DNA from: an uncultured Burkholderiales bacterium
GTDB lineage: Bacteria > Pseudomonadota > Gammaproteobacteria > Burkholderiales > Burkholderiaceae_C
Reading direction: 5' to 3'
DNA: 58,638 bases
Assembly: GCA_903820745.1 (NCBI GenBank)
Contig: CAIJIT010000151.1
Location: 1 to 58,638 of the forward strand
Positions 1 through 58,638 of the stretch are shown one piece after another. Both the position numbers and the translations under genes were made by a program. The first letter of the stretch is position 1, and each line of letters begins with the position of its first letter. The notes below the pieces were generated by a model. That model was not told the DNA's origin and did not search any database. It was given only the letters and a program-made list of their open reading frames with translations.

Positions 1-111
1 GACTGGCGGGTAAAAAGAGCGCTTGGCAGCGGTCGCCGGACTGATGGCGATCCTGCGGATAATCCATCATTTTAACCTTGCGCAAAGGCTGGGGCTTCAC
101 CCGGCAAAGAT

Positions 112-822
112 ATGACCCGATTTGTCTTGATCCAGACCAGCCATCCCGGCAATGTGGGAGCTGCCGCACGCGCAATGAAGGTCATGGGGTTTTCCGAACT
201 TGTGCTGGTAGCGCCGCGTTTCCCCGACGTGTTGTGCCAGGAGGAGGCCCTGGCCATGGCCAGCGGTGCGACCGACGTCCTGGCGCAGGCACGCATCGTC
301 GACCACCTGGAGGAGGCACTCGACGGCATTACATTCGCTTGCGCAACGGCGATGACGCCGCGGGATTTCGGTCCACCTCTGCGCGAGCCGCGTTCGCTGT
401 TCAGCGAACTGGCCTCGGGCGGGCATCAATTGGCCCTGGTATTCGGCTCCGAGCGCTACGGTATGCGCAACGAGGATGTCTATCGTTGCCATGCCGTGCT
501 GTCAATTCCGACCCATCCTGACTATGGCTCGCTGAATCTGGCGCAGGCGGTGCAACTGCTGGCCTATGACTGGCGTCAGGCGCTGGGCGGCTTTGACGTG
601 CAAGCCAGAACCCCCGACCCGAATCTGGCCGACGGTTTGGCGATTCAGGGGCTGCTGACGCATTTGCAGAGTTCCCTGGAGGCGATCGGCTACCTCGACC
701 CTGCGGCGCCGAAAAAATTGATGCCACGCTTGAATCAATTGTTCAACCGGGCGCAGTTGACCAGCGAGGAGGTCCATATCCTGCGCGGCATTGCGCGTGC
801 GATGGTGACGCCACCCCGCTAA
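112..822 (+). CDS. trmJ: TrmJ, tRNA (cytidine/uridine-2'-O-)-methyltransferase
   Basis: A SPOUT-class (SpoU/TrmH family) enzyme of 236 residues. Family members methylate the 2'-OH of nucleotide 32 in the anticodon loop of several tRNAs, using S-adenosylmethionine in the cytoplasm. The family motifs are visible: the N-terminal HPGNVGAAAR segment (residues 11-20), FGSERYGMRNED (111-122) and SLNLAQAV (140-147), the last two forming the knot that binds SAM. The length matches the family. The start is the ATG that places VLIQTSHPGNVG at the normal distance from the N-terminus. It lies just upstream of cysE on the same strand. The first 111 bases of the window contain no gene I can support. Confidence 0.95.
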   Translation: MTRFVLIQTSHPGNVGAAARAMKVMGFSELVLVAPRFPDVLCQEEALAMASGATDVLAQARIVDHLEEALDGITFACATAMTPRDFGPPLREPRSLFSELASGGHQLALVFGSERYGMRNEDVYRCHAVLSIPTHPDYGSLNLAQAVQLLAYDWRQALGGFDVQARTPDPNLADGLAIQGLLTHLQSSLEAIGYLDPAAPKKLMPRLNQLFNRAQLTSEEVHILRGIARAMVTPPR

Positions 823-918
823 ACTCAGGGCTTAAAGCCTTCAAATCAAGGCGTGACAGCGGTCGTCACCGCATCGTCGAGTCAATTTACGCAAGTCCTC
901 AACAAGCAGAATAAATTC

Positions 919-1695
919 ATGTTCCAGCGTCTCCGCGAAGACATCGCTTGCATTCTCGAGCGCGACCCAGCAGCTCGCACCGGTTGGGAGGTTCTGACCT
1001 GCTATCCCGGGCTGCATGCCTTGCTGCTGCATCGTCGTGCCCATTGGTGCTGGCAGCATCAGCTGAAATGGCTGGGGCGCTTCATCTCGCATCTGTCCCG
1101 CTGGTTGACCGGGATCGAAATTCATCCGGGCGCAACGATTTCACGCAGGGTCTTTATCGACCATGGCATGGGTATCGTGATTGGCGAAATGGCAGAAATC
1201 GGTGAGGGTTGCACGATTTACCAGGGTGTCACGCTGGGCGGCACCGCGTTGGTGAAAGGCGCCAAGCGCCATCCAACGCTGGAGGCTGGCGTCATCGTTG
1301 GCGCCAATGCCTGTGTGCTCGGCGGCTTTACCGTTGGCGCTGGCGCCCGCATCGGCTCGGGTGCGGTGGTGACCCGACCGGTGCCGGCAGGCGCTACCGC
1401 AGTCGGGAATCCGGCGCGCATCATCGAGGCCAAGGTCGAGGCGCAGCGCGAACTGATTGCGGCGCAATTGGGGTTCTCGGCCTACGGGGTGACGCAGGGT
1501 GATGACCCGGTGGCGCAGGCCATGCGCGGCCTGATCGACAACGCCGCGGGCCATGAGCACCAGATCGCACTGCTCTGGCAAGCGGTATCCAAATTGTCGA
1601 TCGCCTCGACCGCAACGCTCCAGGACTGTGTTCCGCAGGACGCCCAGCAGGCCGAGATTTTCGATGCGGCTTCGCTGAGCCGTCTGGTCAAATAG
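919..1695 (+). CDS. cysE: Serine O-acetyltransferase CysE
   Basis: Transfers acetyl from acetyl-CoA to L-serine, the committed step toward cysteine. The 258-residue protein has the helical N-terminal part, then the left-handed beta-helix of hexapeptide repeats. The active-site stretch DHGMGIVIGE lies at 81-90, followed by GVTLGGT and VGNPARII. The frame is open upstream to a GTG at 853, but I chose the ATG at 919 because the family in this group begins MF-RLREDI; no strong ribosome binding site decides between them. The C-terminus runs about 60 residues past the hexapeptide core. It overlaps the convergent mog gene by 8 bases (1688-1695). Confidence 0.92.
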   Translation: MFQRLREDIACILERDPAARTGWEVLTCYPGLHALLLHRRAHWCWQHQLKWLGRFISHLSRWLTGIEIHPGATISRRVFIDHGMGIVIGEMAEIGEGCTIYQGVTLGGTALVKGAKRHPTLEAGVIVGANACVLGGFTVGAGARIGSGAVVTRPVPAGATAVGNPARIIEAKVEAQRELIAAQLGFSAYGVTQGDDPVAQAMRGLIDNAAGHEHQIALLWQAVSKLSIASTATLQDCVPQDAQQAEIFDAASLSRLVK

Positions 1696-2311
1696 CCTTG
1701 TCTGGCGTCCGTTCAGGACGCTTTGCTGATTTGGGTCTGAAGGCTTTCACGACAGCTTCGCGCGTTTCCAGATAGGGTCCCCCGAGCAGGTCGATGCAAT
1801 AAGGCACGGCAGCGAAAATGCCCGGCATCAGGCTTGCGCCGGACGGGTCCTTAAGGCCTTCGAGGGTCTGGGCAATCGCTTTCGGTTGTCCAGGCAGGTT
1901 GATGATCAGGGCGGCCCCGCGGATCACTGCCACCTGCCGCGACAGGATTGCGGTGGGCACGAATTGCAAGGAAATCTGCCGCATTTGCTCGCCAAAGCCG
2001 GGCATCTCCTTGTCTGCGACATCGCGGGTCGCTTCAGGCGTGACATCACGTAGCGCTGGTCCGGTGCCGCCGGTGGTCAGAACCAGGTCGCAGCCTGAAT
2101 CGTCGACCAGTTCGCGCATCGTCTGTGCGATCAGTGGACGCTCATCCGGAATCAGCCGGGGCTCGAATGCAATCGGGTTCAGCAATGCCTGTTTCAGCCA
2201 ATCTTGCAAGGCCGGCAAGCCCAGATCCTGATAAACGCCGCTGGAGGCGCGGTCACTGATCGAAATGATGCCGATCCTGACCGGATCGAATGGTGCTTGC
2301 TGGTCAGTCAT
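1688..2311 (-). CDS. mog: Molybdopterin adenylyltransferase Mog
   Basis: Adenylates molybdopterin before molybdenum insertion in molybdenum cofactor biosynthesis. The 207-residue protein shows the MoCF-binding fold: IGIISISDRASSG near residues 13-25, TTGGTG at 79-84 followed by RDVTPEAT, and LPGQPKAI further on. The start is the ATG at 2311, overlapping the end of darP by 8 bases, so the two genes are probably translated together. The frame stays open far upstream on the complement of darP, but that part does not resemble the family. Its 3' end overlaps the convergent cysE. Confidence 0.93.
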   Translation of the reverse strand: MTDQQAPFDPVRIGIISISDRASSGVYQDLGLPALQDWLKQALLNPIAFEPRLIPDERPLIAQTMRELVDDSGCDLVLTTGGTGPALRDVTPEATRDVADKEMPGFGEQMRQISLQFVPTAILSRQVAVIRGAALIINLPGQPKAIAQTLEGLKDPSGASLMPGIFAAVPYCIDLLGGPYLETREAVVKAFRPKSAKRPERTPDKAI

Positions 2312-2864
2312 CGACAGGCGACTCTGGTTCGACCGGTTGGACGCGCAACTGCTCAGTCTTGATGAATTGGAACAGGTCGCGGTAGGCGCGGCCGGAGCGG
2401 TTCTCGGGGGCCACTGCCGCATCCTTGCGGGCGGCACGCACCAGGCTGCGCAACTGCTGCACATCGATGCCTTCATGCTGTTCGATGAACTCCTGCATTG
2501 CCGAATCATCGGCCAGCAATTGTTCACGCCAGCGCTCGCTCTGATGCAAGGCCAGACTGTCCTTGGCATGGCCGAGCTTGAATGAAGCCACTGCCTGGCG
2601 CAGCGGTTCGGCATCGATGCGGCGCATCAGCTTGCCGATGTACTGCAACTGCCGCCTGCGGCCTTCATGAGCGGTGATCTTTTTGGCTGCACGCACCGCA
2701 TCCAGGAGGATCTCCGGCAGACCCAGTGGTTCCAGGCGATTGGCAGGCATGGTCAGCAGATCTTCGCCGAGCGACTGCAGATCATGACTTTCTTGTTTTT
2801 TCTGGGTTTTACTGGGACGCTCGAATTCATCGTCTCCGGCGTACATATCTTCTTGTGTTCTCAT
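2304..2864 (-). CDS. darP: DarP/YjgA (DUF615) ribosome-associated protein
   Basis: A DUF615 protein of 186 residues. Characterised members associate with late 50S precursors and help large-subunit assembly. The sequence is highly charged and helical. It has the family features KKQESHDLQSLGEDL near the N-terminus, LPEILLDAVRAAKKI, the RRRQLQYIGKLMR block, and a C-terminal LRSLVRAARKD stretch. The start ATG at 2864 was chosen because the residues before it in the longer frame do not look like the family. It is the first gene of a two-gene unit with mog. Start uncertainty is about 30 residues. Confidence 0.88.
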   Translation of the reverse strand: MRTQEDMYAGDDEFERPSKTQKKQESHDLQSLGEDLLTMPANRLEPLGLPEILLDAVRAAKKITAHEGRRRQLQYIGKLMRRIDAEPLRQAVASFKLGHAKDSLALHQSERWREQLLADDSAMQEFIEQHEGIDVQQLRSLVRAARKDAAVAPENRSGRAYRDLFQFIKTEQLRVQPVEPESPVDD

Positions 2865-3142
2865 GGAGGCTCTTCGGCTGACAGATCGGGCGTTTTGCTG
2901 AATGTTTGCGGGGTGATCACGTTGAGAATGCGCGATCAAGCATATCGGCACTCGCTGCCGTGCAGCGACTCGTATGATTGTCCCTCAGATCTGATCGCTT
3001 TCCATGCCTTGGCCGGGCTGCCAGCTTTGGCGGGGCTTGGGCAGAATCGCTCCAGCCGACTGCATCGGCACCTCGTCGATGCCGACAAGCCGAACTGACA
3101 AAATTTTGCGCAAGTCCAATTCACTTTACTGTTCATCTATTC

Positions 3143-4546
3143 ATGACCAAGTCAGCACCAATCACCACCGCGCCAACCGTCAATCCTTCAGGCAGCGGCT
3201 TTGCCTACCGCCAGGATCAGTTTCAGCAACTGGTCGAATTGGTTCTGGCCGAGGCCAAACGACTGGGAGCCAGCGATGCCGGCGCCGAAGTTTCGGAGGG
3301 CTGTGGCCTGTCGGTGTCGACGCGCATGGGCGAGCTCGAAAACGTCGAGCGTAATCGCGACAAGTCGATCGGTGTCTCGGTCTATGTCGGCCAGCGACGC
3401 GGCAATGCCAGCAGTTCGGATTTTTCTACCAAGGCCTTGCAGGACACGGTGCGCGCTGCTTTTGACATTGCCCGCTTTACTGCCGAGGATTCATTCGCCG
3501 GTCTGCCTGATGCCGAGGACCTGTCGCTCGACCCGGCCAGCCGTCCGGAGCTCGATCTGTTCTTTCCTTGGACTATCGACGCACAGGGCGCTGCCGCGAT
3601 GGCGCTGCGCTGCGAAGACGCAGCCTTCGCCACGGACCGACGTATCGCTAACAGCGAAGGCGCTGCAGTCTCGGCCCAGCAGTCGCATTTCTACATGGGT
3701 AACAGCCGCGGTTTTCGCGGCGGTTATGCCAGCTCCAGGCATTCGATTTCGGTCGCACCGATCGCCGGTCGTGGCGCGCAAATGCAGCGTGACTCCTGGT
3801 ACAGCTCGATGCGCGACGCGCAGGATCTGGCCTCGCCCGAAGCCGTTGGGCGTTATGCCGCCGAGCGCGCTCTGGCCCGTTTGAAGTCGCGCAAAGTCGA
3901 CACTGCCGAAGTGCCGGTGCTGTTCGAGAGCACGGTGGCTGTCGGACTGCTCGGGGCCCTCGTCCAGGCCACCAGTGGCGGCGCGCTCTATCGCCGCACC
4001 ACCTTCATGCTCGACAGTTTGGGCCAATCTGTGTTGGCCCCACATATTGACATCGACGAAGATCCGCATGTCTCCAAGGGCAAGGGCAGCTCACCCTTCG
4101 ACGACGAAGGCGTCATCACGAAAGCCCGCAAGGTCGTCGATGCGGGCGTTCTGCAAGGCTATTTTCTCTCGACCTACTCGGCACGCAAGCTCGGCATGCG
4201 CACCACCGGCCATGCCGGCGGATCGCACAATCTGCAGATGACCAGTCGACTGACAGCGCCCGGCGATGATTTGAAAACCATGCTGCAGCGCCTTGGATGC
4301 GGGCTGTTCGTGACCGAGTTGATGGGGCAGGGCGTCAACTATGTGACCGGCGACTATTCGCGCGGGGCCAGTGGTTTCTGGGTTGAGGATGGAGAAATCG
4401 CCTTCCCGGTCCATGAAGTGACGATTGCCGGCAACCTGGGCGAGATGTTCAAGAACATCATTGGCATCGGCAATGACCGCTATACCTTCGGCGCCAAGAC
4501 CGTCGGCTCGGTGCTGGTGTCGCGGATGAAATTGGCCGGGAGTTGA
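3143..4546 (+). CDS. pmbA: PmbA/TldE-family metalloprotease subunit
   Basis: The PmbA (TldE) partner of the TldD/TldE heterodimeric protease, known for processing microcin B17 and CcdA. TldE itself lacks the HExxH metal site, which TldD supplies, and none is visible here. The 467 residues include an N-terminal helical segment, GLSVSTRMGELENVERNRDKS near residues 50-70, the GGALYRRTTFMLDSLG region, and the conserved C-terminal GQGVNYVTGDYSRGASGFWVE block. The start at 3143 gives the typical length; the frame is open to 2978 but that extension is unlike the family. darP diverges upstream and tldD is not in this window. Its possible link to peptide maturation in this genome (for example the bufferin operon) is speculation. 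Confidence 0.93.
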   Translation: MTKSAPITTAPTVNPSGSGFAYRQDQFQQLVELVLAEAKRLGASDAGAEVSEGCGLSVSTRMGELENVERNRDKSIGVSVYVGQRRGNASSSDFSTKALQDTVRAAFDIARFTAEDSFAGLPDAEDLSLDPASRPELDLFFPWTIDAQGAAAMALRCEDAAFATDRRIANSEGAAVSAQQSHFYMGNSRGFRGGYASSRHSISVAPIAGRGAQMQRDSWYSSMRDAQDLASPEAVGRYAAERALARLKSRKVDTAEVPVLFESTVAVGLLGALVQATSGGALYRRTTFMLDSLGQSVLAPHIDIDEDPHVSKGKGSSPFDDEGVITKARKVVDAGVLQGYFLSTYSARKLGMRTTGHAGGSHNLQMTSRLTAPGDDLKTMLQRLGCGLFVTELMGQGVNYVTGDYSRGASGFWVEDGEIAFPVHEVTIAGNLGEMFKNIIGIGNDRYTFGAKTVGSVLVSRMKLAGS

Positions 4547-4655
4547 TGCCGATCGGCCATTCGCCGCGCGGGTTTGCCCCAAGTACCAAGGCTTTGCGCG
4601 TCCATAGAATGAGTGGCCGCAGGATTCGAACTGCGCATTCAATCCAGGAGACCCT

Positions 4656-5738
4656 ATGCAACGTCGTTCATTCGTAAATCATGCCGGGATGGCCGGTGTG
4701 CTGGCCGCGGGCATGGCACCCGCAATCGTGCACGCTCAGGCAACGCTTCGCTGGCGTATTGCTTCGAGCTTTCCGAAGTCGCTTGACACCTTGTTTGGCG
4801 TTGCTGATGTCTTCGCCAAGAAGGTCAGCGACATGACCGGTGGCAAGTTCGTCATCACCACCCATGCTGCCGGAGAGTTGATGCCGGCCTTTGGTGTTCT
4901 GGATGGCGTATCGAATGGAACCGTCGAAATGGCGGGCACTGCCCCCTATTATTTCTTCGGCAAGGATCCGACCTACGCGCTCGACTGCGCCATCCCGTTT
5001 GGATTGAACAGCCGCCAGATGACGGCTTGGTTGTACGAGGGCAACGGCTTGAAGCTGATGCGTGAGTTCTACGCCAAGGTCGGCATCGTCAACTTCCCGA
5101 TGGGCAACACCGGTGCGCAGATGGGCGGCTGGTTCCGCAAGGAAATCAATTCGGTCGCCGACCTGAAGGGCTTGAAGTTTCGCATCGGCGGCTTCGGCGG
5201 CAAGGTGCTGGAGTCGCTCGGGGTCGTGGCGCAGAACATTCCAGGTGGCGAGATTTACCAGGCGCTTGAAAAGGGCACAATCGACGCAGCGGAGTGGGTC
5301 GGCCCTTATGACGACCTGAAGCTTGGCTTGAATAAGGTGGCGCCGCATTACTACTATCCCGGTTTCTGGGAGGTCGGCCCGAATCTCTCGCTGTATGTGA
5401 ACCAGAAAGCCTATGACGGACTGTCAGGCGAGTACAAGGCCATCATCGAGGCGGCAGCAGCTTATGCTCACACCGACATGCAGGCCAGGTACGACTACAG
5501 GAATCCAGCGGCGCTCAGAACGCTGGTGAGCCAGGGTGCCAAGCTGCATGCCTTCCCCAAGGATGTCATGTCGGCAGCGTTCAAATCCGCCGAGCAGGTC
5601 TATAGCGACCTGAACAACTCCAATCCAGCCTGGAAGAAGATCTACGCTGACTATTCCAACTACCGTCGCGAAGCCAATCTGTGGTTCCGCTTTGCCGAAG
5701 CAGGAGTTGACGACTTCATGCAGTCGCAAAAGCTCTGA
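4656..5738 (+). CDS. TRAP transporter substrate-binding protein (DctP/TakP type)
   Basis: Periplasmic solute receptor of a tripartite ATP-independent transporter, 360 residues. The N-terminus MQRRSFVNHAG has a twin arginine followed by a short hydrophobic stretch and an AxA-type site near residue 27 (VHA/QA), so it may be exported by Tat. The mature protein begins RWRIASSFPKSLDTLFG, which resembles the TakP-like branch that binds 2-oxo acids or carboxylates; the central GGKVLESLGVVAQNIPGGEIYQ matches the fold. The substrate cannot be decided from sequence. A good AGGAG at 4646-4650 supports the start. The membrane subunits lie convergently downstream on the other strand, across a shared terminator. 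Confidence 0.92.
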   Translation: MQRRSFVNHAGMAGVLAAGMAPAIVHAQATLRWRIASSFPKSLDTLFGVADVFAKKVSDMTGGKFVITTHAAGELMPAFGVLDGVSNGTVEMAGTAPYYFFGKDPTYALDCAIPFGLNSRQMTAWLYEGNGLKLMREFYAKVGIVNFPMGNTGAQMGGWFRKEINSVADLKGLKFRIGGFGGKVLESLGVVAQNIPGGEIYQALEKGTIDAAEWVGPYDDLKLGLNKVAPHYYYPGFWEVGPNLSLYVNQKAYDGLSGEYKAIIEAAAAYAHTDMQARYDYRNPAALRTLVSQGAKLHAFPKDVMSAAFKSAEQVYSDLNNSNPAWKKIYADYSNYRREANLWFRFAEAGVDDFMQSQKL

Positions 5739-5759
5739 TACCCCGACGAGCTCAGTCAT

Positions 5760-5787
5760 AAAAAACCCCGCGACAGCGGGGTTTTTT
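5760..5787. terminator. Bidirectional intrinsic terminator
   Basis: The stem CCCCGC (5766-5771) pairs with GCGGGG (5776-5781) around a GACA loop, with an A run before and a T run after (5782-5787). It has U-tracts in both orientations. It sits between the convergent TRAP receptor and TRAP membrane genes, so it should end both transcripts. Confidence 0.92.
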
Positions 5788-5807
5788 ACGTTGGATGCAG
5801 TGCAACG

Positions 5808-7556
5808 TCAGGGCTTCTTGACCTGGTCGTTCTTCATGGCTTCCATCAGACCCTTCATCGGGTCTTCCTTTTCTTCCTCAACCGGGGGGGCACCCGAAGC
5901 TCCTGGCGCAGCGGCATCGACCTGCTCGGTTTTTGGCAGCTTCGGTGCCGCCTGCATTTCCTGGAAAACCTTTTCAGCGTCTATGGGGGTCTCTTTGCTC
6001 AGACCGCTGGACACCAGCGTCGGGAAGGCGATGATCAGGCCGACCATCACGACCTGGATCACGACGAAGGGTACCGCGCCCCAGTAGATCTGCTCGATGG
6101 TGATCTTCTTGATCGGCATCTTGGTCACCTTGTCGGTGTAATCCTCGGCAGGTGCGACGCTGCGCAGATAGAACAGCGCGAAGCCGAAAGGCGGATGCAT
6201 GAACGAAGTCTGCATATTGACTGCCAGCAGTACGCCGAACCAGACCAGATCGATGCCGAGCTTTTCTGCCACCGGCCCGATCAAGGGGATGATGATGAAA
6301 GCGAGCTCGAAAAAGTCCAGGAAAAAGGCCAGGACAAAGACCAGAATATTCACGACGATCAGGAATCCCAGTTGCCCGCCAGGCAGGCCGGAAAGCAGAC
6401 GTTCAACCCATTTGGGCCCGTCGACACCCTGGAATGCTAGGCTGAACACGGTCGCGCCGATCAGGATGAAGAGCACGAAACAGGATAGCTTCATGGTCGA
6501 ATCCATCGCCTGGCGAATCAACTTCAGGTCGATCCGGCCGCGCATCAAGGCCATCACCAAAGCGCCTGTAGACCCCATCGCCCCACCTTCAGTGGGAGTT
6601 GCAATTCCCAGGAAGATGGTGCCGAGCACGAGGAAAATCAACGCCAGGGGCGGGATCAGTACGAAGGTGACGCGCTCGGCCATGCGCGACAGTAGTCCGA
6701 GGCCGGTCAGTTTGTTCAGCAACGAGGCAATGAAGGCAAAACCCACGCCGACGCACATCGAAGTCACGATCATTTCATCGAGCGGTGTCCCATCAGGCCT
6801 GGACTTGGCAAAGCTCATGGCTGCAGCCACCGAGACGACCACCAGGACGCACAGCGAGCGCAGGCCCGATGAGCCATTGTCTTCGCGGATCGTTCTTGCT
6901 TCAGCCGGCAAGGCCGGCACCCATTGCGGCCGCACGAAGCTTATCAGCAGGACATAGCCGATATAGAGGGCAGTCAGAACGAAGCCGGGGATGAACGCGC
7001 CCTTGTACAGGTCGCCGACGCTCTTGCCCAGTTGGTCTGCCAGCACGATCAGCACCAGCGATGGCGGAATGATCTGCGCCAAGGTGCCCGAGGCGGCGAT
7101 CACACCACCTGCGACGCGCCGGTCGTAGCCATAGCGCAGCATGATCGGCAAAGAGATCAAGCCCATCGAGATCACCGAGGCAGCGACTACGCCAGTGGTG
7201 GCAGCAAGCATCGCGCCGACCAGAATCACTGCGTAAGCCAGACCGCCGCGGATCGGTCCGAAAAGCTGGCCGATCGTATCCAGCAGGTCTTCCGCCATGC
7301 CCGATCGCTCAAGGATCAGACCCATGAAGGTGAAGAACGGGATCGCCAGCAAGGTGTCGTTCTGCATGATGCCGAACATTCGCAGCGGCAGGCTTTGCAG
7401 AAAAGCCGGTTGGATCATCCCGAGTTCGACGCCGACAAAGCCGAAGAACAGCCCGCAAGCGGCGAGCGAAAAAGCGACCGCATACCCGAACATCAGGAAG
7501 AGGATCAGCGACGCGAACATGATTGGTGCCATATTGGCGATCAGGAACTCATTCAT
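5808..7556 (-). CDS. TRAP transporter large permease (DctM type)
   Basis: Large membrane subunit that carries the substrate, driven by a sodium gradient. With 582 residues it is longer than the usual 430 or so. About a dozen hydrophobic segments are visible, with the family signatures IPFFTFMGLILERSGMAEDLL, GGVIAASGTLAQIIPPS and the repeat-like TPTEGGAMG. The extra length is a central insert plus a C-terminal hydrophilic tail of about 70 residues, rich in Pro, Ala, Glu and Lys. The long form is typical of the branch that pairs with TakP-like receptors. Its ATG overlaps the stop of the small subunit by 4 bases (7553-7556). Confidence 0.92.
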   Translation of the reverse strand: MNEFLIANMAPIMFASLILFLMFGYAVAFSLAACGLFFGFVGVELGMIQPAFLQSLPLRMFGIMQNDTLLAIPFFTFMGLILERSGMAEDLLDTIGQLFGPIRGGLAYAVILVGAMLAATTGVVAASVISMGLISLPIMLRYGYDRRVAGGVIAASGTLAQIIPPSLVLIVLADQLGKSVGDLYKGAFIPGFVLTALYIGYVLLISFVRPQWVPALPAEARTIREDNGSSGLRSLCVLVVVSVAAAMSFAKSRPDGTPLDEMIVTSMCVGVGFAFIASLLNKLTGLGLLSRMAERVTFVLIPPLALIFLVLGTIFLGIATPTEGGAMGSTGALVMALMRGRIDLKLIRQAMDSTMKLSCFVLFILIGATVFSLAFQGVDGPKWVERLLSGLPGGQLGFLIVVNILVFVLAFFLDFFELAFIIIPLIGPVAEKLGIDLVWFGVLLAVNMQTSFMHPPFGFALFYLRSVAPAEDYTDKVTKMPIKKITIEQIYWGAVPFVVIQVVMVGLIIAFPTLVSSGLSKETPIDAEKVFQEMQAAPKLPKTEQVDAAAPGASGAPPVEEEKEDPMKGLMEAMKNDQVKKP

Positions 7557-8170
7557 CTCTTCACTCCCAACAAAGCAGCGTCACGGGCAGCGACTTCCTT
7601 TTCCAGCAAGAACGCCGCGAGTTCCTCCTCGGGAGTCTTGGCGCCGGATTTCTTGCTCGGGTCAGGGATGAGCCCTTGAAGAAAAGCAAAACGTTTGATC
7701 AGCTCCGACAAGGCTTGCACCCCAAGCAGGAACATTCCTGCCGGCAGCAAGGCAAACACCGGCCAGCGAATCAGCCCACCCGTGTTGGACGACATTTCAT
7801 GGGTGACAAAGGCATTGATCACCAAAGGCATGGCCAATTTGATGATGAAGCAAACGAAAGGCAACAGGAAAACGCAGATGCCAACAATGTCGATCCAGAT
7901 CTGGGTGCGCTTGGAGAAGCGACCCGAGATCACGTCGATCTTGACATGCTCCTGATGCAGCAATGTGTAGCCCGCTGCTAGCAAGAAAACAGCGGCAAAA
8001 AGGTACCACTGGATTTCGAGATAGGCGTTCGAACTCAGGTTGAAGGCCTTGCGAGAGATGGCGTTGCCGGTGCTGATCAATACCGCTGCCAACACCAACC
8101 AGGCAACCCAGCGGCCGATGGCGTTCGTCAATCGATCGATCAGCGCCGAAATTTTTAGCAATTCGTTCAC
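7553..8170 (-). CDS. TRAP transporter small permease (DctQ type)
   Basis: Small four-helix membrane subunit of the TRAP transporter, 205 residues. Hydrophobic segments and the family stretch NAYLEIQWYLFAAVFLLAAG followed by HVKIDVI are visible. The start is a GTG at 8170 with a GGAG six bases upstream (complement of 8177-8180); the longer open frame beyond it has no family similarity. The C-terminal 40 residues are hydrophilic and helical (PEEELAAFLLEKEVAARD). It is translationally coupled to the large subunit and forms a two-gene unit that lacks the receptor, which lies on the opposite strand. Confidence 0.9.
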   Translation of the reverse strand: MNELLKISALIDRLTNAIGRWVAWLVLAAVLISTGNAISRKAFNLSSNAYLEIQWYLFAAVFLLAAGYTLLHQEHVKIDVISGRFSKRTQIWIDIVGICVFLLPFVCFIIKLAMPLVINAFVTHEMSSNTGGLIRWPVFALLPAGMFLLGVQALSELIKRFAFLQGLIPDPSKKSGAKTPEEELAAFLLEKEVAARDAALLGVKR

Positions 8171-8240
8171 GGTAGTCTCCTCGGTACTTTCTGAAAATCC
8201 AGGCTGCGGTCGATGTGCCGCAGTTTTTGTAAAACAGAAA

Positions 8241-8582
8241 TCAGAGCTGGCAGGCGGCCGAGTACAGCTTGGTCGAGCGCGCGCCAGAACGACAAAAAGC
8301 CAGGATCGGTTTGGGCAAGTCGTCAAGCAACAAGCCGAACGAGGCGATTTCTTCCGGCGATTGATAGGCACCGCTCACCGGCAGATGCCGGTACTCTAAC
8401 CCGGCTGCAATCGCAGCCGCTTCGATCTCCGCGCTGGCAGGCTGCTGCGGCCCACCTTCGAAGTCGGGCCGGTTGTTGATGACGCTGCGAAAACCGGCAG
8501 CGGCGGCAGCGGCCATGGCTTCCGGGACCAATTGTGAAGCTACAGAAAAATCCGGGCTGAGCATCTGGATTGGCAGGTTCAT
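8241..8582 (-). CDS. DUF442/TIGR01244-type protein tyrosine phosphatase-like
   Basis: A 113-residue protein with a phosphatase-like P-loop, FCRSGARS (C-x5-R-S), near residues 95-102, in a small cysteine-phosphatase fold. The family (TIGR01244, also found fused to sulfide-oxidising or beta-lactamase-like proteins) is often linked to sulfur metabolism, but the substrate is unknown. Motifs FRSVINNRPDFEGG and YRHLPVSG match the family. It sits 9 bases downstream of yqeY on the same strand, so the two are probably cotranscribed. It ends before the TRAP operon promoter region. Confidence 0.85.
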   Translation of the reverse strand: MNLPIQMLSPDFSVASQLVPEAMAAAAAAGFRSVINNRPDFEGGPQQPASAEIEAAAIAAGLEYRHLPVSGAYQSPEEIASFGLLLDDLPKPILAFCRSGARSTKLYSAACQL

Positions 8583-8591
8583 GCTGGACTT

Positions 8592-9038
8592 TCAGCGGCT
8601 CAAAGCTTGTTTGACTGCGGCGGAGACCAGGGCCATTTCAGCCTTGCCCGCCAGCCTGGCTTTGACTGCGGCCATGACTCGGCCCATGTCGGCAGCATTG
8701 CTGGCACCGAGTTCGGCCACGACGGCGGCCACGGCAGCCTGGGTTTCTTCGGCATTCAAACGCTGCGGCAGGTAGGCTTCCAGAACCGGCAGTTCGGCTG
8801 ACTCCTTGTCGGCCAGGTCCATGCGGCCGGCTGCAGTGAACTGGCTGATCGAGTCCTTGCGCTGCTTGATCAAGCGGTCAACGATGGCGATCAAGGCGGC
8901 ATCATCGACGACCACACGCTCGTCCACTTCCTTTTGCTTTACCGCCGCCAGCAACATGCGGATGGTCGTCAATTTTTCGGCTTCGCGTGCGCGCATCGCG
9001 GCCTTCATGTCTTCGGTGATTCGGTCTTTCAAGCTCAT
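8592..9038 (-). CDS. YqeY / GatB-YqeY domain protein
   Basis: A 148-residue YqeY-family protein. The fold equals the helical tail of the GatB amidotransferase, and family members bind tRNA or act near tRNA-dependent amidation; the exact role is unsettled. It begins MSLKDRITEDMKAAMRARE and shows KLTTIRMLLAAVKQKEVDER, followed by LPVLEAYLPQRL and the C-terminal GKAEMALVSAAVKQ. It lies downstream of rpsU, the common arrangement (rpsU-yqeY-dnaG), but dnaG and rpoD do not follow here. A terminator separates it from rpsU. Confidence 0.93.
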   Translation of the reverse strand: MSLKDRITEDMKAAMRAREAEKLTTIRMLLAAVKQKEVDERVVVDDAALIAIVDRLIKQRKDSISQFTAAGRMDLADKESAELPVLEAYLPQRLNAEETQAAVAAVVAELGASNAADMGRVMAAVKARLAGKAEMALVSAAVKQALSR

Positions 9039-9095
9039 TGACAGTCTCCGTGGAGGGCGGGGGAGGCAGACCTGTAATTTATCAGCCCGGCAACG

Positions 9096-9129
9096 AAAAA
9101 ACCCGCAACAGCGTCCTGTGCGGGTTTTT
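9096..9129 (-). terminator. Intrinsic terminator after rpsU
   Basis: On the minus strand an 11-base stem AAAAACCCGCA/TGCGGGTTTTT (arms 9119-9129 and 9097-9107) encloses an 11-base loop, and the T run continues to 9096. It lies between rpsU and yqeY and should end most rpsU transcripts. Confidence 0.88.
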
Positions 9130-9251
9130 ACTGATTATTTGCATTGTTCCTGTTTGCGGCATGGTCATTCCGCTTGAGAGAACTTTGTTCTAGGCTTCAA
9201 AGGAGACGTGCCACTACAGCCATTTCCCTTGAACCCCAGAGCAGCAGGCAA

Positions 9252-9464
9252 TCAGAAAAGCTTTTTCGGCAGTTGCATGCTGCGAATGCGCTTGTAGTTG
9301 CGCTTGACGGCAGCTGCCTTCTTGCGCTTGCGCTCAGCCGTTGGCTTCTCATAGAACTCGCGGGCTCGCAAGTCGGTCAGCAAGCCAAGTTTCTCGATCG
9401 TGCGCTTGAAGCGGCGCAGTGCTACATCAAACGGTTCGTTCTCTTTGACGCGAATTGTGGTCAT
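9252..9464 (-). CDS. rpsU: 30S ribosomal protein bS21
   Basis: A 70-residue basic protein matching bS21 end to end: [21 protein letters not shown] at the start, then the Arg/Lys-rich helical tail ([17 protein letters not shown]). It takes part in initiation on the 30S subunit near the anti-Shine-Dalgarno. An AAGGA lies about 11 bases upstream of the ATG, which is a long spacing. A terminator follows, and yqeY is downstream. Confidence 0.98.
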
Positions 9465-9549
9465 GAAAAAGTAATTCCTTCAATAAGCGCTCGGTGTTCG
9501 TTCATACAACTCGCCCAGAATATTGGTGAAAATTCTGAACTGATTGGCT

Positions 9550-9575
9550 GAAGCGGGTAATCCGGAGTCCGCTTC
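9550..9575 (-). other. Hairpin in the rpsU leader
   Basis: A 7-base perfect inverted repeat, GAAGCGG (9550-9556) and CCGCTTC (9569-9575), with a 12-base loop. A run of six T precedes it on the minus strand rather than following it, so it is not a terminator for rpsU or for the flavoprotein gene. It would form in the 5' untranslated region of rpsU. Function unknown. Confidence 0.5.
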
Positions 9576-9623
9576 AAAAAATGTTGCGAATCGACGCGCA
9601 GGGGTTTGCCAGCAAAGAGGTAG

Positions 9624-9653
9624 AGTATAGCCGTTTAATCATGGTTAGGGCAA
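9624..9653 (-). promoter_or_regulatory. Candidate sigma-70 promoter of rpsU
   Basis: On the minus strand TATACT (9629-9624) is preceded by TTGCCC (9653-9648) at an 18-base spacing. It overlaps the last codons of the upstream flavoprotein gene, and would give a leader of about 150 bases before rpsU. Seen by eye only. Confidence 0.5.
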
Positions 9654-10856
9654 GCCGACATGCATCGATCTTGCACAAGCTGCAGCACTGGCCCATGCCC
9701 ATTGAAAGTTGTAACCACCTAGCCAACCGGTGACATCGACCACTTCGCCGATGAAATACAGCCCTGGCAGGCGCTTGCTCTCCAAGGTCTGTGAACTGAG
9801 TTCGCGGGTATTGACGCCGCCGCGCATCACTTCGGCTTTGCGCCAACCCTCGCTGCCGGTCGGCATCAGTTGCCAGCCTTGCAGGTCAGCAGCCAGTTTG
9901 AGCAGGTCACGGTCCTTGCACTCGGACATCGGGCGACTGCCGTCCAGGCCTAGCCGAGCCAGCCAGGCCTGTGCCAGTCTCTGCGGCAGCAACTCGCTCA
10001 ATTCATTGCCGAGTTGTCGACGCGAGCTATTTTTGGCGGATTGAAGTCGGGCGTCGAGGTCGAGTTCGGGCGCCAGATTGATTTGCAGGGGCTGGCCCTC
10101 GTTCCAATAGCTCGAAATCTGCAGGATCGCCGGACCGCTCAGACCCCGGTGGGTGAGCAACAGGTCTTCGGCGAAACGCCCGCGGGACTTGCCCTGCCCG
10201 CAACTCACCACGACCGGCAGGGACAGGCCTGACAGGGCAGAAAAAGCTGACCAGGCATTGGCATCAAAAGTCAGGGGCACCAAGGCCGGCCGTGGCGTAA
10301 CGATGTCATGGCCGAAACGTTTGGCCAGTCGCAGCCCCCAGTCGCTGGCGCCGATCTTCGGAATCGACAAGCCACCGGTAGCGACCACCAAACGCTTGGT
10401 CCTGACCTGGCCCTGCGTGCTGTCGAGATCAAACCCACCGCCTTCCAGGCTGCGAACATCCGCAACGCTGCAGGGTTGCCAGCGCTGCACAGCGCCAGCC
10501 TTACATTCGTCCAGCAACATCTGGATGATCTGCTCGCTGGAGCCATCGCAAAACAATTGTCCTTTGTGTTTTTCGTGGAAAGCGATGCCATGCTGGCGGA
10601 CCAGAGCGATGAAATCCTGACTGCTGTAGCGGGCCAGAGCCGAACGGCAAAAGGCTGAATTGTCGGATAGGAAATTGGCAGGCGAGACATCGCGGTTGGT
10701 GAAATTGCAGCGACCGCCGCCAGAAATGCGGATTTTCTCGGCCAGTTTTTCTGCATGGTCGATCAGCAGTACGTGCAGGCCTTGTTGTCCGGCGAGGCCG
10801 GCACAGAACATGCCGGCTGCACCAGCACCTACGACGACCAGATCGAAATTTTGCAT
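9645..10856 (-). CDS. HI0933/YhiN-family FAD-dependent oxidoreductase
   Basis: A 403-residue flavoprotein of the HI0933 (YhiN) family. The N-terminal dinucleotide-binding motif VVGAGAAGMFCAG (residues 7-19) is clear, followed by KIRISGGGRCNFTN, which is diagnostic. Later motifs include VATGGLSIPKIGASDWG and the C-terminal GLYFIGEVVDVTGWLGGYNFQWAWASA. Physiological substrate is unknown for most members. The start is the ATG at 10856; a TTG at 10889 is also in frame but adds unrelated residues. It is monocistronic, reading toward rpsU. Confidence 0.93.
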   Translation of the reverse strand: MQNFDLVVVGAGAAGMFCAGLAGQQGLHVLLIDHAEKLAEKIRISGGGRCNFTNRDVSPANFLSDNSAFCRSALARYSSQDFIALVRQHGIAFHEKHKGQLFCDGSSEQIIQMLLDECKAGAVQRWQPCSVADVRSLEGGGFDLDSTQGQVRTKRLVVATGGLSIPKIGASDWGLRLAKRFGHDIVTPRPALVPLTFDANAWSAFSALSGLSLPVVVSCGQGKSRGRFAEDLLLTHRGLSGPAILQISSYWNEGQPLQINLAPELDLDARLQSAKNSSRRQLGNELSELLPQRLAQAWLARLGLDGSRPMSECKDRDLLKLAADLQGWQLMPTGSEGWRKAEVMRGGVNTRELSSQTLESKRLPGLYFIGEVVDVTGWLGGYNFQWAWASAAACARSMHVGLP

Positions 10857-11117
10857 TTGTGAGGAGAAGGGCACGCCGTTGCGGCGCAAGCCTGCATTGT
10901 CCAGCAGCAGGCAAAATTGAAACTTAGCGACTCAAGGTCGGCAGCCAAGCCTTGCCGAGCTTCTTCGATAACATGCGATGCTGCATCAACTTAGGGAAAA
11001 TGGGCCGGCGTCGCTGACGGCCGGTTGCGTCGGCAGACCCCTGCGGAATACAGTTGGTGCTTGGCCTGTTTCAATCTGTCAGGGCTTGGTTGTTGTGCCT
11101 GTTGTTGTCGAGGATCG
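10857..11117. other. Divergent intergenic region (no gene seen)
   Basis: 261 bases between the divergent flavoprotein and PAS/GGDEF genes. I see no RNA gene or convincing terminator. It should hold both promoters, but no pair of hexamers stands out enough to annotate. Confidence 0.5.
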
Positions 11118-12146
11118 ATGAATAGTTCAGCTGATTCTGAAAATGAAGCAAAGCCTTTGCCGGGTCGTCTGGCAGGCTGGTTGCAGGGGCAACCGCAGTT
11201 GCTGCCGGAGATGGTCAATGCCTTGTTGGGCGTGGCCGGCCCGCTCAAGGCCATGGTTTCGATCAAGTCCATTGCCACAGGGCGCTATCTTTGCGCCAAC
11301 GATGACTTCAATCGTCTGCTTGCAAGCGAGGATGGCAGCATCCTGGGTCACAGCGATAGCGAGTTGCTGCGGACCGAAGATGCCGCGAGCCTGCGTCGTG
11401 TCGAACAATTGGTAGGGTCGCAAAGCCAGCCGATCACTTGTGAACACAAACTGGAATTTTCTGGGCAGCGCCGCGTGTTCGAGGTGACCAGGACGCGTCT
11501 GGGCAGCGACCTCCTGCTCTCCGTCTGGCATGAATGCACCCAGGAGCGCCAGCATGTACTCGATTTGCAGCGCGCGCTGCAGCAGATCGAGCAGCAACAA
11601 AAAGCCCTTGTGGCAATCCAGCGGGAGCAGCAACCGGGCCGCGGCAAAATCGATGGAACCGGGCAAGAGTGGAAGGCACTGCTGGATCAGCAACTTCGGC
11701 GCGAAATCGACCAATCAACTCGGGAGCACCGCGAGTTCGCGCTGGCGATCATTGCACTTGACCCATTGCCCACGGAACTGCAACTGCCCAAGGAGCCTGC
11801 CCAGGAACTCGCGTTGGAGATCATGGGACGCATCCTGCGGGACAACACAAGGGCCATGGATTCGGTCTGTCGTTTTGGTGAGCGGCGTTTTGCCGTTCTC
11901 CTGTCGGGTGTCGGTCTGGCCACTGCGCATGCCCGCATGGAGCAGTTGAGGCGGCATGGCGCTGCGCAGTTCATCGTCGTCGACGGTCGCGATCTGGGTC
12001 TGTCGCTGTCGATTGGCGTTGCCGGCTTCCCCCACACGGCGTCCTCGCAGGATGACTTGCTGTCGGCATGCGAAGCCGCGGCGCAGCAGGCGCAGAGCCG
12101 CGGCGGCAAACAGGTGGTGCTGGCGGCGATTCCATTTTGCGCTTGA
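11118..12146 (+). CDS. PAS plus degenerate GGDEF domain protein
   Basis: A 342-residue cytoplasmic protein. A PAS-like region lies at about 45-140 (SIATGRYLCANDDFNRLLA). A Gln-rich helical linker follows at 145-175, then a GGDEF-like domain at about 190-335. In the active loop the expected GGDEF is replaced: RFGERRFAVLLSGVG (252-266) has GERRF, so the Asp/Glu that bind metal and GTP are lost and diguanylate cyclase activity is unlikely. The domain ends with the usual LSLSIGVAGFP and SRGGK motifs. It probably senses or binds rather than makes c-di-GMP. AGGA at 11111-11114 supports the ATG at 11118; longer upstream frames are Cys-rich and not credible. Confidence 0.85.
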   Translation: MNSSADSENEAKPLPGRLAGWLQGQPQLLPEMVNALLGVAGPLKAMVSIKSIATGRYLCANDDFNRLLASEDGSILGHSDSELLRTEDAASLRRVEQLVGSQSQPITCEHKLEFSGQRRVFEVTRTRLGSDLLLSVWHECTQERQHVLDLQRALQQIEQQQKALVAIQREQQPGRGKIDGTGQEWKALLDQQLRREIDQSTREHREFALAIIALDPLPTELQLPKEPAQELALEIMGRILRDNTRAMDSVCRFGERRFAVLLSGVGLATAHARMEQLRRHGAAQFIVVDGRDLGLSLSIGVAGFPHTASSQDDLLSACEAAAQQAQSRGGKQVVLAAIPFCA

Positions 12147-12149
12147 ACT

Positions 12150-12393
12150 GGGGCATCAGGGCTGGTGCAGAAACGGTTGCCAAATTGCTGAAATTGCCTG
12201 CCTGCGGGTTGATAGCCTGCCCGGCCGGACAGTTCGTCAGGGCGGGAGTTGCCAGAAAATTTTGCTTCGACAGCGAACTGGTGACCTGGGAATAGCTGAG
12301 GGGATGCTCGGCATTTGAAATCTGTCCATCACCGTCCTGATCGGCGCTATAACGGCAGATTTTCCAGCCCTTCAACCCAGACCAGGTAGACTC
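12150..12393 (-). pseudogene. C-terminal fragment of a lost pilin-cluster protein
   Basis: Directly after the TAG at 12396-12394 the same frame carries a stretch with STWSGLKGWKICRYSADQD, HPLSYSQVTSSLSKQNFLA and NCPAGQ. From memory this resembles the C-terminal end of proteins encoded in Burkholderiales minor-pilin clusters; I cannot confirm that without a search. There is no start codon with a ribosome binding site and no proper stop: the frame runs into the antisense of the GGDEF gene. I read it as a remnant. The boundary at 12150 is approximate. Confidence 0.5.
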
Positions 12394-12647
12394 CTATGGC
12401 GCAGGCCGCAGACAACTCGGGTCCGCAATCTGCCGGGCATTCGACAATCCGCATTGCGGGTTGATCCCGGTACCTTGCCGGCGCCATGCCGAAATACATG
12501 GCAAACATCTCGTCTGTTGATCGGTTGCGCGGCAAGTTGCTTGACAAGCATGACGCTGGCTTCTGCAGCAACGATCAGTCCGACCGTGATGCCGATCATC
12601 AGCTTGATCAGCCCGATGCGCCGTTGCCTTGAATTCGGCCCGCTCAT
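12372..12647 (-). pseudogene. N-terminal remnant of a PilW-like minor pilin gene
   Basis: The ATG at 12647 starts MSGPNSRQRRIGLIKLMIG, continuing ITVGLIVAAEASVMLVKQLA. This is the leader and hydrophobic helix of a PilW-type prepilin, which normally reads GFSLIELMIG. Here the key residues are changed: the cleavage-site region reads R-R-I-G and the +5 Glu is Lys (LIKL). After about 40 residues the frame loses similarity and ends at 12372, so the roughly 300-residue body is missing. It overlaps the former stop of the upstream pilin in the ATGA manner, showing the original operon layout. Confidence 0.65.
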
Positions 12648-13128
12648 TGGGGCAGCATTGCCTGCTGCTGTCGGCCGACTTGCTGTTCCTGGCTGAATAG
12701 CTGACGCTGCCGCCCTGCAAGACCAGCGACAGTTCTGCACATTCACTGTCTTGACTCTGGACGCTGCCGCTCAAAGGGCTGGCGCGAACGATGAAACCAT
12801 TGTTGAAACTGGCCGGATTCCCCAGGCCGGACAAGCTCAAGCTGTAAAGCTGGGCCGGTGAATTCGGCGCCAGCTGCAGGTCCGAGAGCGCTGCAGCGTC
12901 GCTGTTGCGGTTGCTGCCCCAGCGCTCCTGGGCCTGCAGGACTGCGCTCAGAGCATTGATGGCGTCGACCCTCCTGCCCTTGATCAATTGGTTCTGATAG
13001 GCGGGCAGAGTGACCGCGGCAAGCAGTCCCGAGATCAGCATCACCAGCATCACCTCGATCAGCGTGAAACCTGTACCTGCAAATGGGTAAGTTGAACGGC
13101 CTTGCTGTGGATGTCTGTTTGCTCGCAT
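12394..13128 (-). pseudogene. Type IV pilin-like (PilE/FimT-type) gene with frameshifted 3' end
   Basis: The protein starts MRANRHPQQGRSTYPFAGTG then FTLIEVMLVMLISGLLAAVTL. Thus it has a 20-residue leader, prepilin cleavage after Gly20, Phe+1, Glu+5 and a hydrophobic assembly helix. The pilin body follows to about residue 160, ending in ADSSRQCCPN. Related pilins end near RQCWP; inserting one G at about 12653 would give TGC TGG CCC CAA TGA, a stop exactly overlapping the pilW-like ATG. Without it, the frame runs through 83 further meaningless residues to 12394. The start ATG is at 13128 with no strong ribosome binding site. It could still make an extended pilin, but loss of function is likelier. 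Confidence 0.7.
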
Positions 13129-13305
13129 CGATGGTTCCCGGCGTGTGGAAAATTGCCACAAAGGGTCGGGTCGAGACGCCGGCACCTGGCAATAAGCATG
13201 CAATCAACCGGGAAATAAAAATTGCGGACAACACAGGGGCAATAATGGTGCATAGCTTTGCTGGGAGCAGAAGACTTCAATCCAGCCGATCCAAGGGAGC
13301 CCGTC

Positions 13306-13602
13306 ATGACAACAAAAAACCTCGTTTCTACGGCCTTTGCTGCCGCCATGGCCATCGGTCTGGTCGGGCAGGCCGCCGCGCATGATGCCGCCCAGGAAAA
13401 GGACGGCCGCGAAAAATGCTACGGCATCGTCAAGGTCGGCCAGAACGACTGTGCAAACTTGGGCGGCAGTCATTCCTGCGCTGGGCAAGCCAAGAACGAC
13501 AAAGCGCCGGAGGAATGGAAATATGTAGCCAAGGGCAGTTGCAAGTCCTTGGGCGGCTTGAGCAGCGTCGAGGCCCAGGCCCAGGCCAAGCTGAAGCGCT
13601 AG
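13306..13602 (+). CDS. Bufferin-type precursor peptide (DUF2282)
   Basis: A 98-residue precursor. Residues 1-25 form a signal peptide (hydrophobic core AFAAAMAIGLVG, likely cut after AAA25). The mature part has four cysteines, C38, C49, C58 and C79, in the DUF2282 pattern EKCYGIVK / NDCA / HSCAGQAK / GSCK. In characterised bufferins the DUF692 enzyme turns the two central cysteines into thiooxazoles, and the exported peptide binds copper. By that analogy C49 and C58 are the modified sites here. An AAGGGAG at 13293-13299 supports the ATG; longer frames to 13258 are not needed. It is the first gene of the operon, divergent from the pilin remnant. Confidence 0.9.
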   Translation: MTTKNLVSTAFAAAMAIGLVGQAAAHDAAQEKDGREKCYGIVKVGQNDCANLGGSHSCAGQAKNDKAPEEWKYVAKGSCKSLGGLSSVEAQAQAKLKR

Positions 13603-13634
13603 GCCGGGTAGGGTCCGCTAGACTCTGCCAAGGT

Positions 13635-13650
13635 GCTGCCAGGGGGCAGC
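13635..13650 (+). other. Small hairpin between the precursor gene and pcp
   Basis: GCTGCC (13635-13640) can pair with GGCAGC (13645-13650). There is no T run, so it is not an intrinsic terminator. It could protect the 3' end of the precursor mRNA, a common way to raise the peptide-to-enzyme ratio; this is inference. Confidence 0.35.
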
Positions 13651-13668
13651 CGATTGGGGCATGCATCG

Positions 13669-14310
13669 ATGAACAGGATTTTATTGACCGGTTTCGAACC
13701 CTTTGGCGGCGACCAGATCAATCCGTCCTGGGAGATCGCCAAGGCCATCAATGGCCAGAAGATCGCCGGCGTCAGTATCGTCGCCAGGATGCTGCCCTGC
13801 GTCTTTGGTGAGGCCTTGACGGTTTTGCGGCAGTCGCTCGATCAAGTCAATCCGGGCCTCGTTCTGGCGCTGGGTCAAGCGGGCGGACGCAGCGACTTTT
13901 CAATCGAACGGATCGCCATCAATATCGACGACGCCAGGATCGCCGACAACGCCGGTGCCAGGCCGATCGATCAGCCGGTTGTCGACGGTGCACCGGCAGC
14001 CTATTTCTCGACCTTGCCAATCAAGACGATGGTGACCGGTCTGCGGGCCGCAGGCCATCCTGCCAGCGTGTCACAGACTGCCGGTACTTTTGTTTGCAAC
14101 CATGTTTTCTTCGGTCTGCAGCATGCCTTGCATGGCAGCGGCGTGCGCAGCGGCTTCATGCATCTGCCCTTGTTGCCTGCTCAGGCCGCCAGGCTGGTTG
14201 GCCAGCCCAGCATGGCGTTGGATCAGATGCTGGCGGGTGTGCGTCTGGCGCTCGAACTGGCCTGGCCGATGGTGGCCGATCGGCGCGAAAGCGCTGGCAC
14301 GATCTCTTGA
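13669..14310 (+). CDS. pcp: Pyrrolidone-carboxylate peptidase (pyroglutamyl peptidase I)
   Basis: A 213-residue C15-family cysteine peptidase that removes N-terminal pyroglutamate from peptides in the cytoplasm. It begins [15 protein letters not shown], the family hallmark. The catalytic triad is visible: Glu in FSIERIAIN, Cys in [11 protein letters not shown] and His in SGFMHLPLL. Length is normal. It lies 66 bases after the DUF2282 gene and only 2 bases before the DUF692 gene, so it is inside the bufferin-type operon. A GTG at 13633 is also in frame but would add 12 unrelated residues. Whether it works in peptide turnover, maturation, or is a passenger cannot be told from sequence. Confidence 0.93.
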
Positions 14311-14312
14311 CG

Positions 14313-15146
14313 ATGGTCGGCATTGGCTGGCGCCAGCCGCATTATCAACAGCTGCTTGAGTTGTTGCCGGCACTCGATTTTGTCGAAGTCCATCCGGAAA
14401 ACTTCTTTGCGCCCGGCGGGGCATCGTTGCAGTTGCTGAAAGCCTGTCGCGAGCAATATCCAGTCAGTCTGCATGGCGTCGGGTTATCGCTCGGTTCGGC
14501 CTGCGGTCTCGACCGATGGCATCTGGACCGGCTGGCTGGATTGGTCGAGCTTGTGCAGCCTTTGTGCGTCTCGGACCATGCGAGCTTTTCCCGTATTCAT
14601 GCGGGGGATACTGCGATCCATGGCAACGATCTGCTGCCGATTCCATTCAGTTCGGCTTGCCTTGACCTGATGGTCACCCATATCCAGCAAGTTCAGGAGC
14701 GGCTGGGCCGCCAGATCCTGGTCGAGAACATCAGCGCCTACCTGGCCTGGGATGACGGCGAACAAATGACCGAGCCCGAATTTTTCAATCAGTTGACCAG
14801 GCGCAGTGGCTGCGGAATGCTGCTTGACGTCAACAATCTGATCGTCAATGCCCGCAACCAGGGCGCTGACCGTGATGCGGCGATCCGACAAGCCGGCTTA
14901 TGGATAGACCAGTTGCGCAGCGATTGCGTCGGCGAGATCCATCTGGCGGGCCATGCCGAACTGCCGGGCATCGTCATCGACGACCATGGCAGCAGCGTGC
15001 CAGATCTGGTCTGGCAGGTCTACGCCCATGCTTTGAAGACCTGCGGTGCGGTACCAAGCCTGATCGAATGGGATACAGCCATTCCGGCGCTGGACGTTCT
15101 GCTGGCTGAGGCCAACAAGGCCAGGCAACTGCAGGGGGCCGCATGA
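14313..15146 (+). CDS. DUF692 multinuclear iron oxidase (bufferin maturation enzyme)
   Basis: A 277-residue DUF692 TIM-barrel enzyme. Members use two or three iron atoms and oxygen to rework cysteines in peptides (thiooxazoles in bufferins, oxazolone-thioamide in methanobactin). Likely metal and active-site residues are present in the usual places: E25 and E29/N30 in EVHPEN, H54, D88/H89 (SDHASF), E139/N140 (VENISAY), D172/N174 (LLDVNN), H210 and H214 (EIHLAGH), H225 and E252/D254. The ATG at 14313 gives MVGIGWRQPHY, the family N-terminus. It overlaps the DUF2063 gene by 4 bases, so the two proteins are probably made together as a complex. Confidence 0.92.
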   Translation: MVGIGWRQPHYQQLLELLPALDFVEVHPENFFAPGGASLQLLKACREQYPVSLHGVGLSLGSACGLDRWHLDRLAGLVELVQPLCVSDHASFSRIHAGDTAIHGNDLLPIPFSSACLDLMVTHIQQVQERLGRQILVENISAYLAWDDGEQMTEPEFFNQLTRRSGCGMLLDVNNLIVNARNQGADRDAAIRQAGLWIDQLRSDCVGEIHLAGHAELPGIVIDDHGSSVPDLVWQVYAHALKTCGAVPSLIEWDTAIPALDVLLAEANKARQLQGAA

Positions 15147-15895
15147 GCGGGTATCTGGCGGCGCGGCAGCAGGCGCTGCTGGCAGCGCTGAGCGGCGCGT
15201 CCAGGCCCATCGGTATCGTGCCGCTGACTGCAGTCGAGTTGCAGCGGGGGCTGCAGGCTTACCAGGTCAACGCTCAGGTCTTGTCTGTACGGGCTTTGGC
15301 TGCGGTCTACCCGAAGGTCCGCCAGATCATCGGTGAAGCATCGTTTCGGGCCATGGCCTGGGCATTCTGGCGCCGTCATCCGCCGCAGCAAGCTGATCTG
15401 GGCGGTTGGGGCAAATTGCTGTCCGGGTTTCTGGCAGCGCAGGATGAAATGGAGGGCTGGCTCTGCGATCTGGCAAGACTTGAATGGGCGGCACATCTGG
15501 CTGAGCGCGCGGCTGACCTGGCTTTTGACCCTGGGTCGCTCGACTTGCTGGCAAGTCAGGATCCGGCACAACTGCGCTTGCAGTTGCCCGCGGGCTTGAG
15601 TCTGCTGCAGGTACAGGCCGAGGCCTGGTCGATTTGGGCGGGCGAGGTCGCAGACGAATCTTCACAAGCCGTCATTCCGGTCCTGCTTTGGCGTCAGCGC
15701 TGGCTTGCCAAAGGGCAGCGGCTGAGTCAAGGCGATTCGCAGTGGCTGCAAGCGCTGATCGATGGCCGGACGCTTGAAGTGGCGCTGCAGCAGGCTTTCG
15801 TTGCCGATGTTGGATTTGATTTTTCGGCCTGGCTGCAAGCCGCGCTGCGCGAGGGCTGGCTGCAGGGCGCAACCCGGGTTATTCCTGGGGCTTGA
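15143..15895 (+). CDS. DUF2063 partner protein (bufferin maturation, BufC/HvfC-like)
   Basis: A 250-residue DUF2063 protein. Relatives work with DUF692 enzymes and help recruit the precursor peptide. The N-terminal domain begins MSGYLAARQQALLAALSG and continues with RGLQAYQVNAQVLSVRALAAVYP, the typical YRxN-like helix pair. A second domain with AEAWSIWAG and PVLLWRQRWLAKGQ follows. The ATG overlaps the stop of the DUF692 gene (ATGA). Its last 17 bases (15879-15895) overlap the 3' end of the convergent tolA. No DoxX or further bufferin gene follows. Confidence 0.9.
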   Translation: MSGYLAARQQALLAALSGASRPIGIVPLTAVELQRGLQAYQVNAQVLSVRALAAVYPKVRQIIGEASFRAMAWAFWRRHPPQQADLGGWGKLLSGFLAAQDEMEGWLCDLARLEWAAHLAERAADLAFDPGSLDLLASQDPAQLRLQLPAGLSLLQVQAEAWSIWAGEVADESSQAVIPVLLWRQRWLAKGQRLSQGDSQWLQALIDGRTLEVALQQAFVADVGFDFSAWLQAALREGWLQGATRVIPGA

Positions 15896-16766
15896 AGCTG
15901 ATCACCAGCAGCGCTGGCACGCGGCCATCGACATCGCGCGGCAGCAAGTCGGTCTTGTCGATCGCACGCAGCACGGCTTTGTCCCATTCGGCATCGCCGC
16001 TGGGCTTGAGCAGCTTGCGCGAGATGATGGTGCCGTCGGGGGCTGTGCGCACTTCGACTTCGGCCACCGGGTTGCCGCTGCCGCTGTCGGTGTAGATGAT
16101 ATTGGGGCGGATGCGGGCCTTGATTCGCCCGCCATAGCTTGCGCTGGGTCCTGAGCTCTGCAGCGCATTGCCGGTCGCATTGGCGCCGCCACTCGCACCG
16201 GCCATGCCCTGGATGCGGCGCAGATTGTCCTGGCGCTGCGCGGCTATCTTGGCGTCGGCCTTGGCCTGCAGCTTGGCCTCGGCTTCCTTGGCCAGTTTGT
16301 CCTGCTTTTCTTGTTTGAGCTTGGCCTCAAGCTTGTCCTGCTTGATCTTGGCCTGCTTTTCGCGCTCGGCGGCCTGTTCCTTCAGTGCGGCTTTCTTGCG
16401 CGCAGCTTCAAGTTCTGCCAAGCGCAAGGTCTCGCGCTTTTTTTCATCACGCGCCTTGGCGATCGCGATGTCGGCATCGCGCAAGGCCTGCTGGTCTTCA
16501 ACCGGAACCGGCTTGGGCAAGGGCGATGGTTCGGCTTTGGGTGGTGCGGGTGGCGGCAGCTCTTCGCGCGGCGCCGCGGCCTGCGGCACAGCAGACCATA
16601 ACTCAGCCTCGAACGCGGGCAATGGATCGGTGCGCCAACTGACTCCGGCGCTCAATGCTGCCAGCAGCAAGCCATGGGCCGCAATCGCAAACAACAGGCC
16701 ACGAGCCATTCCCGGCGCATTTGGCGGCAACAAGGGCCCGGCATCACGAAGGGAGTTCACAGTCAT
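15879..16766 (-). CDS. tolA: TolA, energy-transducing inner-membrane protein of the Tol-Pal system
   Basis: Spans the periplasm and links the TolQR motor to Pal and TolB at the outer membrane, needed for outer-membrane constriction. The 295 residues show an N-terminal membrane helix at about 19-42 (GLLFAIAAHGLLLAALS), a Pro-rich stretch, a long Ala/Lys/Glu/Gln helical domain at about 90-185, and a C-terminal TonB-like domain with YGGRIKARIRPNIIY and GTIISRKLLKPSGDAEWDKAV. It starts 24 bases after tolR. tolB and pal, which usually come next, are absent: the gene ends against bufferin-operon DNA. Confidence 0.95.
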   Translation of the reverse strand: MTVNSLRDAGPLLPPNAPGMARGLLFAIAAHGLLLAALSAGVSWRTDPLPAFEAELWSAVPQAAAPREELPPPAPPKAEPSPLPKPVPVEDQQALRDADIAIAKARDEKKRETLRLAELEAARKKAALKEQAAEREKQAKIKQDKLEAKLKQEKQDKLAKEAEAKLQAKADAKIAAQRQDNLRRIQGMAGASGGANATGNALQSSGPSASYGGRIKARIRPNIIYTDSGSGNPVAEVEVRTAPDGTIISRKLLKPSGDAEWDKAVLRAIDKTDLLPRDVDGRVPALLVISFKPQE

Positions 16767-16790
16767 CGCTGTTCGGAATTCGCCTGGTCG

Positions 16791-17228
16791 TCAGTTGTCG
16801 GCAGCCGCGCCATTGCGTACCGCCAGGCCGACCCGCTGTATACCGGCCGACTGCAAAGAATCCATCACCTTGACCACCGCCTCGTATTTGACGCTGCGGT
16901 CGGCCGAGATGATGACCGGCGTCGTCGCTTCGCCAGTCTGCGCTAGCCTGACCTGTTCGGCCAGCCGGCTCAGCGGCAGTGGCACGGGCTCTTCCTTGTC
17001 GAATTTCAGCTTGATTTTTTCATCCGCACCGACGATCACATTGATCACATGCTCAGGTTGGGCGCGGCTCTTGCCGACGCTGGGCAGGTCGACGATGCCC
17101 GTGGTGATCAAGGGCGCACTGATCATGAAGATGATCAACAGCACCAACATCACGTCGATGAAGGGCACCATATTGATCTCGTTGATCGTGCGGCGGCGGC
17201 GTGCGCCGCGGTTGCTGATGGCCGCCAT
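16791..17228 (-). CDS. tolR: TolR (ExbD/TolR family)
   Basis: A 145-residue proton-channel subunit of the Tol motor. One membrane helix (INMVPFIDVMLVLLIIFMISAPL) holds the conserved Asp of FIDVMLVLL that takes part in proton flow. The C-terminal periplasmic domain ends in QSAGIQRVGLAV, a typical feature. It starts 3 bases after the tolQ stop and is followed by tolA. Confidence 0.96.
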   Translation of the reverse strand: MAAISNRGARRRRTINEINMVPFIDVMLVLLIIFMISAPLITTGIVDLPSVGKSRAQPEHVINVIVGADEKIKLKFDKEEPVPLPLSRLAEQVRLAQTGEATTPVIISADRSVKYEAVVKVMDSLQSAGIQRVGLAVRNGAAADN

Positions 17229-17231
17229 GAC

Positions 17232-17903
17232 TCAGACCGTTGCGCTGCGCTGCAGGATGTTGGAGAACTCTTCGATGAAGGACTCCAGAGTGATCGCACT
17301 GCGGTCGATCTGGCGTGCGAAGCGGTTGTAGGCCAGCACTGCAGGGATAGCGGCAAACAGGCCGATGGCGGTGGCGACCAGGGCCTCTGCGATGCCCGGG
17401 GCGACGGTGGCGAGCGTGACCTGCTGCAAATTGGACAGGCCGACAAAGGCATGCATGATGCCCCAGATGGTGCCGAACAGACCGACATAGGGTGAGACCG
17501 AGCCGACCGAGGCGAGGAAGGACAACTGACTTTCCATCACGTCCATTTCGCGCTGAAAGCTGGCCCGCATGGCCCGGCGCGCTCCGTCAAGCAGGGCACC
17601 CGATTCGGTGACGCGTCGTTCGCGCAGCTTCAGAAATTCACGCATGCCGGAAACGAAAATGCGCTCCAGCGGTGCGCCGTTTTCGCGCCTTGACACACTG
17701 CCATACAGTTCGTTGAGGTTCTTGCCCGACCAGAACTCCTGCTCGAAAGCTTCATTGCCGCTCTTGATGCGCGAGATCGAAACCAGCTTGCTGAAAATCA
17801 CGCTCCAACTCGCCAGCGAGACTGTCAGCAGGCAGGCGATCACCATTTGTACAGGCAGGCTGGCATGCAGGATCAGCGCGACGATGGAAAGGTCTTGGTT
17901 CAT
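17232..17903 (-). CDS. tolQ: TolQ (MotA/TolQ/ExbB family)
   Basis: A 223-residue inner-membrane protein with three membrane segments, forming the TolQR proton channel. Motifs include LASVGSVSPYVGLFGTIWGIMHAF and ALVATAIGLFAAIPAVLAYN. Its ATG overlaps the ybgC stop by 4 bases. Confidence 0.96.
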   Translation of the reverse strand: MNQDLSIVALILHASLPVQMVIACLLTVSLASWSVIFSKLVSISRIKSGNEAFEQEFWSGKNLNELYGSVSRRENGAPLERIFVSGMREFLKLRERRVTESGALLDGARRAMRASFQREMDVMESQLSFLASVGSVSPYVGLFGTIWGIMHAFVGLSNLQQVTLATVAPGIAEALVATAIGLFAAIPAVLAYNRFARQIDRSAITLESFIEEFSNILQRSATV

Positions 17904-18319
17904 GGCTGTTTCGCTTGTAGGGCTGCCATCAAGGCAGCCGGAATACGGCTGGGTTTGAAATCGAGTTGGCTGCTGCTTTGCACGCAGCCGATGCGGATCT
18001 GTCCTTCGGCCAATAAGCGCTCGCCGCAGCGCGCCTGTTGGAACAAGTCCATGCTGGCCCTGCCGATGTCGCGCGGCTCGACGCTGATCTGCAGCAAGTC
18101 GTCAAGCCTTGCCGGTTTGAGGTAGCGTACATCGGTGTGGCTGACGATGAACATCACCCCGTCCTGCCTGCGCATCGACTGCTGTTCGAAGCCCAGGCTG
18201 CGCAGCCATTCGGTGCGTGCGCGCTCGAAGAACTTCAGATAGTTGGCATAGAACACTACGCCGCCGGCATCGGTGTCCTCCCAGTAGACGCGCAACTGAT
18301 GGGTGAAGGCAGCCATCAT
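17900..18319 (-). CDS. ybgC: YbgC-type acyl-CoA thioesterase of the Tol locus
   Basis: A 139-residue hot-dog fold thioesterase. The motif RVYWEDTDAGGVVFYANYLKF has the conserved catalytic Asp. The start at 18319 (tandem ATGATG) overlaps the TGA of the upstream aminotransferase, so translation is coupled; a longer frame to 18397 is only antisense-like. Downstream is tolQ. Confidence 0.93.
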   Translation of the reverse strand: MMAAFTHQLRVYWEDTDAGGVVFYANYLKFFERARTEWLRSLGFEQQSMRRQDGVMFIVSHTDVRYLKPARLDDLLQISVEPRDIGRASMDLFQQARCGERLLAEGQIRIGCVQSSSQLDFKPSRIPAALMAALQAKQP

Positions 18320-19500
18320 CGGTGCAGGGCAACCGCCAATCGGCGCACGGCTTCCTGCAGATCGTCCATGCTGCTGGCGAAGGAAAGCCGTAGCCAACGT
18401 TGGCTGCCTGCGCGGCCGAAATCTCGTCCTGGCGTCAGCGCCAACTGGCTGCTCTGCATCAGGTCGAAGGCGAATTTCCAGCTGTCAGAGCTGAAGTCCG
18501 AGCAGTCGATCCAGACATAAAAAGCTCCGTCCGGTATGACCGGCACTTTCAATCCCAATGCCTGCAAGGCCGGAACGATGTAATCACGACGCTCGCGGAA
18601 GGCCTGTCTGCGCCGTTCGTATTCGGCAATCGAAGCGGGCTCAAAGCAGGCCAGTGCCGCATATTGGGCGATGCTCGAGGCGCAGATGAACAGGTTCTGG
18701 GTCAGTTTCTCGACCGGGGCCACCAGTTCCGGAGGCAGCACCAGCCAGCCGAGGCGCCAACCGGTCATGCCGAAATATTTGGAAAAACTGTTCACCGAAA
18801 TCACATCGTCGCCAAACTCCAGCGCGCTGCGCTCGAACCGGGCGTCATAGCTGAGACCAAGATAGATTTCATCGACGATGGTGACGCCGCCGCGCGCGCG
18901 CACTGCTTCGACGATGGCCTGCATTTCCTGCGGCGCGATCGAAGTGCCGGTCGGGTTGCTGGGCGAAGCCAGCAGCACGCCGCGTGTGGCTGGATTCCAG
19001 GCGGCACAGACCTGGGCGCTGCCGGGCTGGAAGCGCTGCTCAGGCCCGGCCGGCAGTAGCACGGCCAGCGCATCGGTGGCAGCGACAAAATGCCGGTTGC
19101 AGGGATAGCAGGGGTCAGGCATCAGCACCTCGTCGCCGCGCTCGAACAAGGCCAGGCAGGCGAGTTGCAGCGCTGCCGATGCGCCGGCGGTGATGACGAT
19201 GCGTTCAGCGGCGATGTTCAGATCGAAACGTTGCCGGTACCAGCCCGAGACTGCCCGGCGCAGTGCGGGCAAGCCGGTGGCGGGCAGATACTGGGTGCGG
19301 CCGGCGTCGATGCAATCGCGCGCTGCTTGCTGAACTGCGGTGGGTGCGACAAAGTCGGGCTCACCGATGTTCAGGTAGAGCATGCGCCGGCCACCAAGGG
19401 CCGGGTCGCAAACCGGACTGCGCGCCATTTCAGCCGCAGCCTTGGCGCATTCCATGACGTAGAAGGGTTCGATCTGGTCGAGCCGGCCGGCCAGCTTCAT
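18316..19500 (-). CDS. Class I/II pyridoxal-phosphate aminotransferase
   Basis: A 394-residue fold-type I aminotransferase. Substrate binding and PLP motifs are visible: NIGEPDF near residue 45, SPSNPTGT, then VDEIYLGLSY and the PLP lysine in SFSKYFGMTGWRLGW, followed by the C-terminal RLSFASSMDDLQEAV with its conserved Arg. The exact amino acid substrate is not clear; close relatives are annotated generally as aminotransferases of aspartate or alanine type. The ATG overlaps the nusB stop by 4 bases. It is part of the long rib-nusB-tol run. Confidence 0.88.
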   Translation of the reverse strand: MKLAGRLDQIEPFYVMECAKAAAEMARSPVCDPALGGRRMLYLNIGEPDFVAPTAVQQAARDCIDAGRTQYLPATGLPALRRAVSGWYRQRFDLNIAAERIVITAGASAALQLACLALFERGDEVLMPDPCYPCNRHFVAATDALAVLLPAGPEQRFQPGSAQVCAAWNPATRGVLLASPSNPTGTSIAPQEMQAIVEAVRARGGVTIVDEIYLGLSYDARFERSALEFGDDVISVNSFSKYFGMTGWRLGWLVLPPELVAPVEKLTQNLFICASSIAQYAALACFEPASIAEYERRRQAFRERRDYIVPALQALGLKVPVIPDGAFYVWIDCSDFSSDSWKFAFDLMQSSQLALTPGRDFGRAGSQRWLRLSFASSMDDLQEAVRRLAVALHR

Positions 19501-20003
19501 CGGGCTGATTTTTTAGCCGAATTGCGCGCAGCCACCTCCAGCGGCCTCAGGTCGCCAGCGGTGCGGTCGAGCACGCCATTGACATATTTATGCCCGTCAG
19601 TGCCGCCAAATGACTTGGCCAACTCGACCGCTTCATTGATCACCACCCGGTACGGGATGTCGACGCAATGCTTCAACTCGTAGGCGCCAATCATCAGCAC
19701 ACCATGTTCGATCGGCGACAACTCGGTGGTCTTGCGGTCGACATGACGCGACAACATGCTGTCGAGATCGGCAGCTTCCATGATGCAGCCGCTCAGCAAG
19801 GCGACGTAATGAGCGCGGTCGACCTTGTTGAAGCCTTCTTGCTCCTGCATGTGGGCGTCGATGGTGGCGACATCGTCACCGGTAATCAGCCATTGATAAA
19901 GACCTTGCAAGGCGCTTTCGCGCGAGCGACGGCGGGCTGATTTCGGTTGCGCACGCAGTGCTTTCGCGGTTATCGGAGTGGTGACGCTGTCATTGGTGAT
20001 CAC
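19497..20003 (-). CDS. nusB: Transcription antitermination factor NusB
   Basis: A 168-residue NusB with the helical RNA-binding fold. It binds boxA RNA with S10 in rRNA antitermination. Motifs [18 protein letters not shown] near residues 24-41 and [31 protein letters not shown] are diagnostic. It begins with GTG at 20003, overlapping the ribH stop (GTGA); no suitable ATG exists in frame nearby. The basic Lys-rich tail is longer than in Escherichia coli. Confidence 0.95.
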
Positions 20004-20470
20004 TGCAGTTCTTCCATTAAATTGGCCATCTCGACCGCCACGCGGGCTGCGTCGCGACCTTTGTCCTCGGCGCGTGCCCAGGCCTGAGCTTCGTTTTCCA
20101 CCGTCAGGATGGCGTTGGCGATCGGTATTTGATGGTCCAGCGACAGGCGCGTGACAGCCGCGCCGCTTTCGTTGGCGACCAACTCGAAGTGATAAGTTTC
20201 GCCGCGGATGATGCAGCCCAGCGCGACCAGGGCGTCATAGTCTTCGCTCTCGGCCAAGGCATTCAATGCCAGCGCAACTTCCAATGCGCCGGGCACGGTC
20301 ACCAGACGGATATGTTTTTCAGCCACGCCTAGCCTCTGCAACTCGGCCTGGCAGGCATCGGCCAGGCGGCAGGTGATGTCAGGGTTGAAGCGCGCTTGCA
20401 CGATGCCGATGCGCAGGTCTTGGCCATTCAATGAGGCTTGCGGAGCTTGCCCCTGCTTGGATCCTTGCAT
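20000..20470 (-). CDS. ribH: 6,7-dimethyl-8-ribityllumazine synthase
   Basis: Condenses the ribitylaminouracil intermediate with dihydroxybutanone phosphate in riboflavin synthesis. The 156-residue protein has the family motifs [26 protein letters not shown] and [20 protein letters not shown]. It lies 8 bases after ribBX and overlaps nusB. Confidence 0.97.
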
Positions 20471-20478
20471 CGCAGTCC

Positions 20479-21588
20479 TCAGTTCTTGTGGTCGGGTGAT
20501 TTGAAGCCGGTGACGTCGAGTCCATAGCCGGTCATGCTTGGCATGCGGCGCGGACTGCCCAGAAGTCGCATCCGGTGCACGCCGAGTTCGCGCAGGATCT
20601 GCGCGCCGACGCCGTAAGTACGTAGGTCCATCATGCGCGGCTGGACTTCAGGTGGCGGCTGCACCGGAACGGTTTGCAAACGGCTCAGCAATGTGCCGGC
20701 ATCGTCACTGCAATTGAGCAGCACTGCCACGCCTTGCGGCGCTTTCTTGATTTCGGCCAAGGCTGCAGGCAGGGGCCAGGAATGTCCGCCGGATCCGCTG
20801 TCGAGCAGGTCCAGCACCGACAAGGGCTCGTGCACCCGCACCAGTACCTCATCGCTGTCAGCCCAATGACCATGGGTCAAAGCCATGTGAATGGCGCCGG
20901 TTCGATCGCTGAAAACAGTGCAATCGAACTCGCCTTGGGCGGTCTGCAACTTGCGCTGTGCCTCGCGCTTGATCAGCGACTCATTGCGGCTGCGATGCTC
21001 GATCAGATCGGCAATCGTGCCGATCTTCAGACCATGCTCCTTGGCGAACAGCACCAGGTCAGGCAGCCTGGCCATCGTGCCGTCGTCATTCATGATTTCG
21101 CAGATCACCGCCGCTGGCTCGAGCCCGGCCATGCGGGCGAAATCGCAACCGGCTTCAGTATGGCCGGCGCGCATCAGCACCCCGCCTTCCTGCGCTTGCA
21201 AGGGAAAAATATGTCCGGGCTGCACCAGGTCGCGCGCGATTGCATGGCGAGCCACCGCAGCCTGCACGGTGCGGGCCCGGTCGGCGGCTGAAATTCCGGT
21301 GGTCACGCCGGTAGCGGCCTCGATCGAGACGGTGAAAGCGGTGCCATGTTTGGTGCCATTGCGGCTCGCCATCGGTGGCAATTGCAGCCGCTCGCAGCGT
21401 TCGCGCGTCAAGGTCAGACAAATCAGGCCGCGGCCGAATCTGGCCATGAAATTGATTGCTTCAGGGGTCACATGGTCGGCCGCCATGACAAGGTCGCCTT
21501 CGTTTTCGCGATCTTCTTCGTCGACCAGAATAACCATGCGACCGGCCGCCAGTTCGGCAACCAGCTCGGATACAGGGGATATGGGCAT
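20479..21588 (-). CDS. ribB: 3,4-dihydroxy-2-butanone-4-phosphate synthase with degenerate GTP cyclohydrolase II domain (RibBX)
   Basis: The N-terminal domain (about 1-205) is a complete DHBP synthase with [16 protein letters not shown] and [16 protein letters not shown], and makes the four-carbon unit of riboflavin from ribulose 5-phosphate. The C-terminal 165 residues align with GTP cyclohydrolase II, but the zinc-binding cysteines are gone: the place of CLTGD reads PLSVLD, the RCDCG region reads [10 protein letters not shown], and the RQEGRNIGL segment is missing. It cannot be a working RibA, so GTP cyclohydrolase II must be encoded elsewhere. Such RibBX forms are known in betaproteobacteria, where the second domain may be regulatory. 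369 residues. Confidence 0.93.
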
Positions 21589-21634
21589 AGCTTGGATTGT
21601 AAGTGGGCGCCGCAGCAGCCCTTTGAATGCAAAC

Positions 21635-22762
21635 TCAGCGAGGACGCAAACGCAAACGCAGGTCCTCGCCGATCAACTGGCTGTCAAGCCATTGCCATTG
21701 CAGCGCGTTCTGCAAGGAGTCCAGCGGACCGAACGCGGCCATCTCGCGACCCAGGCCGAGCAGTTTCGGGGCCAGATAGACCAGCAACTCGTCGACCAGA
21801 CCTTCGCGCAGCAGCGAACCATTGAGCTTGTGGCCGGCCTCGACATGCAATTCATTGATGCCGCGCCGGCCCAGATCAGCCAGCACCGCAGCCAGATCGA
21901 CCTTGCCCTGCAAGCCGGGCAGGCAACAAAGTTCTGCGCCAAAGCCCCGCAAAGCTGCGGCTTTGGCGCCCTCGGGCTCGACCGCGCAATAAATCAGCGT
22001 CCCGCCTGGAGGCGCCAGCAGGCGCGCGGCGCGGGAGGTTTCAAGGTTCGAGTCAATGACCACGCGCAGCGGTTGCAGCGCTGTCTCGACCAAGCGCACG
22101 TCAAGTCTGGGGTTGTCGTCGCGCAAGGTACCGATGCCGGTCATGATGGCGCCGGCGCGTTTGCGCCAGCCATGCCCATCGCGCCTGGCAGCTTGGCCGG
22201 TGATCCATTGGCTGGTGCCGTTGGGCAGAGCGGTTTTACCGTCCAGCGAAGCGGCAATCTTCAGACGCAAGAAAGGCCGGCCGCGCTGCATGCGCGAGAA
22301 AAATCCGATATTCAATTGTTCGGCTTCTTCAGCCAGCATACCGGTCTCGGCGATGATGCCGGCGGCTTGAATTCTGGCCATGCCGGCGCCACTGACCAGG
22401 GGATTGGGGTCGGCGATTGCGGCGACAACGCGCAGCAGGCCGCCTGCAATCAGGGCGTCGCAGCAGGGCGGCGTGCGGCCATGATGGGAACAAGGCTCCA
22501 GCGTCACGTAGGCGGTGGCACCTCGCAGCGAAGCGCCGCGCCTTCGAGCGTCCTGCAAGGCCATCACCTCGGCATGGGCCTGGCCGCTGGCCTGGGTATG
22601 GCCGGTGCCGATGACTGCGCCGTCCGCTGCCACGATGACGCAGCCGACTCTCGGGTTGGGGTCGGACAAGCCGATCGCAAGACCGGCCAATGCCAGGGCA
22701 TGCTGCATCGCGCTGAGATCGCTAGCGTGATGTGTCGGCGGGGTCGTGGTCACTGCTTGCAC
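21635..22762 (-). CDS. ribD: Bifunctional riboflavin biosynthesis protein RibD
   Basis: Deaminase plus reductase acting on the pyrimidine intermediate of riboflavin synthesis. The N-terminal deaminase has [10 protein letters not shown], the zinc motif HAEV and [13 protein letters not shown]. The C-terminal reductase has [15 protein letters not shown] and [11 protein letters not shown]. There is no ATG at the right place: candidate starts are GTG at 22762 or GTG at 22753, both close to the tauE-like stop; the first ATG (22708) would cut into the deaminase. About 375 residues. Riboflavin synthase, usually next in this order, is not present. Confidence 0.92.
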
Positions 22763-22767
22763 GGCGA

Positions 22768-23583
22768 TCAGGCGGTCAAGCCTTTGTAAAGCATATAGCC
22801 AGCGATCAAGAACAGCAGGCAGGCAAAGGCCCGTTTTAGTTGGGAAACGTCCATCGCATGGGCTGTACGTGCGCCGATCGGTGCCATCAGCACGCTGGTC
22901 GAAGAGATGACCAGCAAGGCCGGCAGATAGAGAAAACCGTAGGCATAGGGCACGGTCGCAGGCAAGGACCAGCCGCCGATGACATAGCCCAAGGTGTTGG
23001 CCAGCGCGACCGGAAAACCGATTGCCGCGCTGGTCGCGACGGCACTGTGCATCGTGACATTGCCCCGGGTCATGAAGGGCACCGACATGAATGCGCCGCC
23101 GGCACCGACCAGTCCCGACAACATGCCGATGCCGACCCCGGCGCTGACCTGTCCCGCCGCGCCAGGCATCTCCCGGCCCGGTTTAGGCTTCTTGTTGCGC
23201 AGCATCTGAACGGCAGAAAAGCCAACAAAACCGGCAAAGATGTAGGCCAGCGAATTGCCCTTGATGATGGAAAATATCCCTGCGCCGGAAAGCAGGCCAC
23301 CGACTATCAGGCCCGGTGCCATGCCCCGCACCAGATCCCAGCGCACCGCGCCGCGCTTGTGATGAGCGCGCAAACTGGACAGGGAGGTGAACATGATGCT
23401 GGCCATCGCCGTGGCGATGGCCATCTTCACCGCCATCCCGGCGTCGACGCCCCGGTGCGACATGATCAGCGTTAGAAATGGCACCATCATCATGCCGCCA
23501 CCGATCCCCAGCAAACCTGCCAGGAAGCCCGCGACCACGCCCAAGGTCAGTAATTCAAGAATCAGGAAGGGATCAAAACTCAA
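22768..23583 (-). CDS. TauE/SafE-family (sulfite exporter-like) membrane protein
   Basis: A 271-residue polytopic membrane protein with two similar halves. Signatures are [20 protein letters not shown] near the N-terminus and [19 protein letters not shown] in the second half, as in TauE/SafE transporters of sulfur-containing or organic anions; the substrate is unknown. I chose the TTG at 23583 because GGAG lies 5 bases before it (complement of 23589-23592) and it gives the normal N-terminus. A GTG at 23670 is in frame but falls inside the closing stem of the 6S RNA. It is the first gene of the long rib-nusB-tol run, 5 bases from ribD. Confidence 0.85.
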
Positions 23584-23664
23584 GGCGGCTCCAGCATTGG
23601 TAAGCGGCCAATCAGACTTGCTGACTGACAAGGTCGACAGGCGCTCGAGCGGATCGAGAAGGGT

Positions 23665-23838
23665 GTCCACCGCAGACCGTGAGTCGCATTCCTGAACCGG
23701 GGGTTCAGGTGGGCGAGGTCAGCACAGGCTTCGGGTTCATCTGACGCGAGATGCTCACACCAACTTGGCGATATTCCAAGCCCTTGCTCATAGAGCATTG
23801 GTTCAAGGAAATATAAAACTCACGCGACTGCAGTGGAC
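23665..23838 (-). ncRNA. ssrS: 6S RNA
   Basis: A 174-base RNA next to zapA, the usual location in proteobacteria. The 5' arm from 23838 (GTCCACTGCAGTCGCGTGAG) pairs with the 3' arm ending at 23665 (CTCACGGTCTGCGGTGGAC) with few mismatches, forming the long closing stem. Between them lie family-like segments: GAATATCGCC, GTTGGTGTGAGCATC, GAAGCCTGTGC, and the 3' hairpin CCTGAACC...GGTTCAGG (23691-23709). A -10-like TAGAAT (23851-23846) places a start at about 23839. 6S RNA imitates an open promoter and holds sigma-70 RNA polymerase in stationary phase. Ends are good to within a few bases. Confidence 0.88.
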
Positions 23839-23877
23839 GGGGTTGATTCTAAGCTTGCTCAGGCGCAATCGGGTTGA

Positions 23878-24186
23878 TCAGAGCAATTGGCCGTCGTGGC
23901 CAAGGGCTTCGTCGAGCCGGCGTATCAGTCCGTCCAGTTCCGGCAACTTGCTGCTCTGCAAGCTCAGGTCGGCGGCTGGTTTTTGCGCAGGGGCTGCCAG
24001 TTGATAGGCCAGGTTCAAGGCCGCCAGGACGGCGATTCTCTCGCGGGCCTTGATCTTTCCGGCATCGCGGATCGCGCTCATTTCGCGATCGACCTGGCCG
24101 ACTGCCTGAGTCAGCGCGGCTTCGCCGCCATCAGGACAACCGAGCAGATAGCTCTGACCCAGGATGGTCACTTCCATTTGCTTCAT
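23878..24186 (-). CDS. zapA: Cell division protein ZapA
   Basis: A 102-residue ZapA, which bundles FtsZ filaments at the division site. The N-terminus MKQMEVTILGQSYLLGCPDGGE is the family globular domain; a long helix follows and forms the tetramer coiled coil. It overlaps the upstream ZapB-like gene by 4 bases, and 6S RNA follows 40 bases after its stop. Confidence 0.93.
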   Translation of the reverse strand: MKQMEVTILGQSYLLGCPDGGEAALTQAVGQVDREMSAIRDAGKIKARERIAVLAALNLAYQLAAPAQKPAADLSLQSSKLPELDGLIRRLDEALGHDGQLL

Positions 24187-24398
24187 GGTGGATTCTTTCC
24201 GGGTTCGCCCGCAGCCGGCAGGCGCAGCAGCAAGGCGTCGATGCGGGCGCGGGCAGCATTCAGGCGTGAGCGCAGATTGTCTCGTTCATGCCCAAGGCTT
24301 TGCACCTGCTCTTGCAGCAGCGCATTGGTTCGTTTCAGTTCATCATGGCGCAGCAGCAGACGCTCTACGCGGTCGATCAAGTCGGCTAGGCTAGGCAT
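24183..24398 (-). CDS. Small coiled-coil protein, ZapB-like (TIGR02449 type)
   Basis: A 71-residue, almost wholly helical protein with heptads of Leu (LIDRVERLLLRHDELKRTNALL), ending in GEPGKNPP. Its size, coiled coil and direct coupling to zapA (ATGA overlap) suggest a ZapB-like partner in the Z-ring layer; this is by position and shape, not by clear homology. The start ATG at 24398 was chosen over an upstream one because the added residues are antisense to nth. Confidence 0.75.
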   Translation of the reverse strand: MPSLADLIDRVERLLLRHDELKRTNALLQEQVQSLGHERDNLRSRLNAARARIDALLLRLPAAGEPGKNPP

Positions 24399-24408
24399 GG
24401 CGGGCTCT

Positions 24409-25053
24409 TTAGGCAATCTTTGATTGTAGGCGGCGCCCGTGATCACAGAATTCGGCCACTTTGCACTGGGCGCAGAGCGGCTGCCGCGCCTTGCAGACAT
24501 AGCGCCCATGCAGAATCAACCAGTGATGGGCGTCGACGAGAAATTCCGCCGGTATGCGCTTGAGCAGCGCCATTTCGACGGCCAGGGGAGTCTTTCCCGA
24601 CGCCAATCCGGTGCGGTTGCCGACCCGGAAGAGGTGGGTGTCGACGGCCATCGTCGGTTCGCCGAAAGCGCAGTTGAGCACCACATTGGCAGTCTTGCGG
24701 CCCACGCCAGGCAAGGCCTCGAGTGCCTCGCGTGAGCGCGGCACCTGCCCGCCATGCCTTTCGATCAGCAGGCCGCAGGTGGCGATCAAATGCCGCGCCT
24801 TGCTGCGGAACAGGCCGATCGTGCGGATCTGCTCGCTCAGGCCTTCTTCACCGAGGGCCAGCATCTGCTGCGGCGTAGCGGCCAGCAAGAACAAGCGCCG
24901 GGTCGCTTTGTTGACACTGACGTCGGTGGCCTGAGCCGACAGCAATACCGCCGCCAGCAACTCGAAGACGCTGGCATATTCGAGCTCGGTCTGTGGCGAC
25001 GGGTTGGCCGCGCGCAGGGTTTTAAAGAAGCCAAGAATTTGTTGCTTGTTCAT
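24409..25053 (-). CDS. nth: Endonuclease III
   Basis: A 214-residue DNA glycosylase/AP lyase that removes oxidised pyrimidines. The helix-hairpin-helix LPGVGRKTANVVL with the catalytic Lys and the catalytic Asp in TMAVDTHLFRVGNR are visible. The C-terminal iron-sulfur loop C-x6-C-x2-C-x5-C (CKARQPLCAQCKVAEFC) is intact. It lies 10 bases upstream of the ZapB-like gene, and is divergent from the glycolipid cassette. Confidence 0.97.
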   Translation of the reverse strand: MNKQQILGFFKTLRAANPSPQTELEYASVFELLAAVLLSAQATDVSVNKATRRLFLLAATPQQMLALGEEGLSEQIRTIGLFRSKARHLIATCGLLIERHGGQVPRSREALEALPGVGRKTANVVLNCAFGEPTMAVDTHLFRVGNRTGLASGKTPLAVEMALLKRIPAEFLVDAHHWLILHGRYVCKARQPLCAQCKVAEFCDHGRRLQSKIA

Positions 25054-25113
25054 GAATGGCGATTGTCACCGGTCTGACCGGGGCCTTTGGCAATCCCGCC
25101 GATACTTCAGCCC

Positions 25114-26559
25114 ATGAGTGAATTGAAACAAGCGGCCAAGTCAGCCGCCAGGCCCTGGATCTATGTGCTGGCGCTGGCCTTGCTGCTGCGCCTTCTGAGC
25201 CTGGCCGCAACGCCGCTGACTGACCATACCGAGGCGCGCTATGCCGAGATCGCCCGCCTGATGCTGCAGTTGGGCGACTGGATCAGCCCGCATATCACGC
25301 CGACCGAGTTGTTCTGGGCCAAGCCGCCGCTGTCGACCTGGAGTCAGGCGCTGTCGATGCAGATTTTCGGTGTCAGTGAGTGGGCAGCGCGTCTGCCGGC
25401 TGTAGGCTGGAGCGCAGCGGCCTTGGCCGCGCTCGCCTGGATGCTGGCCGGTACGCTGCCGCGACTGCAGATCTGGGCGGTGCTTTCAGTCCTGGCCTTG
25501 AGCCCGCTATTTTTCATCAGTGCTGGCGCGGTGATGACCGACGCGACCTTGATCGCTTGCGTGATGTTGGTGCAGGCGGCTTGGTGGCGGGTCCTGAACT
25601 CGGCCGGCGCCGAGCGCCGCCGACTTGCCCGCTGGCTGGCCTTCGGCATGGGGCTGGCGCTGCTGACCAAAGGGCCGGCGGCTGCGGTGCTTTCGTTGCT
25701 GCCGATCCTGCTGCATGCCGGTTGGCGTCACCATTGGCCGGTTGTCATGGCGCTGCTGCGCGACCGCTGGGTTTGGCTGATCTGCCTGACTGTGTCGATA
25801 CCCTGGTATTGGGTGGCCGAAATGAAGACGCCGGGTTTCATCAGCTATTTCGTCCTCGGCGAGCATGTGATGCGTTTCTTGCAGCCAGGTTGGCAGGGCG
25901 ACCGCTACGGCTTCGCCCATGCCCAACCGTTCGGCATCATATGGCCCTACACCATGTTGGCGGGTTTGCCGGCGATGCTGTTGCTGCTGCGCGCGCCCTG
26001 GTTGCGTTTCAAACAGGGTGCAGGAGCCCTGAGCGCCCAGTACCGCGAGGTGGGCGGCAATGAACTGGCCTGCTATGCGCTGTGCATCACCCTGGCACCC
26101 TTGCTGCTGTTTACTGCAGCGAGAAATATCATCTGGACCTATGCACTGACCGCCTTGCCGGGACTGGCCATCCTGGCCGTGTGCATCTTGCCTGCCGCCA
26201 GCTTGGCGCGGGTCAGGTCCTGGGGGCTGGCAATGGTCTTGCTGCTGGTGTATGGCTGGGTATTCTTCTTCAAAGCGCCGCAGGTTGGGGCCGGACATTC
26301 AGATCTGCCGCTGATCCAGGCCTATCAGCAAGCCTGCGGCGGCCAGGACTGTCGCCTGGTCTATACGGCCAAGCCGGCTTATTCGGCTTACTTTTACACG
26401 GGCGGCCGGCTCTATGCCGGCATGCCGGGCAGTCCTGGCGCACCGGCTTTCAAAGTCGTTGCCCGCTTGGATAAATCATCGTTGCCGACTGCGGCGCTAG
26501 CCTGCAACCGTGAACAATGCTTGCTGCGCGACGAAGTTGTCGCCAAACCGGGGCAATGA
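25114..26559 (+). CDS. ArnT-like (PMT/GT83) glycosyltransferase
   Basis: A 481-residue integral membrane glycosyltransferase with about 12 hydrophobic segments and a small C-terminal periplasmic part. The first periplasmic loop has TDHTEARYAEIARLM, where Asp and Glu mark the active site in the PMT/ArnT superfamily, and FWAKPPLSTW follows. Members move sugars (for example aminoarabinose) from undecaprenyl phosphate to lipid A or other acceptors in the periplasm. The start ATG at 25114 fits; a TTG at 25087 adds 9 residues. It overlaps the next gene (ATGA), so it leads a four-gene cassette. Confidence 0.88.
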   Translation: MSELKQAAKSAARPWIYVLALALLLRLLSLAATPLTDHTEARYAEIARLMLQLGDWISPHITPTELFWAKPPLSTWSQALSMQIFGVSEWAARLPAVGWSAAALAALAWMLAGTLPRLQIWAVLSVLALSPLFFISAGAVMTDATLIACVMLVQAAWWRVLNSAGAERRRLARWLAFGMGLALLTKGPAAAVLSLLPILLHAGWRHHWPVVMALLRDRWVWLICLTVSIPWYWVAEMKTPGFISYFVLGEHVMRFLQPGWQGDRYGFAHAQPFGIIWPYTMLAGLPAMLLLLRAPWLRFKQGAGALSAQYREVGGNELACYALCITLAPLLLFTAARNIIWTYALTALPGLAILAVCILPAASLARVRSWGLAMVLLLVYGWVFFFKAPQVGAGHSDLPLIQAYQQACGGQDCRLVYTAKPAYSAYFYTGGRLYAGMPGSPGAPAFKVVARLDKSSLPTAALACNREQCLLRDEVVAKPGQ

Positions 26560-27551
26560 ATATGTCATCGAACAGTCTTCTCGCCACAGATCAACTTCGG
26601 CCGCTTCCGGCCCTGATCACGGTGGTGCTGCCAGCCTTCAACGAGGCGCGTAATCTGGCCGATTTGCTGCCTGAATTGACCCGCCGCCTGACCGCAGGCG
26701 GCCAAAGCATCGAATTGCTGGTCGTCGATGACGGCAGCCAGGACGACACGGCCTTGCTCTGCCATGGACTGATTCAGCAGGGCTTGCCGCTGCGCTTGCT
26801 GCGCTTGTCGCGCAATTTTGGCAAGGAAGCAGCGCTCAGCGCCGGGCTCGATATTGCCGCAGGCGATGTGGTGATCACGATGGACTCGGATGGCCAGCAT
26901 CCGATTGACACGGCGCTGGCGATGTTGCCGGTATGGCGCGAAGGCTTTGATGTGGTCTATGCGGTGCAGACCGGGCGGCGCCAATCGCAGTCGATGGCCC
27001 GACGCGGCTACACAAGTTTCTTCTACTGGTTGATGCAGCGAGGATCTCGCTTCGAACTGCCAACCGATGCCGGCGACTTCAGGCTGCTCGATCGGCGCGT
27101 GGTGCTGGCCCTACGCAGTCTGCCCGAGAGGGCACGTTATATGAAAGGGCTTTTTGCCTGGGTCGGGTTTCGATCCAAGGCGATCGAATTCGTGCCTGAC
27201 GCAAGAGCCCATGGCGAAACAAATTTTACATTTACCCATTTGCTGGCCCTGGCATTTACCGGCCTGACTGCGTTCAGCAAGGTGCCACTGAGGCTGGTGT
27301 CGGTGCTGGGGCTGCTGGTCTCTCTTGGATCAATAGCTTTTGGCCTTTGGATTGTCTCGGAAAAGGTTTTTCTGGGTAATCCGATCTCGGGTTTTGCGAC
27401 TTTGGCAGCTTCGGTCACCTTTCTGGCTGGCGTGCAACTGCTCTGTCTGGGCATCATTGCTGAATACCTCGGTCGGGTTTTCGATGAGGTCAAGCAGCGC
27501 CCGCTCTATCTGGTGCAGGATTTGACTGCGCCGGTTGTAGGGCTGGATTGA
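26556..27551 (+). CDS. GT2 family glycosyltransferase (DPM1/ArnC/GtrB-like)
   Basis: A 331-residue cytoplasmic GT-A enzyme with two C-terminal membrane helices. Motifs are TVVLPAFNEARNLADLL, the nucleotide-binding VVDDGSQDDT, SRNFGKEAALSAGLD and the metal-binding MDSDGQHP. Such enzymes attach a sugar to polyprenyl phosphate on the inner face of the membrane, giving the donor for an ArnT-type enzyme. Its ATG overlaps the previous stop; a second ATG at 26562 is possible. The gtrA-like gene follows with a TTGA overlap. Confidence 0.9.
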   Translation: MNMSSNSLLATDQLRPLPALITVVLPAFNEARNLADLLPELTRRLTAGGQSIELLVVDDGSQDDTALLCHGLIQQGLPLRLLRLSRNFGKEAALSAGLDIAAGDVVITMDSDGQHPIDTALAMLPVWREGFDVVYAVQTGRRQSQSMARRGYTSFFYWLMQRGSRFELPTDAGDFRLLDRRVVLALRSLPERARYMKGLFAWVGFRSKAIEFVPDARAHGETNFTFTHLLALAFTGLTAFSKVPLRLVSVLGLLVSLGSIAFGLWIVSEKVFLGNPISGFATLAASVTFLAGVQLLCLGIIAEYLGRVFDEVKQRPLYLVQDLTAPVVGLD

Positions 27552-27925
27552 AATCCTTGTTCTATTTCGGTCTGGTCGGCGCCAGCGCAGCCTTGCTGCA
27601 TTTCTGCGTCGTCTGGTTGCTGGTGTCGCACTGGCAAATGGCAGCGCTGGCGGCCAATGTGGCGGGATTTGTCCTCGCGTTTGGCGTCAGTTTCGTGGGT
27701 CATCACCGTTTCAGTTTTGCTTCCAGCCAGGCAAAGGCAGGCGCGGCCCTGCCCAGGTTCGCCATCGTCGCCTTGCTCGGTTTTGCCTGCAATGAGCTGC
27801 TCTATGGTTTGCTGCTGGCTGCGGGCCTTGAATATCGGCTTGCGCTGCTGTTGGTGCTGCTGGCGGTCGCGGCAATGACGTGGATCCTTAGCCGCCATTG
27901 GGCTTTTCGATCGAGTCCGCCATGA
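27548..27925 (+). CDS. GtrA-family membrane protein (putative lipid-linked sugar flippase)
   Basis: A 125-residue protein with four membrane helices, starting YFGLVGASAALLHFCVVWLL, and with the family C-terminus TWILSRHWAFRS. GtrA proteins are thought to flip polyprenyl-phosphate sugars across the inner membrane. The start is a TTG at 27548 overlapping the TGA of the GT2 gene; no nearer ATG fits. Next gene overlaps by 4 bases. Confidence 0.85.
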   Translation: MKSLFYFGLVGASAALLHFCVVWLLVSHWQMAALAANVAGFVLAFGVSFVGHHRFSFASSQAKAGAALPRFAIVALLGFACNELLYGLLLAAGLEYRLALLLVLLAVAAMTWILSRHWAFRSSPP

Positions 27926-28719
27926 AACGCATCCAGATCTGCGCTGATGATTACGCTTTCGACGCCGGGGTCAGCCGCGCCATCATCGAGTGCATCGACG
28001 CCGAGCGAATCAGCGCGACCAGTTGCATGGTGCTGGCGCCTGGCTGGCCGGCAGCTGCGGCCGCGCTGCGCGAACGCACCGGGATCGCCGACATCGGCCT
28101 GCACTTCGATGTCAACGAATTCGCCGATTATTCAAGGGGTCGCAGCCTTCAAGGCTGGATCGCCGCGGCCTACCTGGGCCAGCTTGATCAGGCGCAGGCC
28201 GACCGCTGGGTCGCCGAGCAGCTTGATGCTTTCGAGACGGGGATGCAGCGTGCACCTGACTATCTCGACGGACATCAGCATGTGCATCAATTGCCGGTGT
28301 TGCGCGACGCCGTGCTGGGTGAGATTAGCCGGCGCTATGGCAGCGCTTGTGCCTTGCGATCTACCCGGAGTCAGCATTGGCGCGGACCCAAAGCGGCGCT
28401 GATCGCCGGGCTTGGCGGCGCTGCGCTGCGGCGGGCTGCAGCGCGGCAGCAATTGCGTATGAACGCTGACTTTGCCGGTGTCTATGACTTCGAGTCTGGC
28501 GCTGTGATGGCCAAGTTGGTCAAGGGCTGGTTGCATTCGTTGCCTGACGGCGGCTTGTTGATGGCGCATCCGGGCGCGGGGCGTGCCACCCATCGCCCCG
28601 ATGGCATCCGGGCAGCGCGCTTGCAGGAGCGGGCTTTCTGGCTCGGCAGTGAAGCTGGCGAGTTGCTGGCGGAATGCGCTGTCGAAGCGGGGCGCTGCGC
28701 GGACTGGCCGGCGGCCTGA
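27922..28719 (+). CDS. ChbG/HpnK (YdjC)-family deacetylase
   Basis: A 265-residue carbohydrate deacetylase of the YdjC family. Metal-binding signatures are visible: QICADDYAFDAG at the N-terminus (Asp pair), HFDVNE, and DGHQHVHQLP (His-x-x-His) in the middle. Relatives deacetylate N-acetyl sugars, such as chitobiose or hopanoid N-acetylglucosamine. Coupled by ATGA to gtrA, it may deacetylate the sugar that the ArnT-like enzyme transfers, a role like ArnD; this is inference. It converges with the rnfB-like gene, ending 2 bases from its stop. Confidence 0.87.
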   Translation: MKRIQICADDYAFDAGVSRAIIECIDAERISATSCMVLAPGWPAAAAALRERTGIADIGLHFDVNEFADYSRGRSLQGWIAAAYLGQLDQAQADRWVAEQLDAFETGMQRAPDYLDGHQHVHQLPVLRDAVLGEISRRYGSACALRSTRSQHWRGPKAALIAGLGGAALRRAAARQQLRMNADFAGVYDFESGAVMAKLVKGWLHSLPDGGLLMAHPGAGRATHRPDGIRAARLQERAFWLGSEAGELLAECAVEAGRCADWPAA

Positions 28720-28720
28720 G

Positions 28721-29395
28721 CTATTGCTTGGCGCGAGCCCTGGCGATCGCCGCCGCGATCATGCTGTGCTTGCGATCCAGTTCTGCCGGTTCAGTGATGC
28801 TTGAGGCTGCGGCCAGATTGACCAGTTTGGCCTGCGCCAGTGCGAACAAGCGGGCATCGTTGTCCTGCTTGTCGCGCAGTTGGCGTTGCTGATGGAATTG
28901 ATAGCGATCAGCCGCCGTATCTGCAGCGGCTTCGCTCCAGGCGGCCCAACCACTGGCATTGCTGCTGACATTGACCAGCGAAATGCAGTCGACCGGACAG
29001 GCCGTCAGACAGAGCTCACAGCCGGTACATTGCTCGGCGACGACCAGATGCATCTGCTTGGGCGCGCCGACGATGCAGTCGACCGGGCAGGCGGTGATGC
29101 AAAGCGTGCAGCCTATGCACCAGGCTTCGTCGATCACCGCCAGCAGTCGCGGGCCTTCTATGCCATGCACAGGGTCCAGGGGCAGGGCGGGTCGGCCAGT
29201 GATGGCGGCCAACCTGGCGATGCATTGGGCACCGCCAGGCGGGCATTGGTTGATGCCTGCCACCCCGATCGCCACTGCTTCGGCATAGGCCCGGCAATCA
29301 AGATAGCCGCAGCGTGTGCACTGCGTTTGCGGCAGCGCCGCTTCGATGCGCGAGACTTGCGCAGCGAGCTCCAGCGTTGGCAATTGCTGGGTCAA
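28721..29395 (-). CDS. RnfB/RsxB-like ferredoxin protein
   Basis: A 224-residue iron-sulfur protein without the N-terminal membrane helix of full RnfB. The first cluster site is C26-x2-C29-x4-C34 with C51 (CTRCGYLDC ... NQCPPGG). Two ferredoxin-type 4Fe-4S motifs follow: C93-x2-C96-x2-C99-x3-C103, and C123-x2-C126-x2-C129-x3-C133, in each case then PVDC. A stand-alone RnfB of this kind is usual in Burkholderiales, where other rnf genes are lacking. The start is TTG at 29395, overlapping the phaZ stop (TTGA); no ATG is available near. The last 80 residues are helical and unassigned. Confidence 0.88.
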
Positions 29396-30672
29396 GCGCG
29401 TTTCTTGGCGGTGGCTGGTGCCGCAGCGCTTGGCCGGTCGTACTTGGCGATGAAGCCTTGCACTTCCGGATAAACATGGTCGCGCCAACGTCGGCCGGCA
29501 AAGATGCCGTAATGGCCAGCGCCGATGGCGTCGTAATGGTAGCGATGCTCGGCCTCGATGCCCGAACACAGGCCATGGGCTGCGCGAGTCTGGCCGGCGC
29601 CAGAAATGTCATCGAGTTCGCCTTCAACGGTCAAAAGCGCCGTGCCGCGGATGTCCTGCGGCCGCACCAGTTGACCCTGCACTTCCCAGGTACCGTTGAC
29701 CAGGGCGAAATCCTGGAACACGGTCTTGATCGTGTCGAGGTAATACTCGGCCGGCATGTCGAGCACGGCGTTGTATTCGTCATAGAACTGGCGATGGGCT
29801 TCCGCGCCATCGTCATCACCGCGCATCAGGTCGAGAAAATAGTCGTAATGCGAGGTCGCATGGCGATCCGGATTCATGGCCACAAAACCGGTGTGCTGCA
29901 AGAAGCCCGGGTAGACCGCCCGACCAGCGCCAGCGAAGTTGGTTGGCACGCGGTAGATCACGTTGTTTTCGAACCAACTGTACGGCTTGGTCGTGGCCAG
30001 ATTGTTCACCGATGTTGGCGTCAGGCGTGCGTCGATCGGCCCGCCCATCATCGTCATGCTGCGCGGCGTCTGTTCACCGTTGCTGGCCATCAGCGATATG
30101 GCCGCCAGCACCGGCACAGTCGGCTGGCAAACTGAAATCACATGGCATTCAGGTCCCAGCAAGCGGATGAATTCCTGCACATAGGCGATGTAATCGTCGA
30201 GGCTGAATGCGCCGGCTGCAAGCGGTACCATGCGCGCATCGGTCCAGTCGGTGATGAAGACCTTGTGATCCTTCAACAACTGGCGAACCGTATCGCGCAG
30301 CAAGGTGCTGTGGTGGCCCGACAAGGGTGCGACGACCAGCACAGTCGGCTGGTCCTTCATCTTGGCAAGTACGGTCAGGTCATCGGTGTAACGCTTGAAA
30401 CGAAGCAGGCGGCAAAAAGGCTTGGTCAATGGCACCAATTCCTGGATCGCGACCTCTATCCCGTCAACCTCGACGCCACGGATACCAAACTCCGGCTTTT
30501 CATAGTCCTTGGCCAAGCGATGCATCAAGTCCAGTCCGGCCGAGACGCGCTGCGACAGCGGGGTCTGCGAAAACGGCGACAAGGGGTGGCTGTAAAGCCT
30601 GCCAGAAGCACTCGCAAACTCCGCGAACGGGCTCATCAGGGCGCGCTGGGTTTCAAAAAGTTGATACAGCAT
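29392..30672 (-). CDS. phaZ: Intracellular polyhydroxyalkanoate depolymerase
   Basis: A 426-residue alpha/beta hydrolase that mobilises stored poly-3-hydroxybutyrate. It belongs to the class with a nucleophilic Cys in the place of Ser: [13 protein letters not shown] holds C182, matching the active-site Cys of Ralstonia PhaZ1. Family blocks [16 protein letters not shown] at the N-terminus and [21 protein letters not shown] are present, and the Asp/His side is in [12 protein letters not shown] and [13 protein letters not shown]. The start ATG at 30672 gives the typical N-terminus. A palindrome lies 64 bases upstream. It is coupled to the rnfB-like gene. Confidence 0.95.
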
Positions 30673-30735
30673 GGATTGGCCTCGGGATCTGAACTTGTCG
30701 AAGCTGGCAAGAGCGCCAGGGATCAATCATTTATT

Positions 30736-30746
30736 GTGCAGTGCAC
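30736..30746. promoter_or_regulatory. Candidate operator palindrome upstream of phaZ
   Basis: GTGCA, one base, TGCAC forms a perfect inverted repeat 64 bases before the phaZ ATG, next to a -10-like TAAAAT on the minus strand. The TGCA-rich core is of the kind reported for PhaR-type regulators of PHA genes, but I cannot verify the match here. Confidence 0.4.
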
Positions 30747-30829
30747 CATTTTAGCTTGAAGCGGGGGCAAAGATGTAAACAATTGTGACTTGTTCTGCAA
30801 CTGGCTTGCCGGTTTCGCTTTCGAGACAA

Positions 30830-32032
30830 TCAGTCACGCATCACTTCGGCCATCGCCTTCGCTACGGCAGGCAGGTTCTTTTCGTTCAACGCCGCCACAC
30901 AAATTCGACCCGAATCGAGGCCGTAGATGCCGAATTCGCTGCGCAGACGCAGCATCTGAGCGGTCGAAAGCCCGGAATAGCTGAACATACCCTTCTGACG
31001 GTTGACGAAACTCAAGTCCTGGGTCACCCCTGCAGCCTGCAAGGCCGTCACCAGGGCCTTGCGCATGGCCCGGATGCGCAAACGCATGCTGCCCAGTTCC
31101 TCTTCCCAGAGCGCACGCAGGGCTGGCGTCGACAGAATGGTAGCGACAACCTGGGCGCCATGGATCGGCGGATTCGAGTAATTGGTGCGGATGACGATCT
31201 TCAACTGGCTCAGCACCCGGCTGGTTTCTTCCGCCGAAGCGCAGACAACGCTCAAAGCGCCGACGCGTTCGCCGTAAAGCGAGAAGCTTTTCGAGAAACT
31301 GGTTGCGACGAAGAAATCAAGCCCGGCGTCCAGAAACTGTTGCACCACCGCACCATCCTCGGCCAGACCGATGCCGAAACCCTGGTAAGCCATGTCTAGG
31401 AAGGCCACCAGCCCCCGCGCTTTGACCGTAGCGACGACCTGATCCCACTCTGGCGGAGTCAAGTCGTAACCGGTCGGGTTGTGGCAACAGGCATGCAGAA
31501 CGACCACTGTGCCTGCCGTCGCAGCGTTCAAACAGGCCAGCATGGCTTCGAAATCGATGCCGAGTTGGGTCGCGTCGTAATAGGGATAGCTGTTGACCTT
31601 GAAGCCGGCGTTGCTGAACAGCGCGCGGTGGTTTTCCCAACTCGGGTCAGAGATCAGTACCTCGGCCGCCGGGTTCAGACGCTGCAGGAAATCGGCGCCG
31701 ACCTTCAATCCACCGGTGCCCCCGATGGCCTGGACCGTGGCGACACGGCGGGCCTGCAGGACCGCGCTGTTGGCGCCGAAAACCAGACTCTGCACCGCGC
31801 TGTCATAGGCCGCGATGCCGTCGATCGGCAGATAGCCGCGCGGTTTCGGTGGCGTCAGCATGGTGGCTTCGGCCTCTTTCACGCAGCGCAGCAAGGGCAA
31901 TTTGCCGTTGGCGTCCTGATAAACGCCAACACCGAGGTTGACCTTGGCAGGATTCGGGTCGGCATTGAATTGTTCGATCAGACCCAGGATCGGGTCGCGG
32001 GGGGCCATTTCGACATCGGCAAACAAGGACAT
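30830..32032 (-). CDS. Aromatic/aspartate aminotransferase (class Ia)
   Basis: A 400-residue fold-type I aminotransferase of subgroup Ia, starting MSLFADVEMAPRDPILGL as TyrB and AspC do. The PLP lysine is in SFSKSFSLYGERVGAL; other motifs are LHACCHNPTG and SNPPIHGAQVV. The family transfers amino groups among aspartate, glutamate, tyrosine and phenylalanine; which one dominates cannot be read here. Start ATG at 32032; the frame is open further upstream. It diverges from uvrB. Confidence 0.92.
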   Translation of the reverse strand: MSLFADVEMAPRDPILGLIEQFNADPNPAKVNLGVGVYQDANGKLPLLRCVKEAEATMLTPPKPRGYLPIDGIAAYDSAVQSLVFGANSAVLQARRVATVQAIGGTGGLKVGADFLQRLNPAAEVLISDPSWENHRALFSNAGFKVNSYPYYDATQLGIDFEAMLACLNAATAGTVVVLHACCHNPTGYDLTPPEWDQVVATVKARGLVAFLDMAYQGFGIGLAEDGAVVQQFLDAGLDFFVATSFSKSFSLYGERVGALSVVCASAEETSRVLSQLKIVIRTNYSNPPIHGAQVVATILSTPALRALWEEELGSMRLRIRAMRKALVTALQAAGVTQDLSFVNRQKGMFSYSGLSTAQMLRLRSEFGIYGLDSGRICVAALNEKNLPAVAKAMAEVMRD

Positions 32033-32188
32033 GACTGGATTCCTGAGTGAAAAAAAGAGCTGCGGTGGCGCAATCAATCGCCCCATCGCAGCGCGTTCCG
32101 GCGACACGCTTGAGCGTCTGCGCTACCCTGTCGGATTGCGCAAGTCTGGATTCTAGGCGGCTTGCGGCCAAGTTTCAGGGAATACCCG

Positions 32189-34352
<2,164 letters not shown>

Positions 34353-34360
<8 letters not shown>

Positions 34361-34377
34361 GTAAAATAGTCGGAATT
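34353..34377 (+). promoter_or_regulatory. IscR type-1-like operator
   Basis: The 25-base site reads ATAATTGAGTAAAATAGTCG then GAATT. It matches the Escherichia coli type-1 IscR consensus (ATASYYGACTRWWWYAGTCRRSTAT) at about 20 of 25 positions. It lies 111 bases before the iscR ATG and overlaps the end of uvrB. It supports feedback repression of the operon by [2Fe-2S]-IscR. The conserved Fe-S ligands of IscR here agree with that mode. Confidence 0.75.
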
Positions 34378-34393
34378 AGCCAAGGGTTAACCC

Positions 34394-34426
34394 GTCAAGC
34401 GATTGCCCCACGAGAAATCGCTTGAC
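34394..34426 (+). other. Perfect inverted repeat in the iscR leader
   Basis: GTCAAGCGATT (34394-34404) and AATCGCTTGAC (34416-34426) are an 11-base perfect inverted repeat with an 11-base loop. It lies between the IscR operator and the iscR start and probably in the 5' untranslated region. A palindrome GGGTTAACCC (34384-34393) is directly before it. No T run follows, so not a terminator. Confidence 0.6.
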
Positions 34427-34487
34427 CGTAGGCCAGCGGTGCAGTCAGTTTGATTGACCAATGATTTCCCGGACAGAAGGAGTTTGC

Positions 34488-35021
34488 ATGCGTCTCACCA
34501 CCAAAGGCCGTTTTGCCGTCACGGCGATGATCGACCTGGCTTTGCGCGAAAACGGCGGGCCGGTCGCATTGGCTGCGATCAGCCAGCGGCAGCAAATCTC
34601 GCTGTCCTATCTGGAGCAGTTGTTCGGCAAGTTGCGGCGCCAGGAACTGGTTGAAAGCACCCGCGGGCCCGGCGGTGGTTATTCGCTCGGGCGCAAGTCG
34701 AGCGAGATCACCGTGGCCGACATCATCCTGGCAGTGGACGAACCGCTCGACGCGACCGGTTGCGGTGGACGCGAAAACTGCATGGGTGAGGACACAGGTC
34801 GCTGCATCACGCATGAACTCTGGACCAATCTGAACGCCAAGATGATCGAGTATCTGAGTTCGGTGTCGCTGCGTAAACTGGTCGAGGATCAACTGGCCAA
34901 AGGCGTGACGATCGAAGCCTCACCGATACGGCGCGCGATTTCGATGGAGCCGGTAGTCAAGCCCATCCGCATCACCGCACCGAATTCAGTCTTCGCCTTC
35001 GGCAACGCGTTTGCCAAATAA
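34488..35021 (+). CDS. iscR: Iron-sulfur cluster regulator IscR
   Basis: A 177-residue Rrf2-family repressor that senses Fe-S supply. The winged helix is at the N-terminus (MRLTTKGRFAVTAMIDLAL) with SLSYLEQLFGKLRR as recognition region. The [2Fe-2S] ligands are C92, C98 and C106 with H109 (CGGRENC ... RCITH). AAGGAG at 34477-34482 fixes the start. It leads iscS-U-A. The C-terminus is about 15 residues longer than in E. coli. Confidence 0.97.
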   Translation: MRLTTKGRFAVTAMIDLALRENGGPVALAAISQRQQISLSYLEQLFGKLRRQELVESTRGPGGGYSLGRKSSEITVADIILAVDEPLDATGCGGRENCMGEDTGRCITHELWTNLNAKMIEYLSSVSLRKLVEDQLAKGVTIEASPIRRAISMEPVVKPIRITAPNSVFAFGNAFAK

Positions 35022-35049
35022 ATCTTTTCATTTTCAACAATAGCAGCTG

Positions 35050-36270
35050 ATGGACATGACGCCCCACTTTCCAATCTATCTTGATTACGGCGCGACGACG
35101 CCGGTCGACCCGCGCGTGGTTGATGCCATGGTGCCCTGGTTGCGCGAGCATTTCGGCAATCCGGCATCGCGCAGCCACGCCTGGGGGTGGGAGGCCGAAG
35201 CGATCGTCGAGAAGTCACGCGAGGAAGTCGCCGCGCTGATCAATGCCGATCCACGCGAGATCGTCTGGACCTCCGGTGCTACCGAGTCGATCAACCTGGC
35301 GATCAAGGGCGCTGCGCATTTTTACAAGACCCGCGGCAAACATATCGTCACCGTCAGAACCGAGCACAAGGCCGTGCTTGACACCTGCCGTGAGTTGGAG
35401 CGCCAGGGCTTTGAGGTCACTTACCTTGAAGTGCAGGAAAACGGTTTGCTCGACCTCGAGGCTTTCAAAGCCGCCTTGCGCCCCGATACCATCCTGGCTT
35501 CGGTCATGTTCGTGAACAACGAGATTGGCGTGATTCAGGACATTCCAACCCTCGGCGCGCTATGCCGTACGCGCGGCGTCATCTTTCATGTCGACGCAGC
35601 CCAGGCCACCGGCAAGATCGCGATCGATATGGCCGCCTTGCCGATCGATCTGATGAGCATGTCCTCGCACAAGACTTATGGACCGAAGGGCATTGGCGCG
35701 CTCTATGTGCGTCGCAAGCCGCGCATCCGCTTGGAAGCGCAGATGCATGGCGGCGGTCATGAGCGCGGCATGCGTTCGGGTACCTTGCCAACGCACCAGA
35801 TCGTCGGCATGGGCACGGCTTTTCGCATTGCCGGTGAAGAAATGGCGGTCGAGGGCGAGCGCATCCGGATGTTGCAGCAGCGTCTGCTGGCCGGATTGGC
35901 CGGCATCGAACAGGTATTCGTCAACGGGGATCAGGACCAGCGCGTGCCGCATAACCTGAATATCTCGTTCAACTATGTTGAAGGCGAGTCGCTGATCATG
36001 GGCGTCAAGGGGCTGGCGGTTTCTTCCGGTTCAGCTTGTACTTCGGCCAGCCTGGAGCCCAGCTATGTCTTGCGAGCTCTTGGCCGTAGCGACGAGTTGG
36101 CGCATTCTTCATTGCGCATGACGATCGGTCGTTTCACCACCGTCGAAGAGATCGATTACGCGATCGCGACGCTGCAGGACCGGGTTGCCAAGCTGCGCGA
36201 TTTGTCGCCGCTGTGGGATATGTACAAGGACGGCATCGACATCAGCACGATCCAATGGGCTGCCCATTGA
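35050..36270 (+). CDS. iscS: Cysteine desulfurase IscS
   Basis: A PLP enzyme of 406 residues that takes sulfur from cysteine and gives it to IscU and other acceptors. PFAM-type landmarks: [14 protein letters not shown] at the N-terminus, PLP lysine in [16 protein letters not shown], and the mobile catalytic Cys in [21 protein letters not shown]. Start is ATG 35050; a second ATG at 35056 is equally possible because no strong ribosome binding site is visible. Note DYGATTP where most family members have DYSATTP. Confidence 0.97.
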
Positions 36271-36281
36271 TGACTGAAATT

Positions 36282-36299
36282 CCCGGCGCCCATGCCGGG
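36282..36299 (+). other. Hairpin between iscS and iscU
   Basis: CCCGGC (36282-36287) and GCCGGG (36294-36299) form a 6-base stem with a 6-base loop, without a T run. It may act as an mRNA processing or stability element. Confidence 0.4.
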
Positions 36300-36332
36300 C
36301 GCAATGTTTACGCATGAAGATCGGAGAACAGC

Positions 36333-36731
36333 ATGGCATACAGTGAAAAGGTCGTTGACCATTACGAAAACCCGCGCAACGTCGGTGCCTTCGAGAAGGG
36401 TGACGACACGGTCGGCACCGGCATGGTCGGCGCACCGGCTTGCGGCGATGTGATGAAGCTGCAGATCAAGGTCAATCCCTTGACCGGTTTGATCGAGGAC
36501 GCCAAGTTCAAGACCTATGGCTGCGGTTCGGCGATTGCTTCGAGCTCGCTGGTGACCGAATGGGTCAAGGGCAAGTCGCTCGACCAGGCCTTGGACATCA
36601 AGAACACACACATTGCCGAAGAACTGGCTTTGCCGCCGGTGAAGATCCATTGTTCAATCCTGGCCGAAGATGCGATCAAGGCTGCAGTGGATGATTACCG
36701 CGCCAAGCATTCGGCACCGCTTGCGCAGTAA
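36333..36731 (+). CDS. iscU: Fe-S cluster scaffold IscU
   Basis: The 132-residue scaffold on which [2Fe-2S] and [4Fe-4S] clusters are built. The ligands C37 (APACGD), C64 (YGCGS) and C107 with H106 (KIHCSI) are present, as is the LPPVK motif (100-104) bound by the chaperone HscA. Standard length. It lies in the operon between iscS and iscA. Confidence 0.98.
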
Positions 36732-36745
36732 GCGGGGAGGCAACG

Positions 36746-37069
36746 ATGGCAGTGACATTGACCGAGGCAGCAGCGCGCCATGTAACGCGCTACATCGCCA
36801 AGCGCGGGCATGGCGTGGGCGTGCGGCTTGGCGTCAGGACGACCGGTTGTTCAGGCTTGGCTTACAAGCTTGAATATGCTGACGAGGTGGCGCCAGAAGA
36901 TCTGGTGTTCGAAGGCCATGGCATCAAGATCCTGATCGATCCGAAGAGCCTGCCTTATCTCGAAGGCACCGAGCTCGACTTTGAGCGCGAAGGCTTGAAC
37001 GAAGGCTTCAAGTTTCGCAACCCGCGCGAGAAGGACCGCTGCGGGTGCGGTGAATCGTTCCGCGTGTAA
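36746..37069 (+). CDS. iscA: A-type iron-sulfur carrier IscA
   Basis: A 107-residue A-type carrier. The three conserved cysteines are C35 (TTGCSGLAY), C99 and C101 (RCGCGESF). It passes [4Fe-4S] clusters to target enzymes, including complex I subunits encoded later in this window. It is followed by a terminator-like hairpin before hscB. Confidence 0.97.
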
Positions 37070-37091
37070 AGTTCATGTCCTTTGAGGCAGG

Positions 37092-37117
37092 GCGCGGTTT
37101 TTCAGCCGCGCTTTTTT
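37092..37117 (+). terminator. Intrinsic terminator inside the isc operon (iscA/hscB)
   Basis: GCGCGG (37092-37097) pairs with CCGCGC (37106-37111) around an 8-base loop, with six T directly after (37112-37117). It lies 37 bases before the hscB start. It could end part of the transcripts so that iscRSUA exceeds hscBA-fdx. Confidence 0.75.
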
Positions 37118-37153
37118 CTTGGACCTTCACTGATCTGTTTGGCCACCCCAACC

Positions 37154-37684
37154 ATGCGACTCGACGACGACGACTTCAGCCTGTTCGGCTTGCCGCAGCG
37201 GCAGGCACAGTCGCGCGCCGACATCGATGCCAGTTGGAAGGCCTTGCAGGCCTTGGTCCATCCCGACCGGTTTGCGGCTGAGGGTGGTAGCGCCCAGCGT
37301 CTGGCGATGCAATGGGCAATGCGGGTCAATGAGGCGCATCAGCGCCTTCGCGATCCGCTCAAGCGCGCGGCTTACCTGTGTGAATTGCGTGGCGTGCCGC
37401 TGCAGGCGAATGAAAATACCAGCATGCCAGCGAGTTTCCTGCTCGAGCAGATGGCCTGGCGCGAAGACCTCGACGAGGCGCAGACTTTGGCCGAGGTGCG
37501 TGACATCGATGCTGCAGTCGCGACCCGCGAGGTGCAACTGCTCGACGAGGTACAAGATTTGCTTGATCAGCAGGGTAACGTCAAGGCCGCTGCTGGACAG
37601 GTACGGGCACTGATGTTTATTGCGCGCTTTCGTGCCGATCTACGCTCCAACATCGACCGGCGCCTCGAAGCGCTAGGACAATAG
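37154..37684 (+). CDS. hscB: Fe-S co-chaperone HscB
   Basis: A 176-residue J-domain protein that delivers IscU to HscA. The J domain has the HPDRF motif ([11 protein letters not shown]) near residue 36, and the C-terminal three-helix domain contacts IscU ([14 protein letters not shown]). The start ATG at 37154 gives [14 protein letters not shown], the family N-terminus; an earlier in-frame start at 37082 would run through the terminator hairpin. It is 2 bases before hscA. Confidence 0.95.
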
Positions 37685-37686
37685 AA

Positions 37687-39543
37687 ATGGCCTTGTTGCA
37701 GATTTCAGAACCCGGGCAATCGCCCAACCCGCACCAGCGCCGGATAGCGGTTGGCATCGACCTCGGGACGACCCATTCGTTGGTGGCAGCGATGCGCAGT
37801 GGCGTGGCTGAATGCCTGGTCGACGCGCAGGGAAAGGCGATCCTGCCGTCGGCAGTGCGCTATCTCGAAGGCGGTCGGCGTCAGATCGGCGCTTTGGCGC
37901 TGGAAGCCCAGGCCGAGGATCCCGAGAACACCATTGTCTCGGTCAAGCGTTTCATGGGCCGCGCGATGGCCGACATTGCACGACTTGACAAGCTGCCTTA
38001 TCGGTTCGAGGACACGCCAGGCATGCTCTCGCTGAGGACCCGCGATGGCTTGAAGTCACCTGTGGAGATTTCGGCGGAAATCCTCGCGACCTTGCGTTTT
38101 CGCGCTGAAGACAGTTTTGCCGATGACATCTTCGGCGCCGTCATCACGGTGCCGGCATATTTTGACGATGCCCAGCGCCAAGCAACCAAGGATGCGGCGC
38201 AAATGGCTGGCCTCAACGTGCTGCGGCTGATCAACGAGCCAACTGCGGCCGCTATTGCTTATGGCCTGGACAATGCCAGCGAAGGGCTTTACGCGGTCTA
38301 CGATCTGGGCGGCGGCACATTTGACATCTCGCTGTTACGGCTGAGCCGAGGCGTTTTCGAGGTCGTCGCGACGGGCGGTGACGCGGCCCTCGGTGGCGAT
38401 GATTTCGATCAGTTGCTGGCTGACTTTGTCATGCAGCAAGCCGGTCTGGTGGCAAACAGCGCGCATGACAAGCGCGGGGTACTGGTGGCAGCGCGTGCTG
38501 CCAAGGAGGTTTTGTCTTCGGCCGAAGGTATCGATTTGACGGCCGGTCTGCAATGCGGCGACTTGAAAGTTCATGTCACGCGTGAAAAATTCGAGGCCTT
38601 GGCTGCGCCCTTGATCGCCAGAACTCTGGCGGCGGTACGCAGGGTATTGCGCGATGCGCAGATCACTGCGGCCGAAGTGCAGGGGACGGTGATGGTCGGT
38701 GGATCGACCCGCATGCCCTGCGTGCAATCCGCGGTGGGTCAGTTGTTCGGCCGCCCGGTGCTGACCAATCTCGATCCGGACGAAGTGGTCGCGATTGGCG
38801 CCGCCATCCAGGCCAATTTGCTCGCCGGCAATGCGCCGGGCAGCGATATTTTGTTGCTCGACGTGATTCCTTTGTCGCTCGGGCTCGAGACGATGGGCGG
38901 ACTGGTCGAACGGATCATCGAGCGCAACGCCACGATTCCAGTGGCCAAGGCGCAGGACTTCACCACCTTCAAGGACGGGCAAACCGCGCTGGCCTTGCAT
39001 GTGCTGCAGGGCGAACGCGAACTGGTCAGTGAATGCCGGTCATTGGCCCGTTTCGAGTTGCGCGGTATTCCGCCGATGGTGGCCGGGGCTGCACGCATCC
39101 GCGTCACATTCCAGGTCGACGCCGATGGCTTGCTGAGCGTCTTTGCCAAGGAATTGATCAGCGGCGTCGAAGCAACGATCAGTGTCAAGCCGAGTTACGG
39201 CTTGTCCGATGAGCAAATCGCCGGTATGTTGAAAGATGGTTTTGCCAGCGCTGAAGGCGATATGCAAGCCCGGTCCTTGCGTGAAGCGAGGGTCGATGCC
39301 GAGCGGATGAATCTTGCAACCCTGTCGGCAATGGCGGCTGACGGCGATCTGCTCAGCCAGGCCGAGCAGCAAGAAATTGCGGTCTTGCTGCGAGCGCTGG
39401 AGCAGGTGGCGCTCGGCGAGGATGCACATGCGATCAATGCTGCAGTTGAGGATCTGGCCAAAGGCACCGAGTCATTCGCTGCCGAACGCATGAATCGCGG
39501 CATCCGCCAAGCCCTGGCGGGCCGAAATATCGAACAGCTGTAA
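37687..39543 (+). CDS. hscA: Fe-S assembly chaperone HscA (Hsp70 family)
   Basis: A 618-residue Hsp70. The ATPase domain shows [26 protein letters not shown] and [13 protein letters not shown]. The substrate domain binds the LPPVK motif of IscU and drives cluster transfer. Length is normal for HscA and shorter than DnaK. It is followed by fdx. Confidence 0.97.
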
Positions 39544-39559
39544 TCCAGCAAAGGTCACT

Positions 39560-39898
39560 ATGCCCTTCATCAAGATACTGCCCCATGCCGAATATTGCCC
39601 TGCGGGTGTTTCGCTGCAGGTCCCGGCAGGCACTTCGATTTGCGAGGCCTTGCTCGATAACCATATCGCCATCGAACATGCTTGCGACATGGTCTGCGCC
39701 TGCACGACTTGCCATGTGATCGTGCGGGCCGGCATGGCTTCCTTGTCCGAGATGGAAGAGGGCGAGGAAGACATGCTGGATCGAGCCTGGGGCTTGGAGC
39801 CCGACTCGCGGCTCAGCTGTCAGGCCATCCTGGGTCAGCAGGATGTGACGATCGAAATTCCGAAATATTCAATCAACCACGCCAAAGAAAATCATTGA
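39560..39898 (+). CDS. fdx: Isc-type [2Fe-2S] ferredoxin
   Basis: A 112-residue adrenodoxin-type ferredoxin. Cluster ligands are in [14 protein letters not shown] (C-x5-C-x2-C, with an extra Cys between) and the last Cys in LSCQAIL. It supplies electrons for cluster assembly on IscU. iscX, which often follows, is absent: tsaD begins 5 bases later. Confidence 0.96.
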
Positions 39899-39903
39899 TT
39901 GGC

Positions 39904-40926
39904 ATGAAGGTTCTTGGCATCGAATCCTCCTGTGACGAGACCGGTGTTGCCCTGGTCGAGTTTGCCGGGACGGCCTTGCCGCGTTTGCTGGCCCAGGCCT
40001 TGCACAGCCAGATCAGCATGCACCAGGCTTATGGAGGCGTGGTGCCCGAGTTGGCGTCACGTGACCATATCCGCCGTGTCCTGCCCTTGACGCGCGAGGT
40101 GTTGGGTCGGTCAGGGCTGGCAATCTCCGAAGTCGATGTGATCGCCTATACGCAAGGCCCGGGATTGGCCGGCGCTTTGCTGGTCGGTGCGGGTGTCGCG
40201 GTGGCGATGGCAGCGGCCTTGAATAAACCGACGCTCGCGGTGCATCACTTGGAAGGGCATCTGCTGTCACCCTTTCTGTCCGATGATCCGCCTGAATTCC
40301 CCTTTGTAGCCTTGCTGGTGTCGGGAGGCCATACGCAGTTGATGCTGGTTCGGGATGTCGGGCAGTATCAAATCCTTGGCGAGACCATCGATGACGCCGC
40401 CGGCGAGGCCTTTGACAAAAGTGCCAAATTGCTGGGTCTGCCTTACCCCGGCGGGCCGCATCTGGCCGAACTCGCTCAAAGCGGTGACCCGACTGCATTC
40501 GATCTGCCTCGACCGATGTTGCACAGCGGCAAGCCGGACTTCAGTTTTTCGGGTCTGAAAACAGCGGTGCTGACGCAGGTCAGACGCTTTGGCGAAGTAC
40601 CCACAGCGCAACAGCGCGCCGACCTAGCGGCTTCGACGCAGGCAGCGATCGTCGATGTACTGGTGCGCAAATCGCTGCTGGCCTTGAAGAACAGTGGCTT
40701 GAGGCGCCTGGTAGTGGCCGGTGGTGTCGGCGCCAATCGCTGCCTGCGCGAACAGTTGAACAGCGCATGCGCCAAGCGCAATGTGCGCGTTCATTACCCA
40801 GAACTCAGTCTATGCACGGACAACGGCGCCATGATCGCGATGGCCGCAGCGATGCGCTTGCAACGCGGTGCGCCTTCCTTGCCACCCGGCGGTGGTTTCC
40901 AGGTCAAGCCGCGCTGGCCGCTCTGA
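39904..40926 (+). CDS. tsaD: tRNA N6-adenosine threonylcarbamoyltransferase TsaD
   Basis: A 340-residue Kae1/Qri7-family enzyme that makes t6A37 in ANN-decoding tRNAs with TsaB, TsaC and TsaE. It starts [18 protein letters not shown]. The iron-binding His pair is in [11 protein letters not shown]; other motifs are [13 protein letters not shown] and [19 protein letters not shown]. The start at 39904 is 5 bases after fdx, so it is probably cotranscribed with the isc genes. In related bacteria tsaD commonly sits by rpsU; here it does not. Confidence 0.96.
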
Positions 40927-41110
40927 TCGCGGCCAGTCGGCATGGGCTACAATCCGGCAGTTAGGCTGGTCAGACGCGGGTTCTGAACGCTTGACAAGGC
41001 ACGGCACGGGTCGGTTTCACTCGTGACCGCAAGTAAATCAATGGAAACCGTTTGAGTGCTGCCAGACCTTGTCTGGTTGCCCGGCGGCTTCCGACATCAA
41101 GGAACGCAAT
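40927..41110 (+). promoter_or_regulatory. rpsO promoter and leader region
   Basis: 184 bases without a gene. TACAAT at about 40947-40952 looks like a -10 element, and TTGACA at 40991-40996 like a -35. A hairpin CCAGAC/GTCTGG (41062-41076) lies 35 bases before the rpsO ATG. In other bacteria S15 represses its own translation by binding structured leader RNA; this hairpin is a candidate part of such a site. Confidence 0.4.
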
Positions 41111-41380
41111 ATGTCAGTCGCCGATATCAATAAAGCAGAAATCGTCAAGTCGAACTCACGCAGCGCCAATGACACCGGCTCGCCCGAAGTCCAGGTTGCA
41201 CTGCTGACTGCTCGCATCAATGCATTGATGCCGCATTTCAAGGCCAATATGAAGGACCATCATGGTCGCCGTGGCCTGCTGAAGATGGTCAATTCACGCA
41301 AGAGTCTGCTGGCTTATCTGCGCTCCAAAGACGCTTCGCGCTACACCGCTCTGATTCAGAAGCTGGGCTTGCGCAAGTAA
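41111..41380 (+). CDS. rpsO: 30S ribosomal protein uS15
   Basis: An 89-residue uS15 binding 16S rRNA helix 22 early in 30S assembly. Motifs [21 protein letters not shown] and [23 protein letters not shown] are diagnostic. The start ATG at 41111 gives [12 protein letters not shown]. pnp follows after a 237-base gap that holds a strong hairpin. Confidence 0.98.
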
Positions 41381-41465
41381 TTTGCAAGAAATTGTCTGTG
41401 TCGACGAAATGCCGGCGCAGGCAAAGCAATTTCACTGGAGTCAAGCTGACGTGGCGCCGCTGTGT

Positions 41466-41504
41466 CATTCCAATACCTCGGACCAGAGGCGATGTATTGG
41501 AATG
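41466..41504 (+). promoter_or_regulatory. Long hairpin in the pnp leader
   Basis: CATTCCAATAC (41466-41476) and GTATTGGAATG (41494-41504) form a perfect 11-base stem; the inside can extend with CTC/GAG. There is no T run, so it does not look like a terminator. In E. coli the pnp leader hairpin is cut by RNase III and then PNPase represses its own mRNA; this hairpin is in the right place for such control. Confidence 0.65.
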
Positions 41505-41617
41505 GCATCCCGCCAAACCCAGCCTCATTCCCGGCTCAAAGGCGGCGCCGCAAGCCGCCCAGACAGCCGGCAAGCCTGAGTCAAAACAGGTGTAACCGGC
41601 ACGCAAGGAGAGACGCC

Positions 41618-43750
41618 ATGAGTTTGTTCACAAAAGTCACCAAGACCTTTCAGTGGGGCGGTCACACCGTCACGATGGAAACTGGCGAAATCGCGCGCCA
41701 GGCCAGCGGTGCTGTACTGGTCAACATCGATGACACCGTCGTTCTGGCCACTGTTGTCGCCAAGACTGTCGCCAAGGCCGGCCAGGATTTTTTCCCGCTG
41801 ACCGTCGATTACCTCGAGAAAACCTATGCCGCTGGGAAGATTCCTGGCAGCTTTTTCAAGCGTGAAGGCCGTCCGAGCGAACTCGAGACCCTGACCTCGC
41901 GCCTGATCGACCGCCCGATCCGCCCCTTGTTCCCCGAAGGCTTCTTCAACGAAGTCCAGGTGGTCATCCATGTGCTGTCGTTGAACCCTGAAGTTCAGGC
42001 CGACATCGCGGCCATGATCGCGACATCAGCCGCCTTGGCGGTCTCCGGCATCCCTTTCAGCGGCCCGATTGGCGCGGCTCGCGTCGGTTATGTCAACGGC
42101 GAATATGTCCTGAATCCAGGCAAGACCGCGCTGCTCGGCAGCAAGATGGATCTGGTCGTCGCTGGCACCGAAGCCGCAGTGCTGATGGTCGAGTCTGAAG
42201 CCGATGGCCTGTCCGAAGAAGTGATGCTGGGTGCCGTTGTATTCGGTCATGAGCAAGGCAATATCGCCATCGCAGCAATCGACGAGCTGGTGCGTGAAGC
42301 CGGCAAGCCGGCATGGGATTGGACTGCGCCTGCCAAGGACGAACCGTTCATCGCCAAGATCAACGGTCTGGCCGAAGCAGCGCTGCGCGCCGCCTACCAG
42401 ATTCGCAGCAAGCAAGCGCGGACGCAAGCCTGCCGCAGCGTGACTGCGGATGTCTTGAAGGCCCTGTCTGAAGAAGGCCTTGCGTTCGACAAGGTCGAGA
42501 TCGACGGTCTGCTGTTCGAGATCGAAGCCCGCATCGTGCGCGGCCAGATCCTTGCCGGCGAGCCACGCATCGACGGTCGTGATACACGCACCGTGCGCCC
42601 GATCGAAATCCGCAACAGCATCCTGCCACGCACGCACGGCTCGGCGTTGTTTACCCGTGGCGAGACGCAGGCTCTGGTGGTTGCCACGCTCGGCACCGAC
42701 CGCGATGCCCAGCGCATTGACGCGCTGGCTGGCGAGTTCGAAGACCGGTTCATGATGCACTACAACATGCCTCCGTTCGCCACTGGCGAAACCGGCCGTG
42801 TGGGCTCGCCGAAGCGGCGTGAAATCGGCCATGGTCGTCTGGCCAAGCGCGCGCTGATCGCGGCCTTGCCAAGCAAGGAAGACTTCCCGTACTCGATGCG
42901 CGTCGTTTCGGAAATCACCGAATCGAACGGCTCCTCGTCAATGGCTTCGGTCTGCGGCGGCTGCCTGGCATTGATGGACGCTGGCGTACCGATGAAAGCC
43001 CATGTGGCCGGTATCGCCATGGGCTTGATCAAGGATGGCAATCGCTTCGCTGTGCTGACCGATATCCTCGGCGATGAGGATCACCTTGGCGATATGGACT
43101 TCAAGGTTGCCGGCACCACCGGCGGCATCACCGCCTTGCAGATGGACATCAAGATCCAGGGCATCACCAAGGAAATCATGCAGGTCGCGCTGGCCCAAGC
43201 CAAAGAAGCGCGTCTGCATATCCTGGGCAAGATGGTCGAGGCGATGGGTGTGGCCAATACCGAGGTGTCGCAATTTGCGCCGCGTCTGTACACGATGAAG
43301 ATCAATCCGGAAAAAATCCGTGACGTGATCGGCAAGGGCGGCGCCACGATCCGTGCCTTGACCGAAGAAACCGGCACGACGATCGACATCGGCGAAGACG
43401 GTACGATCACGATTGCTTCGACCGACGCTGACAAGGCGGCCCACGCCAAGAAGCGCATTGAAGAGATCACTGCTGAAGTTGAAATCGGCAAGGTCTACGA
43501 AGGCGCGATCACCAAGATCCTCGATTTTGGTGCTTTGGTCAACCTGTTGCCGGGCAAGGACGGCTTGCTGCACATCAGCCAGATCGCCCATCAACGCGTC
43601 GAGAAGGTTACTGATTTCCTCAAGGAAGGCCAGATCGTCAAGGTCAAGGTACTCGAGACCGACGAGAAGGGCCGTATCAAGCTGTCGATGAAGGCCTTGA
43701 TCGACCGTGATGCTGCGCCGGCTCATGTGGCTGGCGACACGCCGCAATAA
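41618..43750 (+). CDS. pnp: Polynucleotide phosphorylase
   Basis: A 710-residue 3'-5' phosphorolytic exoribonuclease of the RNA degradosome. Two RNase PH-like domains occupy about 1-550 ([19 protein letters not shown]-like region with [15 protein letters not shown] written here as [16 protein letters not shown]), then a KH domain ([20 protein letters not shown]) and an S1 domain ([34 protein letters not shown]). AAGGAG at about 41605-41610 supports the ATG at 41618; the frame is open to 41462 but that part runs through the leader hairpin. Length matches the family. Confidence 0.98.
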
Positions 43751-43756
43751 GTTGCC

Positions 43757-44743
43757 ATGAAGGCAATCGCCATCTCCAGTTTCGGCGGGCCAGAGGTGCT
43801 GCAGATGATCGAGCGGCCCGACCCGGTCGCCGGTCCAGGCGAAGTCCTGATCGCGGTTGAGGCCTATGGCATCAACCGCCCCGATGTCTTGCAGCGCAAA
43901 GGCGCTTATCCAGCACCTCCTGGCGCCAGTGATCTGCCAGGTCTTGAATTGGCCGGGCGCATCAAGGCGGGTGATGCCGAAGAACTTGCCGCAGCTGGAT
44001 TGAAAATCGGCGATGCGGTTTGCGCGCTGGTGGCGGGTGGCGCCTATGCGCAGCAATGCACGGCGCCGATCGTCCAATGTCTGCCGGTGCCCGAAGGCTG
44101 GACCATGGCCGAGGCGGCCAGTCTGCCCGAGACCTTTTTCACCGTCTGGTCGAACGTGTTCGATCGCGCTGGATTGCAAGCTGGTGAAACTCTGCTGGTT
44201 CACGGTGGCAGCAGCGGGATCGGTGTGGCAGCGATTCAACTCGCCAAGGCATTCGGCTGCCGGGTCATTGTGACCGTCGGCAATGCAGCCAAGGCCGAAG
44301 CCTGTTTGAAGTTGGGCGCCGATCTGGCAATCAACTACCGTGAACAAGACTTTGTTGCCGAAGTCAAGGCGGCAACGGCCGGGCATGGTGTCGATGTGAT
44401 TCTGGACATGGTCGCAGGACCTTATGTCGAGCGCAACGTCGAATGCCTGGCTGAAGACGGCCGCATCGCAATCATTGCCGTGCAGGGTGGAGTGGCTGCA
44501 AAGTTCGATGCCGGATTGTTGCTGAGGCGGCGTCTGACGATCGTCGGAGCGACTCTGCGACCACGCACATTGGCAGTCAAGGCAAGCATTGCCCGAGCCC
44601 TGCATGAGAAAGTCTGGCCTTTGCTGAAAACACGTCAAATCAAGCCGATCATCTACCGCGAACTGCCTGCGGCTCAAGCGGCTGCAGCACATGCGCTGAT
44701 GGAGTCTGGCGAGCATGTCGGCAAGATTGTGCTGAGTTGGTGA
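43757..44743 (+). CDS. NAD(P)H quinone oxidoreductase, PIG3/zeta-crystallin type
   Basis: A 328-residue medium-chain dehydrogenase/reductase without the zinc ligands of alcohol dehydrogenases. The N-terminal [15 protein letters not shown] and [19 protein letters not shown] are typical of the PIG3 branch. The cofactor motif [20 protein letters not shown] is at about 149-168. It reduces quinones with NADPH in studied relatives. It sits 6 bases after pnp and just before tpiA, a common order in Burkholderiales. Confidence 0.92.
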
Positions 44744-44757
44744 GCCGGGAGAATCAG

Positions 44758-45498
44758 ATGCGCAAGAAACTGGTTGTCGGAAACTGGAAAATGTATGGCA
44801 GCCGCAGCGCCAACGCCTTGCTGCTGGCTGGGCTCAAAGAAGCGGGACCCTGGTCTGCCGATGTGGTGGTCTGCGTGCCGTTTCCCTATATCGCCGAGAC
44901 TGCCTTGGCGCTGACCGGCCAGTCGATTGCTTTTGGTGCTCAGGATTGTTCGGCCCATGAGGCTGGCGCGTTCACCGGCGAAGTCTCGTCGACGATGCTG
45001 GCCGATCTGGGGTGCCGTTATGTGATCGTCGGGCATTCGGAGCGGCGTGCGCATCATCATGAAAGCGATCAACTGGTTGCCGAAAAAGCGCGTGCAGCAT
45101 TGGCTCATGGGGTGACGCCGATTGTTTGTGTCGGGGAAACCCTGGCGGATCGCGAAGCCGGACAGACCGAAACCGTGGTCAAACGTCAGTTGGCAGCGGT
45201 CATCCATCTGCTGACCCATTGCATCGGAGAAATCGTGCTGGCTTACGAGCCGGTCTGGGCCATCGGAACTGGCTTGACCGCATCGCCAGAACAGGCCCAG
45301 GCAGTGCATAAAGTCTTGCGGATGCAATTGCAAGCGGCCACGAAGAAGGCCGATGTGATGAGAATTTTGTACGGCGGTAGCGTCAAGCCCGACAATGCCG
45401 CGCAATTGTTTGCGCAGCCCGACATTGACGGCGGCCTGATCGGCGGTGCAGCTTTGAAGGTGGCCGACTTTGCCGCGATTTGCCGTGCTGCGATGTAA
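44758..45498 (+). CDS. tpiA: Triosephosphate isomerase
   Basis: A 246-residue TIM barrel that interconverts dihydroxyacetone phosphate and glyceraldehyde 3-phosphate. Catalytic residues are seen: Lys in VGNWKMYG, His in VIVGHSERR and Glu in [12 protein letters not shown]; the phosphate loop YGGSVKPDN is intact. GGGAG at about 44747-44751 supports the ATG at 44758; a start at 44737 would overlap the previous gene. Confidence 0.97.
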
Positions 45499-45505
45499 AT
45501 GAATT

Positions 45506-45524
45506 CGCCCGGTGTCGCCGGGCG
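45506..45524 (+). other. GC-rich hairpin between tpiA and secG
   Basis: CGCCCGG (45506-45512) and CCGGGCG (45518-45524) form a 7-base stem with a 5-base loop. No T run follows, so it may shape mRNA ends or processing rather than terminate. Confidence 0.5.
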
Positions 45525-45554
45525 CTTAAATGAACGAAAACTGGAAGGTTCGAG

Positions 45555-45956
45555 ATGCAAGTCTGGCTGAATTTGGTGTTGGTGGTGCAGTTGCTGAGTG
45601 CGCTGGTGATGATCGGCCTGGTGCTGATCCAGCATGGCAAGGGCGCCGATATGGGGGCATCTTTTGGCAGTGGGGCATCGGGCAGTTTGTTCGGTGCCAC
45701 CGGCAGCGCGAATTTCCTTTCGCGCAGCACGGCGGTCTGCGCCACGGTGTTCTTCGCCTGCACGTTGATGCTGGCCTATATGTCGAACCATCGCGCTGAA
45801 GGCAAGGCGGCCGACACCTTGCTCGACCGCGCGGCGCCTGCCTTGCCGGCATCGGCGCCAGTAATGGCTGCATCCGGCGCAGCAGCAATTCCGGGTTCTT
45901 TGCCTGCCCAGGCCGTAGCCCCGGCACCGATTGCCGCCGCTTCCACAGCCAAGTGA
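45555..45956 (+). CDS. secG: Protein translocase subunit SecG
   Basis: A 133-residue SecYEG accessory subunit with two membrane helices (VLVVQLLSALVMIGLVLIQ and VCATVFFACTLMLAYMS). The linking loop HGKGADMGASFGSGASGSLFG is the family signature. The C-terminus is an Ala/Pro-rich tail with no fold. tRNA-Leu and nuoA follow, an order usual in Burkholderiales. Confidence 0.95.
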   Translation: MQVWLNLVLVVQLLSALVMIGLVLIQHGKGADMGASFGSGASGSLFGATGSANFLSRSTAVCATVFFACTLMLAYMSNHRAEGKAADTLLDRAAPALPASAPVMAASGAAAIPGSLPAQAVAPAPIAAASTAK

Positions 45957-46116
45957 TCAGCAGCGTCGGCGAAGCCTCAAGGCACCGATGCTGAATCCAG
46001 ACAAATCGCTGCTTTTACCTCAAGCAGGCATTTTTTTCGTTATAGAATACCCTCGGTTCCTGGGACGCAGTTCCTCAAGCAAACCCAGGTTCCCGTAAGA
46101 ATTCCAAGAGTTATCG

Positions 46117-46201
46117 GCCGTCGTGGTGAAATTGGTAGACACGCTATCTTGAGGGGGTAGTGGCGAAAGCTGTGCGAGTTCGAGTCTCGCCGACGGCACC
46201 A
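46117..46201 (+). tRNA. tRNA-Leu (anticodon GAG)
   Basis: An 85-base class II tRNA. The acceptor arms GCCGTCG (46117-46123) and CGACGGC (46191-46197) pair fully; discriminator A and an encoded CCA (46199-46201) follow. The anticodon loop TTGAGGG lies between the stems CTATC and GGTAG and gives anticodon GAG. A variable arm (TGGCGAAAGCTG region) and a T-loop GTTCGAGTC are present. A TATAGAAT about 70 bases upstream may be a -10 region. Confidence 0.97.
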
Positions 46202-46414
46202 TAAGAAAATTAGAAATATTTTGCGCAGGTAAGCGATGAAATTCTGTGCAAAAGGTACGGCGCGGATTCAAGTTCCGGCAACTTTCCTTGCGTTGGACCA
46301 AATCTGAGCGAGGTAGTGGGGCTTATATTCTGGTGCTCATCCGCCCGAAGCTATTTTTGAATTGTTGCCCGCAGGCTACGGCCATCTGACCGGCAACTCT
46401 AGAGAGCGTCAACC
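46202..46414 (+). promoter_or_regulatory. Promoter and leader region of the nuo operon
   Basis: 213 bases without a gene between the tRNA and nuoA. A TTATATT at about 46323-46329 is the best -10-like element; I could not pair it with a convincing -35. No intrinsic terminator is visible after the tRNA, so read-through into nuoA is possible. Confidence 0.35.
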
Positions 46415-46774
46415 ATGAATCTGGATCAGTACCTCCCCGTCATCCTCTTCATCCTGGTGGCTGCAGGCGTTGGCGTAGTGCCACAGTTGCTCGGCTTTCT
46501 GCTCGGCCCGAACCGGCCCGATGCAGCCAAGAATTCCCCTTATGAATGTGGTTTCGAGGCATTTGAAGATGCGCGCATGAAATTCGATGTGCGGTATTAC
46601 CTCGTAGCGATTCTTTTTATTTTATTTGACCTGGAAATCGCATTTCTTTTTCCCTGGGCAGCAGCGCTGCGGGAGATTGGAACCGTCGGTTTTTGGTCCA
46701 TGATGATTTTCCTGGGCATTCTGGTCGTGGGTTTTATCTACGAGTGGAAAAAAGGCGCTCTGGATTGGGAATGA
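46415..46774 (+). CDS. nuoA: NADH-quinone oxidoreductase subunit A
   Basis: A 119-residue membrane subunit with three helices. The conserved loop has [27 protein letters not shown], including the Cys-Gly-Phe-Glu segment near the quinone channel. First gene of the complex I operon. Confidence 0.98.
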
Positions 46775-46800
46775 TGGCAATTTGACCCGAAGGCAGGGAT

Positions 46801-47277
46801 ATGGGTATCGAAGGCGTATTGAAAGAAGGTTTTGTCACCACGTCGGTAGACAAATTGATCAATTGGTCCAAGACCGGATCGCTCTGGCCCATGACTTTCG
46901 GTCTGGCTTGCTGCGCGATTGAAATGATGCATGCCGGTGCGGCGCGCTACGACATTGACCGTTTCGGGATGTTGTTCAGGCCAAGCCCGCGGCAGTCGGA
47001 TCTGATGATCGTCGCCGGCACCCTGTGCAACAAGATGGCGCCGGCCTTGCGCAAGGTCTATGACCAGATGGCCGAGCCGCGCTGGGTGATCTCGATGGGC
47101 TCTTGCGCCAATGGCGGCGGCTATTACCACTACAGTTACTCGGTGGTGAGGGGTTGCGACCGGATCGTTCCTGTAGACATCTATGTGCCCGGTTGTCCGC
47201 CGACCGCCGAAGCCTTGCTTTACGGCATCCTGCAATTGCAGGCCAAGATCCGGCGCGAAAACACCATCGCGCGCTGA
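46801..47277 (+). CDS. nuoB: NADH-quinone oxidoreductase subunit B
   Basis: A 158-residue hydrophilic subunit carrying cluster N2, the last electron carrier before quinone. The ligand cysteines are in [20 protein letters not shown] and [14 protein letters not shown]. Translation starts 26 bases after nuoA. Confidence 0.98.
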
Positions 47278-47290
47278 GGACCTGTACCAG

Positions 47291-47884
47291 ATGAGCAAAC
47301 TAGATACCCTGCAAGCGTCGTTGGAGGCGGCGCTTGGCGAGCGAATCCAGCAAATCAAACGCCAATTCGGTGAAATCACGATCCAGGTTTCTGCGGCCGA
47401 TTACCTCGACGTCGCTAGCGTTTTGCGTGATCACCCTGAACTGCAATTCGAGCAGTTGATCGACCTCTGTGGCATCGATTACAGCAGCTATGGTGATGGT
47501 GCTTACGCTGGCCCGCGTTTTGCTGTGGCAACGCATTTGCTGTCGGTGGCAAGGAACTGGCGTCTGCGCCTGAAGGTCTTCTGCCCTGACGATGAAATGC
47601 CGCTTGTCGCCGCATTGACGCCGCTCTGGAATTCCGCCAACTGGTACGAACGTGAGGCTTTTGATCTGTTCGGCATCATCTTCGACGGTCATGAGGACTT
47701 GCGTCGCATCCTGACGGACTATGGTTTCATCGGCCATCCGATGCGCAAGGACTTCCCGACCGAGGGCAATGTCGAGATGCGCTACGACGCTGAAGCCAAG
47801 CGCGTGGTCTATCAGCCGGTGACGATCGAGGCGCGTGAAATCACGCCTCGCATCATCCGCGAAGAAAATTACGGCGGCTTGTAA
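47291..47884 (+). CDS. nuoC: NADH-quinone oxidoreductase subunit C
   Basis: A 197-residue 30-kDa-type subunit. The signature [31 protein letters not shown] is complete, followed by HPMRKDFP. It is separate from nuoD, unlike the fused NuoCD of enterics. The ATG at 47291 was chosen; the longer frame overlaps nuoB. Confidence 0.97.
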
Positions 47885-47887
47885 ACC

Positions 47888-49141
47888 ATGGCAGACATCA
47901 AGAACTACACGCTGAATTTTGGCCCACAGCATCCAGCGGCGCACGGTGTGCTGAGATTGGTGCTTGAGCTGGACGGCGAGGTTATCCAGCGTGCCGATCC
48001 GCATATCGGATTGCTGCACCGCGCGACCGAAAAACTGGTCGAGACCAAGACCTATATCCAGGCCTTGCCTTATATGGATCGTCTCGACTATGTGTCGATG
48101 ATGGCCAATGAGCATGCTTATTGTCTGGCGATTGAAAAGATGCTGGATCTCGAGGTGCCGATCCGGGCGCAGTACATCCGGGTGCTGTTTGCCGAAATCA
48201 CCCGGCTTTTGAACCATCTGATGTGGCTCGGCGCCCATGGCCTTGATTGCGGCGCGATGAATGTCCTGATCTACGCTTTCCGCGAGCGCGAAGATCTTTT
48301 CGACATGTACGAAGCGGTGTCTGGCGCGCGCATGCATGCGGCTTATTTCCGGCCGGGCGGCGTCTACCGTGACTTGCCTGAACAGATGGCCCAATACAAG
48401 GTCAGCAAGATCAAGAATGCCAAAACGATCGCGATGCTCAATGAAAATCGCTCGGGTAGCCTGCTTGATTACATTGAGGATTTCTGCAAGCGGTTCCCGA
48501 AGAACGTCGACGATTACGAGACCTTGTTGACCGACAACCGGATCTGGAAGCAGCGCACCGTTGGCATCGGCGTGGTCTCGCCCGAGCGCGCACTGAACCT
48601 TGGTTTTACCGGCGCCATGCTGCGTGGCTCTGGAATTGCCTGGGATCTGCGCAAGTCCCAGCCCTACGATGTCTACGCCAAGATGGACTTCGATGTGCCG
48701 ATCGGAACCCATGGCGATACCTATGACCGCTATCTGGTGCGGGTCGAGGAAATGCGTCAGTCAAATCGGATCATGCAGCAATGCGTTGACTGGTTGCGGG
48801 CAAACCCTGGCCCGGTGATTACCGACAATCCCAAGGTTGCACCTCCCGCACGCGTCGACATGAAGTCGAATATGGAAGCGTTGATCCATCACTTCAAGCT
48901 TTTCACTGAAGGCTTCCATGTGCCCGCCGGTGAGGCTTATGCAGCGGTCGAGCATCCGAAGGGTGAATTCGGCATCTACATCGTCAGCGATGGTGCCAAC
49001 AAACCTTACCGCCTGAAGATCCGGGCGCCTGGTTTTTCCCATCTGGCCGCACTGGACGAAATGTCGCGCGGTCACATGATTGCTGACGCCGTTGCGGTGA
49101 TCGGTACGATGGACATTGTTTTCGGCGAGGTCGACCGATGA
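47888..49141 (+). CDS. nuoD: NADH-quinone oxidoreductase subunit D
   Basis: A 417-residue 49-kDa-type subunit that forms the quinone site with NuoB. Features are [22 protein letters not shown] near the N-terminus with the His important for quinone binding, and the C-terminal [34 protein letters not shown]. It overlaps nuoE by 4 bases. Confidence 0.98.
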
Positions 49142-49644
49142 GCGAAGAATTTGTTTTGAGCGTGGCCACCGAAGCGTTATTTGCCCGCGAAGCCGCGAAG
49201 TACCCGGCCGAGCAGAAAGCTTCAGCGGTGATGGCCTGTTTGGCCATCGTCCAGAATCAAATCGGCTATGTGTCGCGCGCCAGCGAGGATGTGGTGGCCG
49301 TCTATCTGGGCATGCCACCGATCGCGGTCTACGAGGTCACGACTTTCTACAATATGTACAACCAGCGGCCGCTGGGCAAGTACAAATTGAACGTTTGCAC
49401 CAATCTGCCTTGCCAACTTCGCAACGGCCAGCAGGCACTGAATCATTTGTGCGAAAAGCTTGGTGTCGAATTGGGCGGTACCAGCGCTGACGGCCTGTTC
49501 ACCGTACAACAAAGCGAATGCTTGGGGGCCTGTGCCGACGCGCCGGTGTTGCTGGTCAACGACCGGCAGATGTGCAGCTTCATGAGTCATCAACGTATTG
49601 ACGAACTGGTCGATACCTTGAAAGCCCATGCCGGCGAGAACTGA
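49138..49644 (+). CDS. nuoE: NADH-quinone oxidoreductase subunit E
   Basis: A 168-residue 24-kDa-type thioredoxin-fold subunit with [2Fe-2S] cluster N1a. Ligands are in [11 protein letters not shown] and [15 protein letters not shown]. The ATG overlaps the nuoD stop (ATGA). Confidence 0.97.
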
Positions 49645-49647
49645 AGG

Positions 49648-51009
49648 ATGGCAAGCATGCTGGATCTCTCCAAGTTTCAGGCCAATGGCAGTGAAACCTG
49701 TTTCCATGACCGACATATCGAGCCGCAGATCGTCGCCGGTTTGACTGGCGATAACTGGCGTCTGAAGGACTACGAGTCGCGTGGCGGCTATGCGGCCTTG
49801 CGCAAGATTTTGAAGGGTGAGGGCGCTGCTGAAGGCCTGCCGCTGACCCAGGATCAGGTGATTGCCGAAGTCAAGGCCTCGGGCTTGCGCGGTCGCGGTG
49901 GTGCCGGCTTCCCGACGGGGCTGAAGTGGAGCTTCATGCCGCGCCAGTTCCCGGGCGCGAAATACCTGGTCTGCAATTCAGACGAAGGCGAGCCGGGTAC
50001 CTGCAAGGACCGTGACATCCTGATGTTCAACCCGCATATCGTGATCGAAGGCATGGCGATTGCCGCTTTCGCAATGGGCATCAAGGTCGGCTATAACTAT
50101 ATCCACGGTGAAATCTTTGAGGTCTACGAACGCTTCGAAGCCGCGCTTGAAGAAGCCCGCGCTGCAGGCCTGCTGGGTGACAATATTCTCGGCTCGGAGT
50201 TCAGTTTTCAACTGCATGCATCGCATGGCTTTGGCGCCTACATCTGCGGCGAAGAAACAGCGCTGCTTGAGTCCCTTGAAGGCAAAAAGGGCCAGCCCCG
50301 CTTCAAACCGCCTTTCCCTGCCAGCTTCGGCCTTTATGGCTGTCCGACGACGATCAACAACACCGAGACCTTTGCGGCGGTGCCATGGATCATTCGCAAT
50401 GGCGGCAAGCCTTATCTCGACATCGGCAAGCCCAACAACGGCGGCACCAAACTGTTCTCGGTCTCGGGTGATGTCGAGCGCCCAGGCAATTATGAGATCC
50501 CGCTCGGTACGCCATTCGCCAAACTGTTGGAACTCGCCGGCGGCGTGCGACAGGGCAGGCAGTTGAAGGCGGTGATTCCTGGCGGCAGTTCGGCACCGAT
50601 CCTGCCGGCCAGCGTGATGATGGAATGCACGATGGACTACGACTCGATCGCCAAGGCTGGGTCGATGTTGGGTTCGGGGGCTGTGATCGTCATGGACGAC
50701 AGTCGTTGCATGGTCAACAGCTTGTTGCGACTGGCTTATTTCTATGCCCATGAGTCCTGCGGCCAATGCACACCTTGCCGCGAAGGCACTGGCTGGATGC
50801 ACCGTGTGATCGAGCGCATCGCGCAAGGAAAAGGCCGGATCGAGGACATCGATCTGCTGAATTCGGTGGCTGACAACATCCAGGGCCGCACGATCTGTGC
50901 GCTCGGCGATGCTGCGGCGATGCCGGTGCGCGCCATGATCAAGCATTTCAAACAAGAGTTCGTTCATCTGATCGAACACAAGACGGCAATGGTGCCGGCC
51001 TCGCTCTGA
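49648..51009 (+). CDS. nuoF: NADH-quinone oxidoreductase subunit F
   Basis: A 453-residue 51-kDa-type subunit that binds NADH and FMN and holds cluster N3. FMN/NADH motifs are [16 protein letters not shown] and [15 protein letters not shown]; the cluster site is [13 protein letters not shown] with a distant Cys in [10 protein letters not shown]. The start is ATG 49648; a second ATG at 49657 is possible. Confidence 0.98.
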
Positions 51010-51028
51010 GCGCAGGACAGGACAAGCA

Positions 51029-53356
51029 ATGGTTGAAATTGAACTCGACGGTCAAAAGGTAGAAATTGAGGCCGGTAGCATGGTGATGCATGCCGCCGAA
51101 AAAGCCGGAACCTATATCCCGCATTTCTGTTACCACAAGAAGCTCTCGATTGCTGCCAATTGCCGCATGTGTCTGGTGGACGTGGAAAAAGCGCCCAAAC
51201 CGATGCCTGCCTGCGCGACGCCGGTGACGCAGGGCATGATCGTTCGCACCAAGAGCGAAAAAGCCATCCAGGCCCAGAAGGGCGTGATGGAATTTCTGCT
51301 GATCAATCATCCACTTGATTGCCCGATCTGCGACCAGGGTGGTGAATGCCAGTTGCAGGATCTGGCGGTTGGCTATGGCGGCGGCAAGTCGCGCTACACC
51401 GAAGAAAAGCGCGTCGTCTTCCACAAGAACGTCGGTCCGCTGGTGTCGATGGAAGAAATGAGCCGCTGCATCCATTGCACGCGTTGCGTTCGTTTTGGCC
51501 AGGAAATTGCTGGCGTGATGGAACTCGGCATGGCCCATCGCGGTGAACATGCTGAGATCCAGACCTTTGTCGGCCGCTCGGTCGACTCAGAGTTGTCGGG
51601 CAATATGATCGACATCTGCCCGGTCGGCGCGTTGACCAGCAAACCCTTCCGCTACAGCGCCCGCACCTGGGAGTTGTCGCGTCGCAAGAGCATCAGCCCG
51701 CATGACAGCACCGGCGCCAACTTGATCATCCAGGTCAAGAACAATCAGGTGATGCGTGTCGTGCCGCTCGAGAACGAGGCCGTCAATGAATGCTGGATCG
51801 CGGACCGCGACCGCTTTTCCTATGAATCGCTGAACAGCAGCGAACGGCTGACGCAGCCGATGATCAAGCAGGGCGGTGCCTGGAAAACCGTCGACTGGAC
51901 GGCTGCACTTGAATATGTCGCCAATGGCCTGAAGGGCATCAAGGCTGATCATGGCGCTGCCGCGATCGGTGCGTTGGGCTCGGTTCACAGCACGGTCGAG
52001 GAGTTGTATCTGTTGGGCCAGTTGATGCGCGGCCTGGGCAGCCAGAACATCGACCATCGTCTGCGCCAGGCTGATTTCAGCAATCAGCCGCAAGTCGGCC
52101 ATGCGCATTGGCTCGGCACCTCGATTGCTTCCTTGAGTAGCCTCGACCGAGCGTTGGTCATCGGATCGTTCCTGCGCAAGGACCATCCGCTGTTTGCGCT
52201 GCGACTGCGTCAGGCTGTTCGCCAGGGCGGGCAGGTGCTGAGTATCAATGCGAGTGCGGATGACTGGTTGATGCCTGTTGCCGCCCGCATCACCACCGCG
52301 CCGGGCGCGTGGGTGCAGGCACTGGCCGATGTCGCTGCTGCGATTGCTGCGGCCACCGGTGCAGTTGCACCGGCAGCAGGCCAGGCCACCGAAGCGGCGC
52401 AGGCCATCGCGGCAGCTTTGCTTTCCGGCCAAAACAAAGCCTTGCTGCTTGGCAATCTGGCTGCCCAGCATCCGCAAGCAGCCAGTCTCTTGAGTCTGGC
52501 CAACTGGATCGCCACACAGGTGGGCGCCAGCGTCGGTTATCTGAGCGCTGCTGCGAATACCGTCGGCGCACAACTGGTCGGTGCGCTTCCTCAAGCAGGT
52601 GGCTTGGACGCCGGACAGATGCTCGCAGGCCCAGGACTGAAGGGCTTGCTGCTGCTGAACAATGACCCGCTGCTGGACAGTGCCAACCCGGCGGCAGCCG
52701 CCGCGGCCATGGCAGGCGCCGGCATGGTCGTCGCGATGGGTGCGTTCAAGACCGGTCTCGATTACGCCGATGTGATGTTGCCGACGGCTCCGTTTACCGA
52801 GACGTCGGGCACGTTCGTCAATGCCGAAGGGCTGGTGCAAAGTTTCGTCGGAGTCGTCAAGCCCTTGGGTGAGACCAGGCCGGGCTGGAAAATTCTGCGC
52901 GTGCTCGGCAATCTGCTGGCTATCGATGGCTTTGCGCATGATAGTTCGGAGCAGGTGCGAGACGAAGCGCTGGGGCAGGGCGCTGACCTTGGCGCCAGGC
53001 TGAGCAATTCATCCACGGCCTTGGTTCATTTCGGTGCCTCGACCGATGCTTTTGAACGACTGGCCGACGTGCCGATTTACGCGACCGATGCGCTGGTCCG
53101 CCATGCGAGCTCTCTGCAGTTGACGCTGGACGCGCGTCAAGCCGCGATGGCATCTCTGCCCAAGGCCTTGTGGGAACAACTGGACCTGAGTCCTGGTGCG
53201 CAGGTGCGGGTCACCCAGGCCAGTGGGGGAGCGGTGCAATTGCCGGCCAGGTTGGACGCCGGTCTGGCGGCCAATGTCGTGCGGGTGCCGGCAGGTTTGC
53301 CAGAAACAGCAGCCCTCGGTGCCGGCTTTGGCACCCTGACCGTTGCCAAGGCATGA
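51029..53356 (+). CDS. nuoG: NADH-quinone oxidoreductase subunit G
   Basis: A 775-residue 75-kDa-type subunit. The N-terminal ferredoxin domain binds N1b ([17 protein letters not shown] and ACATPV), then the His-Cys3 site of N5 ([18 protein letters not shown]), then N4 ([11 protein letters not shown] and DICPVGAL). The rest is a molybdopterin-oxidoreductase-like domain that is very rich in Ala and has probably no cofactor. Ends 14 bases before nuoH. Confidence 0.97.
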
Positions 53357-53369
53357 GGCGAGGACAGCA

Positions 53370-54428
53370 ATGATTGAAACCTTCAACCAAATCGGGTTGT
53401 CGCTGCTCGGCGGCGCCTGGCCCGTGGTCTGGACGCTGATCAAGATCATCGTGCTGGTGGCACCGCTGATGGGCTGTGTCGCCTATCTGACGCTCTGGGA
53501 GCGCAAGGCGATCGGTTGGACCCAGATCAGGCCGGGGCCGAATCGGGTCGGCCCGTTCGGCTTGCTGACGCCGATTGCCGATGCGGTCAAGTTGATCTTC
53601 AAGGAAATCATCGTCCCTTCAGCGGCCAACAAGAGGTTGTTCTTCCTCGGTCCAGTCATGACGATCATGCCTGCGCTGGCCGCCTGGGTGGTTGTGCCGT
53701 TCGGCCCGGATGTGGTGCTGGCCAATGTCAACGCCGGTCTGCTGTTGCTGATCGCGATCACCTCGATGGAGATCTACGGCGTGCTGATCGCCGGTTGGGC
53801 ATCCAATTCGAAATACGCCTTGCTGGGTGCCCTGCGCGCATCGGCGCAGATGGTGTCCTACGAAATCCCGATGGGATTTGCCCTGGTCATCGTGCTGATG
53901 ATCAGCGGTAGTTTGAACCTCAGCGACATCGTGATGAGCCAGAACAAGGGCCTGTTCGCGGGCGCGGGCATGTCCTTCCTGTCCTGGAATTGGCTGCCCT
54001 TGTTGCCGGTTTTTGTGGTCTATTTCATCTCGGGACTGGCGGAGACCAACCGCCATCCGTTTGACGTCGTCGAAGGCGAGTCTGAAATCGTTGCCGGCCA
54101 CATGATCGAGTACTCGGGTATGTCGTTCGCGATGTTCTTCCTGGCGGAATACGCCAACATGATCCTGGTGTCGATCCTGACTGTGCTGCTGTTCCTCGGC
54201 GGGTGGTTGTCACCGTTGGCCATACTCGATTTCATCCCGGGCTGGATCTGGTTGGGTATGAAGACCTTTGTCGTCGTCACCATGTTCCTCTGGGTGCGCG
54301 CTTCCTTCCCACGCTTCCGCTACGACCAGATCATGCGTCTGGGCTGGAAGATCTTCATCCCTGTGACCCTGGTCTGGCTGGTCGTTGTCGGCCTGTGGAT
54401 CCAGTCGCCGTTCAATATCTGGAAGTGA
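53370..54428 (+). CDS. nuoH: NADH-quinone oxidoreductase subunit H
   Basis: A 352-residue, eight-helix membrane subunit that closes the quinone chamber. Signatures include [21 protein letters not shown], and [21 protein letters not shown] with acidic residues on the proton route. Chosen start ATG 53370; upstream frame overlaps nuoG. Confidence 0.98.
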
Positions 54429-54436
54429 CAACTGAG

Positions 54437-54934
54437 ATGTCTGCAGTGAGCACATTCGTCAATTCAATCAAGAGCTTCATGCTGCTTGAACTGTTCCAGG
54501 GCTTGGCCGTGACTGGCCGGCATTTCTTTGCGCGCAATATCACGGTGCAATTCCCGGAAGAGAAAACTCCGATGTCGCCGCGTTTTCGTGGACTGCATGC
54601 CTTGCGCCGCTATGAAAACGGCGAAGAGCGCTGCATCGCATGCAAGCTCTGCGAAGCAGTTTGCCCGGCCATGGCGATCACGATTGAATCCGAGCAGCGC
54701 GAAGACGGTTCGCGCCGGACGACGCGCTATGACATCGACCTGACCAAGTGCATCTTTTGCGGCTTCTGCGAAGAAAGTTGCCCGGTCGATTCGATCGTCG
54801 AGACCAGCATCTTCGAGTACCACGGCGAAAAGCGCGGTGATCTGTATTTCACCAAGGACATGCTGCTGGCCGTGGGTGACCGCTACGAAACAGAAATTGC
54901 CGCCCAGAAGGAGGCCGACGCCAAGTACCGCTGA
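54437..54934 (+). CDS. nuoI: NADH-quinone oxidoreductase subunit I
   Basis: A 165-residue subunit with two [4Fe-4S] clusters, N6a and N6b, between NuoG and NuoB. The motifs are [16 protein letters not shown] and [16 protein letters not shown]. The N-terminal helix [15 protein letters not shown] lies on the membrane. A hairpin follows before nuoJ. Confidence 0.98.
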
Positions 54935-54941
54935 AGCACTG

Positions 54942-54963
54942 GATCCGGTCACCCAACCGGATC
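54942..54963 (+). other. Strong hairpin between nuoI and nuoJ
   Basis: GATCCGGT (54942-54949) and ACCGGATC (54956-54963) form a perfect 8-base stem with a 6-base loop. No T run follows. It divides the genes of the hydrophilic arm from most of the membrane-arm genes and may affect mRNA processing or stability. Confidence 0.6.
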
Positions 54964-54994
54964 TGGTGGTCTCGGCTCATCTTGCTGGAACCGC

Positions 54995-55633
54995 ATGGAC
55001 ATAACCTCTTTCCTCTTCTACCTTTTCTCGGCCGTGCTGCTGGGTGCTGCTTTCCGTGTCATCACGGCACGCAACACCGTCCACGCAGCGCTGTTCCTGA
55101 TCCTGGCTTTTTTCAACGCAGCCTGCATCTGGATGTTGCTGAAAGCCGAGTTCCTCGCCATCGTGCTGGTGCTGGTCTATATCGGCGCGGTGATGGTGCT
55201 GTTCCTGTTCGTCGTGATGATGTTGGACTTCAATTCCGACGGCACCCGGGATGGCTTCTGGAAGCATATGCCGCTGGCCGGCTTGGTCGGCGCCATGATC
55301 GCGCTCGAAATGGCGGCGATCCTGATGGGCGGATTCAGACTCAATCAGGCGCCTGAACCGAGTGCTGCAGCCATGCAGCTCGGCAATACCAAGATGCTCG
55401 GTATTGCCATCTACACGCAATATCTTTACCCGCTGCAGATCGCTGCAGTGCTGCTGCTGGTTGCCATCATCGCGGCGATCGCCTTGACCCTGCGGCATCG
55501 CACCGACTCGCGCCGGCAAGACCCATCCGAACAGGTCAAGGTCAAGAAGGCCGACCGCTTGCGCATTATCAAGCTCGCGCCGACAGTTGAGGCCGAACTG
55601 CCCGCTGCGGCCGACCAGGGAGCCACATCATGA
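54995..55633 (+). CDS. nuoJ: NADH-quinone oxidoreductase subunit J
   Basis: A 212-residue membrane subunit with five helices ([45 protein letters not shown]). The hydrophilic tail of about 40 residues is Lys/Asp rich. ATG at 54995; overlaps nuoK by 4 bases. Confidence 0.96.
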
Positions 55634-55941
55634 TGACTTTGACGTTGGGACATTTCCTGACCCTGGGTGCGATGCTGTTCGCCTTGTCGGTTGTCGGCAT
55701 TTTCATGAATCGCAAGAATCTGATCGTGCTGCTGATGGCGATCGAGTTGATGCTGCTGGCGGTGAATCTGAACTTCATCGCCTTCTCGCATTACCTCGGC
55801 GACATGGCAGGTCAGGTGTTCGTGTTCTTCATCCTGACTGTGGCGGCGGCTGAATCGGCGATCGGCCTGGCCATCCTGGTTGTGCTATTTCGCAACCGCG
55901 CCACCATCAATGTCGATGAGCTCGACGCGTTGAAGGGCTGA
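55630..55941 (+). CDS. nuoK: NADH-quinone oxidoreductase subunit K
   Basis: A 103-residue three-helix subunit. Two membrane glutamates on the proton path are seen in [16 protein letters not shown] and [15 protein letters not shown]. Start is a tandem ATGATG at 55630, overlapping the nuoJ stop. Confidence 0.98.
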
Positions 55942-55948
55942 TAGCCAA

Positions 55949-57997
55949 ATGACTGCACAACTCTCTCAGAACATGCTGCTGGCAGTACCGCTGGCGCCGC
56001 TGGCTGGCGCTGTCGTAGCCGGACTGTTCGGCCAGCAGGTGGGCCGCCGCGGTGCCCATACGATCACAATTCTCGGTGTGCTGATCGCTTTCATCATTTC
56101 GGTGATGACGCTGCGCGCGGTGGCGCTTGAAGGTGCACGCTTCAACCAGACCATTTATGAATGGATGGTGGTCGGCGGCCTGAAGATGGAAGTCGGTTTC
56201 CTGATCGACGGGCTGACCGCGATGATGATGTGTGTGGTCAGCTTCGTCTCGCTGATGGTGCACATCTACACCATCGGCTATATGGAGGAAGACGCCGGTT
56301 ATCAGCGCTTCTTCAGCTATATCTCGCTGTTCACCTTCAGCATGCTGATGCTGGTGATGAGCAACAACATGCTGCAACTGTTTTTCGGCTGGGAGGCGGT
56401 TGGACTGGTTTCTTACCTGTTGATCGGCTTCTGGTACACCAAGCCAACGGCGATCTTCGCCAATATGAAGGCCTTCCTCGTCAACCGGGTTGGTGACTTC
56501 GGCTTCATTCTCGGCATCGGTTTGCTGGTCGCTTATGGCGATTCGCTGAACTACGCTGAAATCTTCGCCAAGAAGGACGCGTTGGCGCAGATTGCCTTCA
56601 CCGCGCCGCTGTGGGGCAGCGACTGGATGATGTTGAGCGTAGCCTGCATTTGCCTGTTCATCGGCGCGATGGGCAAAAGTGCGCAGTTCCCTCTGCATGT
56701 CTGGCTGCCTGATTCGATGGAAGGCCCGACCCCGATTTCGGCCCTGATTCATGCCGCCACCATGGTGACAGCGGGGATTTTCATGGTCGCCCGCATGAGT
56801 CCGCTGTTCGAGTTGTCAGACACGGCCTTGAATTTTGTGCTGCTGATCGGCGCGATCACTGCCTTGTTCATGGGCTTCATGGGCCTGATACAGAACGACA
56901 TAAAGCGCGTTGTTGCCTACTCGACCCTGTCACAGCTGGGCTATATGACGGTCGCGCTGGGTGCATCGGCCTATTCGGTTGCGGTGTTCCACCTGATGAC
57001 CCATGCCTTCTTCAAGGCTTTGTTATTCCTCGCCGCCGGTTCGGTGATCATCGGTATGCACCATGATCAGGACATCCGCAATATGGGTGGTCTGCGCAAG
57101 TACATGCGCATCACCTGGATCACTTCCTTGCTGGGCTCCTTGGCCTTGATCGGCATGCCGCTGTTCTCGGGCTTCTACTCCAAGGACAGCATCATCGAAG
57201 CGGTCCATGCGAGCCATTTGCCGGCCGCCGGATTCGCCTATTTCGCCGTGGTGGCTGGTGTGTTCGTGACCGCCTTCTATTCTTTCCGGATGTACTTCCT
57301 GGTCTTTCATGGCAAGGAGAACTTCCGCCACAAGCCGTTCCCTGGCGAGCATGACCATCACGATGATCACCACCATGAGCCACATGTCCCGCATGAATCG
57401 CCTTGGGTGGTGACGGCGCCGTTGATCCTGCTGGCGATTCCGTCGGTCGTGATCGGTTTCATGGCGATCGAGCCGATGCTGTTCGGCGACTTCTTCAATG
57501 ATTCGATCGCGGTCAGCGCGACCTTGCACCATGCGATGGAGGAGTTGAAGCATGAGTTCGACGGCGCTGCAGCCATGGCCTTGCATGGTTTGAGGGCATT
57601 GCCTTTCTGGCTGGCAATGTCGGGTGTGGCCTTGTCCTATCTGTTCTATATGGTCAAACCGGAAATTCCGGCGGCGATCGCGCGGATCTGTTCACCGATC
57701 ATGACCCTGCTCGAGAACAAGTACTACATGGACTGGTTCAATGAGAACGTCCTTGCACGTGCGGCACGCGGTCTTGGCATTGCCTTCTGGCGCGGTGGTG
57801 ACATGGCCTTGATCGACGGGGTGTTGATCAATGGCTCGGCGCGGACGATCGGCAATGTGGCCGGTGTGGTCCGGCGCGTCCAGACAGGCCATTTGTACTG
57901 GTATGCGCTGGTGATGATTCTGGGCGTGATCGGTTTGATGACGTGGCAGCTGTGGCCCTTTATATGGCCCCAATTCAAGACCCTTGCCGGTCTTTGA
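55949..57997 (+). CDS. nuoL: NADH-quinone oxidoreductase subunit L
   Basis: A 682-residue antiporter-like proton pump subunit with a long lateral helix at the C-terminus. Features are WEAVGLVSYLLIGFWY with the key Glu, MGKSAQFPLHVWLPDSMEGPTPISALIHAATMVTAG, and a His/Asp-rich loop (HDHHDDHHHEPHVPHE-like) at about residues 470-485. Starts 7 bases after nuoK. Confidence 0.98.
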   Translation: MTAQLSQNMLLAVPLAPLAGAVVAGLFGQQVGRRGAHTITILGVLIAFIISVMTLRAVALEGARFNQTIYEWMVVGGLKMEVGFLIDGLTAMMMCVVSFVSLMVHIYTIGYMEEDAGYQRFFSYISLFTFSMLMLVMSNNMLQLFFGWEAVGLVSYLLIGFWYTKPTAIFANMKAFLVNRVGDFGFILGIGLLVAYGDSLNYAEIFAKKDALAQIAFTAPLWGSDWMMLSVACICLFIGAMGKSAQFPLHVWLPDSMEGPTPISALIHAATMVTAGIFMVARMSPLFELSDTALNFVLLIGAITALFMGFMGLIQNDIKRVVAYSTLSQLGYMTVALGASAYSVAVFHLMTHAFFKALLFLAAGSVIIGMHHDQDIRNMGGLRKYMRITWITSLLGSLALIGMPLFSGFYSKDSIIEAVHASHLPAAGFAYFAVVAGVFVTAFYSFRMYFLVFHGKENFRHKPFPGEHDHHDDHHHEPHVPHESPWVVTAPLILLAIPSVVIGFMAIEPMLFGDFFNDSIAVSATLHHAMEELKHEFDGAAAMALHGLRALPFWLAMSGVALSYLFYMVKPEIPAAIARICSPIMTLLENKYYMDWFNENVLARAARGLGIAFWRGGDMALIDGVLINGSARTIGNVAGVVRRVQTGHLYWYALVMILGVIGLMTWQLWPFIWPQFKTLAGL

Positions 57998-58016
57998 TCG
58001 AGGGCGGAGAACAAGA

Positions 58017-58638
58017 ATGTTGCTAAGTGTTGCCATATTTCTACCCATCGTCAGCGGCTTGTTGCTGCTGGCCGTTGGGCGTGACGACCAGGCCGGCACG
58101 GCGCGCTGGATTGCCTTGCTGGCTGCATTGGCCAGCCTTGCGGTGACCTTGCCGCTGATCAGCGGCTTCGATACGGCCACCGCGGCGATGCAGTTCGTCG
58201 AGAACCAGCCCTGGATCGATCGTTTCAATGTGCGTTACCACCTCGGTCTTGACGGCATTTCCTTGTGGTTTGTGCCGCTGACGGCCTTCATCAATGTCAT
58301 CGTCGTGATCGCTGCCTGGGAATCGGTGACCAAGCGCGTCAATCAATATCTGGGTGCCTTCATGATCCTGTCGGGATTGATGATCGGTGTCTTTTCAGCG
58401 CTCGACGGCCTGCTGTTCTATGTCTTTTTCGAGGCCACGCTGATTCCGATGTACATCATCATCGGTGTCTGGGGCGGACCGAACCGGGTCTATGCAGCCT
58501 TCAAGTTCTTCCTTTACACGCTGGCAGGTTCGCTGCTGATGCTGATCGCGCTGGTCTATCTTTATTTCCAGTCGGGGGGCAGTTTCGACATCCAGACCTG
58601 GCAAAAGCTCCCGTTGGCGATGCCGGTACAAACGCTGC
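58017..58638 (+). CDS. nuoM: NADH-quinone oxidoreductase subunit M (partial, cut by window end)
   Basis: The first 207 codons of the second antiporter-like subunit. It begins MLLSVAIFLPIVSGLLLLAVG, and LDGISLWFVPLTAFINVIV and FFEATLIPMYIIIGVWGGPNR are clear; the Glu of FFEATLIPM is the conserved one on the proton path. GGCGGAG lies a few bases upstream of the ATG. The 3' end and nuoN are outside the window. Confidence 0.96.
   Translation, partial: MLLSVAIFLPIVSGLLLLAVGRDDQAGTARWIALLAALASLAVTLPLISGFDTATAAMQFVENQPWIDRFNVRYHLGLDGISLWFVPLTAFINVIVVIAAWESVTKRVNQYLGAFMILSGLMIGVFSALDGLLFYVFFEATLIPMYIIIGVWGGPNRVYAAFKFFLYTLAGSLLMLIALVYLYFQSGGSFDIQTWQKLPLAMPVQTL

Follow-up and report, generated by a model that had tools for sequence, protein, structure and literature searches.

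Bufferins form a large group of RiPPs that bind copper, and little work has been done on how they are regulated or on their accessory genes. Buf1 bufferin operons are described as joining a DUF2282 precursor gene to genes for an MNIO enzyme, a DUF2063 partner and DoxX; catalogued precursors of the Buf1 and Buf2 types number in the thousands (PMC12452194). According to the published accounts, the MNIO enzyme and its partner turn the central cysteines of the precursor into thiooxazoles, the outer cysteines form a disulphide, and the peptide is exported by Sec and sequesters copper in the periplasm (PMC12452194, PMC12668002). In the captophorins (fontiphorin and its relatives), an MNIO enzyme and a PME1 partner are described as installing 5-thiooxazole, with DUF2282 proteins as one of three precursor groups (PMC12668002). 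Additional genes are reported to be rare in bufferin operons, one group of them being inserted between the MNIO and partner genes, and contiguity is not strictly required, as shown by operons with inserted genes and by precursors encoded apart from MNIO genes (PMC12452194). Genes for DoxX and for sigma/anti-sigma pairs are frequent, not universal, in Buf1 operons.

The locus described here comes from an uncultured Burkholderiales bacterium of the Burkholderiaceae_C (GCA_903820745.1, contig CAIJIT010000151.1, positions 1–58,638, forward strand). We call this whole stretch of 58,638 nt the window; the locus itself occupies positions 13306–15895 of it. The locus is a member of the known, abundant and widespread bufferin/captophorin kind, and what makes it a variant is an internal pyroglutamyl peptidase gene (pcp) in a locus that has lost both the candidate promoter motif and doxX. 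Its features, with the evidence used for each, are:

13176–13305, + strand: region 5′ of bufA, without the motif TGTAA-N14..18-CGAC and without a sigma-70-type promoter match
13306–13602, + strand: bufA, Buf1/DUF2282 precursor, 98 aa (Pfam DUF2282, Cys 38/49/58/79, dN/dS)
13603–13668, + strand: bufA–pcp spacer, 66 nt, with a GCTGCC..GGCAGC hairpin (folding energy, terminator search)
13669–14310, + strand: pcp, pyroglutamyl peptidase I (Peptidase_C15), 213 aa (PF01470, TIGR00504, E80/C143/H165)
14308–14315, + strand: pcp stop and bufB start, TGAcgATG, with a 2-nt gap (sequence)
14313–15146, + strand: bufB, MNIO (DUF692, PF05114) bufferin maturase, 277 aa (Pfam, NCBIfam, conserved sites)
15143–15895, + strand: bufC, DUF2063 plus RRE-like partner (PME-type 1), 250 aa (Pfam, AlphaFold, Foldseek)
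15879–16766, − strand: tolA, convergent neighbour sharing 17 bases at its 3′ end with bufC (profile matches)

Set beside Buf1 operons as they are described, the locus is alike in its precursor family, the four cysteines, a putative signal peptide (by rule), an MNIO protein with conserved ligand-type positions, and a DUF2063 plus RRE-like partner encoded directly after the MNIO gene; it is unlike them in having pcp between bufA and bufB and in lacking doxX and the sigma pair at the locus. With the captophorins it shares an MNIO enzyme, a PME1-type partner and the DUF2282 precursor group, whereas its precursor is of the four-cysteine DUF2282 type and not of the EGKCG-repeat type studied most closely there (PMC12668002). 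BufA scored 81.2 bits against Pfam DUF2282 (PF10048; cut-off 22.4), with C38, C49, C58 and C79 read directly from the sequence, as an earlier note on this DNA had claimed. A putative Sec-type signal peptide, clear by eye and by the AxA rule, would probably be cleaved between AAA and HDAA, leaving a predicted His at +1. We rejected a Buf2 identity because the NCBIfam BufA2 model gave 24.6 bits, under its cut-off of 60, and because BufA has four cysteines and BufA2 precursors have 6 or 12.

BufB matched PF05114 with 304.5 bits (cut-off 25), fell narrowly under the cut-off of the NCBIfam BufB model (307.4 against 310) and aligned to the DUF692 structure 3bww with 114.5 bits. The same note had held that the His, Asp and Glu ligand-type positions of the DUF692 protein are kept, and this holds at the level of the alignment: H27, E29, H54, H89, E138, D172, H210, H225, E252 and D254 were identical in 87 of 87 BufB sequences (window included; 88 loci were searched, one of which gave no match). 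D88 was Asp in 73 of the 87, with Glu in the remaining 14, and H214 was His in 68. Some of these conserved positions presumably bind the metal. DUF2282 and DUF692/MNIO each gave a single match in the window's genome.

BufC passed the DUF2063 threshold with 53.5 bits (cut-off 27.2), completing the set of three families above their Pfam cut-offs in the profile check that the note had proposed, and scored 18.7 bits against the HvfC model, far below its cut-off of 142. Its gene overlaps bufB by the four bases ATGA, the 4-base overlap claimed before. An AlphaFold model of BufC (pLDDT 90.9) had three Foldseek matches in the PDB at E ≤0.001, namely TglHI chain A (8hci and 8hi7) and NGO1945 (3dee); chain A is presumably TglI, since chain D is TglH. 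NGO1945 is described as a typical partner protein with DUF2063 and RRE parts, and TglI as the protein that pairs with TglH (PMC12452194). As the predicted model fits TglI and NGO1945, the partner looks complete despite its divergent sequence.

The note had seen a bufferin-type operon of precursor, enzyme and partner. The Buf1 type stands, given the three Pfam families and the BufC fold; the simple three-gene unit, which leaves out pcp, does not. With pcp at 13669–14310, bufA and bufB are not adjacent, and the precursor, MNIO and partner genes are therefore not contiguous in the window. The further remark that systems of this type tend to go unnoticed is out of date, since Pfam and NCBIfam have named MNIO and bufferin models and precursors are catalogued by the thousand (PMC12452194).

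We consider it likely, with a probability of roughly 0.8, that we are dealing with a bufferin operon of the Buf1 type that was rearranged in this lineage, and that Pcp is an ordinary cytosolic peptidase that was captured and is kept for its own function. By analogy with the described systems, BufC, with its DUF2063 and RRE-like parts, would present BufA to the iron enzyme BufB, which would oxidize the central cysteines C49 and C58 to thiooxazoles; the Sec machinery would export the peptide, C38 and C79 would form a disulphide, and the exported peptide would bind excess copper in the periplasm. The rearrangement would have moved pcp, an old neighbour, between bufA and bufB, with the sigma pair, the motif and doxX gone from the locus.

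The identity of the inserted gene is clear from its profile scores: 245.8 bits against PF01470 (cut-off 22.7) and 271.8 bits against TIGR00504 (cut-off 201.75), the Peptidase_C15 match being the only one in the window's genome. E80, C143 and H165, which we take to be the catalytic triad, were conserved in all 146 aligned Pcp sequences; pyroglutamyl peptidase I is family C15 in MEROPS. The protein resembles the known peptidase in family and in presumed catalytic residues, and differs in genomic setting, as pcp here lies inside a RiPP operon and in many relatives follows a 5-oxoprolinase-type gene. The main text of PMC12452194 contains neither 'pyroglutam' nor 'peptidase', and among the matches listed in a literature search with subscription papers mostly outside it, none joined pyroglutamyl or pyrrolidone peptidase with MNIO or bufferin.

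Because pcp lies inside the operon and ends 2 bases before bufB, it probably shares a transcript with the bufferin genes, its translation immediately preceding that of BufB. No Shine–Dalgarno-like string of at least 3 bases was found before bufB, nor by the same rule before pcp, and we infer that translation of pcp is coupled to that of bufB. Between positions 13000 and 16000 we detected no sigma-70 promoter or terminator. The hairpin in the bufA–pcp spacer had a folding energy that was not unusual (z −0.42) and gave no terminator match; an RNA attenuator between bufA and pcp was rejected on the ordinary folding energies in the window and in the two related loci with the same gene order, L056 and L057. 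Recruitment of Pcp as a bufferin accessory enzyme acting in turnover or metal-stress salvage, its translation coupled to that of BufB, is in our judgement unlikely.

Among the 135 loci compared by tblastn with the four window proteins, the order bufA-pcp-bufB-bufC occurred outside the window only in L056 (the same DNA as G603) and L057 (the same DNA as G605); the Pcp scan kept the best 80 of 186 confirmed loci. Both share the 2-nt gap between pcp and bufB, and their Pcp proteins are 91% and 90% identical, respectively, to that of the window. As the order recurs in these two other assemblies, we rejected an assembly artefact. Five loci (L058, L060, L061, L067 and L109) have the order pcp-bufA-bufB-bufC. 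The common layout in the family, which we read as ancestral, is pcp, then a divergent anti-sigma and ECF sigma pair, then the motif, then bufA-bufB-bufC-doxX, bordered by tolA. Of the 34 linked relative loci, 28 have a doxX homologue, and tolA, likewise present in 28 of the 34 (L059 is cut off), marks the right-hand end. The left-hand neighbour of pcp varies, being a 5-oxoprolinase-type gene, a large GspE-like gene or TRAP-transporter-like genes (the last two by eye).

In a family sample of 399 genomes, Pcp was found in 160, MNIO in 251 and both in 106. At least 27 of the 106, the window's included, have pcp within 5 kb of an MNIO gene on the same strand, against a chance expectation of about 0.2 at an assumed genome size of 4.8 Mb, with the reservation that the genomes are related and not independent. 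This count was made by eye from listed places, and it assigns neither G293 (place of pcp not listed) nor G200. It does not include G309 (5.3 kb), G379 (8.5 kb) and G585 (about 16 kb), the first two of which (as L205 and L197) are among the 34 linked relative loci used for the sigma and motif counts and among the 37 tree rows below. Twenty-five genomes, the window's apart, were left out of the closer comparison, their MNIO gene being already listed away from pcp except in G049, for which the places were known, and G293; for G219, G345, G390, G428, G445, G463 and G497 the comparison covered about 2.5 kb to either side of a single MNIO gene. The figure of 27 is therefore a lower bound. A sigma homologue was present at the locus in 21 of the 27 linked genomes. 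A quick tree of Pcp placed all but one of the 37 buf-linked rows, 36 in number, together in a single set of 43 (SH-aLRT 95), L205 standing apart, and the linkage labels required 7 changes compared with a shuffled mean of 33. In our reading the linkage goes back to a single ancient neighbourhood that was inherited and in places lost. Outside the family, in an order sample of 200 genomes inspected by eye, none of the 7 genomes with both genes had them within 10 kb of each other.

In 30 of the 34 linked relative loci, the 300 bp before bufA contain the motif TGTAA-N14..18-CGAC, whose left half mostly reads TGTAAGGA. It is present in 23 of 23 loci with a sigma homologue, from which the pattern itself was derived, and in 7 of 11 without one; it was found before pcp in none of the 34. 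An ECF sigma homologue is encoded on the opposite strand between pcp and bufA in these 23 loci, adjoined in every one by a gene for a small anti-sigma-like protein. One representative sigma factor was typed (Sigma70_r2, 47.6 bits; Sigma70_r4_2, 47.1 bits), and one representative anti-sigma-like protein reached 21.4 bits against zf-HC2, just below the cut-off of 22.2. The motif is a specific candidate for the promoter that the divergent ECF sigma factor of this family would use. L056, L057, L218 and L219 have no copy of it before bufA, and none occurs anywhere in the 58.6-kb window, where tblastn likewise detected neither the sigma pair nor doxX; the window's genome has no close sigma homologue, the best match having E 8e-4 and 34% identity.

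The neighbourhood of pcp and the bufferin genes might serve a shared metal or oxidative stress physiology, such as salvage of pyroglutamate and glutathione, and not the peptide itself; by its capture, pcp would have come under common control with the bufferin genes. The 5-oxoprolinase-type or PxpA- and carboxyltransferase-type genes beside pcp in many loci fit such a proposal, as does a linkage that lasts while left-hand neighbours change. However, most relatives have divergent sigma genes between pcp and bufA and no motif before pcp, and the linkage is essentially that of one clade, so inertia explains it too; we regard a shared physiology as rather unlikely.

Another proposal is that Pcp works in the pathway, removing N-terminal pyroglutamate from bufferins or their breakdown products during turnover, on the premise that a Gln at +1 after signal cleavage would cyclize. 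The position of pcp inside the operon in three genomes and its recurrence as a neighbour elsewhere point this way, together with Gln at the predicted +1 site of many family bufferins and the 5-oxoprolinase-type gene preceding pcp in many loci. Yet +1 Gln occurred in 15 of 34 pcp-linked and 31 of 49 unlinked bufferins (Fisher p 0.12), the opposite direction to that expected, by a simple cleavage rule that misplaces some sites (for example in L058, L202 and L225). The count leaves aside three linked loci (L059, cut off within bufA, and L218 and L219, with no normal precursor) and two unlinked ones (L257 and L265, with no precursor match). A pyroglutamate-removal model was rejected for this lack of +1 Gln enrichment with pcp linkage. 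The window peptide itself would begin with His, inspection of Pcp by eye showed no signal peptide, although the mature peptide should be periplasmic, the Buf1 locus persists without any pcp in 5 of 18 genus genomes, and the bufA motif is missing before pcp in all linked relatives. Participation of Pcp in the pathway therefore appears distinctly improbable, and capture of an ordinary peptidase remains our preferred reading.

We estimated selection by simple Nei–Gojobori dN/dS in the three genomes that have pcp inside the operon, comparing the window with L056 and with L057. The values were 0.08–0.09 for bufA, 0.18–0.20 for pcp (0.16–0.20 among all three genomes), 0.12 for bufB and 0.27–0.38 for bufC, the fastest of the four. 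All four genes are constrained (dN/dS below 0.4), which is compatible with a live operon. Selection on pcp cannot separate a recruited enzyme from a captured bystander, as both predict the same. The values do speak to decay of the operon, under which bufferin would no longer be made: loss of sigma, motif and doxX, the inserted pcp and the fast evolution of bufC would agree with it, and in L218 and L219 the precursor gene has degraded while the adjoining MNIO gene is kept. The open frames, four cysteines and invariant ligand-type positions nevertheless argue against decay, as do the low values of bufA and bufB, and we consider decay very unlikely.

Within the genus, Pcp was found in 13 of 18 genomes, with pcp internal in 3 (the window, G603 and G605) and upstream of bufA in 9; G604 has pcp and the sigma pair and no bufABC within the 5 kb covered, on split contigs. 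The motif before bufA is kept in all 14 other readable genus loci, and doxX is present in 13 of them (L295 is cut off). Sigma is absent beside bufA in 7 of the same 14. What sets the window lineage apart is therefore not that it lost sigma but that it lost the motif and doxX. Two states occur side by side in one genus, one with the motif and with pcp either missing or outside the operon, the other with pcp internal and the motif gone, which makes the dispensability of the sigma module and of DoxX, and any effect of Pcp on the peptide, testable.

We found the sequence TGTAA-N14..18-CGAC to be conserved within 300 bp upstream of the bufferin precursor gene bufA in 30 of the 34 relative loci that carry both the pyroglutamyl peptidase gene pcp and an MNIO maturase gene (L058-L061, L067, L109, L194-L213, L215-L217 and L220). 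The motif was retained in 7 of the 11 linked relative loci that lack a sigma factor gene. It is a candidate promoter for the divergent ECF sigma factor. At one further locus (L296, genome G604), pcp was accompanied by an orphan sigma–anti-sigma pair; bufABC was not found in the remainder of the 5 kb read there, and the completeness of the G604 genome is 79%. At L197 and L205, genes of the pyroglutamate-catabolism type, which at L205 encode LamB/YcsF and carboxyltransferase domains, sit between pcp and the sigma pair, separating pcp from the bufferin locus. The Pcp protein of L205 was placed on a different branch of the Pcp tree.

Degraded bufA-like frames, with at most two of the four cysteines left, adjoin the MNIO and DUF2063 genes at L218 (genome G483, about 6499-7053) and L219 (genome G545, 5974-6177), leaving each maturase with its usual substrate missing alongside. 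Both genomes also carry other MNIO genes with normal precursors (L228 and L227).

Glutamine was frequent as the predicted first mature residue of Burkholderiaceae_C bufferins (46/83, by a simple cleavage rule applied to L221-L272 and the linked bufferins), and N-terminal pyroglutamate on bufferins therefore deserves attention.
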